64,000 bases of DNA, taken from contig OZ038526.1 in the NCBI GenBank assembly GCA_964036665.1, forward strand, positions 8,308,001 to 8,372,000. Reading direction: 5' to 3'. Source of the DNA: Gordius sp. MW1. Its lineage: Eukaryota; Nematomorpha; Gordioida; Gordea; Gordiidae. A program made the position numbers and the translations under genes. The notes below the pieces were generated by a model. That model was not told the DNA's origin, did no database searches, and worked only from the letters and a program-made list of their open reading frames with translations. This document shows positions 1 through 64,000 of this stretch, piece after piece. The first letter of the stretch is position 1. Each line of letters begins with the position of its first letter.

Positions 1-125
1 TTTCATCTAATCATTTGAAACATTAAATATCAGTTTTTCCTTTTTATATTGAAAATTTTTTTGAAAAATTTTGTAAGTCATATTAATATTCATTTTATAG
101 ATATATAATAAAAAATAGTTTTATT

Positions 126-693
126 ATGGATTTAGTAGAGATTATAGAAGAAGAAACCAAATTTCCTTATCCACCATACAAAAAATATTTCAAGCTTATA
201 GATGATACAGATGATAAAGTCAATAGGCGAAATGCCTATTGTGCATTAACAACAAAATGATTTCTTTCTCTAAAATCAGTGCTTTAATTTAAAAAAACAC
301 CTTAAGGTAAAATCAATATTTTTTTATTATATAAAGCCAGATTAATTAATTTGTTAAGAAAACAAATACCCGACGGAAAAATAGCTACAACTAGTTCACG
401 GGAGCCTTGTAATGATTTGGAAGATTTCTTGGATTCCATGAAATCGATTACCATGAAAATAATATATTGGATAGATATTTTTTAAATAGAGATAGCAAAA
501 TTACTATTTTTGAACAATTCTATGAATTAAAAAATATTTATATTAATACAATACCCCGCTTCCCTCTAGTGCTCCTGTGGAGCGCCTATTTAGTATCGCA
601 AAACAGGTCTTAGGGGAGAAGCATGGGTGTTTGTTAGATTTTAATTTAGAAAATTTATTACTTTTAAAAGCTAATAAAAGATTATAAATATTT
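126..693 (+). pseudogene. hAT transposase remnant (N- and C-terminal pieces)
   Basis: Starting at the ATG at 126, a short frame reads MDLVEIIEEETKFPYPPYKK and continues to about 260, like the start of a BED-finger hAT transposase. From about 562 to 688 another frame reads SSAPVERLFSIAKQVLGEKH and then an ENLLLLKANKRL-like segment before a stop. That is the hATC dimerisation motif (xxPxSxxxER-FSxA) found at the C-terminus of hAT transposases. The catalytic middle is missing or scrambled and stops separate the two pieces, so this is a dead, internally deleted copy. The segment that follows, 735-890, carries GGAGCGGGAGCG repeats of the kind found near hAT ends. Confidence 0.7.
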
Positions 694-734
694 TGATATA
701 TCATAAAATATAAATAAAACGTTAAAAAAATGAA

Positions 735-890
735 AATCAAAGGAGCGGTTATGGAGCGGCACTCCATTAGTTGGAGCGGGAGCGCTTCTTTTAATATGTA
801 GTAGCGGGAGCGAAAGTTCGCTCCTTTTAAGAAGGTAGGAGCGGGAGCGGGAGTCGCTACTTTTAAAAAGGAGCCTTAACAAGACTGAAT
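735..890. repeat. GGAGCG-rich subterminal repeats
   Basis: Several direct and inverted copies of GGAGCGGGAGCG / CGCTCC lie just after the hAT transposase remnant. Clusters of short repeats like this are typical of the transposase-binding region next to hAT termini, so this is probably the right end of that element. I did not find a clear target duplication. Confidence 0.45.
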
Positions 891-894
891 ATTT

Positions 895-1335
895 TACAGT
901 ATGAAGGGGCGATATTAAATGTAAAAAAATTTGAACCCAGAAAGAGGTGTTAAAAGGCTATTTGTTTTAATAAAATAAATCGAACTTTGCGATAATTCTC
1001 ATCTATTCGTTTAGTAGTATTAGATGAAAGAGGTTATTAAAGTAAACGTTAAATGGGTCACCGGCTAATAGTTCTAATTCTTATAATAAGTAAAGCTCTC
1101 AGAATCATTGACAAGATAACAAGGGAGACTCGTTACCTAGAATAACACTAAATATTATGCGTGACGTCAAAAATTAATTAAATATTATTTACCGCAACGG
1201 TAGAGCGCAATTTTGCTATTACTTAACCTATAAATTTTGTAGTCACTCTTGCTTATAATTCATTTGCTCTAGTAACATCGAAACCCTTTTTCAACTATAA
1301 ACTTTCATAAAGTATTAATCTTATTTTTGAGCCTC
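895..1335. other. no gene seen
   Basis: AT-rich sequence with stops in every frame and no recognisable transposon end. It lies between the hAT remnant and the first exon of the DM13 gene, so promoter sequence for that gene would be expected here, but I see no convincing TATA or initiator motif. Confidence 0.3.
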
Positions 1336-4300
1336 ATGGATACTTATCGGATCCCCTCCATAATTCTTTTCTTGTGGTTTGGATTTGGATTTAAAAGTAA
1401 AAGTTGGCGGAAATTTTAATATAATAAAAATTTTAAAGTTTCTTGTTTTCTAAGATCGATTTAATTACGGGTATGCATCAATTTTAAAAATAAGTTGAAA
1501 GCAATATTAATATATCATGGTACACAGAAGGTTAATTCATTATAATTATATTAATTTATAATTTTTGCACTCGAATTATAATATTTAAAGTAAGATAATT
1601 TAATTTATAGTTTTCATTAAATCTCAGAAAAATTTCATAGCATATATTGTCCGAAATCCGTAGAATATCATACTAAATATTTTTTATAATTTAACCACAA
1701 ACAACGTTGCTCAAATTAATAAAATCTTAGATTAAAAGGCATGAGTATTCAATTATATTAAAGTAAGCTAATTTTCTCGAATGTCAGCCAGGTTTTGCCA
1801 AATCCCGAGACCATACAACACAATAATAATTAAAAAAATTTTACCAGAGCCCGATTGTTCTGATAGTTTCAACTTGAATATGATTCGACCTAGAGACCTG
1901 CACGGCCCGGCCCGCGGACGGGCCTAAAATCCCGGCCCGCGGGCCGGGCTTCTGCTTAAAAATAAAACAACAGGCCTGGACGGGCCGATATATAACGTAA
2001 AGGGCTCGGGCCGGGCCTAGTTATACATAAGGCCCGTTAAAAGCCCGTTAAAAAATTAATTAGATTTAGTATAAAAGAAGGTGTTTTTATAATGTTCTAA
2101 TTTGTAATTATTTTATGTATATTAACAAGGAAAGTTAAATTTTGTTTCCATCCTAGTTCATTAATTTATCAATAGCTCAACATGCATTATAAATGTTAAA
2201 GATAATTTATACACGTGATCCCATGGGCGGAGCCAATTTAAATTGGAGGGGGGCAGTTTAAATAGGGCAAAAAATGTCCTTTTCATCAGGAATTTTTGAA
2301 TTTTGAGGGGTGCAGCTGCCCATATTTGCCTCCCCATTTATACCCTCTAGCAATAATGAGTGAATTAATTTAATATTATTTTAATATATTTATATTAATT
2401 GCTATGCAATTTATGGGCTCTCTTTTGGTTATCCGTCCTGTCCTGTCCAACTTGTAATTTTTCATAATTGCCGTGGAAACTTATACGGGTTTTTAATGGC
2501 GTGAACTTATGCTTCTGTTAAAGACTTTTATTTAGCTGATCGCTGATTGGCTTTACTTTTTTCGACCTCGCCTAAGCTCAAATTCCATTAGTTTTTGTGC
2601 CTGACTGATTACCCTTATTAATAAACTTACTTTGGCAATTTGTCTAGGTTGTTAATTTATAACGGATGAATGCGAAACTGGCTAAATAATTCCCTACAAA
2701 TCAATGCTGACCGTTGCTAAATTATACTTTATCTGACCCCGGCCAAATGCCAAAATTTATATACTCATTATTATTAACAAATTTAAAAACAAACTCTAAA
2801 ATTTACAACCTCAAGATACTTTTATCACTGTTTTCTCATTTTATATCAATAATCTAATTATTTAAAATGGTGGCAAAGCAAAGAAGCTAAGTAGTTTTAT
2901 TAAAACATTATAACCTTAAATAAGGGTTTTAAACGTTTATTTGGCTTACAATGGTTTTATGTATCCTGAAATGCCACTTGTAGAAAAAAATTTTCCGTGT
3001 TGATCGTTTCTTAAAAGATAGAAGGACTCGAGTGACCGGGAAATACCAATTTTTTCTTTTTAAACTATTTTTATTAACATTTTTACAAACATATTGTTTG
3101 CCATATCAATAAAATTAAACAAAAAAATAAAAAAAATTTACGGGCCCGGGCCGGGCTCGGGCTTTGTATAAAATTAGCGGGCCGGGCCCGGGCTTGTAAT
3201 TTAATATTTTGACGGACCCGGGCCGGGCCGGGCTTTTAAATTTTTATTACGGGCGGGCCGACTGGCCTAAACAAGCCCGTTGCAGGTCACTAATTCGACC
3301 CAATATATAACACAAACCCCCCCCCCCCCCTATATTAACAAGTATTATTTGACCCAACACTTATAAAGAGAAGAGTCTACTAACATTAGAATTTATCAAA
3401 GCCATTAATTCTTGTATTTTTTATTTAATGTCAAATTTAATATTTACTTAAGATTTGATTTTTAAATATGTGTTCTATGTGATATTATACAACTTAATAA
3501 ATTGAGGCTGTTCCACTGTATGTTTCCCAAAAAACCTTGATCTATTCTATATACAGCCTAAAAATGTCAAATATATATCAAAGTTCACCTAAACACAACT
3601 AAACCTTAGCAAATGCCGCCTGTTAATTTTAAATTCATACAATTATCCAAGTGACACAAGACAAAATTGTCATTTATATAATCTGTTTTTTTTTCTAAAT
3701 AAAGGAACATATGGACAATTGTCATGGTCCTATAACACAATACCGAGAGATCGATATTTGGGTAATCTGACAAAAGATTTCATGTTCAAGATAGGTGGAG
3801 ATGTTTATAGCAAAGGGGAAAACACCATAGTTATACGAAATTTTGATTATGATGGAACACGGCCCTATCGGGCCCCTCGTAATATTTTATTTATTCGATT
3901 TAATGAATACTTTTGATATTTCCCTTTAAAGATGTTTTTTCATTCCTTTAAAAGCGAAAAAACTGGTTTGGTACTTATAAAAAATAAGTGTGTTGTGAAA
4001 CTTGATCATTATGAAAATTAGGTACTTCTTTAATATACATGATCCATTTTAAAAGTGGAAAATTTATCTCTTTTTTTTCTTCTTTATAAAATATTTGGGT
4101 CCCACAATTGGGGTTTGTTTTGATCAGTTTCTTTCATCTTGGTCGGGTCAGTAGCATGCCTTGATTATTCTTCTTAGTTTTCAAACTTTGTCCACTTGCC
4201 CTTTCCACGTGATAGGCGGTCGTCCTTTCCTCTCTTCCCCGGTACTTTCATGTCCAATACTTTTCGATTTAAATGATTCGTCTCCCTTATTAGTATATGC

Positions 4301-7300
4301 CCATATCACCTTAGCCAATTTTCGTTAATCATGTTATATTCCATAAAAATTTAGGAATAAGTATTTCAAATTCTTGCATGTGGTATGAACGACTAATTAT
4401 ATTTTTTAACCATCCCATCCCCGAGGCTAAAAAATAGCTTAATGTACAAACACCACGCAATGTTAGGAATACACACAATAAAAATTGAATTTTCATGACA
4501 TTTTGCCTATCACACTAAAAACCAACGTTTATGCCAAATAGTACCTCGATTTTTGATCGGACTAAAAAAGCGGGTCAGCAACGGTTTTGTCGATTATCCG
4601 CCCAGCATTTCTAATTTACCCAACGTCAAAGATGGTCTCGTCATCCCCAATGAAATCGGAATGTAAGGCATTTAACTATTTATAATTAATCTCTATCTAA
4701 AATATTTATCGCTCTCAAGGTTGACTGTTAGTTAACGAAATCTTTATACATTTACAGCGTTTAAGTGTGTGTTGAAAATTTATTACTAACATAATTTGAT
4801 TAAATCAACTAGACTTGACAGTGGCGTAGCCAGACGGGGGGGGGGGGGAAACGGGAAATCCCCCCCCGAAAAAAAAATATCAAATGTTTATTTTGTTTTT
4901 TAAATACTGTTACAAAAAAAATTTATAATTTCCCCCCCCCCAGAGAAAATCCTGGCTACGCGACCTGAGACTTGAGGTTGTATAACTTCAACTAACCCCG
5001 CGTTCGTGATGACGCGCGAAGCGAAAAAAAGCGAAGTGAATTTTTGTGCTAAACTATCAAACTTTTCATTATTTTTCTTAATATCTTATATTCATCGTGA
5101 ATTTTATCATATATCACTAAAATAACAATTTTAAATATGAGGTGTTCATAGTGAAACCGCAGACGATTATTTTCGCCTGCGGCAAAAAGCGAACGAAAAT
5201 TAAGATACAAATCATTTTGTACTTTTCGCGCAATGGTTAAAAAATTATTTTTGTTCGCTTTTTGCCGCAGGTGAAAATAATCATCTGCGGTATCACTATG
5301 AACACCTCATATTTAAAATTGTTATTTTCGTGATATATGATAAAATTCACGATGAATATAAGATTAAGAAAAATAATGAAAAGTTTGATAAATTAGCACA
5401 AAAATTCACTTCGCTTTTTTTCGCTTCGTGCGTCATCACGAACGCGGGGTAAACCCGACTGCGTTTAAGTAAAGTTATTTGTACAAAGTGGCATAAGCAG
5501 GATTACCTAAAGGAGGGGAGGGAGGGGCAATAAAATTTTATTAAACAAAAATTTATAAATATTATATACATTAATGTCGTAGTCTGGATTAGAGATCTGC
5601 ACGGGCAGGCCCGGCCCGCTGACGGGTGCGGATGGGCTTAAAAAATAAAGAATTGTAACGGGTCGGGCTCGGGCGGGCCAAACAAATTTAATATCGAGCT
5701 TGGGTGAGTGAACCAGGTTTCATAACGGGATTGAACAGACCTAAAATTCTGTAAACGGTCATGGAATCTATATTAAATTTAAACAGACCACACACGGTCG
5801 GTTAGAGACTTTTTTAATTATAGTTTTTAGCATGGATTCTTAATTTTTAAACAAAAAGATTTTGATGACTTAATATAAGTAGATGGCATAAATTCGTTTA
5901 TGAAAATGGAAATGAGGTTTATATCGATTAAACCGATGCACTATTTTAAGGAACATTCTGACCTGTCTGTCACATAAATTCTTTTTCCATTCCTTGCTAT
6001 ATTAATTCTAACAGTTTACTCGTTTTTTATACCCTAGTATCTACACGTTTGCAGGATATCTTATTATAATTGTGGTATTAGTACTCGCAATTTTTAAAAA
6101 CAAGAATTTTTAATATGAAATTAAGTTTAACGATTTATAAATGCATTATTCTCTTTATTACTAAAATAGGACTAATAGTAGCATCTTCCTCGTTTATTTT
6201 AGAAAGTTGAGATGGATTTAAAAGACAATTAGTTAAGAGCTAAATTTCTTGACATTTCAAATCAGGCACTTGGGACGGAAAATTTTTGTCCTAAACCCTC
6301 TACTTTGCCTATCCAACTATTAGTACAAAACCTAGAGTTGTTAAATAGCTAACTTTCTTCAAACTCGAGACGCGAGCACTCACACTGAGTTGCTTAATAT
6401 GCGCGTTAGCACAATATGTGCTCGCTGCACTAGGCAGAACAGTAGCATATAAAAATGCTCGAGGGCCGAGCAGAAACTCGAGCAGTGGTAGCTGGAATTG
6501 AAGAAAATTAGCAATTTAACAACTCTAACAAAACCTTTTGCTCGGAAATAAATTGCATCTCGATCGTTTTGATCAATCACAAAAACCTATTTAATGAATT
6601 TTATTTGGCATGTTATTAAAACTCATATTAATGCATTAAAAAATACACCATTCTTATGTTATTTGCTCAACCACAGTTTATTTGCAAAAAGGTGCTTTAT
6701 ATTTTGATTTTTGATAATTTTATATTAAAATCACCTGTTTTCCATGCATTTTAATGTTGACAACAAATATTTTAAAAAATACAATAATATAAATCCAAGT
6801 CATTGATATGACATCCTAATTTGCGATAGCGAATATTTACCCAAACGCTATCTAAATATAGGAGCTAATCATGTAAATCATACTGCATTTAAATTTAATA
6901 GGAATATATTAATTGTAATCCTGCTCCGTAAAACCTACATAGGATTAAAACAAGTAATTTCTTTATATTATTATTGTTTCTTTTTAGTAAATCCTGCTTT
7001 AATGGCTCACATTAGTGATGTTTACACTACTTAGTTATAACGTGTTAAAAATATACTTTACAACTACGACTTAGATTAGACTCATTTCGATCAAAGTATG
7101 AAACGCGAGAATTAACTCTAGCCTTACCGTTCGGCATTAACGTAAGCAACTTAAAGTGGCTATCGATATTCAGCCTCGAATACGGGGTACGACAACAATG
7201 TTACGTCCATTTTATTATATTTTAACTCTAAGCTGGCCAGGTTAAAATTAGTGACCTGGATGGTAAAGAGCTATGGTTATAACTTGGTAATTTTAAAAGA

Positions 7301-7756
7301 TAAACTGCTTAAACTTACCCCAATCAATATTTTAACTAAAGTAGACTAATATATTAATTTTGCTTGGAATATATGAGTTATATTAGTCTATGGTTATAAC
7401 ACTATAAAACGATAGGTCAGGCAGGGGTGTCAAAAAATCTAGCAAAACTAACCGCGCGTTAAATTACAAGAGGCGCTTATTGAATAAATTTTGACCCCAA
7501 ACATGAAACATGTTTTTTCATGTGAGCCAATTAATTAAGGAGTTAGATATTAAGATATACTAACGCAGGTAAGGGCTTATCAAAATCACAAAAAACAATG
7601 TTTTTTAAAAGATTTGTAACTTATTATTAACGTAAAAAGTAGAATTTCTCATATAAGCTCTTAGTTATTAATTTTATTTACGCCGCGAATTATACATTAT
7701 TGCTAATGTAATATTATTAATTTCAGATATCGTATGCCAGCATTCGTTTTCAGTGA
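1336..7756 (+). CDS. secreted DM13-domain protein, five exons
   Basis: Exons are 1336-1396, 3705-3878, 4542-4662, 7075-7186 and 7727-7756. They give 498 nt, i.e. 165 residues plus TGA, and every intron is GT-AG with matching phase. Exon 1 encodes a hydrophobic signal peptide (MDTYRIPSIILFLWFGFGFK). Exons 2-5 build one DM13 domain: YLGNLTKDFMFKIGGDVYS, then the hallmark VIRNFDYDG, FLIG, VIPNEIG, LTLALPFG, LKWLSIFSLEYG and a final ISYASIRFQ. DM13 is a beta-sandwich domain known from Skeletor and related animal proteins and thought to take part in redox or matrix functions; the conserved domain cysteine seen in many members is not evident here. Introns of 2308, 663, 2412 and 540 bp carry a 1.4-kb hAT element, two MITEs and a hAT fragment. 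The weakest choice is the acceptor at 4541, which lacks a pyrimidine tract. Secretion and function are inferred. Confidence 0.72.
1891..3292. mobile_element. non-autonomous hAT element with GGCCCGG ends
   Basis: The ends read TAGAGACCTGCACGG on the left and, reverse-complemented, TAGTGACCTGCAACGG on the right. Exact 8-bp duplications ATTCGACC flank it at 1883-1890 and 3293-3300, the target-site length of hAT transposons. Subterminal GGCCCGGGC repeats fill about 120 bp at the left end and about 120 bp at the right. The interior has no transposase. It lies inside intron 1 of the DM13 gene. Confidence 0.85.
2393..2455 (+). repeat. fragment of Helentron-like (HINE) left end
   Basis: TATTAATTGCTATGCAATTT followed by ATGGGCTC and a degenerate GTCC run. 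This matches the left ends of the large elements starting at 47389 and 55669. Only about 60 bp are present, inside the hAT element at 1891-3292, so this is either a truncated insertion or sequence captured by the hAT. Confidence 0.6.
4821..4964. mobile_element. G-run MITE (GGCGTAGCC family)
   Basis: Starts GTGGCGTAGCCAG plus a long G run and ends with a C run plus CCTGGCTACGCGAC, so the termini are inverted repeats. About 144 bp, AT-rich centre, no coding capacity. It lies in intron 3 of the DM13 gene. Confidence 0.75.
4996..5449. mobile_element. foldback MITE, Harbinger-like (TAA target)
   Basis: Nearly the whole 454-bp element is one inverted repeat. It starts CCCCGCGTTCGTGATGACGC and ends with the complement, with arms of about 200 bp. 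TAA flanks both sides (4993-4995 and 5450-5452), a target duplication typical of PIF/Harbinger elements. A second copy is at 35202-35631. No coding capacity. Confidence 0.8.
5590..5710. mobile_element. hAT end fragment, GGCCCGG type
   Basis: TTAGAGATCTGCACGGGC followed by CCGGCCCGC repeats, like the left terminus of the hAT at 1891. No matching right end or target duplication was found nearby, so it is treated as a truncated copy inside intron 3 of the DM13 gene. Confidence 0.55.
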
Positions 7757-8363
7757 GAGTTGCGACACGTAGCACTCAAAAACTCAAATCAAATACCACT
7801 TCCATTGGCGCATATATATAAAATATTTATATGTATAATGGGACGAAGAAGATCGCTGTTGTTATCACATGTCAATATACACACACGTAGGGTATAAAAG
7901 CGATTGAAATAAATGGGTATATATTGCATATGGAAAAAGGTAATTCTCGTTTATATCACAAAGTATGCGCGTTGGGGGTAGGGTAAATTAATTGACGTTT
8001 CTTAAATACTACGAGTTCTTTATGTGGTAATGCTTATAGTGTGGGTATTTCCTTTAAAAACTTTTCAAAAACATAAAACGCTAAAATAGGTAAAAAAAAT
8101 ATTTGTATATAAACGTGCAATGGGATGGTATTGTTGTGGCTAATGCTGCAGGGAATACGTGACACAATAAGCTAGAGGCGGTCTTTTGGTAAAAAAGTAG
8201 CGATAAATTAAGTGGATTGTAAACAGAAATGAGTTAGGTGAGTTGGTTAAGGCTGCGTTTTTGGCAAATTTTGTTAAGTTACACATATATTCAAAATTCA
8301 AGGCATTGGAAAAAAATACATAGGAGGAAGGTTAAAAATGATAGGAGGCGTCGGCTTATGAAT
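7757..8363. other. no gene seen
   Basis: AT-rich sequence after the DM13 stop codon. AATAAATGGG at about 7908 could serve as a polyadenylation signal for that gene. Apart from this I see no exon or transposon end. Confidence 0.25.
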
Positions 8364-9140
8364 TTAGGTTTCGATCAAGGCTTCTTCGGGTTCTTGAGAT
8401 TCGCCGTCATCAACCACTTGAAATTCAGCCTTAAGGATGCAAAAAAGAAAAACATTAAATTCTGAATTAGACCGACGTGCCATATTAAATCGTGGTTATG
8501 CGAAAAATTTGAATTAAAAGTCGCAACGACACCTTAGCAGGCAATTACTAAATTGAGGCGTTAGGTATAGTTGCGTTACGAACAACGAGCTACACGAAAG
8601 AGCCGTGCTAGAGCACTTGTTAATTCAAACAACATCGGAGTTGCATTGCCCCAAATGTTTAAAAGCGCGGTGCAAGAAATGATGAAGAATGGAGTGGATT
8701 AGAAAAGCAATTATGGTGCTTAAAAGATTTTCCAGTTATCCTTATTGTCCACCAAAGTATGTTCTTTCATCAAACTTTTAGTTTTAAAATAAAGCGAAGT
8801 CAACCGCTCTGCTATTATTATGGATGCACACGCGAATAAGTAAAGTAACGAGAACCGCAATCCATTCTGCCAAAGTAAGACGAAAAAAAAGAACGAACAA
8901 CACAGACGCAAGCACACCACACCACAGGCCTAGCTAGCCTCGCCATTCATGCTCGATCTGTGGCGAGGCCGATGGGTTACCGGCCATTCGGTCGGGTCCA
9001 GAAACTCCTAACGGACCACCGAGCGTCGTATCGTGGAGGTGTCGCTCGGTGTTGTCGAATTCATCCAGTACTCCCCCATCGCTATGCGGGCTACAATTGT
9101 CATAATCGCCCCCCGCTTCGTCCGGAATTTCAAACCCTTC
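8364..9140 (-). CDS. candidate three-exon gene end, unknown function
   Basis: On the minus strand three segments join with consistent phase: 9140-8981, 8866-8805 and 8429-8364, ending in TAA. The first exon uses GC-rich codons unlike the surrounding DNA and reads EGFEIPDEAGGDYDNCSPHS, then an acidic stretch, and ends ...GPDRMA. The second encodes a hydrophobic WIAVLVTLLIRVCI that could be a membrane segment. The third is acidic (VVDDGESQEPEEALIET, then stop). The acceptor of the second exon has a strong pyrimidine tract. I do not recognise the family and found no upstream exon. An alternative is an unspliced first exon ending HEWRG and stop. The codon bias supports coding origin; the exact model is tentative. 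Confidence 0.35.
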
Positions 9141-9202
9141 CTAACATATCGACCCCGCGCGCGAGCACATATTTAAAAAATAGGGGTAGTATGGTGAAGT
9201 AG

Positions 9203-10545
9203 TTTGAAATATTTGCAAGGGGAGAGGGGTCTATTAAAATTATACAAGGCCGACCCGGGGGTTCAATTTAGGCCGGGTTCGCAATTAATATTGAAATAGG
9301 ATAGGAATAGTAATTAACAGCCCAGTGCCATTTGTATGAGATATGGTGCCCAATTTTTTATTCAAACCCAATAATTTTTTAATGAATTTTTAACAATGAC
9401 CAATAAGTTTTTTGGGCCATTTCATGTCGAATCGTCAAAATACGACGATTTCGACCGACCATCCCAGATTTGGATAATTTTTGGTTAAGTAATAGGCCTC
9501 ATAGATAGTCAGAGTTTGGATATTAAACCATGAATTTAAACTTAAATGATGTAGGGGTAGGTTAAATTATGTGAGATTTGTAATAAATATTAACATGGTG
9601 GCAAAATTGTCTAAATATTTTTATTTTTATACTGCAAACCCATCCTAAAAATTAAAAAATCATTGCTTGCTAATTGGGACCATTTTCTATCTTGATTAAA
9701 TTGAAGTTAATTTAAAATGCGCAAAAAATGCCCAGGGCGCAGAAGATCCAGTATTATTCATTATCCATGTATTCTTTGTAAATTTGCAATATAATAAACA
9801 CAAACATCACAATATATTCTTTTAAAAAATGATATAAGGCCATCTAATGCGAAAACATAATTTTTCGCATTTTTGACAATCTCGTAGCCGGTCCCAAACT
9901 TTTGCCGATTGAAATTTAATAATGGGTCATAAATATGGGGTCAAAATAGATTTTTCACTAATTTGACCACAAAATATTAACAGCAAAAGGTTGAATATTT
10001 TTGTTAAATATTTTCGATAGATAATTTTTGGGAACAAGATAGACCAAAATTCGAGAGGATAGCGCCAATACTTTCGAAAATAGTAAAATCATCAAAAATG
10101 CGTCCGAACGATTTTTTGACCCTTTGAACGTCCATAACTTAAAAGCAATGGCCCAAAATGGCGAAAATTTTCAGAAATTACTATAATATATGAGGCCCGA
10201 AATCTCACCAAAAATTATACAAATCTGAGATGGAGATTCGGGAGCGTTTTGATGGCCCTACTATTAAATGTGAGCGCCATTTAAGAGGCAATGGCGCTGT
10301 GGCCGAAAACATGACAAGATTTGTGATAAAAATGGGAACTAAAATTTAAATAAATATTTCGGCACCCATCAAATTAAAAAATTAAGGATTGAGAATAAAT
10401 GGTGGTGTTTATTAAAATCAAAGACCCATAAAGTGACGTATACCTCAGCAAAATTTAGTACATTAAAAGGTATAACTATCCAAAATAAAATGTCACGGGT
10501 CAGATGAGGTATAGAAGATCGCGATAGACTTTTGAATAATATTAT
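9203..10545. other. no gene seen
   Basis: Repeat-like sequence with no open frame I can assign. A block at about 9410-9480 and 9840-10260 resembles decayed transposon sequence in base composition only. No inverted ends identified. Confidence 0.3.
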
Positions 10546-10549
10546 AACA

Positions 10550-10692
10550 GATGGGGGCAAGGGCAATAATGATTTAGGGAGGGGCAAAATAATAATTTTT
10601 GGTAATTTTATCCATAATTAATTAAATTCAGAAAAAATTTGAATTTAAAGGGGGGCAGGCGCCACTCCCTCACTAACCCTGGCTACGCCTCT
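10550..10692. mobile_element. G-run MITE, left end degraded
   Basis: GGGGGCAAGGGCAATAATGATTT at the left and GGCAGGCGCC...CCCTGGCTACGCC at the right match the interior and right terminus of the GGCGTAGCC MITE family, for example the copy at 45705. The left GGCGTAGCC end is missing. It lies about 250 bp downstream of the EB1 gene. Confidence 0.6.
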
Positions 10693-10948
10693 GTAACCGG
10701 CATAGCCTCATAACAACTTGACATTTCAAGTGTTGTAACCTTTTTAACAACACAAAAATGTACACTGGGTAATGTGGGTAATGATACCTACTTTACGTAT
10801 TAAAATTATTGCACTCAAAATCTTTAAATTGAATGGGACCAAAAAAATATTGCAGCATAAAATTATATTGCATTCAAAAAATAAACTAATGGCCAAAACA
10901 AAACTCATTAAAATTAAAAAATGGTTAAATTGTGGGCAAAAAATCCTC

Positions 10949-12120
10949 CTAAAAATTTGCAAACTAGCTGTGAGAAAAAAAGGTTAGGAATATCATAATC
11001 TCCATACTTCTGTTGAGTAAATGATGGCAAGGACTTTGGCTAAAGCTTCATTTGATTCTCCTTTAGCTTCTGACTCTTGGCAAAAGAGTTCAATATTGCG
11101 TAACTTTTGATAATAGAAATTGCGCTCAATGTCAGCTTCTTCTAAACTTTTGGACAGTTGCACAATCTAAATCAATTCAATCATATTAAGAAAAATTAAT
11201 ACAACACAATAACTCCTAAAACTAATTTATTTTAAATTACACATATGTATCATACTAAATAGATTTTGAGGTCATTAATACTATTTTTTAATTGAACTGT
11301 CTAAAAAATAGCCAATACTATCAAGTGAAAAAAACTTAGATTACTTTGTTTTTTAAATCAATTAATTCATGTTGCCCATTTGGTGAAAGGTTTTGTTCAT
11401 TTGAAGATGTTCCATTAATGGTAACATGACCACTTTTCATTGAGGTTCTTTTTGCTGCTGGTTTTGTTTTTGGAACAGCTACAAATACCACAAATACAAA
11501 ATACAAAAAGGCATAAGATTTTATGCTATTATTAAGTTACTAAAGTTTGCTGTAGGTTTAGAGCTTTGAGAGTAATTGGGCACAGCATTATTCTGTGGTA
11601 TGTGATGTGTACTTCCAGTACCAAAGCCTAAAGGTGCACCATCTCTGGCAGCTAATGCATCATACTTTTCATATGCACCATCATAATTCACATCAAAAAA
11701 CTTTTTAAACCATTGAATAAATTCAAAATTATCTTGAAATCTTCCTTTAACAAGTTTGTCAACAGGTATTATCTAACTACTATTAAAAGTTTTATAAAAA
11801 TATTATTACTTTGTCAACATTAAGCTTTTTGAAAGCAGCCTGAAGCTGTTTAAAATTTTGTATGTATTCATGCTCAAGAGAGGCATTAAACTTAACTTTT
11901 TTTAACATAATAGACCCTAAGTAACATTTAGCTTAAATGCAGCACGCTAGAAATTACCTGGAAATAACATGTCAACAAAATTACAATAGGCTGCCCCAGT
12001 ACACATCTGTTCAATCTTAGTAAAATTGCTATCAAGACAATCATTGACCCAAGATAACATATCATGACGACTCAAATTGTCAGTTGTAGCACTTGTCGAA
12101 TATACATTAATTGCTGTCAT
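10949..12120 (-). CDS. EB1/MAPRE: EB1-family microtubule plus-end-binding protein
   Basis: Exons on the minus strand are 12120-11958, 11916-11810, 11772-11541, 11478-11345, 11166-11008 and probably 10963-10949, giving about 269 residues against 268 for human EB1. The start reads [20 protein letters not shown], then [34 protein letters not shown], and [26 protein letters not shown]. This is the calponin-homology domain (about residues 1-130) that binds the GTP cap of growing microtubules. A basic Ser/Pro linker follows. The last long exon gives the EB-homology coiled coil ([17 protein letters not shown] ... AIIYSTE) that dimerises and recruits SxIP partners. Introns are 41, 37, 62, 178 and about 44 bp. 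The end is uncertain. Reading through gives VWRL and stop at 10993. Splicing to the CTAG acceptor gives FANF and stop at 10949. A CAG acceptor at 10968 gives a longer tail. None yields the EEY tail that binds CAP-Gly proteins. Confidence 0.9.
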
Positions 12121-12124
12121 CTTA

Positions 12125-13265
12125 ATTTTTCAAAACTGATTTAATTTTGTGTAAACGAGGAAAATAGAACATCTAAACAGTCGAGTTTTAAAACATTTTC
12201 TAAGGTCCTTTTTTACAGAAATTTGGGGGAGGGGTGATAAAAAATAAAACGGCATTTATATTAGGATAGAGCTTTAGAATAAAATGTTAGTTGTCATTAA
12301 AAAAATTTAAGTTATGTTTAACATATTTAAATTTTTTCATATACCTTTTCCCCGCTAGCAATCAATATGGTAGAGATGTATTTGTTGTATATTTACGTTA
12401 GATACTAATAATATTCAGCAAAAAGTAACAAGAGTCGTAGGTAGTTGCCACCATAAACCCCTCTCCAACCCTGTCAAATGGCGCATTAATTACAGAAATT
12501 AATGCTATTATGAGAAATTTTTTTTTTTATATCTTAGGCAAACTATAAGACCTGAATAATTTTGGAATTTTTAATCGACAGCAAAGGCTTTCATTTATTT
12601 TAAAGGGTACAATAAAATCTGCCTTAATTTTTAAAGTCGGTTGCTAAGGTCGTCGTCCAATTTAATCTTCGAGGTGATGATTAATGACTCAGGCAGAACC
12701 TAATTTTTCACAATCTCTCAATTACAAGAATTTGTTGATAGATTTTATCAACATTTTATAACATATTATATCATTATATAAAATCAATAAACTTTAAAAT
12801 TATATCAACATTTGCTATATCTAGTCCACATTTTATTTATTAAACTAACATACTAGACATACAAAGATGTATAAAAAAGTAATATAACGACTGTAATAAA
12901 AGATTAAAAAATACACTTCAATTTATTTTTTATCTACTGAAATTCTATATAAGTATTAAAAGCTTACTTTTCAGTTCTATGGCAAAAAAGTGGACCTCCT
13001 CTAACACAATTTGTTGATTGAGATATAATTTAATTGCTATGCAATCATTTTAATTTTAAATCTCATTTTCAACTATATAGCCTTAGCTGATTTGTTTTTG
13101 ATATAATATCATTTTCCATACCCTTTTAAAGTGGTTTATTACCTACTGATGTTTTTTAGAGAGAAATTCTGATTATTAATATATATCTAACCTAATATTA
13201 AATACTACAATTATATAATAATAATAGTAATATTAAAATATATTAATGAGTAATATGTATTCATC
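12125..13265. other. no gene seen
   Basis: AT-rich upstream region of the EB1 gene with stops in all frames. It presumably holds the EB1 promoter and 5' leader, but no specific element is recognisable. Confidence 0.3.
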
Positions 13266-13269
13266 TCTT

Positions 13270-14300
13270 TAAGAAGAGGAGCAATCTAAAAAAGATTTGA
13301 AATTTAATTTTGCAATTAAGATAGCTAATGATTGTCTCAATAAAAAAGCGAGGGAATATTTAAAGGGAGGGGATCGCCTGCCTATTTCTTTAAATAAAGC
13401 CAATGCCATTTATCTATAATATCCTGAACAGGAGGAAACTATTGGGATAAAAATGACTCCAAAAGAGCCTTGTAATTTTGGAGCTTACGTTCTTCAGCGA
13501 GGGCCATGGGGTCATAATTAAGATTAGAGGGGGCGAATAAGTCAATGCATGTAAAATCCCATTTTAAAACAACACCGTTTTCCCATAGGACTAGTGAGGA
13601 CTCTCAGGACGGATTCGACCTTCAAGGGCAGGATCTGAAGGTTCAAGTATAGAGGGAATATGGGCCTTTCTAAGGGCTGACTGGATAATAGAATTGATTT
13701 TAGAGTGTCGCAAGTGTCTAAATTTATTTAGTCTGCAGTGTAACGGGTGGCCTGCTTCTTCATCCACTGGCAGGTTGCAATTTTTACAGGCATATGCCTT
13801 GGTGTATTTTATTCCAAGGTGTAGTGCTATATTGTAGGATAGCTCGCAATCCTCCAACATCATATTGGAGGCTAGGATACGCCTCTAGCCATTCATGTCC
13901 AGATTTATCAAACACCAAAGATCTAAGGTTATAATGATGTTTGGTATCGCAGCTCGAAAGGAGATAAGCAATTTGATTTGGTGTTCGTGGTAGTGAGCTT
14001 TCTGGTAGAACATTTAAATTCCAAAGGGATAGGGCCTGTATAAATATTTCATCGAGGGAGTATGAAATTAATTTAGCGATGATAGATTTTAAGGATAAGT
14101 GGGAGGATATAAATGAGGTTAGTGATAAGGAGCTTGGTGAACGAATTCTCAGGCCTCCAGATTTTGTTGGTAATATGGCTGGTAGCCAGGTGTTTGTATC
14201 GAATGATAAGTTGAGGGTGGATTCGATGATAATTTCATGTGGGTTTCAAAATTATTTAAGATTTGTGTATGCAAAAATGCGCTTGTGAAACGGAAGCAAA
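13270..14300 (-). pseudogene. retroelement polyprotein C-terminus (zinc ribbon + restriction-like)
   Basis: Read on the minus strand from about 14280: a SGGLRIRS motif followed by a degenerate helical segment with RTPNQIAYLLSSCDT. Then an open frame 13863-13591 has ACKNCNLPVDEEAGHPLHCR (a CxxC...HxxxC zinc ribbon) and PSILEPSDPALEGRIRPE. After a frameshift comes VVLKWDFTCIDLFAPSNL. Further down, LQNYKALLESF precedes decayed sequence. This order is the C-terminal part of a reverse-transcriptase-bearing polyprotein that is widespread in invertebrate genomes (GGLxIRS thumb, C/H ribbon, restriction-endonuclease-like strand). Several frameshifts and stops show it is dead. The family name cannot be fixed by eye. 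A second copy is at 26110-27850. Confidence 0.7.
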
Positions 14301-14309
14301 ATAATATTT

Positions 14310-15560
14310 TTGCAATCATAATAATTATTCAATAAATGTTAGATTTTTAGTATTATATGCCTTCACCAATATGGTCTTGTCTGTTCCTTTTTAGAGTTAA
14401 ATTTACCTAAATCAGTTTTATAGTATAAATAGTAAAGTAATGTAAATGAATTTTTCTTGAGGTGGGCGGCTAACTTTTAAGCCCAAAATATATATATTTC
14501 TCTGACCCCCTGACGGTTGACCATTGCCCCCTCCCCCCATTAGCTTCCACCCCCTTGTGTTACCTTGCTCGCCCGCTTTGCCCCTCCCCCTATTTCCGCT
14601 TTGTCCATCTCCCCTTTATGCCCTACCCCTCTTTAATGGTAATTAATAGTCAAGCAATTAATAACACCTTGAAAATTGTTTTTTTATGCTCGCACAATAT
14701 AACTCTTGCCTAAATACCAATTGTCCCTTATAAAGCAATTTCCCTCATAGCTTGAATTTGGCCTTAGACCAAAATAATTTTTATTAATTAAAAACTATCC
14801 CCTTTTTAATCCCTCTAACATTTAAACTTACTCATCCATAGCTAATTAATTGTTTTTTACTGGATCTTTTCCTTTGCCGTAATCATACCGGGGGGTTTGG
14901 GGTTCTTTTTTTAGTTGAGCGCCAATGTTATGTTTGTTGCAAATAATGAAATCAAACAAAAAATGAATTTTGAGATGAACAGAATTTATTCACCAAACTT
15001 CAAAATGGTGGCCTAATCTTGATACTTCTGTTCAGCCAGGTTGTTTTATCTTTAATAAAATTTTTAAATCTACAATTAAATTAATCTATCATTTTTATTA
15101 ATTGTCTTTTAGAATTCTTATACACTAGTGAATTTGGTAATCACCATTTGAACAGTCTAATTTTAAATTAAATCATTACTCTCTTTTATCATTATTATGA
15201 GTATAAATGTATTTTTAAAATAGCACCTCGCTATTCTATTTTATTCAAATTCATTATATCTCGTATGTAGGGGATGTAGAGTTAAGCGAATGGTTTAATT
15301 GAGAGGGTAACGACAACATTCCGTGAGATTTTCTATAATGAGCTTTGATGTTGCCTACAAAATCTTAAACAAATCGTTTATGTACTTGTCGAGGTCTTCG
15401 AACTAAAATATTTGTCGCACCCCGTCCATTTCCTTTATGTTTTTCTTGGTGTCGAAACGTAAATTGATTTAGAATTTTGATTACTAAATCTAATGTCCAT
15501 CTTTTGTTATATACAAATCAATAAATATCTAGTTTTTATTACTTCGCTATCTAGCTAATA
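14310..15560. other. no gene seen; possible transposon relic
   Basis: Mostly AT-rich sequence. On the minus strand at about 15440-15300 a short frame reads GRGATNILVRRPRQVHKRFV before a stop, then VGNIKAHYRKSHG. It looks like decayed coding sequence, but I cannot assign a family. Confidence 0.3.
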
Positions 15561-15562
15561 GT

Positions 15563-15890
15563 CCGAGGAAGAAAAATAAAATGAATGACGCTGATTAGCC
15601 ATTTGTAGGGGCAGGGTTAGGGTGGGCAGCAATATATCCTAAAAGGTATTATTTTATATTTTACAAACAATAGCTTATAGAAGGTCTGGAACTGGATTTG
15701 CAAACAGCTTTATATAACAAATCCTCTCCTCTCTCTCCATCGTCCATCCTCTACATACACCACTGCACATGCATATGCTATGCTATTATAATAACATATA
15801 ATACCTTATAAGGATATATTGCTGCCCACCCTAACCCTGTCCCTGCAAATGGCTAATAAGTGCCATTCATTTTATTTTTCTTCTTGTCTT
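15563..15890. mobile_element. MITE-like inverted repeat, about 80-bp arms
   Basis: The segment AAGAAAAATAAAATGAATG...TTAGCCATTTG, continuing to GGGTGGGCAGCAATATATCC at about 15640, returns as its reverse complement at about 15812-15888. The spacer of about 170 bp has no coding capacity. It sits directly left of the hAT element at 15937. No target duplication is clear. Confidence 0.7.
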
Positions 15891-15936
15891 AGGCACTGCA
15901 TATGCTATGCTTATATAATGCGTAGTGTTGTGCAGC

Positions 15937-16717
15937 TAAAGCCCTGAAAATGAAATTTCTTTTGCCCTAACCCGGCCCGAGCCCGACTTCTCAATTTTTA
16001 TTTTGCCCGAGCCCGAAAGACTTTTTTTATTTTTGGCCCGACCCGAGCCCAAGCCCGACACGATTTTCCAAATAAAATTTTTGAAAATTATATTGAAATT
16101 TTTTCACTATCTAAATATAAAGTGCATTAGATTGTTATTAATCTTAAATTACAACTAAGATAAGTTTAAAATAAAAAATCCGTTTAACTCGTTACAGTTT
16201 ATTCTAATCATTTAAAGCTAAAAATTTAACTTTATAAAATATATTTTTAACAGTTTTAAATAAAAAAACCTTTTGTAAATATTTTGCATTAAAAATAATT
16301 TTTTCGCCATTTAGGGGGGGGGGGGGCAGCCCCCCCCCCCACTGGCTACGCCCGTACTTTTCTTATTTCTATAGTTGTAACAGCTACTATGATTCTAATA
16401 TTTAAGAACTATAATAATTGCAATTCTGGTCAGTTATATTATAATAGACAAATCTGAAGTTTGGAAGCTATACAATGTATGCTGTGCGAAGATAATTATT
16501 TAATATTGAGTTGAGTTTATTTAAATCCTATTTTATAAAGATTAATTCGCTTTAGTTCAATTCGGGGCGGGCTCGGGCCTCGGGTCGGGCCTCCCTATCA
16601 GGCTCGACCCGAGCCCGAGGCCCGATTATTTTATAAAATTCTGCCCGAGCCTGGCCCAAAACCCGATTGGGCCGCGCCGGGCCTGGTCGGGCTTTGAGCG
16701 GCCCGTGCAGGGCTCTA
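15937..16717. mobile_element. non-autonomous hAT element
   Basis: Left end TAAAGCCCTG and right end (reverse complement) TAGAGCCCTGCACGGGCC, with GGCCCGAGCCCG repeats inside each end. Flanks are TGTGCAGC and AGTGCAGC, an 8-bp target duplication with one mismatch. The interior has no transposase. A G/C-run segment ending CTGGCTACGCCCGT at about 16303-16354 is a remnant of the GGCGTAGCC MITE family inserted inside it. Confidence 0.75.
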
Positions 16718-16724
16718 AGTGCAG

Positions 16725-17490
16725 CATCGCCTTATAATATTTAGGTAGGGAGGGATTGAACGGGGATACCGCTTAAGGGAGCAGGGATAAGCCTGGGCTG
16801 GAGCGGGGTTGGAGCAAGGCTGTTATAATCGCCTTACTATTTGGGTATGGGTATTGGGGAGCAGGGTATCACCCTGTTCCCTGAATAATTAATGTTTAAA
16901 AAGGGAAAGAGAAGGGGATGGTGCAGTGTTACTAGTTACTACCACACACACATCTATCTGTGTGTATGACACAAGTAATTAGCAAACATCTTGTAATGCG
17001 CAATTTCAGGGATATTATAATGAATTTATATAAAATAGATTTGCGATTGCGCTATCTTAAAAATACATTTATACTCATAATAATGATAAACGAGAGTAAT
17101 GATTTAAAATCCAACTTTTCAAATCCTAATAGAAAAATAACCAATCTTTTTGAAATTTGTTAAACAATATCAACAATGATTATTTATCTAATAAAAAATG
17201 TTTAGTGACTGTACTTCTGCCACAATATTTAGATCTAAAAGTTATATCATATGCATGCAAACCCCAAGGTGACCTGATTTAACCTTAATAATGGGGTTTG
17301 GATTCGTTCCGACCTAAGGTTTTGGGCTAGAGCTTGAATCAAGCCCACAATTTTAGGTTAGGATTTTGAAAAAGTAGATGAAAAACCTAAAGCTTAACCT
17401 AAACGGTTTTAGAGCTATTTTAAAACCCGATTGTTTTTATTATTTTTATTTATAATATAACACTGATGTGAGTAAGAAAAATTTGACCTA
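16725..17490. other. no gene seen
   Basis: Contains a short GGGGTTGGAGC/GGGAGCAGGG-rich stretch at 16740-16880, possibly worn transposon ends, then AT-rich sequence. No supportable exon. Confidence 0.25.
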
Positions 17491-17499
17491 GGGCCAGGG

Positions 17500-18880
17500 C
17501 CGACTGTTGTTAAATTAAATTTTTGGCGGGCGCGGGCGGGCACCATAACAAGATGAGCAATTCGAGTCTAAAATAGATTATTATTTTGTTTTTGTAAATC
17601 ATTTTGTCCCCTTTTTATTTGATTGTATAATATTTAATAATCGACTTTCTTTTCTAAAAAAATCTAGAATGGAATTTATGTTTTTTTCGTAAATACATCA
17701 AAATTACAGCTAACAATTTTAAAAATTATTTCGGGCTGGGAAACTCAGGCGGCTATAATAATTTTGGCATGACCGGACGAACTTTGACGAATTTAAGGCT
17801 CGGGCGGGCAATAGCTATAAAATCGGAATGACCGGGTTCGGGCAGAAAATTTTAACAAATTTGGCCTTTATATTGTTTATAAAATATAAAACTTAAATTA
17901 TAAGACAAGGTTAATTTTTCTTCTACCCAGCTATTTTCTTTCTAAAATTTTATCTGAAATGGGAACATTTCCGATGAATTGTTAATAATACCAATCCATT
18001 CTATCGCTGGACATACTATTTAATAAATTTTATATGTCCAGACTTTGAAAAATTACGTTGAGTGGTGCATGTGATCATGGGGAATTTTGTAGCTCTTATG
18101 GTGTCGAGAGCATTATTTGGATGACAGGTCACTTAAGTTTGAGACAAAGCCATATACCAAAATTTTATCTGATATTAGTTGATGTTTATGCCATTTAAAT
18201 CAATTCGGTAAAATTCAACCAAAAAATATTTTTCTAATTTCTGGCACAATAATTAACGGATTTTGAGGAAACACGATTCAAGTTGCTAAAACTTGTTTTT
18301 ATTATCGAAAACCGTCATTAACTTGTATAATGAAGGATTTGAAAAAGGAGATAAAAATTGTTAATTTAAATAAACCTCAATGGGTTTATGAAGCCTAGTA
18401 AGAAAATTTTGCCACTTGGCATATCGAGGTTTGGATTTAACAACCAAATTATATAAATTAGCTTTCGCTAATATAAACTTGTTGATCAACGTTGTTTCTT
18501 ATAAATTTCATCTGAGTTACAATGTTATTTGCTAATCGAATGACTGTCGAATGTCAAAATCCTTTTTATGCAATTGTTTGCTTAGTATACGGATGTACAG
18601 ATGAAAATTTCTCAAGATATGACAGGAAATCAAGTATTAAGGGGGAAGATTCTTAATCAAGTTTTTTTGGCAGGTAAACAAGTGAATTCGAAAAAGGGAA
18701 ATTAATGCTTAATAACCTTTTTTGTCGAAAATTAATTCAAACAAGTATATATAGATGTCAAAGTATTCATAGGTGTATTAGTCTTTTTTGCATCTATAAA
18801 GTCTTAATTCATTTAATAAATTTGTTTATTAATTAAAAGAAAATTTTTCAAAATTTTCCTAAGGTAGGTTTAATATATAG
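17500..18880. repeat. dispersed repeat, copy A (partner at 40370-41690)
   Basis: Starts in a GGGCGGGC-rich block and continues with ACAAGGTTAATTTTTCTTCT and GGGAACATTTCC, a stretch about a GTGTCGAGAGCATT site, and AGGTAAACAAGTGAATTC near 18675. Each landmark recurs in the same order and spacing at 40370-41690. This is a roughly 1.3-kb repeat family, probably a non-autonomous hAT relative judging from the GC-rich end. No coding capacity seen. Confidence 0.6.
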
Positions 18881-19131
18881 CCCAAAATAATTGCAATGTG
18901 TATTACTTTAACATCCATAATATTAAAAAGTATATGACTAATGTTCTGTTTTATAGTAATATAATGGGAAAATAATTCACGCATTTAATGTGTATTTTAA
19001 GTCTCCAAGGTAGACTAAGAGCCCGCCAAAATGATTTATTTTTACCCTAAAATTTTAAAGAATTATAGGATTTATTTTAAATTTTACTCATATTGCTCTA
19101 GTTTTTATATCGATATTGCCTAAAAAACTCT

Positions 19132-19760
<629 letters not shown>

Positions 19761-19877
19761 ATAACTAATTTTAAAACAATTTGTGTCTAGCTCCTGGAAC
19801 TAATTCCTTTCAGAATAGCTGTAATCATTTACATTTCTTCAGAGGAACTGTAACTGTAGTTAGTTACATTAATTCAG

Positions 19878-20780
19878 TAGGGGAGACCGGGCTACTTTAG
19901 CAACAAAAATTAAAACGCGTTTTAAAAAAAACTAAAAAATATTTTTCCCCAGGTCTTTCTCGACAAATACACTCGATAAGAGCCCTTTTAATATAGGAAA
20001 AAAATTTGGAGGGAAATAAGTAATAGTTTTCTCACAAATTAAGTTTAAAAAAATCTAAAATTTTTTGAAATGTCCGGGGCTAGTCATAGTCGTTAGATTA
20101 ACTCTGCCGTTTTCACTTCTTATTAGTGTATGCTAACTCAAATTAATAAAAATATTGTTTCATTATAAAAAATGTAGAAATGCAAATGTAATTTAATTAT
20201 TTTTTTTATAAAACAAATAAAAAAGGGTCAAGATGACAATCTGACTTAGGAACACTTAAAAGACGGATTTAGCAATGGAAAATAACTTTTAGTCGTTTTG
20301 TAATGTAAAATCATAGTCTGTTTCTATTCCAAACAACACTAAGTTAGATTATTAAACAAAAATTTTTGTTTTTAAAATCTTGTCATTTGTGAGACACAAT
20401 GAAAAATGGCTAAGAATAGCCCCTCTCCGACTAGCCCTGACCCCTATTTTCATAAACAATTAATAATTTAAGGTGTTATATTGCATATAAAAATTTAATC
20501 ATTAGACGGTTTTTATATAAAAAATCTCCCTTTATAAGATAAAAGTTAAATCAATCCAAAATATACAGCCAAAAAAATTTTATACGCAAAATAAAAATTT
20601 TTGTAAAGGCTACTAATAGCCCGGAAAAATCGTTTTTTTCTCAATAAAAAATTTTAAATTTCATTTTTACTAAACAAAAATTTTTTTACTTATGCCTTAT
20701 GGAAAAATACACATATGGTTTAAATTTTGATTTAATATCATTATTATTTTAAAAAATAATTAGAAAGAAAATAGTGACCC
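19878..20780. mobile_element. non-autonomous element, GGGGAGACCGGG ends (copy B)
   Basis: Starts TAGGGGAGACCGGGCTAC and is homologous along its length to the intact copy at 50198-51045. Shared landmarks include AAAAATTTGGAGGGAAATAAGTAA, GGGGTCAAGATGACAATCTGA and CTCCGACTAGCCC. The right terminus is degraded (ends around GTGACCCCC). It is nested in the hAT element. Confidence 0.75.
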
Positions 20781-21365
20781 CCTAACTATTCAACTAAAGT
20801 TACAGTTCCTTATTATAAAATTTAAAACTCATTAGTTAAATAAAATAATATAGTTACACGACTAGTTTAAGTTCATCGCTTTAAATTTAATCGCTTTAAA
20901 TTTCAATTCCCTTCGCGGATTAAATTTAAATATTTGAAACTATTTCGAATAGATAATCGATTTTTTTTATAAAATTACAAGTATCTTAATTTATTATTTT
21001 CGTTCAAAGTCTAAAGGATCCTAGAGTGCATATAAATCTTTATTAGTTTGGGTAATAATGATGGATTTTAAAATTATATGATAATTTTACTAAATTAAAA
21101 AACAAACTTTTTATTAAATTTAATATACCCCTTAGAACCCGCAAAAAACCCAAAATTGTGCCGTATCAGGCCCGCACGAGTAAAACCACGCGTTGTTTCA
21201 AAATTATTTGTTTGCATAAAAACCATTAAAAGAATAACTTAACTATAACATATAAAATCGGTTTTAATCAAAAATTATAATTTTTTGTTGTCATTTAAAA
21301 ATAAAAGACTATCTATTCTATCAGGCAATAATTTCGTTCTTCTCTGTTGTATAAGGCGACTTGCC

Positions 21366-21635
21366 TTACGAATGTGGGCCTTCACTCGTAGCACTGGTGC
21401 TTGGATTTGGCAAAAACTGAATAGGTAATTTTGCTAAATTTTGTAGCATAAGTTGGTGTTCTTTCCACCATAAAATCACATCTAGCTGAGCATCTTCAGG
21501 TTTTAAATTTGATTTAAGATAAATATCAGCTTTGTTAAAATCTTTTATCTTTTCCGTATCATCATCCTCCCAAATGGAGATATCCATATCTGCCTCACTC
21601 ACCAATAGATAATAATTGCCTAGAGTGTTGCACAC
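21366..21635 (-). pseudogene. hAT transposase C-terminal (hATC) fragment
   Basis: The frame reads DIYLKSNLKPEDAQLDVILW, then WKEHQLMLQNLAKLPIQFLP and PSTSATSEGPHS. This is the hATC pattern: E/DxYL...D-L-WWKxN...P-LA-LA...xLxxPxTSAxSE. It stops where the RxFSxAG motif should begin, so it is truncated. It belongs to the hAT element at 19783-21886. Confidence 0.8.
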
Positions 21636-21889
21636 CTAAGCTGGATTGCTCATAGGTGGACGACTGTGCAAATTTATTCTAATATGTAAATAAATTTTAT
21701 TAAAATTGTTTTTTTATTTACTCAAGTAACTTTTACAACTAATTCCATCAGATAAGTAAGTAACTGGAACTTTAAATATATAGCTGTAACCGCTGTAACT
21801 GTAATTAAGTACATTTTATTCGAGAGGTAACTGTACTGTAACTTGATTAGTTACTGTGGAAAAGTAACTTTAACAGCTCTAATTATAAG

Positions 21890-22860
21890 TATAAATATAA
21901 GTTCGTGAATGTAAGGAAGAAATCATCTAGTTTTAAATTTCAGGTTTAACCTCAAAATGTTTTAAAAACATCAAATGTTATAACAAATATTCTCTAAATT
22001 AAAGTAACAAAAAAGGTTTCTTCAACTCTAAGAGTTGTTCAATATCTCATTTTTTAAATTATTCACTGAAATGGTGATGCCCCGCCTTTGCTTAAATCTA
22101 AAAATTCTAAAATAAAAGAAATAAGTTTGAAATTTAAAAATTCGGTGTACTCTTCCCCTTACCAAATTACAAAATTTTCGCTTTACTATTTTAGATCTGT
22201 CTACGCTTTTTATTCAATCCCAATTTACTTCCAGCCTAAGCTAAAAGTTTCTTTTTCATTGAAGACTCGATCTTATTTTGTATTTTAAAATAGTTGTCAA
22301 ATATTTTAATTATATGAAAATGTTCGTTTTTATCATATTTAATGAGTTGACTCCCATTTTCTCTTTTTGTTAATAAGTTGGCAATGTTTTGGAAGATTTT
22401 TTTCAATTCTTATATCGCAAACTGTTATCCTTAAAGCACTTTGACTATCTTTTAAATTAAACATTTGTAAAATAATTAATAAGCTCCATTTTTCCCGTTG
22501 CATGAATAAGCTTAGACGAAACTTTTTAAAAAATAAAGCTACGTTCATCTAATTACAAACCTTCATTTAAAATTTGACTAAATTAATAATTTTTATAATT
22601 GTTATTTATTTTATTTGGTCAATTTTTTATAAAAACAGGGAAAATAAACCATATGACATGCCATATTAAAGAAAATAAATAACCATCATTTCGATCAAAA
22701 GGCAAGTTTAGGCATTAACTTATAATATGTTGTACCTCTAGGCTATTGAATAAAGTTAATTTTGTAATTGACTCGTTAAATTGGAACGACCACCACCTTA
22801 TAAGATGGGAAATTTTTAAGTGAGTTACACAACTATTTTTTAAAGTCATACTATTTTTAA
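21890..22860. other. no supported gene
   Basis: Intergenic sequence before the protease gene. A 69-codon minus-strand frame at 22548-22339 has ordinary codon content but no recognisable motif and no splice partner, so I do not call it. Confidence 0.3.
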
Positions 22861-22868
22861 GCTTAAAC

Positions 22869-24208
22869 ATGTTTTTTACATTCGCAATACTCATCATCTA
22901 CATGGTGGCAAGGAGCTATCAAGGAGTCATAATAAAAGATGGTTTATACAACTTAATTACAATGTTATTTTGTTTAGAAAAAGGATTAGAAAACCTAGCT
23001 GAAACATCACAATCCGGATTCACGTTTGACATAATAACAGCTCATGGGGATTCATTGAAGTTAAACGCCACAATATCTTTGAAATTACAACCGATTAACG
23101 GAAAAGGAACGGGAGAAAATATCAAAATTAGATTTTCTCAGCCGATCGACTCTTGGGAAATTAAAGGAAGAAGCGAAACTTTGGAAAACATTGGTAATAG
23201 CCCAAATCAATATATTTTAAATTTAAAATAGATTGCGGACAGCGCAGAAAGGGAATCAACGAAGTTCGATCTTTACAGCTTAAACTAAATCGCACCCTCA
23301 ATGATGCCACAGAAGATAATGAGGCTCGCATAGTGTACGGGGAACCCGCTACCTTGGGTGATTGGCCATGGCAAGCCAGTATACGAGTTCGTGGGCTACA
23401 CATGTGTGGCGGCTCCCTCATCGCTCCCAAATACATTCTGACAGCGTCCCATTGCGGTTTTGGCAGAAGGTGGGGTTTAATATTTATTGAAATTCTACAT
23501 ATAATCCCTTAGATTTCAAGCCAGCGATATGACGGTTGTTTTAGGTACGCTCTCTACCAAAGTTCAATCGCCTTACCAACAGACACGTCGAGTAGTTCGG
23601 ATAACGCAAAATGAAGGCTTTAACATGGGTACAATGTCTCGGTCCATATTTTAACCGCATTATTTTTGCTTTAGAGGTTAGCATGAACAATGACGCAACA
23701 GTCTTGGAGCTTGATTCACCTGTTCAATATAATCAATTTGTGGCACCTATATGTTTGCCGTCCAAGCCCATAGATATAGATTCGCTTTGCTTTGCCACCG
23801 GATTCGGATTGACCCAAAGTAAGGCACGTGATATAAATTAAGTTACAATTTATAGATTCCGGAGTTGAGGAAATATTGAATGGGGTCATGTTACCTCTCG
23901 TTTCTCACAAGCAGTGCTCCGACCCTTTGTGGATGGGTTCAGCAGTCACCGATAATATGATATGCGCCGGTGGCAGTTTTAAAGGGGCTTGCAACGTGAG
24001 TCCAGCCATTTTGAAATTCACACTAAGTAATGTCTATTTATAGGGTGATAGCGGTGGTCCCCTGCAATGTCTGGATTCTACTAATCAATGGATATTGGCC
24101 GGTATCGTGTCTTGGGGCACTCAAATCTGCGCTCAAATTACCAAGCCCGGCATTTTCACCAACGTTTACAAATATACCGATTGGATTATGCAACACGTCG
24201 TTAATTAG
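22869..24208 (+). CDS. secreted chymotrypsin-fold serine protease with N-terminal region
   Basis: Exons are 22869-22941, 22978-23193, 23232-23469, 23513-23628, 23675-23818, 23856-23995 and 24044-24208. They give 1092 nt, i.e. 363 residues. Introns are 36, 38, 43, 46, 37 and 48 bp, all GT-AG. A signal peptide ([19 protein letters not shown]) is followed by about 85 residues of unrecognised N-terminal region. Then DCGQ and the activation site [10 protein letters not shown]. The catalytic triad is visible: His in LTASHCG, Asp in NNDATVLEL, Ser in [10 protein letters not shown]. Residue 189 (chymotrypsin numbering) is Gly rather than Asp, with Gly at 216 and 226, so the pocket suggests chymotrypsin- or elastase-like rather than tryptic specificity. 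The zymogen should be activated by cleavage after Arg. The first 36-bp intron is a multiple of three and in frame, so an unspliced form is possible. Confidence 0.92.
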
Positions 24209-24231
24209 AATCGTGATCTTATGTATTTTTT

Positions 24232-24237
24232 AATAAA
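24232..24237 (+). terminator. polyadenylation signal of protease gene
   Basis: AATAAA 24 nt after the protease stop codon, followed by a T-rich stretch. Position and sequence fit a canonical poly(A) signal. Confidence 0.6.
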
Positions 24238-24413
24238 AGTTTTTAAATAAATTTTTATTCATTCTATGGTGTTATATTGATTAAGTTGACGCAAATATAA
24301 AAATTAATAGAGAGTTTTTTCATATTCGGAGCTAAAATAACAGATAAAATTAATTAACAATGAACAAGTTATTTTATTTAACAGTTTAAATGCATAAGAA
24401 ATCTAACCGGGCC

Positions 24414-24668
24414 CCGACTTATTCCGGGCCGGGCCTAATTTATAAAATATAGGCCCGGCCCGGAATTAGAAGTAATAGACCAAGTAGTCTTTTATTCTGT
24501 TTCAAACAAACTATAAAATTTCAAAAAATAAATTAATTACACCGGGCCGGGCCTAATTTATAAAATATAGGCCCGGCCCGGAATTAGAAGTAATAGACCA
24601 AGTAGTCTTTTATTCTGTTTAAAACAAACTATAAAATTTCAAAAAATAAATTAATTACAAGTTATTGA
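24414..24668. repeat. tandem duplication, about 128-bp unit x2
   Basis: The block CCGGGCCGGGCCTAATTTAT ... AATAAATTAATTAC occurs twice in direct succession with only one or two differences. It includes the GC-rich hAT end, so the duplication arose within the transposon. Confidence 0.85.
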
Positions 24669-24777
24669 ATCTACTAAACATTTCATCACAATTAAGTATG
24701 GAACAGAAAAAAATCTCCTGATAATAGCTAAAAACATTCAGAAAGGACATCTACATAAAGATAAGCGAGAAAAAAAT

Positions 24778-24930
24778 AGAATTATTGGAATGGTGGAAAG
24801 ACCACTGTGGTCAATCACCAGCGCTTGGCCCTTGTTTGTAACATTTTCGACACCTGCATAATCTGACACGAGTGAGAGGTATTTTTCGTAAGCGGACCGC
24901 ATTTATGAAGAGCGGACATAGACGTAGAGG
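24778..24930 (+). pseudogene. hATC transposase relic
   Basis: Across frames the + strand reads LLEWWKDHCGQSPALGP, then after a shift TFSTPA-SDTSERYFS and ADRIYEERT. This is the WWK...SERxFSxA motif order of the hAT C-terminal domain, interrupted by stops. Confidence 0.6.
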
Positions 24931-25197
24931 GGGGGAGGTGGTAAAACGATAAATTTGGTCCCTTGGCAAAAATTAGTAAAAGATTTTTTATTGAAAAATA
25001 ACTTATTTTAGATTAAAGCTTTTATTTTATATCTGTGTAACTGACTCAAAAACTAAATATAATTTTTATTTTTGAATTAAATTAGACAAAAAGCCAATTA
25101 ACCATTATTTTCTTTTAAATAATCTCTAGATGTGATATCTTGTATTCGTTCAAAGATATAGCTAAAAACGTCTCACCTGAAACAATGACGTAGATCA

Positions 25198-25575
25198 GTG
25201 GCGTAGCCAAGGACTCCCCCTCCATAGCCTTAAATTAATAAAAAATTGATACAAATAAAATATGCTGCCCTAACTGCCGGGCCTAAAGTGACGATTATAA
25301 ATTTCAGGCAATTTTGTCATATAATTCTAGAATTTGTATAATTAAAAATGTGACAAAAAAACATTAGAAAAATCTCATTGTTTTGGTGCCCGCCCAGGCC
25401 TACTTGAAAATTTTAATTTATGCCGAGTGCCTGCCCGGCCCCTTTGCCGTGTGGGCCCAGCAGCGTGCCCGACTTTTTGTTTATTTAATTTTTATTTTTA
25501 ATTACAAATTGAATGCTTAAAAAATTTTCTGCCAGCTTCCCCCCCCCCCTTGAGAAAAAACCTTGGCTACGCGCC
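25198..25575. mobile_element. G-run MITE family copy, expanded
   Basis: Left end GTGGCGTAGCCAAGG and right end CCTTGGCTACGCG with a C run inside. At about 378 bp it is longer than the usual copy (about 145-170 bp) because a GGCCCG-rich segment (25265-25470) lies inside, probably a nested insertion. Confidence 0.6.
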
Positions 25576-26109
25576 TGAGAGCGGAGAACTAATTTATACG
25601 CGGAAATTTTAGATGCCTGTGTTTTTTGCATCAAAATAGTTCCATTATCGATTAGTAATTTTATTATGAGCGTTTTATTTTTTAATAAAAAGTTTTACCA
25701 AAATTGAGTTTGGTTTAATTTCTGCAATTATTAAAATTCCGGGCCATGTCCGGACCTTGTTTTTAAAGATGCTAAAATTTGGGCCAGGGCCGGGCCTGAT
25801 TTTTTTGTGATTTTAAATTCCGGGCTTGGGCCGGGCCTTATAAAAATCGATTTTGCAGGTCTCTATCTAATACACACATATATTCTCGAAGTTGTGTTCA
25901 TTACCTTTGCACAATAAAATATAAGGCAGCTAGAGCGTACCTTTGATTCAACAGCCTACTACGTTTTTAATTACGTAAAGATGATCCATAAAATAGACAA
26001 AAACGCTTATTAAATAATTGAATAAAAATATTTCTCAAATTATTCAAGAGCCAACAAGGGCCTTAAAAATTTATAATTAGATTTTGCTATTAAAACGCCG
26101 ATTTTTTGA

Positions 26110-27850
26110 CGTTACATAAATCTTGGTGAGTATTTGACTTTGGGAAAATTAGCGGAACAGAAAGCTAATATTGGAATAAAAATTTTAGATTTAGCAATAT
26201 CTCGGTGTGTTTTACGATCTTCTGCATTTGAAAGTGGGTTAAAATTGTTATTAAATGACGCGATATTAACGCAGATAATGTCACAAGCGAGGATTACCAT
26301 CCTCCCAGGGGATTTACAACATCAGTCCGGACGCATCCTACCTTCTAGATCGAGGATGGATGGAATGCCGGTTTTCTAACGATTGAATCAAAAGGTTTAA
26401 CTTTTGATTACAAAGCGATATTTATTTAACTTTCAATGGAGTGGGTGATGAGCCCACGTATATATTTCTTTGTTGCAATTTTTGAAGGAATATTTTTCGG
26501 TAATTTTTATCAGAGACCAGATTGCCCGGCCCGGCCCGCTGCCCGAACATTTATTTTCGAGTGAGCCCGGGCGTTCACGATGATAGGATTCGGGCTTAAT
26601 AAAATTTGTTAGATAATGTATTATTTTGTTACTTTTTTATTTGATTGTATATAAAAATGCTAAAAGAGTTAAGAAACTTGCTTTTGCCATCTGTCCCCGA
26701 GTTATTTCTATAATTTTTGCCCGAACCACTCTATTTCTATCAAGTCCCTATCCCTAGCGACGTTTATGGAAAGGATTGAAATATTATATTTATGTAGCCC
26801 TTTCATTGTTCATAATTCACATGTGCCGTCTATACATAATACAAAACGTCATGCTCAAATTGACACAATGCATGCAAGTGTTAACATTTAAACTCTATTG
26901 ATAAATTATTGTTAAAAAGTAAGTTCTAAGAGCACAGATTGACTAATTGAACTAATTTTATTCATTTAGAAGTTTATTCATAGTGTAGGGGCTTAAACGA
27001 GCTAACCCAAAAGGGGAGTATTATTTTGTTTATTGTAAGAGTATTTATAAAATATGTATACTTTAAACTTAATTAAAAAATTGCTTATAAATATTTTGAA
27101 GGACATCGGCTTTAATAATATTTTGTTGTTATATGATTTGTAAACGTTCTAACATGTTTGTACCTAAATGCATTAGCAATTAATATATTAGTGTGACCTA
27201 AGCGGTTTTGCCAGTGATGACATTATTTTAAAGAAACTCTGGCCAAAATTTTTAGAAAGACCATATACTACGTTTTTTGACCCATTAGGATTAAAATTGA
27301 AGATCAAAAGTTTTATTTGGAAAAATCATTCGACTTTTAAATAATATAGGAAATCATATCTTGTCCGTGATAATAAAATATTTCTATATTTGTTTGATTC
27401 AATATACCATTAATTTAATGCTTATTTTTTGGTTGAAAGAATTTGAGATCGCAAAATTTCAGGCCTAACAGGCAAATTTAATATTTCGGGCCAAGCATTT
27501 CGGGCAGCTCTAATGTTTCGGGCGGGCCCGGGCGGACACGTAGAAGGGTTCGGGCGGGCTTGGGCGGGCAATGAAGTTAAAAAATTGAACCGGGCCGGGT
27601 TCGGGCATAAAATTTCAAACAAATCTGACCTCTTATTTTTATACCTAGTAGGAGGGCTATTGCATACGAAAGTTCTGGATTTGAGAGTAGAAGCCCTTAG
27701 TAATTGCTTCAGTATCACAACTCGAAAGTAGATAAGCGACGGAGCGTGATATTATACTGGCATCCCAATCTCGCTGTTTGGCCGACTCTGGTATGCTGAC
27801 TCCTGGTATGACGTTCTCATGCCAAGACGATATGGTCAATTCATGTTAAA
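26110..27850 (-). pseudogene. retroelement C-terminus split by a hAT insertion
   Basis: Minus strand. 27839-27657 reads SAKQRDWDASIISRSVAYLL, then SSCDTE. The frame is then cut by the hAT element at 26511-27634. Below it come the CKNC-like FKNCNKE, AHHPLH, GIPSILDLEGRMRPD, then the segment SNAEDRKTHRDIAKSKIFIP, ending about 26112. This is the same domain order as the copy at 13270-14300. Removing the hAT and one 8-bp duplication restores colinearity. Internal stops show that it was decaying as well. Confidence 0.7.
26511..27634. mobile_element. non-autonomous hAT element inserted in retroelement
   Basis: Left end CAGAGACCAGATTGCCCGG; right end reverse-complemented AAGAGGTCAGATTTG. The 8-bp flanks ATTTTTAT (26503-26510 and 27635-27642) are identical. 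GGGCGGGCTTGGGCGGGC-type repeats lie inside each end. It shares internal sequence (AGCCCTTTCATTGTTC and CATGTGCCGTCTATAC) with the hAT at 57373-58191. No transposase frame. Confidence 0.85.
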
Positions 27851-28069
27851 AATCATGTGATTGAGAGTTTGAGTTAAACAAAGATCCTTTACATATTAAA
27901 AGGACGAGATAAAAGCCACAAGGGAGATAGTCAATGAGGACCTTATTTCTAAGCGCCCAATTTTGGTTGGAAGGGTGACTTGCAGCCAACTGATAATAAT
28001 AAAAAGTAGATTCAAAAATTTCTCCACGAGATTTTGTATTGTAGATTCTTTTACTTTTCAAATATTTTG

Positions 28070-28700
28070 GAGATGTTTAAAAGTTTTTTACCATGAAAAA
28101 AGCTTGATGTATTGGTAGTAATATTAAAAGATTAAATTTTGAGGCTAAAAGGGTTTAATGCTTGTTTAAAAAGCCATGTAAACAAGAAAATCCGCATATA
28201 GTCGAGCCGAGCATTAAAATATTTTCTTTATTCACTGTAAAATATGGTTTAAATATAGAATACTGATCAAACAAGGGGAGTTTAAAACTTCGCATTTAGC
28301 ATCATGTGTAAGATTTAAGGATGTGTAATAGTCTTCAATTATGCTAATGGCTTTGGCTACTTCTACATTGATGCCTGCCAAAGTCGCATCATCTCGATTC
28401 CTCACATGTAAAGAAAGGTTGCACTGGTTATTAATTTAATTTAAATTCTTTTACACCGCAGCAAAATAATAAAAGTCCTAAAGTAAGCTAGGGCGTACCT
28501 TATTCAACAGATTGAGTATTTAGCAATATCTAATTTTCTAAGTTAATTTACAAAGTATATCACAGTTAGCTTGATTGGAGATGAACGTTACAAGCACCCA
28601 ACCGCTAGATGACCAACTAAAATACCCAAAATAAACAGGTTTTCATACCTCGGTTCAATGCTACCAAGAAAAAGGTTGCGCAACATAGTGGTGCGGAAAA
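28070..28700. other. no gene seen; possible RTE scrap
   Basis: AT-rich. On the + strand near 28637 a short frame reads RFSYLGSML, similar to the FxYLGS motif at the end of RTE reverse transcriptases, but it is too short to call on its own. Confidence 0.3.
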
Positions 28701-28778
28701 ACATAGAAAAATCTCGGTCTCGAGACGAGAATTTGAAAAACTGACCCGAGATCGAGACGAGGATTTTGATGTTGAGAC

Positions 28779-29237
28779 CATAGACTACATAGACTGCCCA
28801 TGTTATATGTTCCATATGGCAAATTGTGTGTGAAATTTGCCTCCATTTTGAATAACACTACCGTCCTATATCACATAATGGCGTTTTGCGCTGTACCGTT
28901 TTGTTCGAACAGGAGAGGTAAAGAAAAAAATTTTTGATACCATAAATAAGTAAGATATTACAAAATATATGATATTTTTAAAAATTTATTATTGACACAT
29001 TTCATAAAAATTAAAAATGTAAAAACTGTAATGATGTTAAAATTTTTTAAAAATATAATATATTTTGTAATATCTTACTTATTTATGGAATCAAAACCAT
29101 TTTTTTTACCTCTCCTGTTCGAACAAAACGGCACAGCGCAAAACGCCATTATGTGGTATAGGACGGTAGTGTTATTCAAAATGGCGGAAAAAAACACACA
29201 CATTTTATACCGTGATGAGCAGTCTATGTAGTCTATG
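28779..29237. mobile_element. foldback MITE with 8-bp target duplication
   Basis: The ends are CATAGACTACATAGACTGC and its exact complement, and most of the 459 bp folds back. The conserved arm block CGTTTTGTTCGAACAGGAGAGG recurs inverted at about 29110-29130. The flanks GTTGAGAC at 28771-28778 and 29238-29245 are identical. The 8-bp duplication places it with hAT-mobilised MITEs. Confidence 0.85.
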
Positions 29238-29518
29238 GTTGAGACGAGACAATACGAAATTTTTTTGGCGAGATCTCGGCGTTTTGTGCCTATTCGATTT
29301 TAGTGAATTATTGTGTATTTTAATTTGCATTATTTACATTTAAGGTATTAAATATAAATCAATATGATTGGAATATATTTGATATTAAAAAATACATAAA
29401 TGTGGTAATTATTATATTTTTTGTAAAAATATAAAATTTGGCAATCATTTATACCTAAGTATGGATGGCCCCTAGGTAATAATCTACCACATATTTGTAT
29501 CCATAGCATGATTAAATA

Positions 29519-29845
29519 TTACAAAATTTTAGGCGTCGACGTATCCTCTAGCCTTTCGTATCGAATTAAAGGTTCATAAACCTTTCTTCTTTCGAAAAAT
29601 ACTTTTCTTTCAAAATCCATAACAAGGGAACGATGATGCCTGGCCATTCCTTCTCCCGGTATTGCTTTGAAATCTAATATTCCATAAGCTCTTAAGCCAC
29701 ATGAGCATATAGTTTTGATTAAAATGCTTCCCACTTCTATAAGTCGCAATTATCTAGGCGTTTATGAAAATGGGTGTTAACGATCGCCATGTCGTATGCT
29801 TGAAACATTTGGAAAAATTTTTGCCTTCTTTGTTCTTCAAAAGTA
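29519..29845 (-). pseudogene. RTE retrotransposon endonuclease fragment
   Basis: Minus strand reads EEQRRQKFFQMFQAYDMAIV, then NTHFHKR, and after a frameshift ILDFKAIPGEGMARHHRSLV and MDF. These correspond to the NTxFxKR and DxKVIPGExVAxQHRLxVxD motifs of the apurinic-type endonuclease in RTE elements. Frameshifted and truncated. A G-run MITE (29846-29937) sits at its upstream edge. Confidence 0.7.
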
Positions 29846-29937
29846 GCCAGGGGGGGGTCAGGGAGGGGTGGTTGCCCCCTGTCCCTTCCTAAATTATTAT
29901 TGCCCCCTCTAATTCCACTGCTGGTCACGCTCATACT
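29846..29937. mobile_element. short G-run MITE copy
   Basis: In reverse complement it runs from ATGAGCGTGACCAGCAGTGG through GGGGGCAATAATAATTTAGG to CCCCCCCTGGCTAC, the consensus of the GGCGTAGCC family with the centre deleted. Confidence 0.65.
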
Positions 29938-29961
29938 TATTCCTATAATAATGCTAGTTAT

Positions 29962-30060
29962 ATTGTCGTGTCTATATCTTATGTGCACCTAGTTATCAAT
30001 GTTAATAATAATTGTCGTTTCTATATCTTATGTGCACCTAGTTATCAATGTTAATAATAA
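29962..30060. repeat. 49-bp tandem duplication
   Basis: TCTATATCTTATGTGCACCT plus AGTTATCAATGTTAATAATAAT occurs twice back to back with a single early difference (GTCGTG versus GTCGTT). Confidence 0.9.
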
Positions 30061-30489
30061 TGTTATTATTAAAGGTCACTCGCACTTTGTGGTTTTAACG
30101 CTATAGTAAACATGTAAAAACTGTATGGGCTATGATTGTTGATGGTAATTTCGATGGACTAAAAAGTTTGCACTTAAATATGATAAAATATAGCCGAACT
30201 TATGAATTTTTTAGTTTATTTATATTTAACTGACCCAATGAATAGATACAAACTTCATAAGTTGCTAGAACTATACCAAAGAAAATATTATCTTTATGAA
30301 TTAGTTCATATCTTAATATTGTAAATGATATGTCGTATCATGCTAAATCCTTAAAAGGCTGTGTATTAAGGTTTTTGGAAAATATAAAGATTTGCCATTT
30401 GGATTTTCTTAACACTAATATTTTTTAATGAAACAGGAGAAATTTTTATTTCGCATCGTCGAGACCGAGATTTTTCTAGAGTGATCTCG

Positions 30490-32530
30490 TGTCACGTGGA
30501 AAGGGCAAGTGTACAAAGTTATTGAAACTAAGAAGATTTATCAAAACATGGCCCTTACCCGATCAAGATGGAAGAAACTCATCGAAACAAACCCCACGAC
30601 AGTGAGATCAAATACTTGTTAAAGAAAAAGAAGAAGAATATGACCTCATAAAATCGCTGTTATTGATCTTATTTCTCAATACAAAACCCTTAAGAATTAA
30701 AAAAATTTATGTTTTGCCTTCCCTAATTGAACTTTTAAAGTTTTCGCCCCCCACCCACCCTAATCCAAAACCTGGCTGCTCCCATGATAACGTATGCTAA
30801 ATTACGGAATATTTTGCAAGTATGAGTATATTTTTAGGGTGTTGCTTATTAAAGTTAAAAACATAAAAAAAAACGAATAAATACATAATTGAATAGAAAA
30901 ATATAAAACATAAATAAGAAAAATTAAATTTTATAGCTCAAATAATCACAAATATCATTTGCCAATAGCGGACAGATATGCGATTAGATAAAAATTTTCG
31001 TTTTAGCAAAACCGGGTAAAATTACCAATATTTTCCACGCTAAACGATATTTTAAATTTAAAATAAATTACAATTAGCTATATAACCTTTTCAATCTTGT
31101 AATGTAATATATAAGAGCAAAAATTATTGCAGTATTTAATTCAATTTTCGCTTAATTCAAATGCTCATTACAATCATCAATTGCTCATTAAATAATTTAA
31201 GGCTAAAGATTTTAATGATTTTCTCAATATTTAATTATTTGCTTAGTTCTTTATTCCAATGTTATTGAGTAACTTTTTTGCTCCGTAACTGAAATTAATT
31301 TAAAATTAGATATGTACTTAAGCGAGAGTCGAACAGAAATTCGAATGGTATAAGTCTTAAATGTTAACCACCCTCTAATAGTCCTTTTAACAAGAATACA
31401 ATTTTTTTGTTGACTATTGTATTACAAAATCAATTAATTCTTATTAATTCTACTTTCTCTAAATGTAGAGGAAAGGACAAAGCTTTTAAAGGTAATATAA
31501 TACATCATTTATAAGTTTCTTAATGAAATTTATCTCAACAATTACTTGCCATTTAATTGGTTGGAGGGGGAGCAAAATAATTCAAGATGTTTAGAAAACT
31601 TTTAAAATAGATTGCTAACAAAGAAACACCCCTCTATCTGTTTTATAATGATTGTAAATATATAAAATCATGAATTTGTGAGAGGCAAAATAATATTTAT
31701 AAAATATAAGCGCTGAAATTGAATAATATCGAAAATAATGAATTTTAATTATTAAGCATTTTTGAATTATATACTGGGCACATTAATAAAATACTGAGCA
31801 CATTGAGCATTTTTGGATTTTAATACTAAGCATTTAAATAAAACCTAATATATACCAGATTTTCGTTTAACTAGGGGAAATACCTTTGAAAATATCTCAA
31901 AATAATTTATCTCTGATTGTTACATCTCTATGAAATATAGATTAGTTTGTTTCTATTTCCAAATAATATATTTATTTTTAATTGCTTTTTATAAATAACT
32001 TAATAAATAAAATGGAAATAACATTGAATTACGAGTTATTAAGTTTATGATCATTAAATGGTACATTATTTAACTTAATTTTATTTGTAAAGTGTTGTAA
32101 AACCCCATTTAACATCGATTTTCGCTAATAGGCTTGATAGTTGATATAATATATGAAAATTTGTGTAATTTGTTTAAAACATTTATTTATTACTATAATT
32201 TTTATTATAGCAATACTCGATATATATTTATAAAAAGTTAGGGTGCAAGTTAATAATAATTGTTTATAAAATTTGTATTCTATTTAATTAAAGTTTAAAA
32301 AACATTCTTATTATTTGACCGGAAGGAATAGCGTTTGATGACGAATTATATACAAACTTATTTTGCATCCTAAAATTTACAATATTACCTCAGTAGAAGT
32401 ATAGTCTAAGTTATACTTATATCGACATTATATTATATTCTTTATTGTTTTGTTATATATTATAATAAACATATTAAAAGTTAAACAAGTTGATTGGCAA
32501 CAACAGGTGAATCTAAATTGGATTTGGGTA
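30490..32530. other. no gene seen
   Basis: About 2 kb of strongly AT-rich sequence with stops in all frames. A + strand stretch at about 30500-30640 ends in a purine-rich run. I see no transposon termini or exon signals. Confidence 0.3.
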
Positions 32531-32535
32531 CACAT

Positions 32536-32720
32536 AAGGGTAGCCAGGTTTTGGATTGAGGGGGGGGGGGGGGGGGGAGGGGGGGGGGGGCGAATTTTTT
32601 TTAAGGTCAATTGGGGGGGGGGGGCAAAACATAATTTTTTAAAATTTTTAATGGTTTTTGTATTGAATTTTTTTTGTCATTTAGGGGGGGGGGACCTTGC
32701 CCCCTCTGGCTACGCCCATA
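32536..32720. mobile_element. G-run MITE (GGCGTAGCC family)
   Basis: AAGGGTAGCCAGGTTTTGGA followed by G runs of more than ten, AT-rich core, another G run and CTGGCTACGCCCATA. Typical copy of the family; three separate G runs make it hard to sequence exactly. Confidence 0.75.
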
Positions 32721-33169
32721 TGGGTATATATATAATAACTTGAAATTTCAGCTGATGTTATTTAAAAACTATGACGAAATAAAGTATATACATATTTAAC
32801 ATAAATTAGCAACGGCTATTTAAAATATATTGGTTCTTATAATTAAAATTCACATAACAATTAAAATAATATAATTTAAGAGGCGTAGTGAGAATATGCG
32901 TAGTCTGGAGCTCATAGGTTCAAACTTCAAACCCTTTGGCACATCAAAGATTAAAAAAATCTCACATCGTCAACACGGCTGTCAGGCCCGAATAGGAAAG
33001 CATCCTCCCTGCCAAGTGCTTTATAAATGTTCAGAGTGATAAAAGCAATGAATGCGTTAGGGCGTCCACCTTAAATGAAACGCATGCTAGGCGCTTGTAT
33101 TTTGTGAAAGGTTAACGAGGGTCACTACATCTTCGGCAAACGGCTGCTGCTTAAGTAACTATTTTGCTA

Positions 33170-35840
33170 TGGACAAGATTGGGAGTGGGCTCGCTTAATG
33201 TTGGAACGATGACTGCATTATGCCGAGAAGTTGCTGACATAGCATATTACAAGAAACAAGATGGAAAGGAGCAAGGATCATAAGTGAAGGCTATAAACTT
33301 TACTTTAATGGCTTAAAAACGCATAATAAAGGCGTGACAATCATATTAGCCTCACATCAAGATATTGGATAGCATCTCAGTTATACATATTGATCAAATG
33401 TAGTATTATCATAATTTTTTATATCCTAACAGATAAAGTCATTTAGGTGCTCAGAAAAGGTGGCCGATTTATGATTTTAAAACTTTGCATATAAGGTCAA
33501 ATGATTAATGTAGTGTCCGGTTATGCTCCACTAATAGGTTGCACTGATGAAGAAAAGGATGACTTTCGGGAAGTATTAGAAGAAATGCTGCGCATGATAC
33601 CAAGAGCTGAGACAGTTTTGGAGCCGATATGGACAGTCACGTAGGCAAAACAAAAGAAGGATTTGAACGATACCATGGTGGAAATGGAAATGGATACGGA
33701 TCGAGAAACAATGAAAGCGAAAAAATATTTAAAAAAAAGTGGCATTTGATTTGACCACCACAAATACCTTCCTCAAAAAGAATGTAAATCACCTAATAAC
33801 ATACAGAGTGGGAATTGGTCTTGGCTGAACGACTTCCTCATAGTATCAAGAAAGGAATTAAAAAATGTACGCGATTGTAAGATTACAGGTGAAGCTATGC
33901 AGCCCATCACAGATCTGTTGTGATGGACTGTGTAATCTTTAAGGCGAAAACACAAAAGCCGAAGTGATTAAATGGGAAAGTCAAATGTTTTGGCTACTAA
34001 ATCTTTAAGATGTTTACAATGATCAAATAGTTTAACGGTTTTAGATACAACAGAATACTAAGGATACGTGAAATAACATAGCTAACACGGTACGATCAGT
34101 AGCGAGGTGTATTCTAGGAGAAGGCAAACCAGGTACACAAAAATTTAAAGAGACATAATGGTGGAACGAAGACGTGCAAAGCTTAGTCAAGTTGAATAGA
34201 AAGCTTTACAAATTATGGTCAGGCATCAGAAATGAAGAAACAAGATTGGCATATGCGAAAGCTAAATATGAGGCAAAACGTTGTGTGGCCAAGGCTAAAA
34301 CAGATGTCTACGAGAATTTGAACGTTAAGTTAACTAGTGAAGGGCAAAGAATGATCTACAAAATCGCAAAGAGGGCAAAGAACTTAAAGGATGTGGTAAG
34401 CGTAAATATTATAAAGAGCAAGGAAGGCATCTTTCTAACTCCGGACTTTATATCATAGGTCCTTCGGAAGAGTACTACAAAGAATTATTAAACAGTAAAT
34501 ATGGACCTTCCGACCACTGTGAAAGCGAGAACTATGAATATGACCCAGAGTTAGAAGTGACAGAAGAAGAGGTTCACTAGGTGCTTAAAAAGATGACCAT
34601 GGGTAAAGCAGTGGGACCTGATAATATAAATAGGGATTCAAATTGCGAGGGCCTCTAGGTGTACATTTACTTGCAAAGCTGTTTAACAAAATATTTGCAA
34701 GTGGTATGATGCCTGAGAAGAGGGAAAGCTATGTTATACCTTTCTATAAAATGAAGGGGGATGTACAAAGGTGCAATAACTATCGGCGGAAAAGTTACCG
34801 AGTCACGTAAAGAGGGTGCGGTAAAAAGTTATAGAAGGAGACTGCCAAAAATAATTTCAATAGATGAACAGCAATTTGGGTTGCTTAGAACGTCAACTTC
34901 AGATACAATAGAGGGTCACAAGCAACTTATGGATTTATAAAAGGAAAAACAAAAGGATCTTCATATGTGTTTCATCGATCTTGAGAACGCTTTCGATAAA
35001 GTTCAAAGGCAGTTAATATGGGAGAGCCTAAGTCTAATGGTGTACTCATCGCTTATATAATGCCAATATAGGATATGTATAGAAGCGCAAAAAGCGAAGA
35101 ACGGACATCTAGTGGTACATCAAGGGATTCAGTCTAAATGTCAGTGTGCATCAAGGATCGGCACTAAGTCCATGCTCAACAATGATGAATTCGAAAACTA
35201 AGAGGGCGTTCGTGATGACGCGCGAAGCGAAAAAAGGGAAGTTAATTTTTGGGCTAATTTATCAAACTCTTCATTTTTTTATTAATATCTTTATATTCAT
35301 CGTGAAATTTATCATATATCAACTGTATTTTTTGATAAGATCGTAATTAATTATATAAAAAATACATACATACCATATTCAATTTTTTAATCATCGCGCG
35401 AAAAGTACAAAATGATTTGTATCTTATTTTCGTTCGCCTTTTGTCGTGAGCGAAAATAATCGTCTGCGGTCTCACTAAGAACGCCTCCTATTTACAATTG
35501 TTATTTTCGTGATATATGATAAATTTCACGATTAAATATAAAGATATTAATAAAAAAAATGAAGGGTTGATAAATTAGCCCAAAAACTCACTTCGCTATT
35601 TTTCGCTTCGCGCGTCATAACGAACGCCGCGTAAGGCCCTAAAGCGCGGATCACCTTGGTGAATGCAATGCTTTTTGCGGATGATATAGTGCTGTGCGCT
35701 CAAATGTGGAATTAGTAACGCAGGATAAAGTGTGGGTGGATCGAATTGTAAGCAATGGTCTTAGGGTCAACTGAGATAAAACTGAATATGTGTGCTTGGA
35801 CGCGGGAAAATACAATAAAACACACCTTCAAATTCTTGAT
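33170..35840 (+). pseudogene. RTE-clade non-LTR retrotransposon, decayed
   Basis: The + strand retains RTE motifs in order. Endonuclease: LQETRWKGARIISEGYKLYF, then NGVTI-like NKGVTII, SVYAPLIGCTDEEKDDFREV and PRAETVLE. Reverse transcriptase: KKMTMGKAVGPDNI, FNKIFASGMMPEKRESYVIP, CFIDLENAFDKVQRQLIWES, SVHQGSALSPC and, after an insertion, the catalytic NAMLFADDIVLCA. A late SNGLRVN-DKTEYVCL completes the end. Stops and frameshifts occur throughout. The region is split between the HQGSALSP and FADD motifs by a foldback MITE at 35202-35631. The sequence before 33170 back to about 32880 may be its 5' part. Confidence 0.88.
35202..35631. mobile_element. foldback MITE, Harbinger-like (copy 2)
   Basis: Same family as 4996-5449: GGCGTTCGTGATGACGCGCG at the left and the complement at the right. 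TAA is duplicated at 35199-35201 and 35632-35634. It interrupts the reverse transcriptase frame of the RTE element just upstream of the FADD catalytic motif. Confidence 0.85.
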
Positions 35841-35849
35841 TAGCTTTTA

Positions 35850-36880
35850 TGGATAAATTATTAAAATGAGTATAATTATAAATTTTAAATAAATAAATTA
35901 TAACCCCAAAACGACCAAAACCAAACCAAAAGGTTACCAAAATAATTCACCTAAACGCTAAGGGTGTTTTTTTGTAAAAACGCCAAACGCTAAAGGTCGA
36001 CCAAAATTTAATGCCATTTTATAATATTTTAAATGAAGCTTTAATCTCAGGGCATTTTCTAAAAAATTTAAAAAAAATTTGGCATGCTTATAAAGTGTAA
36101 AAACTGCTTGCAAAATTGTAAAAAGGATAGCCTTAATATAAACAAGATGCCATAATCTTCACCCAATCTTAGCTACAGTCAAAACAATCAAAAACCATAA
36201 GATATTTAACAATAACTATTTACACTAAATTAAATCATTATCAACATGCTCATTTAGTTAATCTAGTTCGTTCCATTTTTTTAGTCAACCTATTTTCCAG
36301 ATAATAATTTTTTTAATAATAACAATTAAGAGTAGCTAACTCTATAATCTAGATATAGAACGTGTTGCTAATATAATAAATCTGAGTTGCTATATATATG
36401 CAATTGATGATGGAATAGAAATTGCTCAAAAAGCTTAATTTGTATGCTTTAAAATGTTTACTATTCCCTAGATCTATGCAATATTTATTTTATATTTAAA
36501 TATATCTTAGTGCTTAGACGTTAATAGGTTTTGGCTTATATTGTTTTTTTATATAAACTGCATAAACACAGAGAAATTCCATCAATGAGCATATTATGTT
36601 CGGCAAATTTGATCATTAAAATAAAGAACAAGAGTGTGTATAGCAGTTGCATCAAGCCTACACTGGGCACAGGGACTTGCAAAGTAAATGTCGAAAACAC
36701 CTGTGGGAATTGAATCGGCAAAGCTTTTTAGCTAAGTGTGCATGGGAATGGATTACTGTGTAAGTTAAAAAAATGCCTTCTTCCCCAAAACTTTGGCAAT
36801 TAGCATAGAGTCATTTGTACCATCGCACTCTCCATTATCTTGAGTGTTAATTGATGATTAGACTAATGGGGTATAATTGA
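35850..36880. other. no supported gene
   Basis: AT-rich sequence between the RTE relic and the 3' end of the unknown minus-strand gene. A + strand stretch at 36570-36715 has some coding character but no start, splice partner or known motif. Confidence 0.3.
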
Positions 36881-36886
36881 CCAGGG

Positions 36887-37698
36887 TTACACATACTCGG
36901 CGCAGCCGCCATTAATACCATTACCATTTATGGCGCACATAGTTTTATTGGTGCTGGTATTATTCGATAATTTCGGGGTTGAGAACTGAAGTTTTTTAGA
37001 TTTCCAAAAATTATCGAACCTTATTTTGGTTGTTCCATTAGGAAAAGTACTTGGTTTCGGCTTTTGAGCTATAATTGATAAGCTATTTAACAAATTTCGG
37101 GGTCCGGTAGTGTTACACGGACTCTTAGCATTTATGAAAGGTTTAGAATGATTAACAAGAACCTTAGGCGTAGGTGAACGGCATTTTTGTAGCATGGGGG
37201 TAGCTTCAATATCAGCCATGAGCGGCAGATTGAGCAATTGTACTTTGTCCAAAGGTTTTTTATTCTTTAAAAATTCAATTGAATTTCGGATTAAAAATAG
37301 TTTTTGAAGAATGTCGGCTCCTAAAAGGCACTTTAGCAGAAATATATTAACACCGCCAATATGTTTATTGTGCTTTTTGAGGCAAAAATTTTGGTACAAA
37401 AGTTCTTTATCCCATGAAAGGAAAACCAAGTGTTTGGATGTTGGAATGTAAACTGTCTAACATAAAATTTTTATTAAGTTAAGTGGTGATTTATATGAAT
37501 TATAAAAAAATAACGAATATTTACTAAAACAAGAAAAATGATTTAAATATAAAAGTCTTTCAGACTTACCTGAACGCCCATAAATGGTTTTGCAGTAGAA
37601 TAATTGTTAAAATTACGAAACAATAGTTCCCATTCAACGGAGTTAACGAATTGCATAGACTGGATATCATGCATGTAGTGGTCTCCTATTTTTGCCAT
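36887..37698 (-). CDS. two-exon gene of unknown function
   Basis: Exons on the minus strand are 37698-37570 and 37456-36887, joined in phase 0 across a 113-bp intron (donor CAG/GTAAGT, acceptor ATGTTAG). They give 232 residues ending CAEYV and stop. Residues 1-65 read MAKIGDHYMHDIQSMQFVNS, EWELLFRNF and KHLVFLSWDKELLYQNF, a compact hydrophobic and aromatic pattern consistent with a folded domain. From about residue 105 on it becomes low-complexity, rich in Ser, Pro, Lys and Asn, with several SPTP/STPK-like sites that look like phosphorylation targets. No signal peptide or membrane segment. I do not recognise the family. The clean splice signals and 190-codon open second exon argue for a real gene. 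Confidence 0.6.
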
Positions 37699-37704
37699 TA
37701 CACT

Positions 37705-39305
37705 TAAAAATGTGAAATTGAAAATGAATTAAGAATTTTATATATAGCTATAAATTTATACTTGTTTCGCTCTTCAGAATATCGCTCAAATAAACAAAAT
37801 CCTAATATGTTCCAAAGACGCCAGAGTTACTCAAAGAATTAATCTTAGTTAATATTAAATTTTGTTTTTTAATTTCGGTTAAACTTTATTATTTTAACAC
37901 AAAAATATTCCTATAAGCTAACAATTGATTAAATAGTCATGACAATCCTTCAGTTTACAATTAATAACAGTCGCTAATAAACATTTAAAATAAACGATTC
38001 AATTAGACCATAAATTTAGATGTAATAATTTTCTCGCTTGACATTAATTTTAAAATTATCGGAATTACATACTAATTGTTAAACGCATAGGTTACTTTAT
38101 AATTAGATAATAGATATAAACAATAGAGCGTGATGGAAAATGGCAATTTTTATTTTTGGCTCATTTCCATCATAGGAATAAAACAATATAAAAATTGACC
38201 GAATTACATTGAAATGGCTTCATTTGCTTTTGATTATATTAATCTTAGATTTCTTAGAACCATAAGAACTTTTAATAGATTAACTGATTACTATTTTTTG
38301 TGCAGTTAATCCGATATTTTGAAAGTGACGGTAATAAAAAAACAGATTAAACATATTAGAAGTAAATCAGTGAATAAATTTTTTAATAAAAAGTAGCTGA
38401 TTTTCATATGGAAGTAGCATCCAGACTTAAATGCTATTTTTGTTATCGACAATTTTACATTTTGTAAATTTTAAATCAAAATGAATAAGAAATATATATT
38501 TTTTTCTATTAACAAAGCTATTAAAAATAAAAATGCGGCATTATAAAATTGTGTATAATAATTCAGGCAATTCTTGATGTTTTTATGAAAATATGCTCTT
38601 TAACACGCCTTATGTAAAAATGTATTTAATTAAATTATGACATTTTGATTGTAAATAGAAATAGATACTAAAATAGACCCGTTGCTCTGGAATTTCTTAA
38701 ATAAAAATGTTCTGAGCTTTAAACGGAAAGGTAAATTTAATTGGCCGGGAGAAAAAAGATTTGTTTATTTATATTATTTTATAAAGTAAGAGGGAGGCTT
38801 TACCTTAACCTCAAAAATTTAAGGTTTATGGGGGTTACCTTCATTCCCGCTTCTACCATAGATTTAGATTAACAATTTCGCAATTTAATTTTTCAAATTT
38901 ATAACAGTAAATGTTTTTCTATACACTTTCTGATATATTATGCACATTATAGAATTCGCGATTAATTAGCAATATTGTAAGTATCGATTGAATTATAATT
39001 TTAATTACTTTTCTCTTTGTCTAATTAATTCTTTCTTTAATCTTTCTTAATAACACAACGCGACAATATTAATTTTGGGGCTATAATAAAAACAAAAGAT
39101 TTTAAAAGTAATTTGTAATTTCACGTATATTATGAATTGTGAATTAATCATAATAGATATTGAGTTCTCATTTCGAATATTATATCCTTAATACTTCCAT
39201 TCGTCGTAATCTTTTTGTGGGGAAACTTAAAGAAAGAGATCATAATTTTTATTACATGCGAGCCAAAGGGATGATTGAATTAAAGCTATTGTAAGTAAAA
39301 TGCAT
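37705..39305. other. no supported gene
   Basis: AT-rich upstream region of the unknown gene. At 39222-39294 on the + strand a frame reads ERDHNFYYMRAKGMIELKLL and meets a GTAAGT donor, so a short exon is possible, but no partner exon was found. Confidence 0.3.
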
Positions 39306-39312
39306 GCACACT

Positions 39313-39503
39313 AGTGTTGTAAAAGTGGCTGTGTTTTGTTTGGTCGACGTTTGGTTTTAGTCGATCAAACATAACCAGACCAAATTATTTTTCTTAGTCG
39401 ACCATTAGGTTTAGTCGAAATTTAAAAAACAGACCAGTCCACCGTTAGTCTTAGGTAAACCAAAAGTCGACCAAACAAAACCCAGCCGTTTTTACAACAC
39501 TAA
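39313..39503. mobile_element. 191-bp MITE with 8-bp target duplication
   Basis: Ends AGTGTTGTAAAA and complement, with GTTTGGTCGAC inverted repeats throughout. The flanks TGCACACT at 39305-39312 and 39504-39511 are identical, indicating a hAT-type insertion. No coding capacity. Confidence 0.88.
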
Positions 39504-39511
39504 TGCACACT

Positions 39512-40270
39512 ATCGAATGATTAAAACGAATTCATTTTTTGGTTACGTACATAGCTTCACATTTATCTTTAAAATATTTAAACCTACAATTTATAGTATT
39601 TTAAAACGTGATTATCATAAATCTTACTTTTACAAACATTGGTTTTGTCATTTGTGCTCTCTTGCTTACATTCTATCGAGTTGTGTTGTGATTATAATGT
39701 TTGTGTTTAAAGATTCTGGAGTTAAGTTACTCGAAGCCTAAAAAATATCGCGCTATCCTACAGTGTAGGCCAAGGATTATCATATACACTTAACATTAGG
39801 TCTGTAAATATAGCAACCGGCAAGTTAACATGGAAGTTCGTCACCCATTATATGGCAGATTAAATATGCTCAGGCAGTCAAGAAGACCCATAAAAATCAA
39901 CACAATCATGAGTCAGTCCTTAAAAGGGGCCAGAATCCTTCCCTTTTTAAAAAGTTAGAGCCCTCCCTAGGAGGTCGAAAGCGCTCAGAAGGACGATTCC
40001 TCACTCGTTGCATGGGAGAAAGATCTTTTTTCAATGGAGTTTAATGCATTTATATTTTCGCACTTTATCAACATAATTAGATCCATGACAAAAGGTATTT
40101 AACAAAACTAAAGTGTCTTTTTACATTTAAGCGTATTATTCCTATAGTTTTATCCTGTTTTAGCATCTTCGGAAAAAACTCATAGCCTTTTCCCAATGCA
40201 AATTTAATCTGCAAGCAATCACAATTTTAATTGCTAAATTTAACTTTAAATATTTTATAAATTCCTGGTG
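39512..40270. other. no supported gene
   Basis: Two short + strand frames occur: 39517-39741 with a hydrophobic stretch, and about 39830-39958, basic, starting MEVRHPLYGRL. Neither shows splice partners or known motifs. Confidence 0.25.
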
Positions 40271-40369
40271 TACAAGCGCGTAGCTAGGATTTTTTTAAGG
40301 GGGGGTGAAAACATTTTTAATATTTTTTTATTAATTTTAGTTATAATATTATAAAGATGAGAATGGTCC

Positions 40370-41690
40370 GTTTGGCCTACGCGCCGGGCATTAGATTTTC
40401 TATCGGGAGGGCATTATAACAAGATTCGAGCAATTCGGGCCTATCAAGATTTTTTATATAATGTATTATTTTGATTATGTGTATTATTATGTCACCTTTT
40501 TATTTTATTTTATAAAAAATGACGAAATTAATGCTAAAAATTTAAAAATCACTGACCGGGCAGCCTTAATAATTCTGCATGACTTATAAACGGGTTCAAG
40601 GCCCGACGGGCAATTTAGTTATAAAATGAAACTTGGCCGGTTTCATACCGTAAATAACAAGTACGGCCTCTAAACAGATATGAATTCTGTAAACGTTATA
40701 ATTAAGAGTCATTATGATACAAGGCTAATTTATCTTTTGCCCGGCGATTTTCTATGTTGAATTTCACCTTAGGTGGGAACATTTCGCGATGAGTTTTTGA
40801 TGAAGTTAATTTAATCTATCGATGAAAATATTATTTAATAAGTTTTCATTCTCCTGACTATTGAGAACTTCGTTGAGTGGTGCATGTGGTTAAGCGGAAG
40901 CGGATAAAAAAAATGTGGTTACATTAGGCAGGGATTTTAATAACATTTTGTAAGCTGTTAAGGTGTCGAGAGCATTCTTTGGACGACAGGTCTTTTATGA
41001 GACAAAGTCATATAACCATCTTATTTTAGCTGATGTTTGTTTTATTCAAATGCACTTAGGAAAAATTTAGCCAAAATTTTGCGGAAACAAGATTTTAAGT
41101 TACCCTATAATAAAGGATGTGACCAAGGAGAAGAATTGTTAATTTAAGTAAATCAAATGGATTTAGTTGAAATATTATTACAAAATTTCGCCTCTTGGCA
41201 AACGGTGGTGTAGATTTAATATCTAGTTCAAATAAATTAGCTTATTTAGCTTTCGCTAATTAAAAAGCTTTCTTAAATTTTATCTGTTTTGTAGTGTTAT
41301 CCGTCAGTCGAATCACCTGTTGAATGTCTCCTTTTTCTGCACTTGCTCTTGCATATGCATAGTAAGATTGCATAGCTAAAAAATTTATCCAGATATGAAA
41401 GGTAAGTTAAGTACAGACTGCCGAAGAAAACTACCCCTATAATTTATAAAATTGCTACCTCCTTGTGGGGAAGATGCTCAATCCAGTTTTTTTGGCAAGT
41501 GAACAAGTGAATTCAAAAAAAGGAAATTGATATGTAAATTCGTCTAAAATTTAATTGAATAGTTTACTAAAATATTTATAAATGTCTTAGTCTTTTATGC
41601 AACTATGAATACCCTTATTTTATTAATTAATTTATTAATAAAAAAACTTTTTAAAGTTTCTAGGGGGTTGGGGGAACGCTATTCTTCCCT
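40370..41690. repeat. dispersed repeat, copy B (partner at 17500-18880)
   Basis: GCGCCGGGCATTAGATTTTC block at the left, then ACAAGGCTAATTTATCTTTT, GGGAACATTTCGCGATGAGT, GGTGTCGAGAGCATTCTTTG and GGCAAGTGAACAAGTGAATT, in the same order as copy A with moderate divergence. A half copy of the G-run MITE (GCGTAGCTAGG plus G run, 40277-40315) lies just before it. Confidence 0.6.
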
Positions 41691-41699
41691 TTAGATTTC

Positions 41700-42760
41700 T
41701 TTTGAAAGCTAATTCAATTCTATTCACAATTTCACGTTAATTTGTGTTAACTTACAATCCCATGGTAAATATTTTAATTATAGAAAAAGGACAAAATTGT
41801 CAAAATTGAAGAAATATTTTTTTATTTTCCGCTAAGCTATTTTATAGGAATTATTGAGTTTACTTATTTAATCGATAACCATTAAGGTTATAAAATTATC
41901 AAGTGGTTATAACTTTAACTTATAATTGGCCTTAGTCAAAAACAAGCTATAAAATTTTTATTTCTTTTAGCAGTTGTTTATAAGCTAGGCCCTCATGTTG
42001 CAAAAGTTATAGGATTTGAAAGTATTATTTTTAAATTTTCATGAGTTCTAATTGTTCATTACAATACAACTTATATATCTACAAACTGAAAACAAGGCTA
42101 GATTGGCATTTTAATAAAATTTAAATTTTAATTAAACCTTTTAGGGTTGTAAAGGCGACTCATATATCAGTTAATTGATTAAATGTCATAAATTACCGGC
42201 TTTGAATGAAATAGTGTTTTTACATCGGATGTTTATCAGAATGGGCATATGTTGCTGTAAATAGGTATATCATGCTCAATGTAAAAAAGAAATTTAATAT
42301 AAACATTTTTGAGAATATTAATGAAAAAGGTGAGGAGTAAAAATTAATCGCAAATAAAAATGAGTCAATATGACAACTAGAACCTTGAGCCCATAGACTT
42401 TAGACTTCAACCTGCTTTGGTTTATTTTTTTGATATAGCTTTTCCCTTTGATTTTATATATGCAACCTTAAAGTCGATTGCAAAAAACGGAAGAACAACA
42501 CTTACCTAGGATTTGCCCCGACCCTTACATTTCATAACGAATAATATTGTATCAAACTAAAAATAAATTTATCTTTACATAATAGCTATAAAATAAAAAT
42601 TTAACACAATTAATATAAAATTAACTATCTTTAAACATGTAACCATGATAAATGGGACAAAAACAATTGCCAATATTACTCCCCGCCCCAAAAATGTTTT
42701 TCTAATTTGAAGTTTTTGATTTTTATTTCAAAACAATATTTTTTAGTTATACCTTGTGAT
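41700..42760. other. no gene seen
   Basis: AT-rich, stops in all frames, no transposon termini recognised. Confidence 0.3.
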
Positions 42761-42763
42761 GGG

Positions 42764-42850
42764 CGTAGCTAGGGTCGGGTCAAGGGGGCCAAGGCTCCCT
42801 CAAAGAGGGAAATCCTGGCCTTCGCCCCCCCCCCCCCAAAAAAAAAGAGG
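42764..42850. mobile_element. G-run MITE fragment
   Basis: TGATGGGCGTAGCTAGGGTC plus a G-rich segment and a 15-C run followed by an A run. Matches the left end of the GGCGTAGCC family; the right terminus is absent. Confidence 0.5.
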
Positions 42851-43276
42851 AAAAATTTTGGCCCCTGCTCACAAGCCATTATTTTTTTTATCTTATATAG
42901 CTACATAATGCTTATTTAAATTAGTTTTTAACTAAGTAATTTTCTAAATTAAGCTACTCGACTTTTTTATATTTATTTTAGCCTTATGCACGCAATAAGA
43001 ATAGCAAGCAGTTAGTTAAATTATTTTAAATATCCTTAACTTCGAAGGATAGCCTTAAATCGTATGGTATTCTCTTTGTGTGGCTTTATGTCATTTTACA
43101 TAAATTATTTTTTCGTATTAATATTTCGTTTCAATATTGGACCTTTACAATTGATTTATACAGACTCACTTTACGCCATACAAATTTATATAGTCCTTTC
43201 AATTACTTAGTTACCTTGTCATCTAACTATATGCATAATCCACAGTAAATATTTTTTATAGAGGATTATTTCGCTT

Positions 43277-43735
43277 AGAGACCTGCCGGGCCCCGTCTGT
43301 TCAGCGGGCCAGGCTTGCACGGGCTTCGTCTTTCTAGAAAACTATAATTTAGGGAGCTCGGGCAGGGTATAGATATAAGTAATGCACGCTAAAAACCCTT
43401 AACAAAATCATTTATAATTTTTTGGGTATTATGAATTTAAACAAAATCGTGTCTTTATAAAGTTTTATTAAATTATAATTATTTAATTTAAATTAGCATA
43501 AAAATAACATTACATTTTTTTCGTTACTCATTTTTTCATCAATATCTACACACGCATTTCATATTGATAAGTGTTAAAGACTATTTATAGACGAAGTCCA
43601 CTACAATCATGCCCTCTAAAAACCTAACAACGTTAGAATTAATTCAATATTTAGAAAGGTATGGACCGAGCCGAGTTTAGGGTTTTAAATTTTTGTAACG
43701 GGCGAACTGATTGAGGCCAATTACAGATCTTTAAC
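43277..43735. mobile_element. hAT fragment, GGCCCGG type
   Basis: Left end TTAGAGACCTGCCGGGCCCC; right side ACAGATCTTTAA resembles the complementary terminus. GC-rich repeats remain only at the left. No target duplication is visible, so boundaries are approximate. Confidence 0.5.
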
Positions 43736-44277
43736 ACCGCTCTCATGGTGTAAGTAGAAGGTAACCTAAAAAGGGGCAGATCTAGGATTTGGAATAAACT
43801 TCAATGAAGTGAATTTAGAAAGAGAAATTACACAAAGGAATATAAATGGCTAAAGGAAAAGTTTTTAATTGCCTATGACCCTCCAAGCTAGCTACGCCAC
43901 AGATCATATATAAATATGTGTGTTTTAAAATTTTAGATTTTTTTATTAAAATCTATTCGCCTATATATAAGTGACCCCCGATATAAGTCTCTGTCAGATT
44001 TTGATATAGTCACCAGCTAAAATGAAAATGATTATTATAAACATAATTAAAATAGTATTTGATAAATTATTTTTGAATGGCAAAAATTAGAAAAAGCTAA
44101 CTTTTCTATATTCTTTTAAGTTCTTTTATATCCTTTTAAAGCGCGTCAAACTAGTTTATAAAGTTCTTTGGATAGGTTTTAGGCAAGCATGTGCTGGGAC
44201 TATTTGACTTGTAAGCGTATTGTTTATAATTCGAAATCGTAATAAAAATTAAAAAAATGGTATACTTAAAAAAGTGC

Positions 44278-45300
44278 TTATGTTTTAACCAAACCCAAGA
44301 GGTTAACCAGCGAGACAATGTACTTGTCATCCTTAACATTTTTAAGATAAATTTAATTACAAGATTTTAGTTACCTTCCATAGATTAGGTAGTGCAACTG
44401 GTTCGATGGAAAATGGAATTTGGATCTATTCACCCTTTCCCAACTTTTCGTAGGGGTAAATTTGCATCGATTCTGAGCCAAGCAATCATCATTGGTCTGG
44501 ATGACGTCCTCGTCGCTATAAGTACAACCGAAAAAACGGCGAAATTTTACCGTTTCCATTGCATAATTGCAGTGTTTAGGCGGATGTTTAATATAGTTGC
44601 TGTCATCCCCTTCTTTTACACTGTCAAGCAAATGGACCCTTCGAACGTGACCTACTTTAAGGAATTTCCAACATTGATCCTTGTCCATGCCCAAAGGTTT
44701 GAATAGCGAGCCGTATACCGTCATCCGATAAAAACCGAGTTTGCACTTGATGTAGCGGTAGGCAAAGAAGGAAACCAAATGCAGTGAATTTATGATGACG
44801 GATAGAGCCATATAAACAAAAACATCACAATCCCTGTAGCAGATGGCACCCAAGTTTTGACGAATCGCATCTACGGAAATCGGGAATGTGTGATTCGTGA
44901 TATTAAATTGATCGCCGATCTTATTTCCCCCATTTACACCGACCATCGTCACTGACGGGGCACTCAGCACTGTGGGATAATTAATGAGATACCACGCTAA
45001 TGAACATAGCCCGGCGGCTGATATAAAGGCCCGAATGTATAGGATGTGCCACTTAGATAATACGGGGATTATCATGGCTACACATATAATGAAATGAGAT
45101 AAGTGCAGGAGGTAATAACGATTACTGGAAGACGACCACATTTTCTGCAACGGACAATGGTCTGAAAGTTGTTCCGCGGAAGGGGCAAATCTTTTATGTC
45201 GCATGTCATTGATTGCTAGGAGGCTGCGATCGCTTTGATTGCTTACCGACGTTAATCGACTTTCATACCAAACTAATACGCTCAAACTCGACCGATCCAT
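44278..45300 (-). CDS. divergent Popeye-domain membrane protein
   Basis: Long first exon 45300-44445, then 44397-44375 and 44331-44278; introns of 47 and 43 bp; 310 residues. After an N-terminal stretch, CPLQKMW and LLHLSHFIICVAMIIPVL start three hydrophobic segments (about residues 63-80, 85-106 and 158-182). Then comes the Popeye signature region: VFVYMALSVIINSLHLVSFF, YGSLFKPLGMDKDQCWKFLK. Popeye (POPDC/BVES) proteins are three-pass plasma-membrane proteins whose cytosolic domain binds cAMP and which act in muscle and epithelia. Here the cAMP-pocket motifs (DSPEW and FQVT) are not recognisable. The last part (RCKF ... KDDKYIVSLVNLLG) fits the end of the domain. An N-glycosylation site (NITN) lies between segments two and three. 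If the small exons are wrong, the first exon reads on to a stop at 44371. Family assignment is by motif only. Confidence 0.58.
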
Positions 45301-45309
45301 ACTATTGTC

Positions 45310-45700
45310 ACCACCGATATGATCTTGCTAATTAGGTAATGGCACGAGAAAAGTCACATTAGTGCGAGATAGGGCATCAGCTTAACAACAGTAAAAATAT
45401 GCTAATGGTCGGTTAAAATTTGTATTCAATGTTTGTAGAGTATGCAGTAAAAATTCGAATATTGATGTTTTCAACTGTTGGCACGAACAATTGCGCATCT
45501 AAAATACATACCTTGCATATAGACAACTATCTAAAACCATGTACACTACTTATACCTTAAATATTTTTAGTATCAATATTAAGTGTAATTAAAAGATTGA
45601 CGCATAATTTAAAGTCACTCACAATTTCTGTCTAAGAGATGGATAATAAATTTTTAAAAAATCTCAATAAATAATCGATTACGCGAATATTAAAATAAGG
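45310..45700. other. no gene seen
   Basis: Upstream of the Popeye-like gene; AT-rich with no recognisable element. Expected to contain its promoter. Confidence 0.25.
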
Positions 45701-45704
45701 CACT

Positions 45705-45871
45705 CATGGGCGTAGTCAGCATTCGAATTAGAGGGGGACAATAATGATTTCGGGAGGGGCAAATATATCATTTTTTGAAATTTTAAACATAATTTTAATA
45801 AATTTCAACAAATTTTTGGATTCATAGGGGGACAGCCGCCCCCCCCCCCTGTCCCCCTGGCTACGCCCATG
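45705..45871. mobile_element. G-run MITE, near-complete reference copy
   Basis: ATGGGCGTAGTCAGCATTCG, then GGGGGACAATAATGATTTCG, GGAGGGGCAAA, an AT-rich centre, CAGCCGCCCCCCC and CCCTGGCTACGCCCAT. About 167 bp with inverted ends, no coding capacity. It is the cleanest copy in the window. Confidence 0.8.
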
Positions 45872-45879
45872 CTAGCACT

Positions 45880-47385
45880 CATAAAGACTGATATTGGAAA
45901 AACATTTATTCAAATTATATCAAAGCCTTTTAGTAAAAAGGGACATTTTAGCTCACAATGATTGAATATAAGATATTAAAACTAGCTAGGAAATATGTCT
46001 CAAAATTATTATTAATTTATGGGATATTATGAGCCTCAAAGTTGCCCATAAAATTTTTATGCGTTGATTCTGGTTGTATTACACATAGGCATCCTCAATT
46101 GCACGGCTAGGTTATATTTTACCGATAGGGAGCATTGACATTAATTTTTATATAAGGTGGACATATGACTAGCTAACCCATCATACATTTTATGGTAATT
46201 ACTTGGAAACCTTGCCCACATTAGTTTCGCCTCCGTCCTACACCACGGAGACCTTACAAATTTTTGTCATCATTAAAAAATATCCAGGTTTTGAATAGGA
46301 ATAATTGATGATTGGTCAAACTTTCGCCCATTCCTAACCTCCCAAATGTCACCAGCGCAAAGGTGGTATTAGGGTTAGAATAAAAAAAACGGACCCTTTT
46401 CATGCAGACGAATTCGATCGATAAATATTAATTAAATTCAAGACCGCTTAACAATCATTGTCCATTCTATTGGGTCGACTTATTAGGGTCATATGAAAAA
46501 TTGCCTGAAGTGTAAAAGAATGAACACGTCTACAATGCTTATTAATTTTGAAGTGAATTAATAAATAGAAATAGTGACAGCACGTTAATAATTTATACGT
46601 TATCATGAAATAATGCAAGAAATTATATTATTTATGAGGACTCCTGTACAATCAGGTTAGACCTGGGCTCATGTACGAAAAAAAAGGAAAAATTTAATGA
46701 AATTATCGAAAAGAAAATTTGATGATAGTATTCAAGAAAAAGCTACAAAATCAAGCTTAACCTATTCTCAATGACGGCTCCACTCTCGTCCCATGGCAAA
46801 ATGACTTATCCCTTATTGGAAAGTTACATGTACCAACTTTTTTGCCCCTGGCCCTATCGTTATAGCAGAGGATTCTGCCCTCGTGGCATCCCTTATTTTA
46901 TTACCCATTGTTGCCTCATGTTCGGGTACCTTGGGTAAACAGGACAAAAGAAATCACAAAACATTCCCTGAAATCTAGATATTCTAATTCCTTATTATTT
47001 AAACAACAACTTTGAATTCTAAGAATGCTATACAACTTTAAAGCTTTAGCCCACTCTTGATCCATTTTACATCATAATATCTTTGTATTTTTCCAATATT
47101 ACCTTTCTTTGTGTTTATATATATGACTTTGTCTTTGTGCAAATTAACTTTTTAACTTTAAAAAACTTATGAAATAATAAAGCATAGCGCTAAACATACA
47201 TTAAGCTAAATAACGTATTTAAGTTATAAGTTATGAAAATTATAAACTCTGGTGAAAATTTGTTTGGAAAATAAAATTGTCGGTAAATACTTATGTAGGT
47301 ATAAGAGAATAGGTTTATATATGAAACTTGAGCGTTTCTAAAAATCAATCAATAGGCGTGATTATTTTAACAAAGCAGGTAGTTG
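45880..47385. other. no supported gene
   Basis: Mostly AT-rich. A + strand stretch at 46830-46980 reads NFFAPGPIVIAEDSALVASL then a hydrophobic segment, without start or splice partner; it may be decayed coding sequence. Nothing else recognised. Confidence 0.25.
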
Positions 47386-47388
47386 ATG

Positions 47389-49361
47389 TATTAATTGCTA
47401 TGCAATTTATGGGCTCGTTTTTTGTTGTCCGTCCGTCCGTCTGTCCGTCCGTCTGTCCGTCCGTCCATCCCTATCTATTTGCATTGGGTATATTAGGTTA
47501 TCGATTTTTTAAATTAATGCATGAGAAAGAGGTGCCCCACCCCTCATCTCTATCTCCCTCGCTGTGTTATTTTTTAAATTAATGCATAAGAGGTGCCCCA
47601 CCCCTCATCTCTATCTCCCTCGGTGTGTTATATATAAGATTTGTTAAATTATCTATTATATAATAAACATAAATAAAAGTTGTTCACTTTTAATTGCTAC
47701 TTTTAATTGCTATGCAATTTAACTAGTTATATAATAAACATAAATAGAAGTTGTTTACTTTTAATTGCTACTTTTAATTGCTCTGCAATTTAACTAGTTA
47801 TATAATAAACATAAATAAAAGTTGTTTACTTTTATAACTAGTTTTTGTTATATAATAAACATAGATAAAAGTTGTTTACTTTTAATGCTATGCAATTTAA
47901 CTAGTTATATAATAAACATAAATAAAAGTTGTTTACTTTTTAATTGCTATGCAATTTAACTAGTTTTGGGGTTAGAATCGCGGAGTTTTTTTTGACTCTT
48001 ATGATTGTTCTTGTTACTATCATTGATAATAAGAATTTTTGGCCGTCCGCTGGCTGCTGACCAATGAAAAAAATGACCATTGGCCAAAATGTGAATCGAA
48101 ATTATTTTTTTCGTTTTTTTTGACTATTATGATTGTTCCTGTTTCTACCATTGCTATTATGACTTTTTGGCCGTCCGCTGGCTGCTGACCAATGTTATAT
48201 AATAAACATAAATAAAAGTTGTTTACTTTTAATTGCTATGCAATTTAACTAGTTTTTGGGTTAGAATCCCAGAGTTTTTTTGACTCTTATGATTGTTCTT
48301 GTTACTATCATTGATAATAAGACTTTTTGGCCGTCCGCTGGCTGCTGACCAATGAAAAAAAAGACCATTGGCCAAAATGTGAGTCCGAGTTTATTTTTTC
48401 GTTTTTTTTGACTATTATGATTGTTCCTGTTACTACCATTGCTATTATGACTTTTTGGCCGTCCGCTGGCTCCTGACCGATTGCAAAAATGACCATTGGC
48501 CAAAATGTGAATCGAAATTATTTTTTTCGTTTTTTTTGACTATTATGATTGTTCCTGTTCCTACCATTGCTATTATGACTTTTTGGCCGTCCGCTGGCTG
48601 CTGACCAATGGAATAATATGACCATTGGCCAAAATGTGATTCGAAAACTTTTTTTTCGTTTTTTGACTATTATGAATTTATATCCACTTTTACTGTGTCC
48701 TGGCTGCTGACCAATGGAAAAAATGACCATTGGCCAAAATGTGATTCGAAAATTTTTTTTTCGTTTTTTTTACTCTTATGAATTTATATCCACTTTTACC
48801 GTGTGCTGGCTGCTGACCAATGGAAAAAAATGACCATTGGCCAAAGTGAGCATCAAAATTTTTTTTCCGTTTTTTTGGCTATCATTGACTTATAGAGTAT
48901 CTGTTGGTACTGTAGAGAAAAAGTGACCATTGGCCAAATTTTTGATTTTTTTAATTAAAAATTCAAATTCAACAAAAAGTTTCTCCCAACAATTCTCCAA
49001 ATTCTTAACATTGTGTTGTTTTATAATATAATGTTTGTTAGACCCATAATCACTAAAGGCCATAAAAACTAATGTAATACGCAACTAGATGCAAATACTA
49101 AATCTAACCCTAACCCTTGCCTATATTACATTTTGCCTTTATTACATTTTGCCTATAATGGAAAATTTGTATAAATAATTAATTAATCATTAGGCATTTA
49201 ATACCCCCTATAGGCATTCTCGCCCCTTCCCACCTTTCTCGCCCATAAATTGCATAGCAATGATACATTTATACGAAGTACAGATGAGTCGTCCCCCCTT
49301 CCCTTCCCTTCCCCTCTTCCCTTCCCTTCTCCCCCTTCCCACGAGGGCCGAAGGCCCGAGT
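47389..49361. mobile_element. Helentron-like non-autonomous element (HINE), copy 1
   Basis: Begins TATTAATTGCTATGCAATTT, in which AATTGC-TAT-GCAATT is a short hairpin, followed by GGGCTC and a GTCCGTCCGTCT microsatellite (about 47425-47465). Then come tandem units of about 60 bp (ATAATAAACATAAATAAAAG, 47640-47960) and of about 110 bp (GACCATTGGCCAAAATGTG, 47990-48930). Near the right is GCCCATAAATTGCATAGCAA, the inverse of the left terminus, then a C/T-rich run and GAGGGCCGAAGGCCCGAGT with a GGGCC/GGCCC hairpin. Subterminal inverted repeats, a GTCY-type microsatellite, minisatellite core and terminal hairpin are the layout described for Helentron-associated elements. No coding region. Confidence 0.6.
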
Positions 49362-49364
49362 TTA

Positions 49365-49910
49365 ATTACTAATTACCAATCTTTTGTGTGTGAAATGTGT
49401 ATTAACAAGTGTCAGGCCCTACCACTTGTTATTAGTTGATATATCAAATTAATTTTGAATTATATACATATGCAAATAGCGTTTAAGAATGCAATTAAAA
49501 TGCACATAATCGAAAACATAAAAATACAGAGGTGAGGTTACCTGATCCTTTCAAAGAACTTTGATATTCAAAACACAATGAACAATTGGGTTTAGAATAA
49601 TATGAAGCCGAAAACGTGGAATACAATAAAAGCAATCTAATAAATCAACACGTGCACACTCAAATAAACGAGTTTTCTCAGTTATGAAAAAGTTTGTGCC
49701 ATTAGGTTAAATATTTAGGAATGGGTTTAATATATTGATTTTCCCTAGGTATTTGAAAAAAGTTGGACACGTTTCGCATACAAATCAATAGGCCCAAATT
49801 TTTTTTAGTAAACATTAACGGTGTTATTTGCTAGAGCTTAAATTTAACACTTTATGCTTTTAAGATGTAATGTCTTCCTCTAGGCTTATAATTATTATTA
49901 TAAATGATAT
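49365..49910. other. no gene seen
   Basis: AT-rich spacer between the HINE copy and a G-run MITE; no exon or transposon ends recognised. Confidence 0.25.
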
Positions 49911-49913
49911 AAT

Positions 49914-50060
49914 CATGAGCGTAGCCAGGTTTTGGATTAGGGGGGGGGGGGGGGGCAAAACGTAAAATATTTTAATTTATAAGGATTTTTGCATTGAAAA
50001 TTTTTTTTTCTCGCCATTTAGGGGGGGGGGGGGCAGCCGCCCCCCCTGGCTACTTTCATG
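49914..50060. mobile_element. G-run MITE (GGCGTAGCC family)
   Basis: ATGAGCGTAGCCAGGTTTTG plus an 18-G run, AT-rich core, a second G run, then CAGCCGCCCCCCCTGGCTAC. Complete except for a worn right terminus. Confidence 0.75.
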
Positions 50061-50197
50061 GATACAATTAGTACCAAATACCTAACTTGTATTTAGTTAG
50101 CACGGCTACAAATAGAAGTCTTATAAATTGCCCATAAAGTAGATACAAAGTCGACCAATCCAGAAAGGAAAAATTAATCTATGGTATAATTTAATTG

Positions 50198-51045
50198 TAG
50201 GGGAAACCGGGGCTACTCTAGCCATAAAAAATACAATCACGTTTTAAAAAAATTATAAATTTTAATATTTTGACGGAACAGATTTTTAAGGTTTATTTTG
50301 CCTATAGGAAAAAATTTGGAGGGAAATAAGTAACAGTTTTCTCACAAATTAAGTCTAAAAAATACAAAAAAACCTAAAAATTTAAAAAATGCCCGGGGCT
50401 AATAGCCGATAGATTAACCCTGACGTTTTTACTTTTATATTAGTCTATGCTAACTCAAATCAATAAAAAGACTGTTTCATTATAAAAAATATAGAAAATG
50501 CAAAGTAATATAATTGTATTTTATAATACAATTAAAAAAGGGGTCAAGATGACAATCTGACTTAAACACACTTAAAAGACAGATTCTGCAATGGAAAAAA
50601 ACTTTTAGCAGTATTCTAATGTACAATCGTAGTCTATATCTATTCCAAATTACTAATTTAGATAATTATACAAAATTTTTATTTTTTAAATCTTGTCATT
50701 TGTAGGACGCAATGGCTAGCACTAGCCCATCTCCGACTAGCCCCGACCCCTATTTTTATAAACAATTAATAGTTTAACATGTTATATTGCATATCATTAG
50801 ACGGTTTTTATAAAAAACATCCCTTTATAGATAAAACTTAAATTAGTTAAAAATATAAAGCTAAAAATATGCGAAAAATCGTTTTTCCTCTATAAATTTT
50901 AATTTTTTTTTCTAAACAAAATTTTTTTTACTTATACCTTATAAATACACATATAATTTAAATTTTAATTATATATCATTATTATTTTAAAAATAATCAC
51001 AAAGATGATAGTAACCTCGGGCTACGACTAGCCCCGGTCTCCCTA
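50198..51045. mobile_element. non-autonomous element, GGGGAAACCGGGG ends (copy A)
   Basis: Left TAGGGGAAACCGGGGCTACT and right, reverse-complemented, TAGGGAGACCGGGGCTAG, forming imperfect inverted repeats with TA at each edge. TA duplications would suit a Tc1/mariner-type MITE. About 848 bp, AT-rich, no frame. Homologous to 19878-20780. Confidence 0.75.
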
Positions 51046-51049
51046 CTGA

Positions 51050-51825
51050 TCCCCTGAGGGTAGTTAACACCTAATGCTACCAAAATTTTTCACTTAATTT
51101 ATTACTCATTTTTTTTGTGTTTTATCCTTCTGAAATTTAAAGTATTTTGTATCAAGAAAATTACTTTGGCGTGGCATTCATTATTTTGATAGCTTATTAT
51201 CTAGTTAAGTAAAATAATTTTGCACATTTTAAGCTCCAAAATAGTGCTAAAAGCTATGCCAAAACAAGTTAAATAAAGTCGTTGCACTTTTGCCAAGAGT
51301 TGCTACAATTTAAATTTAGGCAAAACATGTTCGGATAATTAATTAGAGAACGTACTTTTTTACTGCGATTTGCAAGTTTACTCTTACACATTGAAGATAA
51401 CATAATATGTAAAATGTCAAGGTTCATATAAGCACTAATAATAATTTAATCGATCTTAATGTCTCTTTTACTGTTAATTGTTTCAAATATGCAAAGTTTT
51501 GTATGTAATCAGCTAAAGCGCATGCTTCATTTACTTTGATTATTGTTTTAAATAACGACATGCAATTTAAATGCAAATACATTTACAAAGAATCAACTTT
51601 GTTACAAATTGTCTACTGTTTGCAAAGGTCCTTACTCCTTAGGGTTAGGGTTTAACTAAAAAGAGATGAATATTTCTTAAGTTTTTAGAACTGTCCGTCA
51701 AAAATAGAATTCATATAGCTGGCAGGCCCCCCCCCCTTCTAAGAGCAAAAACGGGGCCCCATGGGCCCCCCTTAGGAGAAAAATCTTGGGCCCCTGGGCC
51801 CCTTAAGCCATTTATTTTATTTTAG
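51050..51825. other. no gene seen
   Basis: AT-rich, ending in a GGGCCCC-rich palindromic patch at 51724-51815 (GGGGCCCCATGGGCCCCCCT and TTGGGCCCCTGGGCCCC) that looks like a worn transposon terminus. Confidence 0.3.
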
Positions 51826-51826
51826 C

Positions 51827-52653
51827 TTAATAAAGAAACGATATAATGATTATTATTATTGTTTTTATAAAACTTTTAAATATAATATTACAAATAAAGA
51901 TGTTATTAGAAAGCAAAAAACGTTCAAGTGATTCATTTTTTTCATCATTTTTTAATTCAACAAAATCCATTTCTGATAAACTAGGTCCAGTCTGTTGAGA
52001 TTTAGGAACAAACAAATTGATATCCTCTAAAATATTTGCTTTCATGTTCGCAGCGCATTCTTTGAGAATCCAATTTCAATCTGTTTTAAAAGCAGGATGG
52101 AGAATAGCCGCCGACAGATTTTCTTTGCTAAAAAGATCCAAAAATCTATTAATTAGCTAGATTATACGTTATAAATAATATTAAACCTGTTATTGATGCC
52201 TTGAGTAATAGCATCTTTTAATGGCTTACACCATTTCAAGGAGCCCATAGATTCAATTTTCATCAATATTTGAGTGATTGTCGGGGTATAATATGCAAGA
52301 TACATATAGTTTTGCCCTTCCAAAAACTCAATTGCCTTTGCAATTGGTTCCATGACCTTTAAAAACCATTTTAAAATAATGCTAATGTTTAAATAAAAAT
52401 AAAATTTTACATGGCAATATTTTGCAATAAAATCACATTCATGTAATGTGAACTTTTGAAGATTCAGCTTGTCACATACACTTTGTAACCCATCAAATCG
52501 TCCCTTTATAATGAAAGTTATGTGCCTCATAGAATTGTGTAAGGAATTTAATCTTGTAATTAAAGGACATATAAAATAACAACCAAGTTGTTTTTTAAAC
52601 AACTCAGCAGCATGAGTTGATCTACCTTGCAAGTTCCACAACTGCTTAACCAA
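51827..52653 (-). pseudogene. hAT transposase C-terminal half, decayed
   Basis: Minus strand 52653-52162: LWNLQGRSTHAAELFKKQLG, then TRLNSLHNSMRHI (compare TRWNSxYDSLxRL of hAT proteins), VMEPIAKAIEFLEGQNYMYL, and PTITQILMKI. After a stop, 52150-51827 continues RFLDLFSKENLSAAILHPAF, then MKANILEDINLFV and an acidic end. The order matches the region between the hAT catalytic core and hATC domain. The conserved Trp of TRWNS is Leu and the final hATC motif is gone. Confidence 0.7.
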
Positions 52654-52754
52654 TTAAAGGAAGTGAACTTTATATAAATTACCATAAGTCGAAAAATTTA
52701 TTTAACAAACACTACCGTGAATAAAATACTAAATAATATTTAAATTATATATTA

Positions 52755-52952
52755 ATTTTAATGCAAATTGAAATTGGCAAAAGGAACTTAAAAGGAACTT
52801 GTAAGTAGTTCCTTTTGCGATAAATTGAGAAAAAAAGGAACTAGTTCCAGTTCAAGTTCCTCATTTTAAAAATGAACTTATTAGTTCCTTTTTTTTAAAA
52901 GAACTAGTTCCTTGGAACTAGTTCCTTGGAACTAGTTCCTTTAACAGCTCTA
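52755..52952. repeat. GGAACTAGTTCC subterminal repeats and hAT end
   Basis: At least eight AAGGAACT / AGTTCCTT units, several as the palindrome GGAACTAGTTCC, finishing TTTAACAGCTCTAG. The terminus (TAGAGCTGTTAAAG in reverse) equals the right end of the hAT at 19783-21886. These are probably transposase-binding repeats of the element encoding the relic at 51827-52653. Confidence 0.7.
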
Positions 52953-52959
52953 GTGATAT

Positions 52960-54645
52960 CCCATCATAAGTTTGATTAATTAATATTAATAACCAATTCC
53001 TGAATTTTATAGACAATTGTTAACGCATCAAAACTTTCAAGGAATAAATATCCTACAAAAATTCATTATGTTTGTCTTTGGACGCTAAGTTATTCTGTGC
53101 ATCTCACATCTCTAATTTCATCTAAAATTATTAAATAAAAATTTGATTCATTTAATTTTGACAGAATGTTTTTAAGGTTAATATAGCCGTTAAATTTATG
53201 AGTTCATCTTAGTTTTTAGGTGGTGAAGGGGGGGGGGTGTGTAAATATATCTCTAATATCATCAGGGACAATAATTTCTAAATACTCATTATCAAACGAA
53301 TTTTAATTTCATAATTAATTTTTTTTTATTTTATGTTATAATTACACCTTTTGAGTTGAGGATCACCTTAAAAAGGCTTTTAAATGTTCTCAATATATTC
53401 CTGATATAAATGCTGCCTGAAAATGCTGCCATATTGCATATGTAAAATTAAAATTTGTATACATATATGGCTAAGATTTTTAGGGTTGTGGCAATAATTT
53501 TTTATAAAAACTTGGTTATATAGCTTTTTAACTATTTGTATTATTTTTTAAAATGTCAAAGATTTCTTGCCAATATCCCCGTTCCACTTTGTGCCCTTAC
53601 AATTCATTTATACAAAACTTATTATACCATGTGAAATTATTAATATTGTTTCAACTATATTATTTTGTTTTATTTATGAATAAATTTTATTTATTTTATG
53701 CCCTATGAACATAAGGGTCTGAGATATACCACTTTGATGTTATTAGAAAAAATACACAAGGTAGTAGCCATAGGCGTAGCTACGGTTGCCTCATGGGGGG
53801 GGGTTTTCCAATAAAAGAATTTATATAATACTATTAAAGAAAAATTTATTATGCTTATATACAGTAGTGACGGAGGTAGGACTATCTAATTAGGGGGGGG
53901 GGGGGGTAATTTTGTGTCAAGAATATCGTTTAAACAAGAACTTATTAAATTATATAAATTCAATATCTACGATGGGTTTTTGGTGAAAATTGCATTAATA
54001 ATATTTTCAGAGACGCAAATTGCAAAGAGCTCTTTCCAATTTTTCTGTTTGCGCTAATTAGGGTCATTGTTTGAACTAAACACTTGCATGGGCCATTTAG
54101 GCTTAAATTTCCCACTAGAACCAATAATTGTCCCGCCCGGGACCGTTTAAATGAAATTATAAGCCTAAGTTCGCCCAGCTGATTTTTGCAAAACATAGGT
54201 TCAGACACCTATCCAAAAAAACTGTTTCCGCGGCTTTTTAAACCTTTTTTGTCAATACTAAAACAATCATTTATTTATATGTTGAAAATCGTCAATATTA
54301 ATCATGTTAAATATATCAGTCAACAGGTTTTTGTTTCTTCCAACAATTAACGCGCCGTTAAATTTTCACTAGTAGCACTTAAAGCTGCATAAAACATTTA
54401 TGATATTTAAAACTCTATGCAAGGCTAAATTTATATAACTAAATATACCTATTTTTGTTAATTTTTTCTCCCCTTATTAAAAAAAAAAACTTTTAGAATC
54501 CACTTATTTAAAAATCACAAGTTTTATGAGCAAATAACAAACAAAAATTAATATTGGATTAATTATATAGTAAAGTTAAACAATAAAATCTGATAAACAT
54601 CATCAAAAAACACCATTTTTATATATTAAAATAAAAGGTATTGCC
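52960..54645. other. no supported gene; decayed fragments
   Basis: Contains G-run MITE scraps at 53766-53812 (GGCGTAGCTACGG plus G run) and 53893-53907. A minus-strand frame at 54208-53960 (FCKNQLGELRLIISFKRS...) could be decayed coding sequence; another frame there reads KNWKELFAICVSENIINAIF. I cannot assign a family. Confidence 0.3.
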
Positions 54646-54654
54646 CTTACTAAT

Positions 54655-54750
54655 AGCTAGGCCCGTCCCGAGCCCGTTCTATTACCATAATGCTCGTCCA
54701 AGCCCGGCCCGCAATTTTTAACAAACATCTTATTCATGCCCGGTTTTGGC
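54655..54750. mobile_element. hAT GC-rich end fragment
   Basis: TAGGCCCGTCCCGAGCCCGT ... AAGCCCGGCCCGC, then CATGCCCGGTTTTGGCGG. Matches the subterminal repeats of the GGCCCGG hAT group, with no full terminus. Confidence 0.5.
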
Positions 54751-55369
54751 GGTGACAACTGTATTTGCTTTAAAAAAATTAGCTATATCATGATCATTAA
54801 AAATTAAACTTTAAAAAATGAATTTACTAAACCCTAAGAGATATTAATTTAAAGTTAAATTATTACATCAATTTCTACTGTAGAATTAGCACGCACAATT
54901 TCCAAAGAAATTAGATTTTAAAGTATGAATAAATGAAGCATGTGTTAATAAAATGTGCAAATCGCTTATTAAAATCATCATTTACATTGAGTGTTAATAT
55001 TTGTATTTTATTATTATACTCTTATTAGTAAACCCGCAATTTATATAAACAATGAATTAATGTAAGTTTAAATAACAATGTTAAATACTTAGAAAAATAA
55101 AATTATTAATTACCTTTATAACTAAAATTTGGCTTGCATCAGCATTTTCCTCGTTTAATTTAGGGGTTGAGATAGTTTTTTAGAGAAATAATTATGTAAT
55201 TATGAATTAAATTTCTTCTTATTAGAAAACACGCACGGGACAGAAATTTTCTGTTAAATAATGTTAGAATTAGTAGATTTCATCCAAAATTAAATATCAA
55301 ATTAATTAAGATAATTTGTTATTTCTATAGGCGCAACACACACAAGACTCCTATTCAATTTTTTTTGTC

Positions 55370-55643
55370 AATGGGGGGGGGGGGGGGGGTTAGAACCCCC
55401 CCCCCCCCCCCCCCCCTTCCCTACGCTACTAATAGTAACGGAATTTTAAGTTTGTCCAACGTTTATGAGGGAAAAAATTTTCAATTGCATTTGACCCATG
55501 GTCGTATCCAGGTTTTGGATTGGGGGGGGGGGGGCAAAACATAAATATTTTTAATATTTAAGGGTTTTCGTTGGAATTTTTTTCGACCAGCTCAGCCCCC
55601 CCCCCCCCCCCCCCCCCAAGGCAAAAAGGCTAGCTACGCCACT
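55370..55643. mobile_element. two adjacent G-run MITE copies
   Basis: A collapsed copy at about 55372-55432 (19-G run directly followed by a C run and CCTACGCTACT) and a fuller copy at 55497-55643 (GGTCGTATCCAGGTTTTGGA ... CTAGCTACGCCACTG). They immediately precede the second HINE copy. Confidence 0.65.
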
Positions 55644-55668
55644 GATAGCTGGCTTCATTGTAACTGTT

Positions 55669-58412
55669 TATTAATTGCTATGCAATTTATGGGCTCGTTT
55701 TTGGTTGTCCGTTGTCCGTTGTCTGTCCGTTGTCCGTCCGTTACCCTCCCTATCTATTTGCATTGGGTATATTAGGTTATCGCTTTTTTAAATTAATGCA
55801 TGAGAAAGAGGTGCCCCACCCCTCATCTCTATCTCCCTCGCTGTGTTATTTTTTAAATTAATGCATAAGAGGTGCCCCACCCCTCATCTCTATCTCCCTC
55901 GGTGTGTTATATTATATATAAGATTTGTTAAATTATCTATTATATAATAAACATAGATAAAAGTTGTTTACTTTTAATGCTATGCAATTTAACTAGTTAT
56001 ATAATAAACATAAATAAAAGTTGTTTACTTTTAATTGCTATGCAATTTAACTCGTTTTTGTTATATAATAAACATAGATAAAAGTTGTTTACTTTTAATG
56101 CTATGCAATTTAACTAGTTATATAATAAACATAAATAAAAGTTGTTTACTTTTTAATTGCTATGCAATTTAACTAGTTTTGGGGTTAGAATCCCGGAGTT
56201 TTTTTGACTCTTATGATTGTTCTTGTTACTATCATTGATAATAAGAATTTTTGGCCGTCCGCTGGCTGCTGACCAATGAAAAAAATGACCATTGGCCAAA
56301 ATGTGAATCGAAATTATTTTTTTGTTTTTTTTTGACTATTATGATTGTTCCTGTTTCTACCATTGCTATTATGACTTTTTGGCCGTCCGCTGGCTGCTGA
56401 CCAATGTTATATAATAAACATAAATAAAAGTTGTATACTTTTAATTGCTATGCAATTTAACTAGTTTTTGGGTTAGAATCCCGGAGTTTTTTTTGACTCT
56501 TATGATTGTTCTTGTTACTATCATTGATAATAAGACTTTTTGGCCGTCCGTTGGCTGCTGACCAATGAAAAAAATGACCATTGGCCAAAATGTGAATCCG
56601 AGTTTATTTTTTCGTTTTTTTTGACTATTATGATTGTTCCTGTTACTACCATTGCTATTATGACTTTTTGGCCGTCCGCTGGCTTCTGACCGATGGAAAA
56701 AATGACCATTGGCCAAAATGTGAATCGAAATTATTTTTTTCGTTTTTTTTGACTATTATGATTGTTCCTGTTCCTACCATTGCTATTATGACTTTTTGGT
56801 CGTCCGCTGGCTGCTGACCAATGGAATAAAATGACCATTGGCCAAAATGTGATTCGAAAACTTTTTTTTCGTTTTTTTTTGACTATTATGAATTTTACCG
56901 TGTCCTAGCTGCTGACCAATGGAAAAAAATGACCATTGGGCCAAAATGTGATTCGAAAATTTTTTTTTGGTTTTTTTTACTCTTGTGAATTTATATCTAC
57001 TTTTACCGTGTGCTGGCTACTGACCAATGGAAAAAAATGACCATTGGCCAAAGTGAGCATCAAAATATTTTTTTTCGTTTTTTTGGCTATCATTGACTTA
57101 TAGAGTATCTGTTGGTACTGACCAATAGAGAAAAAGTGACCATTGGCCAAATTTTTGATTTTTTTAATTAAAAATTGTTCAAATTCAACAAAAAATTTCT
57201 CCCAACAATTCTGCAAATTCTTAACATTGTGTTGTTTTATAATATAATGTTTGTTAGACCCATAATCACTAAAGGCCATAAAAACTAATGTAATACGCAA
57301 CTAGATGCAAACACTAAATCTAACCCTAACCCTTGCCTATATTACATTTTGCCTTTATTACATTTTGCCTATCAGAGATCAAATTGCCCGGCCCGGCCCG
57401 CTGCCCGAACAGGCCCGGCCCGACCCGGCCCGTGGGCCGGGTCGGGCCGGGCAACTGTCCTAAATTTTTATTTTCGGGCGGGCTCGGGCGGGCACGAAGA
57501 AGATAGGATTCGGGCAATTCGGGCTTAATGAGTTTTTAGATAGTGTATTTTTTTGTTACTTTTCATTAAATTGCATATGAAAATGCTAAAAAATCGCCAT
57601 CCGTCCCCAAGTTATTTTTACAATTTTTGCCACAACCCCTTTATTTCCATCAAGTCCCTAGCTAGGTTATGGAAAGGATTAAAATATTTATATTTATGCA
57701 GCCCTTTCATTGTTCGTAATTCGCATGTGCCGTCTATACTAGTACAAAATCGTCACGCCCAAATTGATACAACGCCTGAAAGTGTTAAATTTCATTCTAA
57801 TATCATTTAATTTTTTAACAAATGATTTAACAAGGCTTCTCCAAATTCGCCTTTATTATTCCCTAATCACTCATCGCTATCGCTAAGCTCAAATATTTTA
57901 GAAAGACCAAATACTACGTTTTTTTGACCAATTAGGATTAAAATTAAAGTACAAAAGTTTCATTTGAAAAAATCATTCGACTTTTAAATATTAAAAGAAT
58001 TTTAGGTCGCAAAATTTCGGGCCTAACAGGCAAATTTAATATTTCGGGCCGGGCATTTCGGGCAGCATTAATGTTTCGGGCGGGCTCGGGCGGACACCAG
58101 AAGGGTTCGGGCGGGCTCGGGCGGGCAATGAGGTTAGAGAATTGAACCGGGCCGGGTTCGGGCAGAAAATTCCTAACAAATCTGACCTCTGTTGCCTATA
58201 ATGGAAAATTTGTATAAATAATTAATTAATCATTAGGCATTTAATACCCCCCTATAGGCATTCTCGCCCCTTCCCACCTTTCTCGCCCATAAATTGCATA
58301 GCAAATATGATACATTTATACGAAGTACAGATGAGTCGTCCCCCCTTCCCTTCCCCTCTTCCCTCCCTTCCCTTCCCTTCTCCCCCTTCCCACGAGGGCC
58401 GAAGGCCCGAGT
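55669..58412. mobile_element. Helentron-like element (HINE), copy 2, with nested hAT
   Basis: Same order of parts as copy 1: the TATTAATTGCTATGCAATTT hairpin, a GTCCGTT/GTCTGTCC run, the ATAATAAACATAAATAAAAG units, and the GACCATTGGCC units (56260-57140). Then come the inverse GCCCATAAATTGCATAGCAA and the GAGGGCCGAAGGCCCGAGT hairpin end. It differs from copy 1 by an 819-bp hAT insertion (57373-58191). Identity to copy 1 is high over long stretches, indicating recent activity or segmental copying. Confidence 0.6.
57373..58191. mobile_element. non-autonomous hAT element with verified empty site
   Basis: Ends CAGAGATCAAATTGCCCGG and (reverse complement) CAGAGGTCAGATTTG. The duplicated TTGCCTAT flanks it at 57365-57372 and 58192-58199. 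The other HINE copy has a single TTGCCTAT at 49149-49156 with the flanking sequence joined, i.e. the pre-insertion state. Same family as 26511-27634. Confidence 0.92.
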
Positions 58413-58419
58413 ATTTTAT

Positions 58420-59205
58420 ATATATATATATATATATTAAATCAAAAAGAGAGAGGCAAATTAATAAGGGACGAGTTAGTAATTGAAAGGGTATATTATA
58501 TCCCCGGATACCTGGAGTTAAATATGTTAGAGATGACATTTATAGTGCTCAATTTTCATAGATAACATTATTTAAAGATAATTTATATTATAAATTTACC
58601 AGGCATTTGGGATTTATTAGTAAATGAAACCGTTACATTAATATTATATGATAAATATATTTTGAGATGTGGCAATATAAATATAATTTAATTTCAATCA
58701 ATTAATTAAGGTGGTTCAACCATTTAAAACCTCAAAACAAATAAGAGTTTAATCCTAGCTTAAATATGTAGTTCCCCCCACGTTCGATTAATATCGCTCA
58801 AAAATTCACCGGCACGTGGTCTCACTGGCAATACTACTAGTAATTTGATGATCACTACGCCGAAAGAAAACCTAATCGTCTAAACTTATAAGGAGGACTA
58901 GACAATTTCAAGGTTAGTTCACCTAAGTGAGTGACTATTACTTAATGAGATTTGATGTGTTGAATTATAAAGTTTAAATAACATCTTAGACTAACTAATA
59001 TGACGCTATTTTAGGTTACCTAATATTATAAACGCGTGTTTGCATATGCTTTTCTAATCAAAGCTAGAAGCATATTAAATAAATAAACTATTCTATATGA
59101 AAGATACGGTCAAATAATATTAGAGATTTCTGAACGTTATATTATTACCCTTGAGTTGTATTAGGTGTGAATAAAAAATTCGAACTAGAGAGATATAATG
59201 CGTAT
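58420..59205. other. no supported gene
   Basis: Begins with a short TA repeat (58426-58437) that directly follows the HINE end, then AT-rich sequence. A slightly GC-richer patch at 58760-58900 is open in short frames on both strands without known motifs. Confidence 0.25.
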
Positions 59206-59207
59206 CA

Positions 59208-59420
59208 GAGATCTGCAACTAGCCGTTTTTAAGAGGTCGGCCCGCCCGTACCGGTTTCAAAAACTCCGGCCCGCCCAAGTCCGTCCGTAACTTTTTTTAC
59301 ACTTCAGGCCCGTTAGTACCCCTTTCGAAAACTTTAAGGCTAGCCCGGGCCCGTCGGTAATTTTTTCATGAACTTTAGACCCCCTACAAAGATCGGCCCG
59401 TTAAGCCCCGCCCATGAAAT
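59208..59420. mobile_element. hAT fragment, GGCCCGC type
   Basis: CAGAGATCTGCAACTAGCCG followed by repeated GGCCCGCCC and GGCCCGTTAG motifs. A left terminus without a partner. Confidence 0.5.
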
Positions 59421-59429
59421 CTAAAATTT

Positions 59430-60300
59430 ATACAACATTTATTGCGATTTTAAAGATATTATTATTAGGATACCCCGAGCGATTGAATGGATATTTTTAA
59501 GGGTTACACTATCCTTGATTCGTAAAAAATATTTTTTAGTCACTTTAAGTGTTGTGATCGTTCATAATATTTTTAATATCATGCCCTAATTTTTTTAATG
59601 AAGAAATGGGTTGTAAAAAAGACTTTTTTTGAAGGGTATTATTAATAAATTCTAAAGTACAGCATAAAGTTCTGAATGAGTGAGAGTGACTTTTATAATA
59701 ATAATTGTTATTTAAATAAGGAGTTTAACAGCTTGTGAATTTGTAGGTGCACATTGGTAATAAAACTTTTCATTAACAAAAATTGTAATATGATAATACA
59801 TTTGGATAATGTTGGCAGCGTGAAACGTGATCTAGATATATATAAGGCCCAAAAAAATGCTACAAAATATCATAAAAAAGTAGCCGAATTACAAAAATGT
59901 GCAAAACTTTAACATTTGACCAAGGCGTAATCTAGACATTATCCCATAGATAGTTAGTTAGGTAATGTGGCATGTTAATATAACATAAGCTTTTCAAATG
60001 CTGTTAAATAACCTTTGGTGGTCCATTTCATGAAAAATCTAAATACAGCAAATATAAATGATAGAAAATAACTTACATTAAATAATCAATTGAAACATTA
60101 TATTCATGATATAATATATTGCATAAAAAGCTTAATATGGATTAAAACAATGGTTGAAAGACAAAAGCCTAATAGCAAAAATATATAGATTTAGAAATAA
60201 TTTCTCTCAGTTTCGGTCTTGTACATAGGGGCCTTATAACTATAACGGTCTGATATTGTCTTGTGGGGCGTAGGGTCGTTTTTACTTTCATCAATTTTAG
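59430..60300. other. no supported gene
   Basis: AT-rich. A 39-codon + strand frame at about 59790-59910 reads VKRDLDIYKAQKNATKYHKK and looks like coiled coil, without supporting context. The minus strand at 60300-60190 has a polar frame (KIDESKNDPTPHKTISDRYS) that could be an additional 3' exon of the EFA6 gene, but its phase does not match the donor I can see. Confidence 0.3.
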
Positions 60301-60305
60301 TCGAG

Positions 60306-63300
60306 TTAAAACGTGGAATCTTTGTGATTCCGCATCTTAATAAAAATAACATGTTTGATAAAATCAATATTTCGATTACTTATATTAGGTTTGGCAAGGT
60401 CCTCTTGAAAAACAGACGAATCTTTTAGACTATTATTATTATCTTTTTTACTCAATTTTCTTTGCAAGAGAATAGAATATGCCTTGAAGCGCTTAAGCTA
60501 AATTTGAAAAAAATTCATTAAATTATTGATCAATAATGTACTTCGTAAAGATAATAATTTTCCCTTTCTCTAAATTTGACTATCTCACGGGATTTCCATT
60601 GAGGTGCAGGTGGATCTTCTCTCAAAAGGTTAATTTCCTTCTCAAGTTCTTTCACCATGCTTTCGTGCTGCTTAAATTGCTCAACCTATTCAAATGTTAA
60701 ATGCAGGTTTCGTCAAAATGTAGTTACCATGTTATGTTTGGTGGGAAAAGAAGGCAGCAAAGGTTGATGAAACTTCTTTTGACACCCGATGGCACTTGGA
60801 AGAGGTAAAGCTGAAAAAGTGGCCGCAATTAGATTTATGGATTCAATCCAAGCCTCCATGTCTTGTAGATTTCTGGTTAAAATTATGTATACGTACAAAT
60901 CTATACATAGAACGATTAAATAATAAAATGATAAATAAATTACCTTTTAGGTTCTAAAAAAGACAAAATTATAATCAAATTATTACACCACATTCAAAAT
61001 TCATTAAAATGAAGGAAATATAAAATAATAAAGCCATAAAATTTTCAGGAGTATTATTTTTAATTTAAACCGACTGAATAATTAATATGGCTTAATAACT
61101 TTGCAAAACATAATATATTCGACAATTCAATAAAATGCTATAAAGATGTACACATTTCATTGCAAAACAGAAAAAATCAAAACTTACCAAAAAACTTTTG
61201 ATAAACTTCTTAATTTGCTGAAGGCGTGGAGAGAAAGTACCCAAAGGCAATTACACTGGTTAACAAATAATGGACTTATAAGATCAACCGGAAAACTGTT
61301 TGCAGATTGAGGTAAAGTTTTTTACGATGAACACAAATATATTCTTAGTTTTTCCCCTATACCTCGAGTTTTTGAAATATTTGCTGTCAGAGTTGCTATA
61401 ATCAGCAATTTTGGCGTTTTTCAAGACTCAATAATTTGCAAATCAATCGAATTTAATAAATTTCATTTATAAATTAAATCCTTGTTAATTTAATAAACAT
61501 AAATATTATTATAGATAGAACATTATATAAACAAACCTTTGTTTATTAAAAAAATCTAATTGATTTTGAAACGGGCTTTTAGCGGGCCTTACGTATATCT
61601 AGGCCTGGCCCAAGTCCGTTAGATTATATTACGGCCCGTCCAGGCCAGGCTCGTTGTTTTATTTAAAAACATACGACCATCCTAGCCCGGCTCGCGGCCG
61701 TTGAGGTCTCTAGTAGTAGTTGATAAACAACAACATCTTAGATCCTATTGTTAAAGGGAAGGGGGGAGGACAAAAATTTATAGAGCTAAGGTTAAAAAAA
61801 TTTAAACTAAAATGTGATTAATTTGCAAGTTATTGACGTTAAAAAACGCCCAAATTGCAGTTTTTAGCAACTTTGACAATAATTATTTCAAAAACTTGAC
61901 GTGTAGGGAAAAAAACTAAAAATAAATTTGTGTCCACCGTAAAAACCTATACCAGAATCTGTAGACAGTTTGCCGGTTGATTTTATAGTCCATTATTTGT
62001 TGACCAGCAGTGTTGTTCGTAATGCTCGTTTTTACATAATTTTTTCCTAATTAAAAAAAAACTTCAGCGAAGTTTGGTAAATATTTATATTAAGGCCGAA
62101 TAAAAAGCATTCGATTTTGCAAGACTCTGCAAATTCAAATATTTATATCCAGGGCTTAAAAAACTCAGCCTTCAATTATGTAATTATTCTTACCCCGCTT
62201 GAAAAAAATATATGGCCCAGTCAGCTGTTTGCAGTTGAAATACAAACGGTTTACGGACGTACTCTGATGACTTTTGTGCCAAGGCATGGTGCAGTCGAAT
62301 TGAGTTGTAATCGTTACCCAATGCGTTGTCGTATACGTATCCCTTAGCAACAAAAAAGCATTTGCTAAAGATTATTAATAATAATTAAATTGTTTCAAAA
62401 GCGTCAAAAAGCTTATTTTTGCAACCCCTTTAGGACCCAACAAAAAGTGGTTTATAAATAAATTCAACCCGTTAAGAAAACGAAATTATTTGTTTATACC
62501 CGTCTGAATTAATTCGAACTAAGAGTCAAACATATTAAAACGGGGAGGGTAAGGAAAGTTTATGTGTGGGGGGGGGGGCAGGGGCGTAGCCAGCATTGGA
62601 ATTAGAACGGGGCAATAATGATTTATAGGGGCAAAATGAGAATTATTTGAAACTTTAGACATAGTTTTAATAGATCTCAACAAATTTTTAGATTTAACGG
62701 GGGAAGCCGCCCCTCCCTGCCACCCTTGGCTACGCCCATGTGTGGATGGGGGGAGCGTTTAAGAAAATTGTGTATTATCACCTGCCTCCTTCGCTAAAAT
62801 AAACCAAGTGTGTATATCAAGTCATTGATTAACACATAGGCGTAGCTAGCATTGGAATAAGAGGGGGGCAATAATGATTAAGGAAGGGGCAAAATGATAA
62901 TTTTTTGAAATTTTAGTCATAATTATATTAAATTTCACTTTTTATCAAACGATTTGGACTATACTAAAATGTACAAGATGTATACTTCGCTAAATCACAA
63001 CACAACCATCAAAACATAAAACATTATAAAACACTTTAAGAAAATGTATCTTTATCGATAGGGCATATGTCATATACCTTATTAAGATACAAAATACGTC
63101 CCCTGAGAACGGCGAAAAACATTTTCCAATTTCGCCTGACGAATAATGATGCTATAATTAAACAAAGGCAATTTAAACATAATTTCCTTAATATAAAGCT
63201 AAAACAGGGTATACAAATTATGGAGACTTACACTTATGCCCGTTTCCATCTTGGTAATATTTCCCCCGTAAAAATCCTTGCTTCACGATAATATTCTCAT

Positions 63301-63316
63301 TCAAACATGGTGGTGG
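60306..63316 (-). CDS. EFA6/PSD: EFA6/PSD Arf6 exchange factor, PH and C-terminal coiled coil (partial)
   Basis: Minus-strand exons 63316-63232, 63151-63078, 62342-62194, 60872-60728, 60685-60542 and 60497-60306 join in phase through introns of 80, 735, 1321, 42 and 44 bp, giving 262 residues. The PH domain runs VKQGFLRGKYYQDGNGHK, RRNWKMFFAVLRGRILYLNK, YNSIRLHHALAQKSSEYVRK, VFQLQTADWAIYFFQAG and DMEAWIESINLIAATFSALP. Then PSAIGCQKKFHQPLLPSFPT and a coiled coil ending ENYYLYELKRFKAYSILLQR. This order is specific to EFA6/PSD, whose SEC7 domain activates Arf6 at the plasma membrane while the PH domain binds phosphoinositide and the tail organises actin. SEC7 is not in the window and should lie beyond 64000. 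The tail after LLQRKLSKKD is uncertain, and a further intron at GTAATCG (about 60377) is possible. The two large introns hold transposons. Confidence 0.9.
61250..62030. mobile_element. foldback element in EFA6 intron, with nested hAT fragment
   Basis: The stretch at 61255-61445 returns inverted and diverged at about 61825-62020. Shared landmarks are TTTCAAAAACT, ACGCCAAAATTGC, AGTCCATTATTTGTT and CCGGTTGATT. Between the arms lies a hAT GC-rich piece (about 61568-61714) ending GAGGTCTCTA. All of this is inside the 1321-bp intron. No coding capacity. Confidence 0.65.
62582..62935. mobile_element. two G-run MITE copies in EFA6 intron
   Basis: A complete copy at 62582-62740 (GGGCGTAGCCAGCATTGGAA ... 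CTTGGCTACGCCCATG) and a right-truncated copy from about 62838 (TAGGCGTAGCTAGCATTGGA). Both lie in the 735-bp intron of the EFA6 gene, between the two PH-domain exons 63151-63078 and 62342-62194. Confidence 0.75.
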
Positions 63317-63356
63317 CTAAAAAGATTACATATTTTACCTCAATCACGACTCAATC

Positions 63357-63670
63357 CATGGGCGTAACCAGGTTTTGAATTAGAAGGGGGGGGGGCAGAT
63401 TAAAAAAAAAAAGGTCTTGACTATCCAAAAATTTTCTTGAGAGCGAAAAAAAAGGTCTCGACTATCCAAAAATTTTCCTGAGAGCAAAAAATAAAGGTCT
63501 CGACTATCCAAAATTTTCCGGCGACCAAAAAAAAAGCAACTCCCCTAATTAGGCAGTGGGGGCAGCCGGACCCCCTGCACCCCCTGCCTAATTAGGGGGG
63601 AGGGGCAAAACAATTTCTTTTTAAATAAGGGGGGGGCAGTGCCCTCCCTGCCCCCCTGGCTACGCCCATG
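63357..63670. mobile_element. G-run MITE with internal 46-bp tandem repeats
   Basis: ATGGGCGTAACCAGGTTTTG at the left and CCCCTGGCTACGCCCATG at the right. Inside, GGTCTCGACTATCCAAAAAT with a GAGAGC tail and A run occurs three times (63411-63530). An inverted CCTAATTAGGCAG pair follows. Probably lies in the next upstream intron of the EFA6 gene. Confidence 0.75.
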
Positions 63671-63671
63671 A

Positions 63672-64000
63672 CTCAATCTATTTATATTACCACTCTTAGG
63701 TAGGGATTTTGGTCAACGAACGACTGACTCCCCGATGCTTGGGATTGAATATTGTTAGTTTTGCTATAAATAACATTCGTATAGATCACATTTGGTCATT
63801 AAATATTTGCCGGACTGGAAGATCATTATTGAAGACAGTCGTTACCATACACAAAAAATTGTATAATTTTCCAAAGCCAACTCGTTAAAATGTTATTTTC
63901 TAAAACATAGTAAAGTGAAACCTACAAGTTTATTAGGACACTCCCTTAGCATAATCAGCAATAAATAATTGCGCTCAAAGAAAAATGAATAGTTTTATAT
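63672..64000. other. no exon recognised at right edge
   Basis: Expected to be intron or SEC7-linker sequence of the EFA6 gene on the minus strand. I searched for SEC7 motifs and found none. Confidence 0.3.

Follow-up and report, generated by a model that had tools for sequence, protein, structure and literature searches.

Two probable non-autonomous Helentrons with layered tandem cores in Gordius sp. MW1, and a Helentron with the same left end

The window, a 64,000-nucleotide stretch of contig OZ038526.1 of Gordius sp. MW1, holds two copies of a single interspersed family on the plus strand, W1 (47390-49363) and an interrupted copy, W2 (55670-58412). Their limits were set by boundary comparison of 22 copies and, for W1, by the T-run flanks. 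The two share a palindromic left end, a subterminal inverted repeat, a GTCC-type microsatellite, a layered tandem core and a terminal GGGCC hairpin. Motif matches, TRF, inverted repeats and the hairpin bear out the preliminary description, made from the sequence alone, of two Helentron-like copies with these parts at these positions.

W1 starts with ATTAATTGC and ends with GAGT followed by a T run. Its left subterminal inverted repeat (47394-47414) holds most of the palindrome AATTGCTATGCAATT (47393-47407). It is followed by a (GTCC)n/(GTCT) microsatellite (47427-47470), two copies of a 61-bp unit (47504-47631) and a 57/58-bp array whose unit bears the terminal palindrome (47649-47965; TRF and sequence comparison). 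A second core of 128/106-bp units (47966-48882), with a CCAATGG...CCATTGG hairpin unit, belongs to a 288-bp higher-order repeat. Beyond the right subterminal inverted repeat (49241-49261), a C/T-rich minisatellite (49292-49340) leads to the terminal hairpin GGGCCGAAGGCCC (49345-49357). The parts of W2 are the left repeat with its palindrome (55674-55694), a TGTCCGTTGTC microsatellite (55713-55742), two copies of the 61-bp unit (55784-55910), the 57/58-bp array (55933-56178), a second core of 128/108/99-bp units (56179-57151), the right repeat (58285-58304) and the hairpin GGGCCGAAGGCCC (58396-58408). TRF found the tandem parts of both copies, including the W1 minisatellite, and returned the microsatellite, the paired 61-bp repeat, the 57/58-bp array and the 128-bp and 288-bp periods in W1 and W2 alike. 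The two repeats of W1 are palindromic and 100% complementary over 21 nt; in W2 the repeat is part of a 34-nt pairing at 85%. A 29-nt left-end motif is exact at 47394-47422 and 55674-55702 (none in 100 shuffles) and recurs with two mismatches at 2398-2426. The latter lies in a scrap (2395-2448, plus strand) with only the left end and a TGTCC microsatellite, as had been reported near 2393.

The family is large. Exact left-end 33-mers number 2187 genome-wide and exact right-end 22-mers 3542, and the reversed-pattern controls gave 0. Compared with other copies, W1 and W2 reach ~97% identity at best, many pairs being lower, down to ~70-88% over parts. Host flanks show pairwise identities of 0.285 on the left and 0.307 on the right against a composition expectation of 0.302 (n=23). 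Comparison of the ends, one of the checks proposed in the preliminary description, gave boundaries that are sharp and constant across the copies compared. Among 100 left ends listed, T occupies position -4 in 93 and TT positions -2/-1 in 96; among 100 right ends listed, T follows GAG in all and TT in 97, the patterns that collected both sets having also constrained one distant base. The T run at the right end is 1-10 long. The insertion target is a T run (T^T).

Four empty sites were found. In the nested one, the HINE of L056 sits inside a 58-bp unit. The longest pairs L044 with L070 (394 nt, 85.3%). The remaining two are short and pair L057 with window positions 35905-35959 (60 nt, 85%) and L061 with L010 (54 nt, 77.8%). 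None of the four has a duplication beyond a T run. Five rows of this comparison cross the junction; those left out were a self-match (L041) and a second L061 match (to L014, 54 nt, 77.8%). Insertion between AT or TT with no target duplication had been anticipated; at these sites the lack of duplication, other than of T, held, and the target is corrected to a T run.

The right end has the form GCCCATAAATTGCATAGCAA...GGGCCGAAGGCCCGAG(T). The repeat GCCCATAAATTGCATAGCAA is exact in 17 of the 22 copies and has a one-base variant in L047; the pattern was not found in L040, L043, L052 and L058. In the 18 copies where it was found, it starts 100-160 nt from the end, and in W1 it lies ~120 nt inside. 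The hairpin GGGCCGAAGGCCC, whose stem is 5 bp and which lies within a few nt of the end, is exact in 22 of 22 copies, 20 of which were selected for it. Its stability is not exceptional, as 17 of 200 shuffles were equally good, or 78 of 200 with upstream sequence included. The features of HINEs are thus present: subterminal inverted repeats of at least 11 bp, with just a few nt between the left one and the 5' terminus; a short 3' hairpin outside the 3' inverted repeat; insertion into T-rich/TT sequence with no target duplication and a variable number of Ts; and no coding capacity, W1 and W2 containing no ORF of at least 150 aa. Canonical RepHel families A and C gave no tblastn match in the window.

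A Helentron is present elsewhere in the same genome. At locus L074, an uninterrupted 1767-aa frame comprises DUF6570, Helitron_like_N (Rep), PIF1 and Exo_endo_phos; the last, at residues 1526-1739 (E 1.8e-5, 25.0 bits, cut-off 24.5), has Rep and PIF1 upstream. An RPA exon (REPA_OB_2, E 8.4e-11) lies downstream. An AP-type endonuclease fused C-terminal to Rep/helicase and an accompanying RPA gene are the marks of a Helentron. The frame at L075 stops short of the endonuclease. Upstream of the L074 genes is the palindromic left end TTTTTAATTGCTATGCAATTTATGGGC, then a HINE-type core, 99.6% identical over 1218 bp to the core at L073, another Helentron locus, and 82.5% over 862 bp to that of W2. An additional match to the left end, 25 nt long, lies in the leader of the Helentron itself. 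Between two Helentron copies, identity is 99.1% over 4856 bp, and one of them has an uninterrupted frame, so movement of the family would be recent at most.

An element with RepHel genes and the same ends as W1 and W2 had been predicted. The left end was found in front of the Helentron genes; none of the four copies followed showed the right terminus, since L074 is 3'-truncated, L075 is interrupted, the C2 pair is a tail-to-tail dimer and the copy at C6:5.52 Mb was read only in part. A 1001-base Helentron 3' query (40 of 431 candidates scored) gave full-length matches at C8:4.08 Mb, C6:5.52 Mb and the two C2 arms. No HINE right end lies between the L074 left end and core and the Helentron genes. 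At L073 the core comes after a broken ORF rather than before it, so the order of core and genes is not fixed. The L074 left end and core could be a HINE fragment inserted beside the Helentron. Since the right end was unreached and the core is only 82.5% identical to that of W2, we infer rather than show that W1 and W2 are mobilised by this Helentron or by one of a sister lineage.

Taken together, W1 and W2 are very probably non-autonomous Helentrons (HINEs) that depend on an autonomous Helentron at another place in the genome. The lack of duplication, the constant ends, the anatomy and the left end in common with a Helentron were all counted for this explanation. The HINE reading of the preliminary description is likewise supported by the constant boundaries, T-run insertion and an element with a RepHel-endonuclease and the same left end. 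The family is a further member of a known rolling-circle class. The autonomous Helentron would supply the Rep/helicase/endonuclease, which would recognise the palindromic left end and nick there. One strand would be peeled away while being replaced, with termination at the 3' hairpin, and the freed strand would then enter a T run, leaving the target unduplicated. One genome thus combines thousands of end copies, nested empty sites, and a Rep/helicase/endonuclease frame with RPA behind the same left end. With a HINE family and a left-end-matched Helentron in one genome, the question of the partner becomes testable.

A very improbable reading is a MITE or other cut-and-paste element, in which a DDE transposase would act on the short inverted repeats and the target would be duplicated. 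W1 does have perfect 21-bp inverted repeats near both ends, but these are subterminal, the family lacks the terminal inverted repeats and fixed-length target duplication of MITEs, and the two ends differ, the GGGCC hairpin being on one side only. Target duplications or cut-and-paste termini had been named beforehand as signs against a HINE family; neither appeared in the termini or at the four empty sites, although the T runs are compatible with duplication of a TT dinucleotide. Head-to-tail junctions, with a right end against a left end, also argue against cut-and-paste movement (2 of 100 left rows, 2 of 100 right rows).

Also very improbable is a non-autonomous canonical Helitron, with an A^T target and a CTRR end, driven by the canonical RepHel elements. 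These are abundant (714 candidate Rep domains genome-wide, 150 scored), one HINE is nested in the canonical Helitron L061, and the canonical Helitrons (families A and C; L010, L060, L061) share Rep and PIF1 helicase with the Helentron. The best 30 Helitron_like_N loci are all interlinked by blastn, and nine more of the 150 listed, with lower scores or long frames, give tblastn matches to the same proteins. The ends, however, differ: canonical family A terminates in ...GGGTCAGCTAG in L010, L015 and L061, unlike GAGT(T), and the HINE family has [A/T]TTAATTGC and GAGT(T) with a T^T target rather than 5' TC, 3' CTRR and A^T. HINE ends are absent from the 1.5-kb flanks of 30 of 30 RepN loci checked. 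In 10-kb fetches (n=2), L061 has both HINE ends, as the nested HINE, and L060 an isolated TTGCTATGCAA with neither end. No endonuclease match was obtained in the single full-length frame of canonical family C scanned. A canonical partner was rejected on two grounds: the CTAG terminus of family A, and the lack of HINE ends as own termini in the loci read, a minority of the 714.

Over 19 nt (TTAATTGCTATGCAATTTA) the terminal palindrome matches the 57/58-bp unit, as the preliminary description had seen, and the same 19-25 nt string is present in at least four unit types. Growth of the core from copies of the end had also been proposed; the sequence favours copying of the left end, with direction and mechanism not settled. 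Most likely, 5' ends would land in older members of the family, where the end-like sequence would then be multiplied by tandem duplication within the core. An opposite order, in which internal palindromes came first and the left end was recruited out of a tandem array, is rather unlikely. The string common to several unit types fits it, but similarity alone gives no direction, and several other copies (L004, L006, L056) carry left ends with their microsatellite within a core or array. In internal copies of the L047 type the match to the end runs to 22 nt, 3 nt beyond the 19 nt of the 58-bp unit, as expected if the left end is the source. Internal palindromes (5989 places counted) were in array context at 31 of 34 readable places and would thus seldom serve as 5' ends; one of the three others directly follows a HINE right end. 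Their use as alternative 5' ends was considered and is unsupported.

It is possible, though doubtful, that the Helentron/HINE lineage builds satellites from its own left end, the 19-25 nt palindrome seeding several unrelated unit types. Seeding would proceed by repeated 5'-end insertion into T-rich resident copies and then tandem amplification, in autonomous and non-autonomous elements. On this reading autonomous copies would also tend toward tail-to-tail inverted pairs, which would suggest template-switching (snap-back) rolling-circle replication. The family offers a concrete example in which the terminus of an element comes back within the satellite-like core of that element. The units contain GGGTTCGAATCCCGG-like B-box text, and a tRNA/SINE origin of the core was considered; ARAGORN detected no tRNA in 7 of 20 fetched loci.

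Several known families are similar by their published descriptions. As described, HINE-Mo of Metaseiulus occidentalis and the Culex HINEs (Thomas et al. 2014, PMC4067079) have subterminal inverted repeats that are palindromic and lie within a few nt of the 5' end, a 3' hairpin, T strings of variable length at both borders, a TT target with no duplication, and a Helentron partner with endonuclease (in the mite also RPA). The 3' inverted repeat starts ~38-60 nt from the end in the mite HINEs (PMC4067079) but 100-160 nt here because of the C/T minisatellite. The core here is layered, with several unit types, unlike the mite and Culex cores as that account gives them, and HINE-Helentron core identity is 82.5% against the >95% it reports for partner pairs (PMC4067079). 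The oyster Cg_HINE (Crassostrea gigas) is described with a GTCY/GTCC microsatellite adjoining the left repeat, one or exceptionally two consecutive tandem arrays, and a 3' inverted repeat with a palindrome (PMC7492417). It has a separate inverted repeat by the left subTIR, whereas here the left repeat is itself palindromic and recurs in the array; no autonomous partner is reported as linked to the oyster elements (PMC7492417), whereas the present genome has an autonomous relative. DINE-1/INE-1 of Drosophila follows the same superfamily plan of subTIR, microsatellite, central repeats and 3' stem-loop, but DINE-1 is described with a 13-bp non-palindromic subTIR, a separate inverted repeat and a conserved core sequence, unlike W1 and W2 (PMC4067079). 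The repeats reported as most abundant in Drosophila melanogaster belong to the HINEs (PMC4067079).

The interruption of W2 is a hAT-like insertion (CAGAGATCA...TGACCTCTG; 57373-58191, strand unassigned) of 819 bp, overlooked in the first reading. An 8-bp duplication, TTGCCTAT, lies on either side (57365-57372 and 58192-58199). Judged by these sequences, the insert cut W2 after W2 had landed. A relative at 93.7% identity is present in L038, and pieces lie at 26550-27633.

The two copies in the window, W1 (47390-49363) and W2 (55670-58412), have an identical order of parts, as established by tandem-repeat and inverted-repeat analysis and copy comparison. At the left end of each, the T-flanked palindrome AATTGCTATGCAATT lies inside a subterminal inverted repeat. 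A microsatellite of the GTCC/GTCT type comes next, then a 61-bp unit present twice, a 57/58-bp unit array, and a 128-bp-type unit array whose higher-order period is 288 bp. Beyond these, the inverted repeat occurs a second time, followed by a C/T minisatellite, the hairpin GGGCCGAAGGCCC and GAGT. All the shared features of the preliminary description (end hairpins, subterminal inverted repeats, microsatellite, two tandem cores) are thus present in both copies. Three matches to the left-end motif are present in the window and none in 100 shuffles; the third, at 2395, is the left-end scrap noticed earlier near the window start. When folded as single-stranded DNA, the right hairpin was equalled by 17 of 200 shuffles and the left palindrome by 6 of 200; support for the end hairpins therefore comes from conservation, not stability. 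The CCAATGG...CCATTGG hairpin of one core unit was matched by none of 200 shuffles. Core units, e.g. in L045, L047, L055 and L004, also carry GGGTTCGAATCCCGG, which we take to resemble a tRNA T arm/B box; no tRNA was called in seven loci.

W2 is split by an 819-bp, presumably hAT-like insert with the ends CAGAGATCA...TGACCTCTG and an 8-bp duplication, TTGCCTAT, on both sides. A relative is found in L038 (93.7%), and related fragments (76-95% identity) at window 26508-27633 start with the same first ~40 bases.

The window occupies G000:C8:8308001-8372000 of a eukaryotic genome (211.8 Mb, 12 contigs), which contains 2187 exact matches to the left-end 33-mer and 3542 to the right-end 22-mer; the reversed control patterns gave none. 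Twenty further copies, having both exact ends close together on one strand, were sampled from the first 100 places listed on contig C1; their ends are identical because the selection required it. W1 and W2 are 91-92% identical over ~1.8 kb. Each matches its best partners at ~97% over 1.3-1.7 kb and other copies at lower identity; in three of the 20 sampled copies (L045, L047, L059) similarity to W1/W2 is limited to the ends and parts of the core.

The boundaries are constant among 23 elements: pairwise identity of the host flanks (0.285 left, 0.307 right) lies at the composition expectation of 0.302 and climbs sharply at the element ends. Flank bases were counted with search patterns that left the near flank unconstrained. 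Of the first 100 left ends listed, 96 have TT immediately 5' of AATTGC and 93 carry T at -4. All of the first 100 right ends listed have T behind GAG and 97 have TT; the length of the T run there is 1-10. Comparison of the 23 joined flanks with the sequences already collected revealed four empty sites: i) L056, a HINE nested within the 58-bp unit of another HINE (ATGTTT/ATTATATAAC becoming ATGTTTT-AATTGC...GAGTTTT-ATTATATAAC); ii) L044 vs L070 (85.3% over a 394-nt alignment); and, over shorter stretches, iii) L057 vs window 35905-35959 (60 nt, 85%) and iv) L061 vs L010 (54 nt, 77.8%). No target duplication beyond T is seen at any of the four, consistent with insertion into T runs and no other duplication. 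Head-to-tail junctions (2/100 left and 2/100 right ends, first 100 listed each) can be explained by read-through multimers or by an element landing next to the T-rich right end of a resident copy.

By the feature list in PMC4067079, the W1/W2 family is a HINE. The elements described there behave alike at the target, inserting into T runs with a variable number of T and nothing else duplicated. The W1/W2 family departs from them in a wider 3' spacing, which is 100-160 nt for 18 of the 22 copies, and in its layered cores, a trait shared with some oyster Cg_HINEs (PMC7492417).

A Helitron_like_N profile search gave 714 candidates genome-wide, of which 150 were scored; the best matches, where read, are canonical Helitrons. 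These were rejected as the HINE partner: the 3' end of family A is GCAAAACAACGTTTGCCGGGTCAGCTAG, and HINE ends were found as own termini in none of the canonical Helitron loci examined. A Helitron Rep domain with four internal stop codons lies ~2.6 kb before the window start (G000:C8:8304916-8305371).

A DUF6570 search identified 21 places in the genome. Locus L074 is a Helentron: a single 1767-codon frame encodes DUF6570, Helitron_like_N, PIF1 and Exo_endo_phos, with an RPA exon 3' of it (REPA_OB_2, E 8.4e-11). The frame contains QHRGSPHAHILLWL and GDFNLD, presumably the Rep and endonuclease motifs, respectively. A second copy, L075, matches L074 at 99.1% identity along 4856 bp, and a more distant Helentron family (L076) shows ~53-55% protein identity. 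The 5' part of the ORF is tandemly repeated at ~292-bp spacing in the L074 leader (reverse strand, ~246-2242), so the protein start may vary among copies. A 220-aa ORF matching no Pfam family lies 3' of the RPA and 288-bp repeats (L084:225-884, minus; L081/L078); each arm of the C2 palindrome has it, as does the C6:5.52 Mb copy.

Upstream of the L074 Helentron is the left end TTTTTAATTGCTATGCAATTTATGGGC and, past a 9-nt duplication, TCACTTTCCATTTTCC, the start of which is that of the left ends in L004. The HINE-type core that follows is 99.6% identical over 1218 bp to L073, a second Helentron locus, and 82.5% over 862 bp to W2; the leader contains one more left-end match of 25 nt. The stretch from this left end to the Helentron genes has no HINE right end, and left end and core are therefore read as part of the Helentron. 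They could alternatively be a rearranged or adjacent HINE fragment, and in L073 the core does come after a broken ORF. On our reading as part of the Helentron, HINEs of the W1/W2 kind would either derive from the L074-type element by internal deletion or be its close sisters; at a core identity of 82.5%, this element is not their immediate parent. The preliminary description had proposed a search for a RepHel element sharing the HINE ends; the left end and a related core were found upstream of L074, and the Helentron right end was seen in none of four copies followed. Of these, L074 is truncated within its 288-bp repeats and L075 is interrupted by a further insertion; the C2 pair forms an inverted dimer joined tail to tail, and part of the C6:5.52 Mb copy was read. 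The Helentron 3' part has full-length matches at four places only (40 of 431 candidates scored). The family comes with a useful autonomous relative in the same genome.

The terminal palindrome had also been placed within an internal unit, and 19 nt of the terminal string are indeed common to the 58-bp unit. Longer stretches are found in L047-type internal copies (22 nt), a 288-bp repeat on the Helentron 3' side (23 nt) and a 461-bp repeat in its leader (25 nt). Left ends with the microsatellite are located within other copies in L004, L006 and L056. From these sequences, we favor a model in which the end-like core sequence would have arisen by repeated insertion of 5'-ends into T-rich residents, then tandem duplication. 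The internal palindrome copies (5989 places counted) do not seem to act as new 5' ends, because 31 of 34 readable places have an array context.

By analogy with the superfamily, the Helentron Rep would nick the left end and the helicase would peel the strand away while replication fills the gap; the 3' hairpin would terminate strand displacement, and the released strand would join a T^T site.

Of the 21 DUF6570 places, ten can be grouped into five convergent pairs whose members lie 4-36 kb apart (C2:7808798+/7827372-; C8:5354407+/5366197-; C8:31246341+/31257802-; C2:14210633+/14214553-; C6:10957368+/10993435-). Of the two pairs tested, the C2 pair forms a palindrome with arms 99.05% identical over 4430 bp. 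In the C8:5.36 Mb pair, arms of 93% identity (672 nt) surround the predicted center with a 1.3-kb spacer, a degree of divergence that a simple misassembly would not produce. Elsewhere in the window are a TTAT microsatellite (19134-19759; 626 bp, 157 units, 99% match) and a 309-aa ORF (44371-45300, minus) with a Popeye-domain (POPDC1-3) match of 27.8 bits, just below the Pfam cut-off of 28.1.
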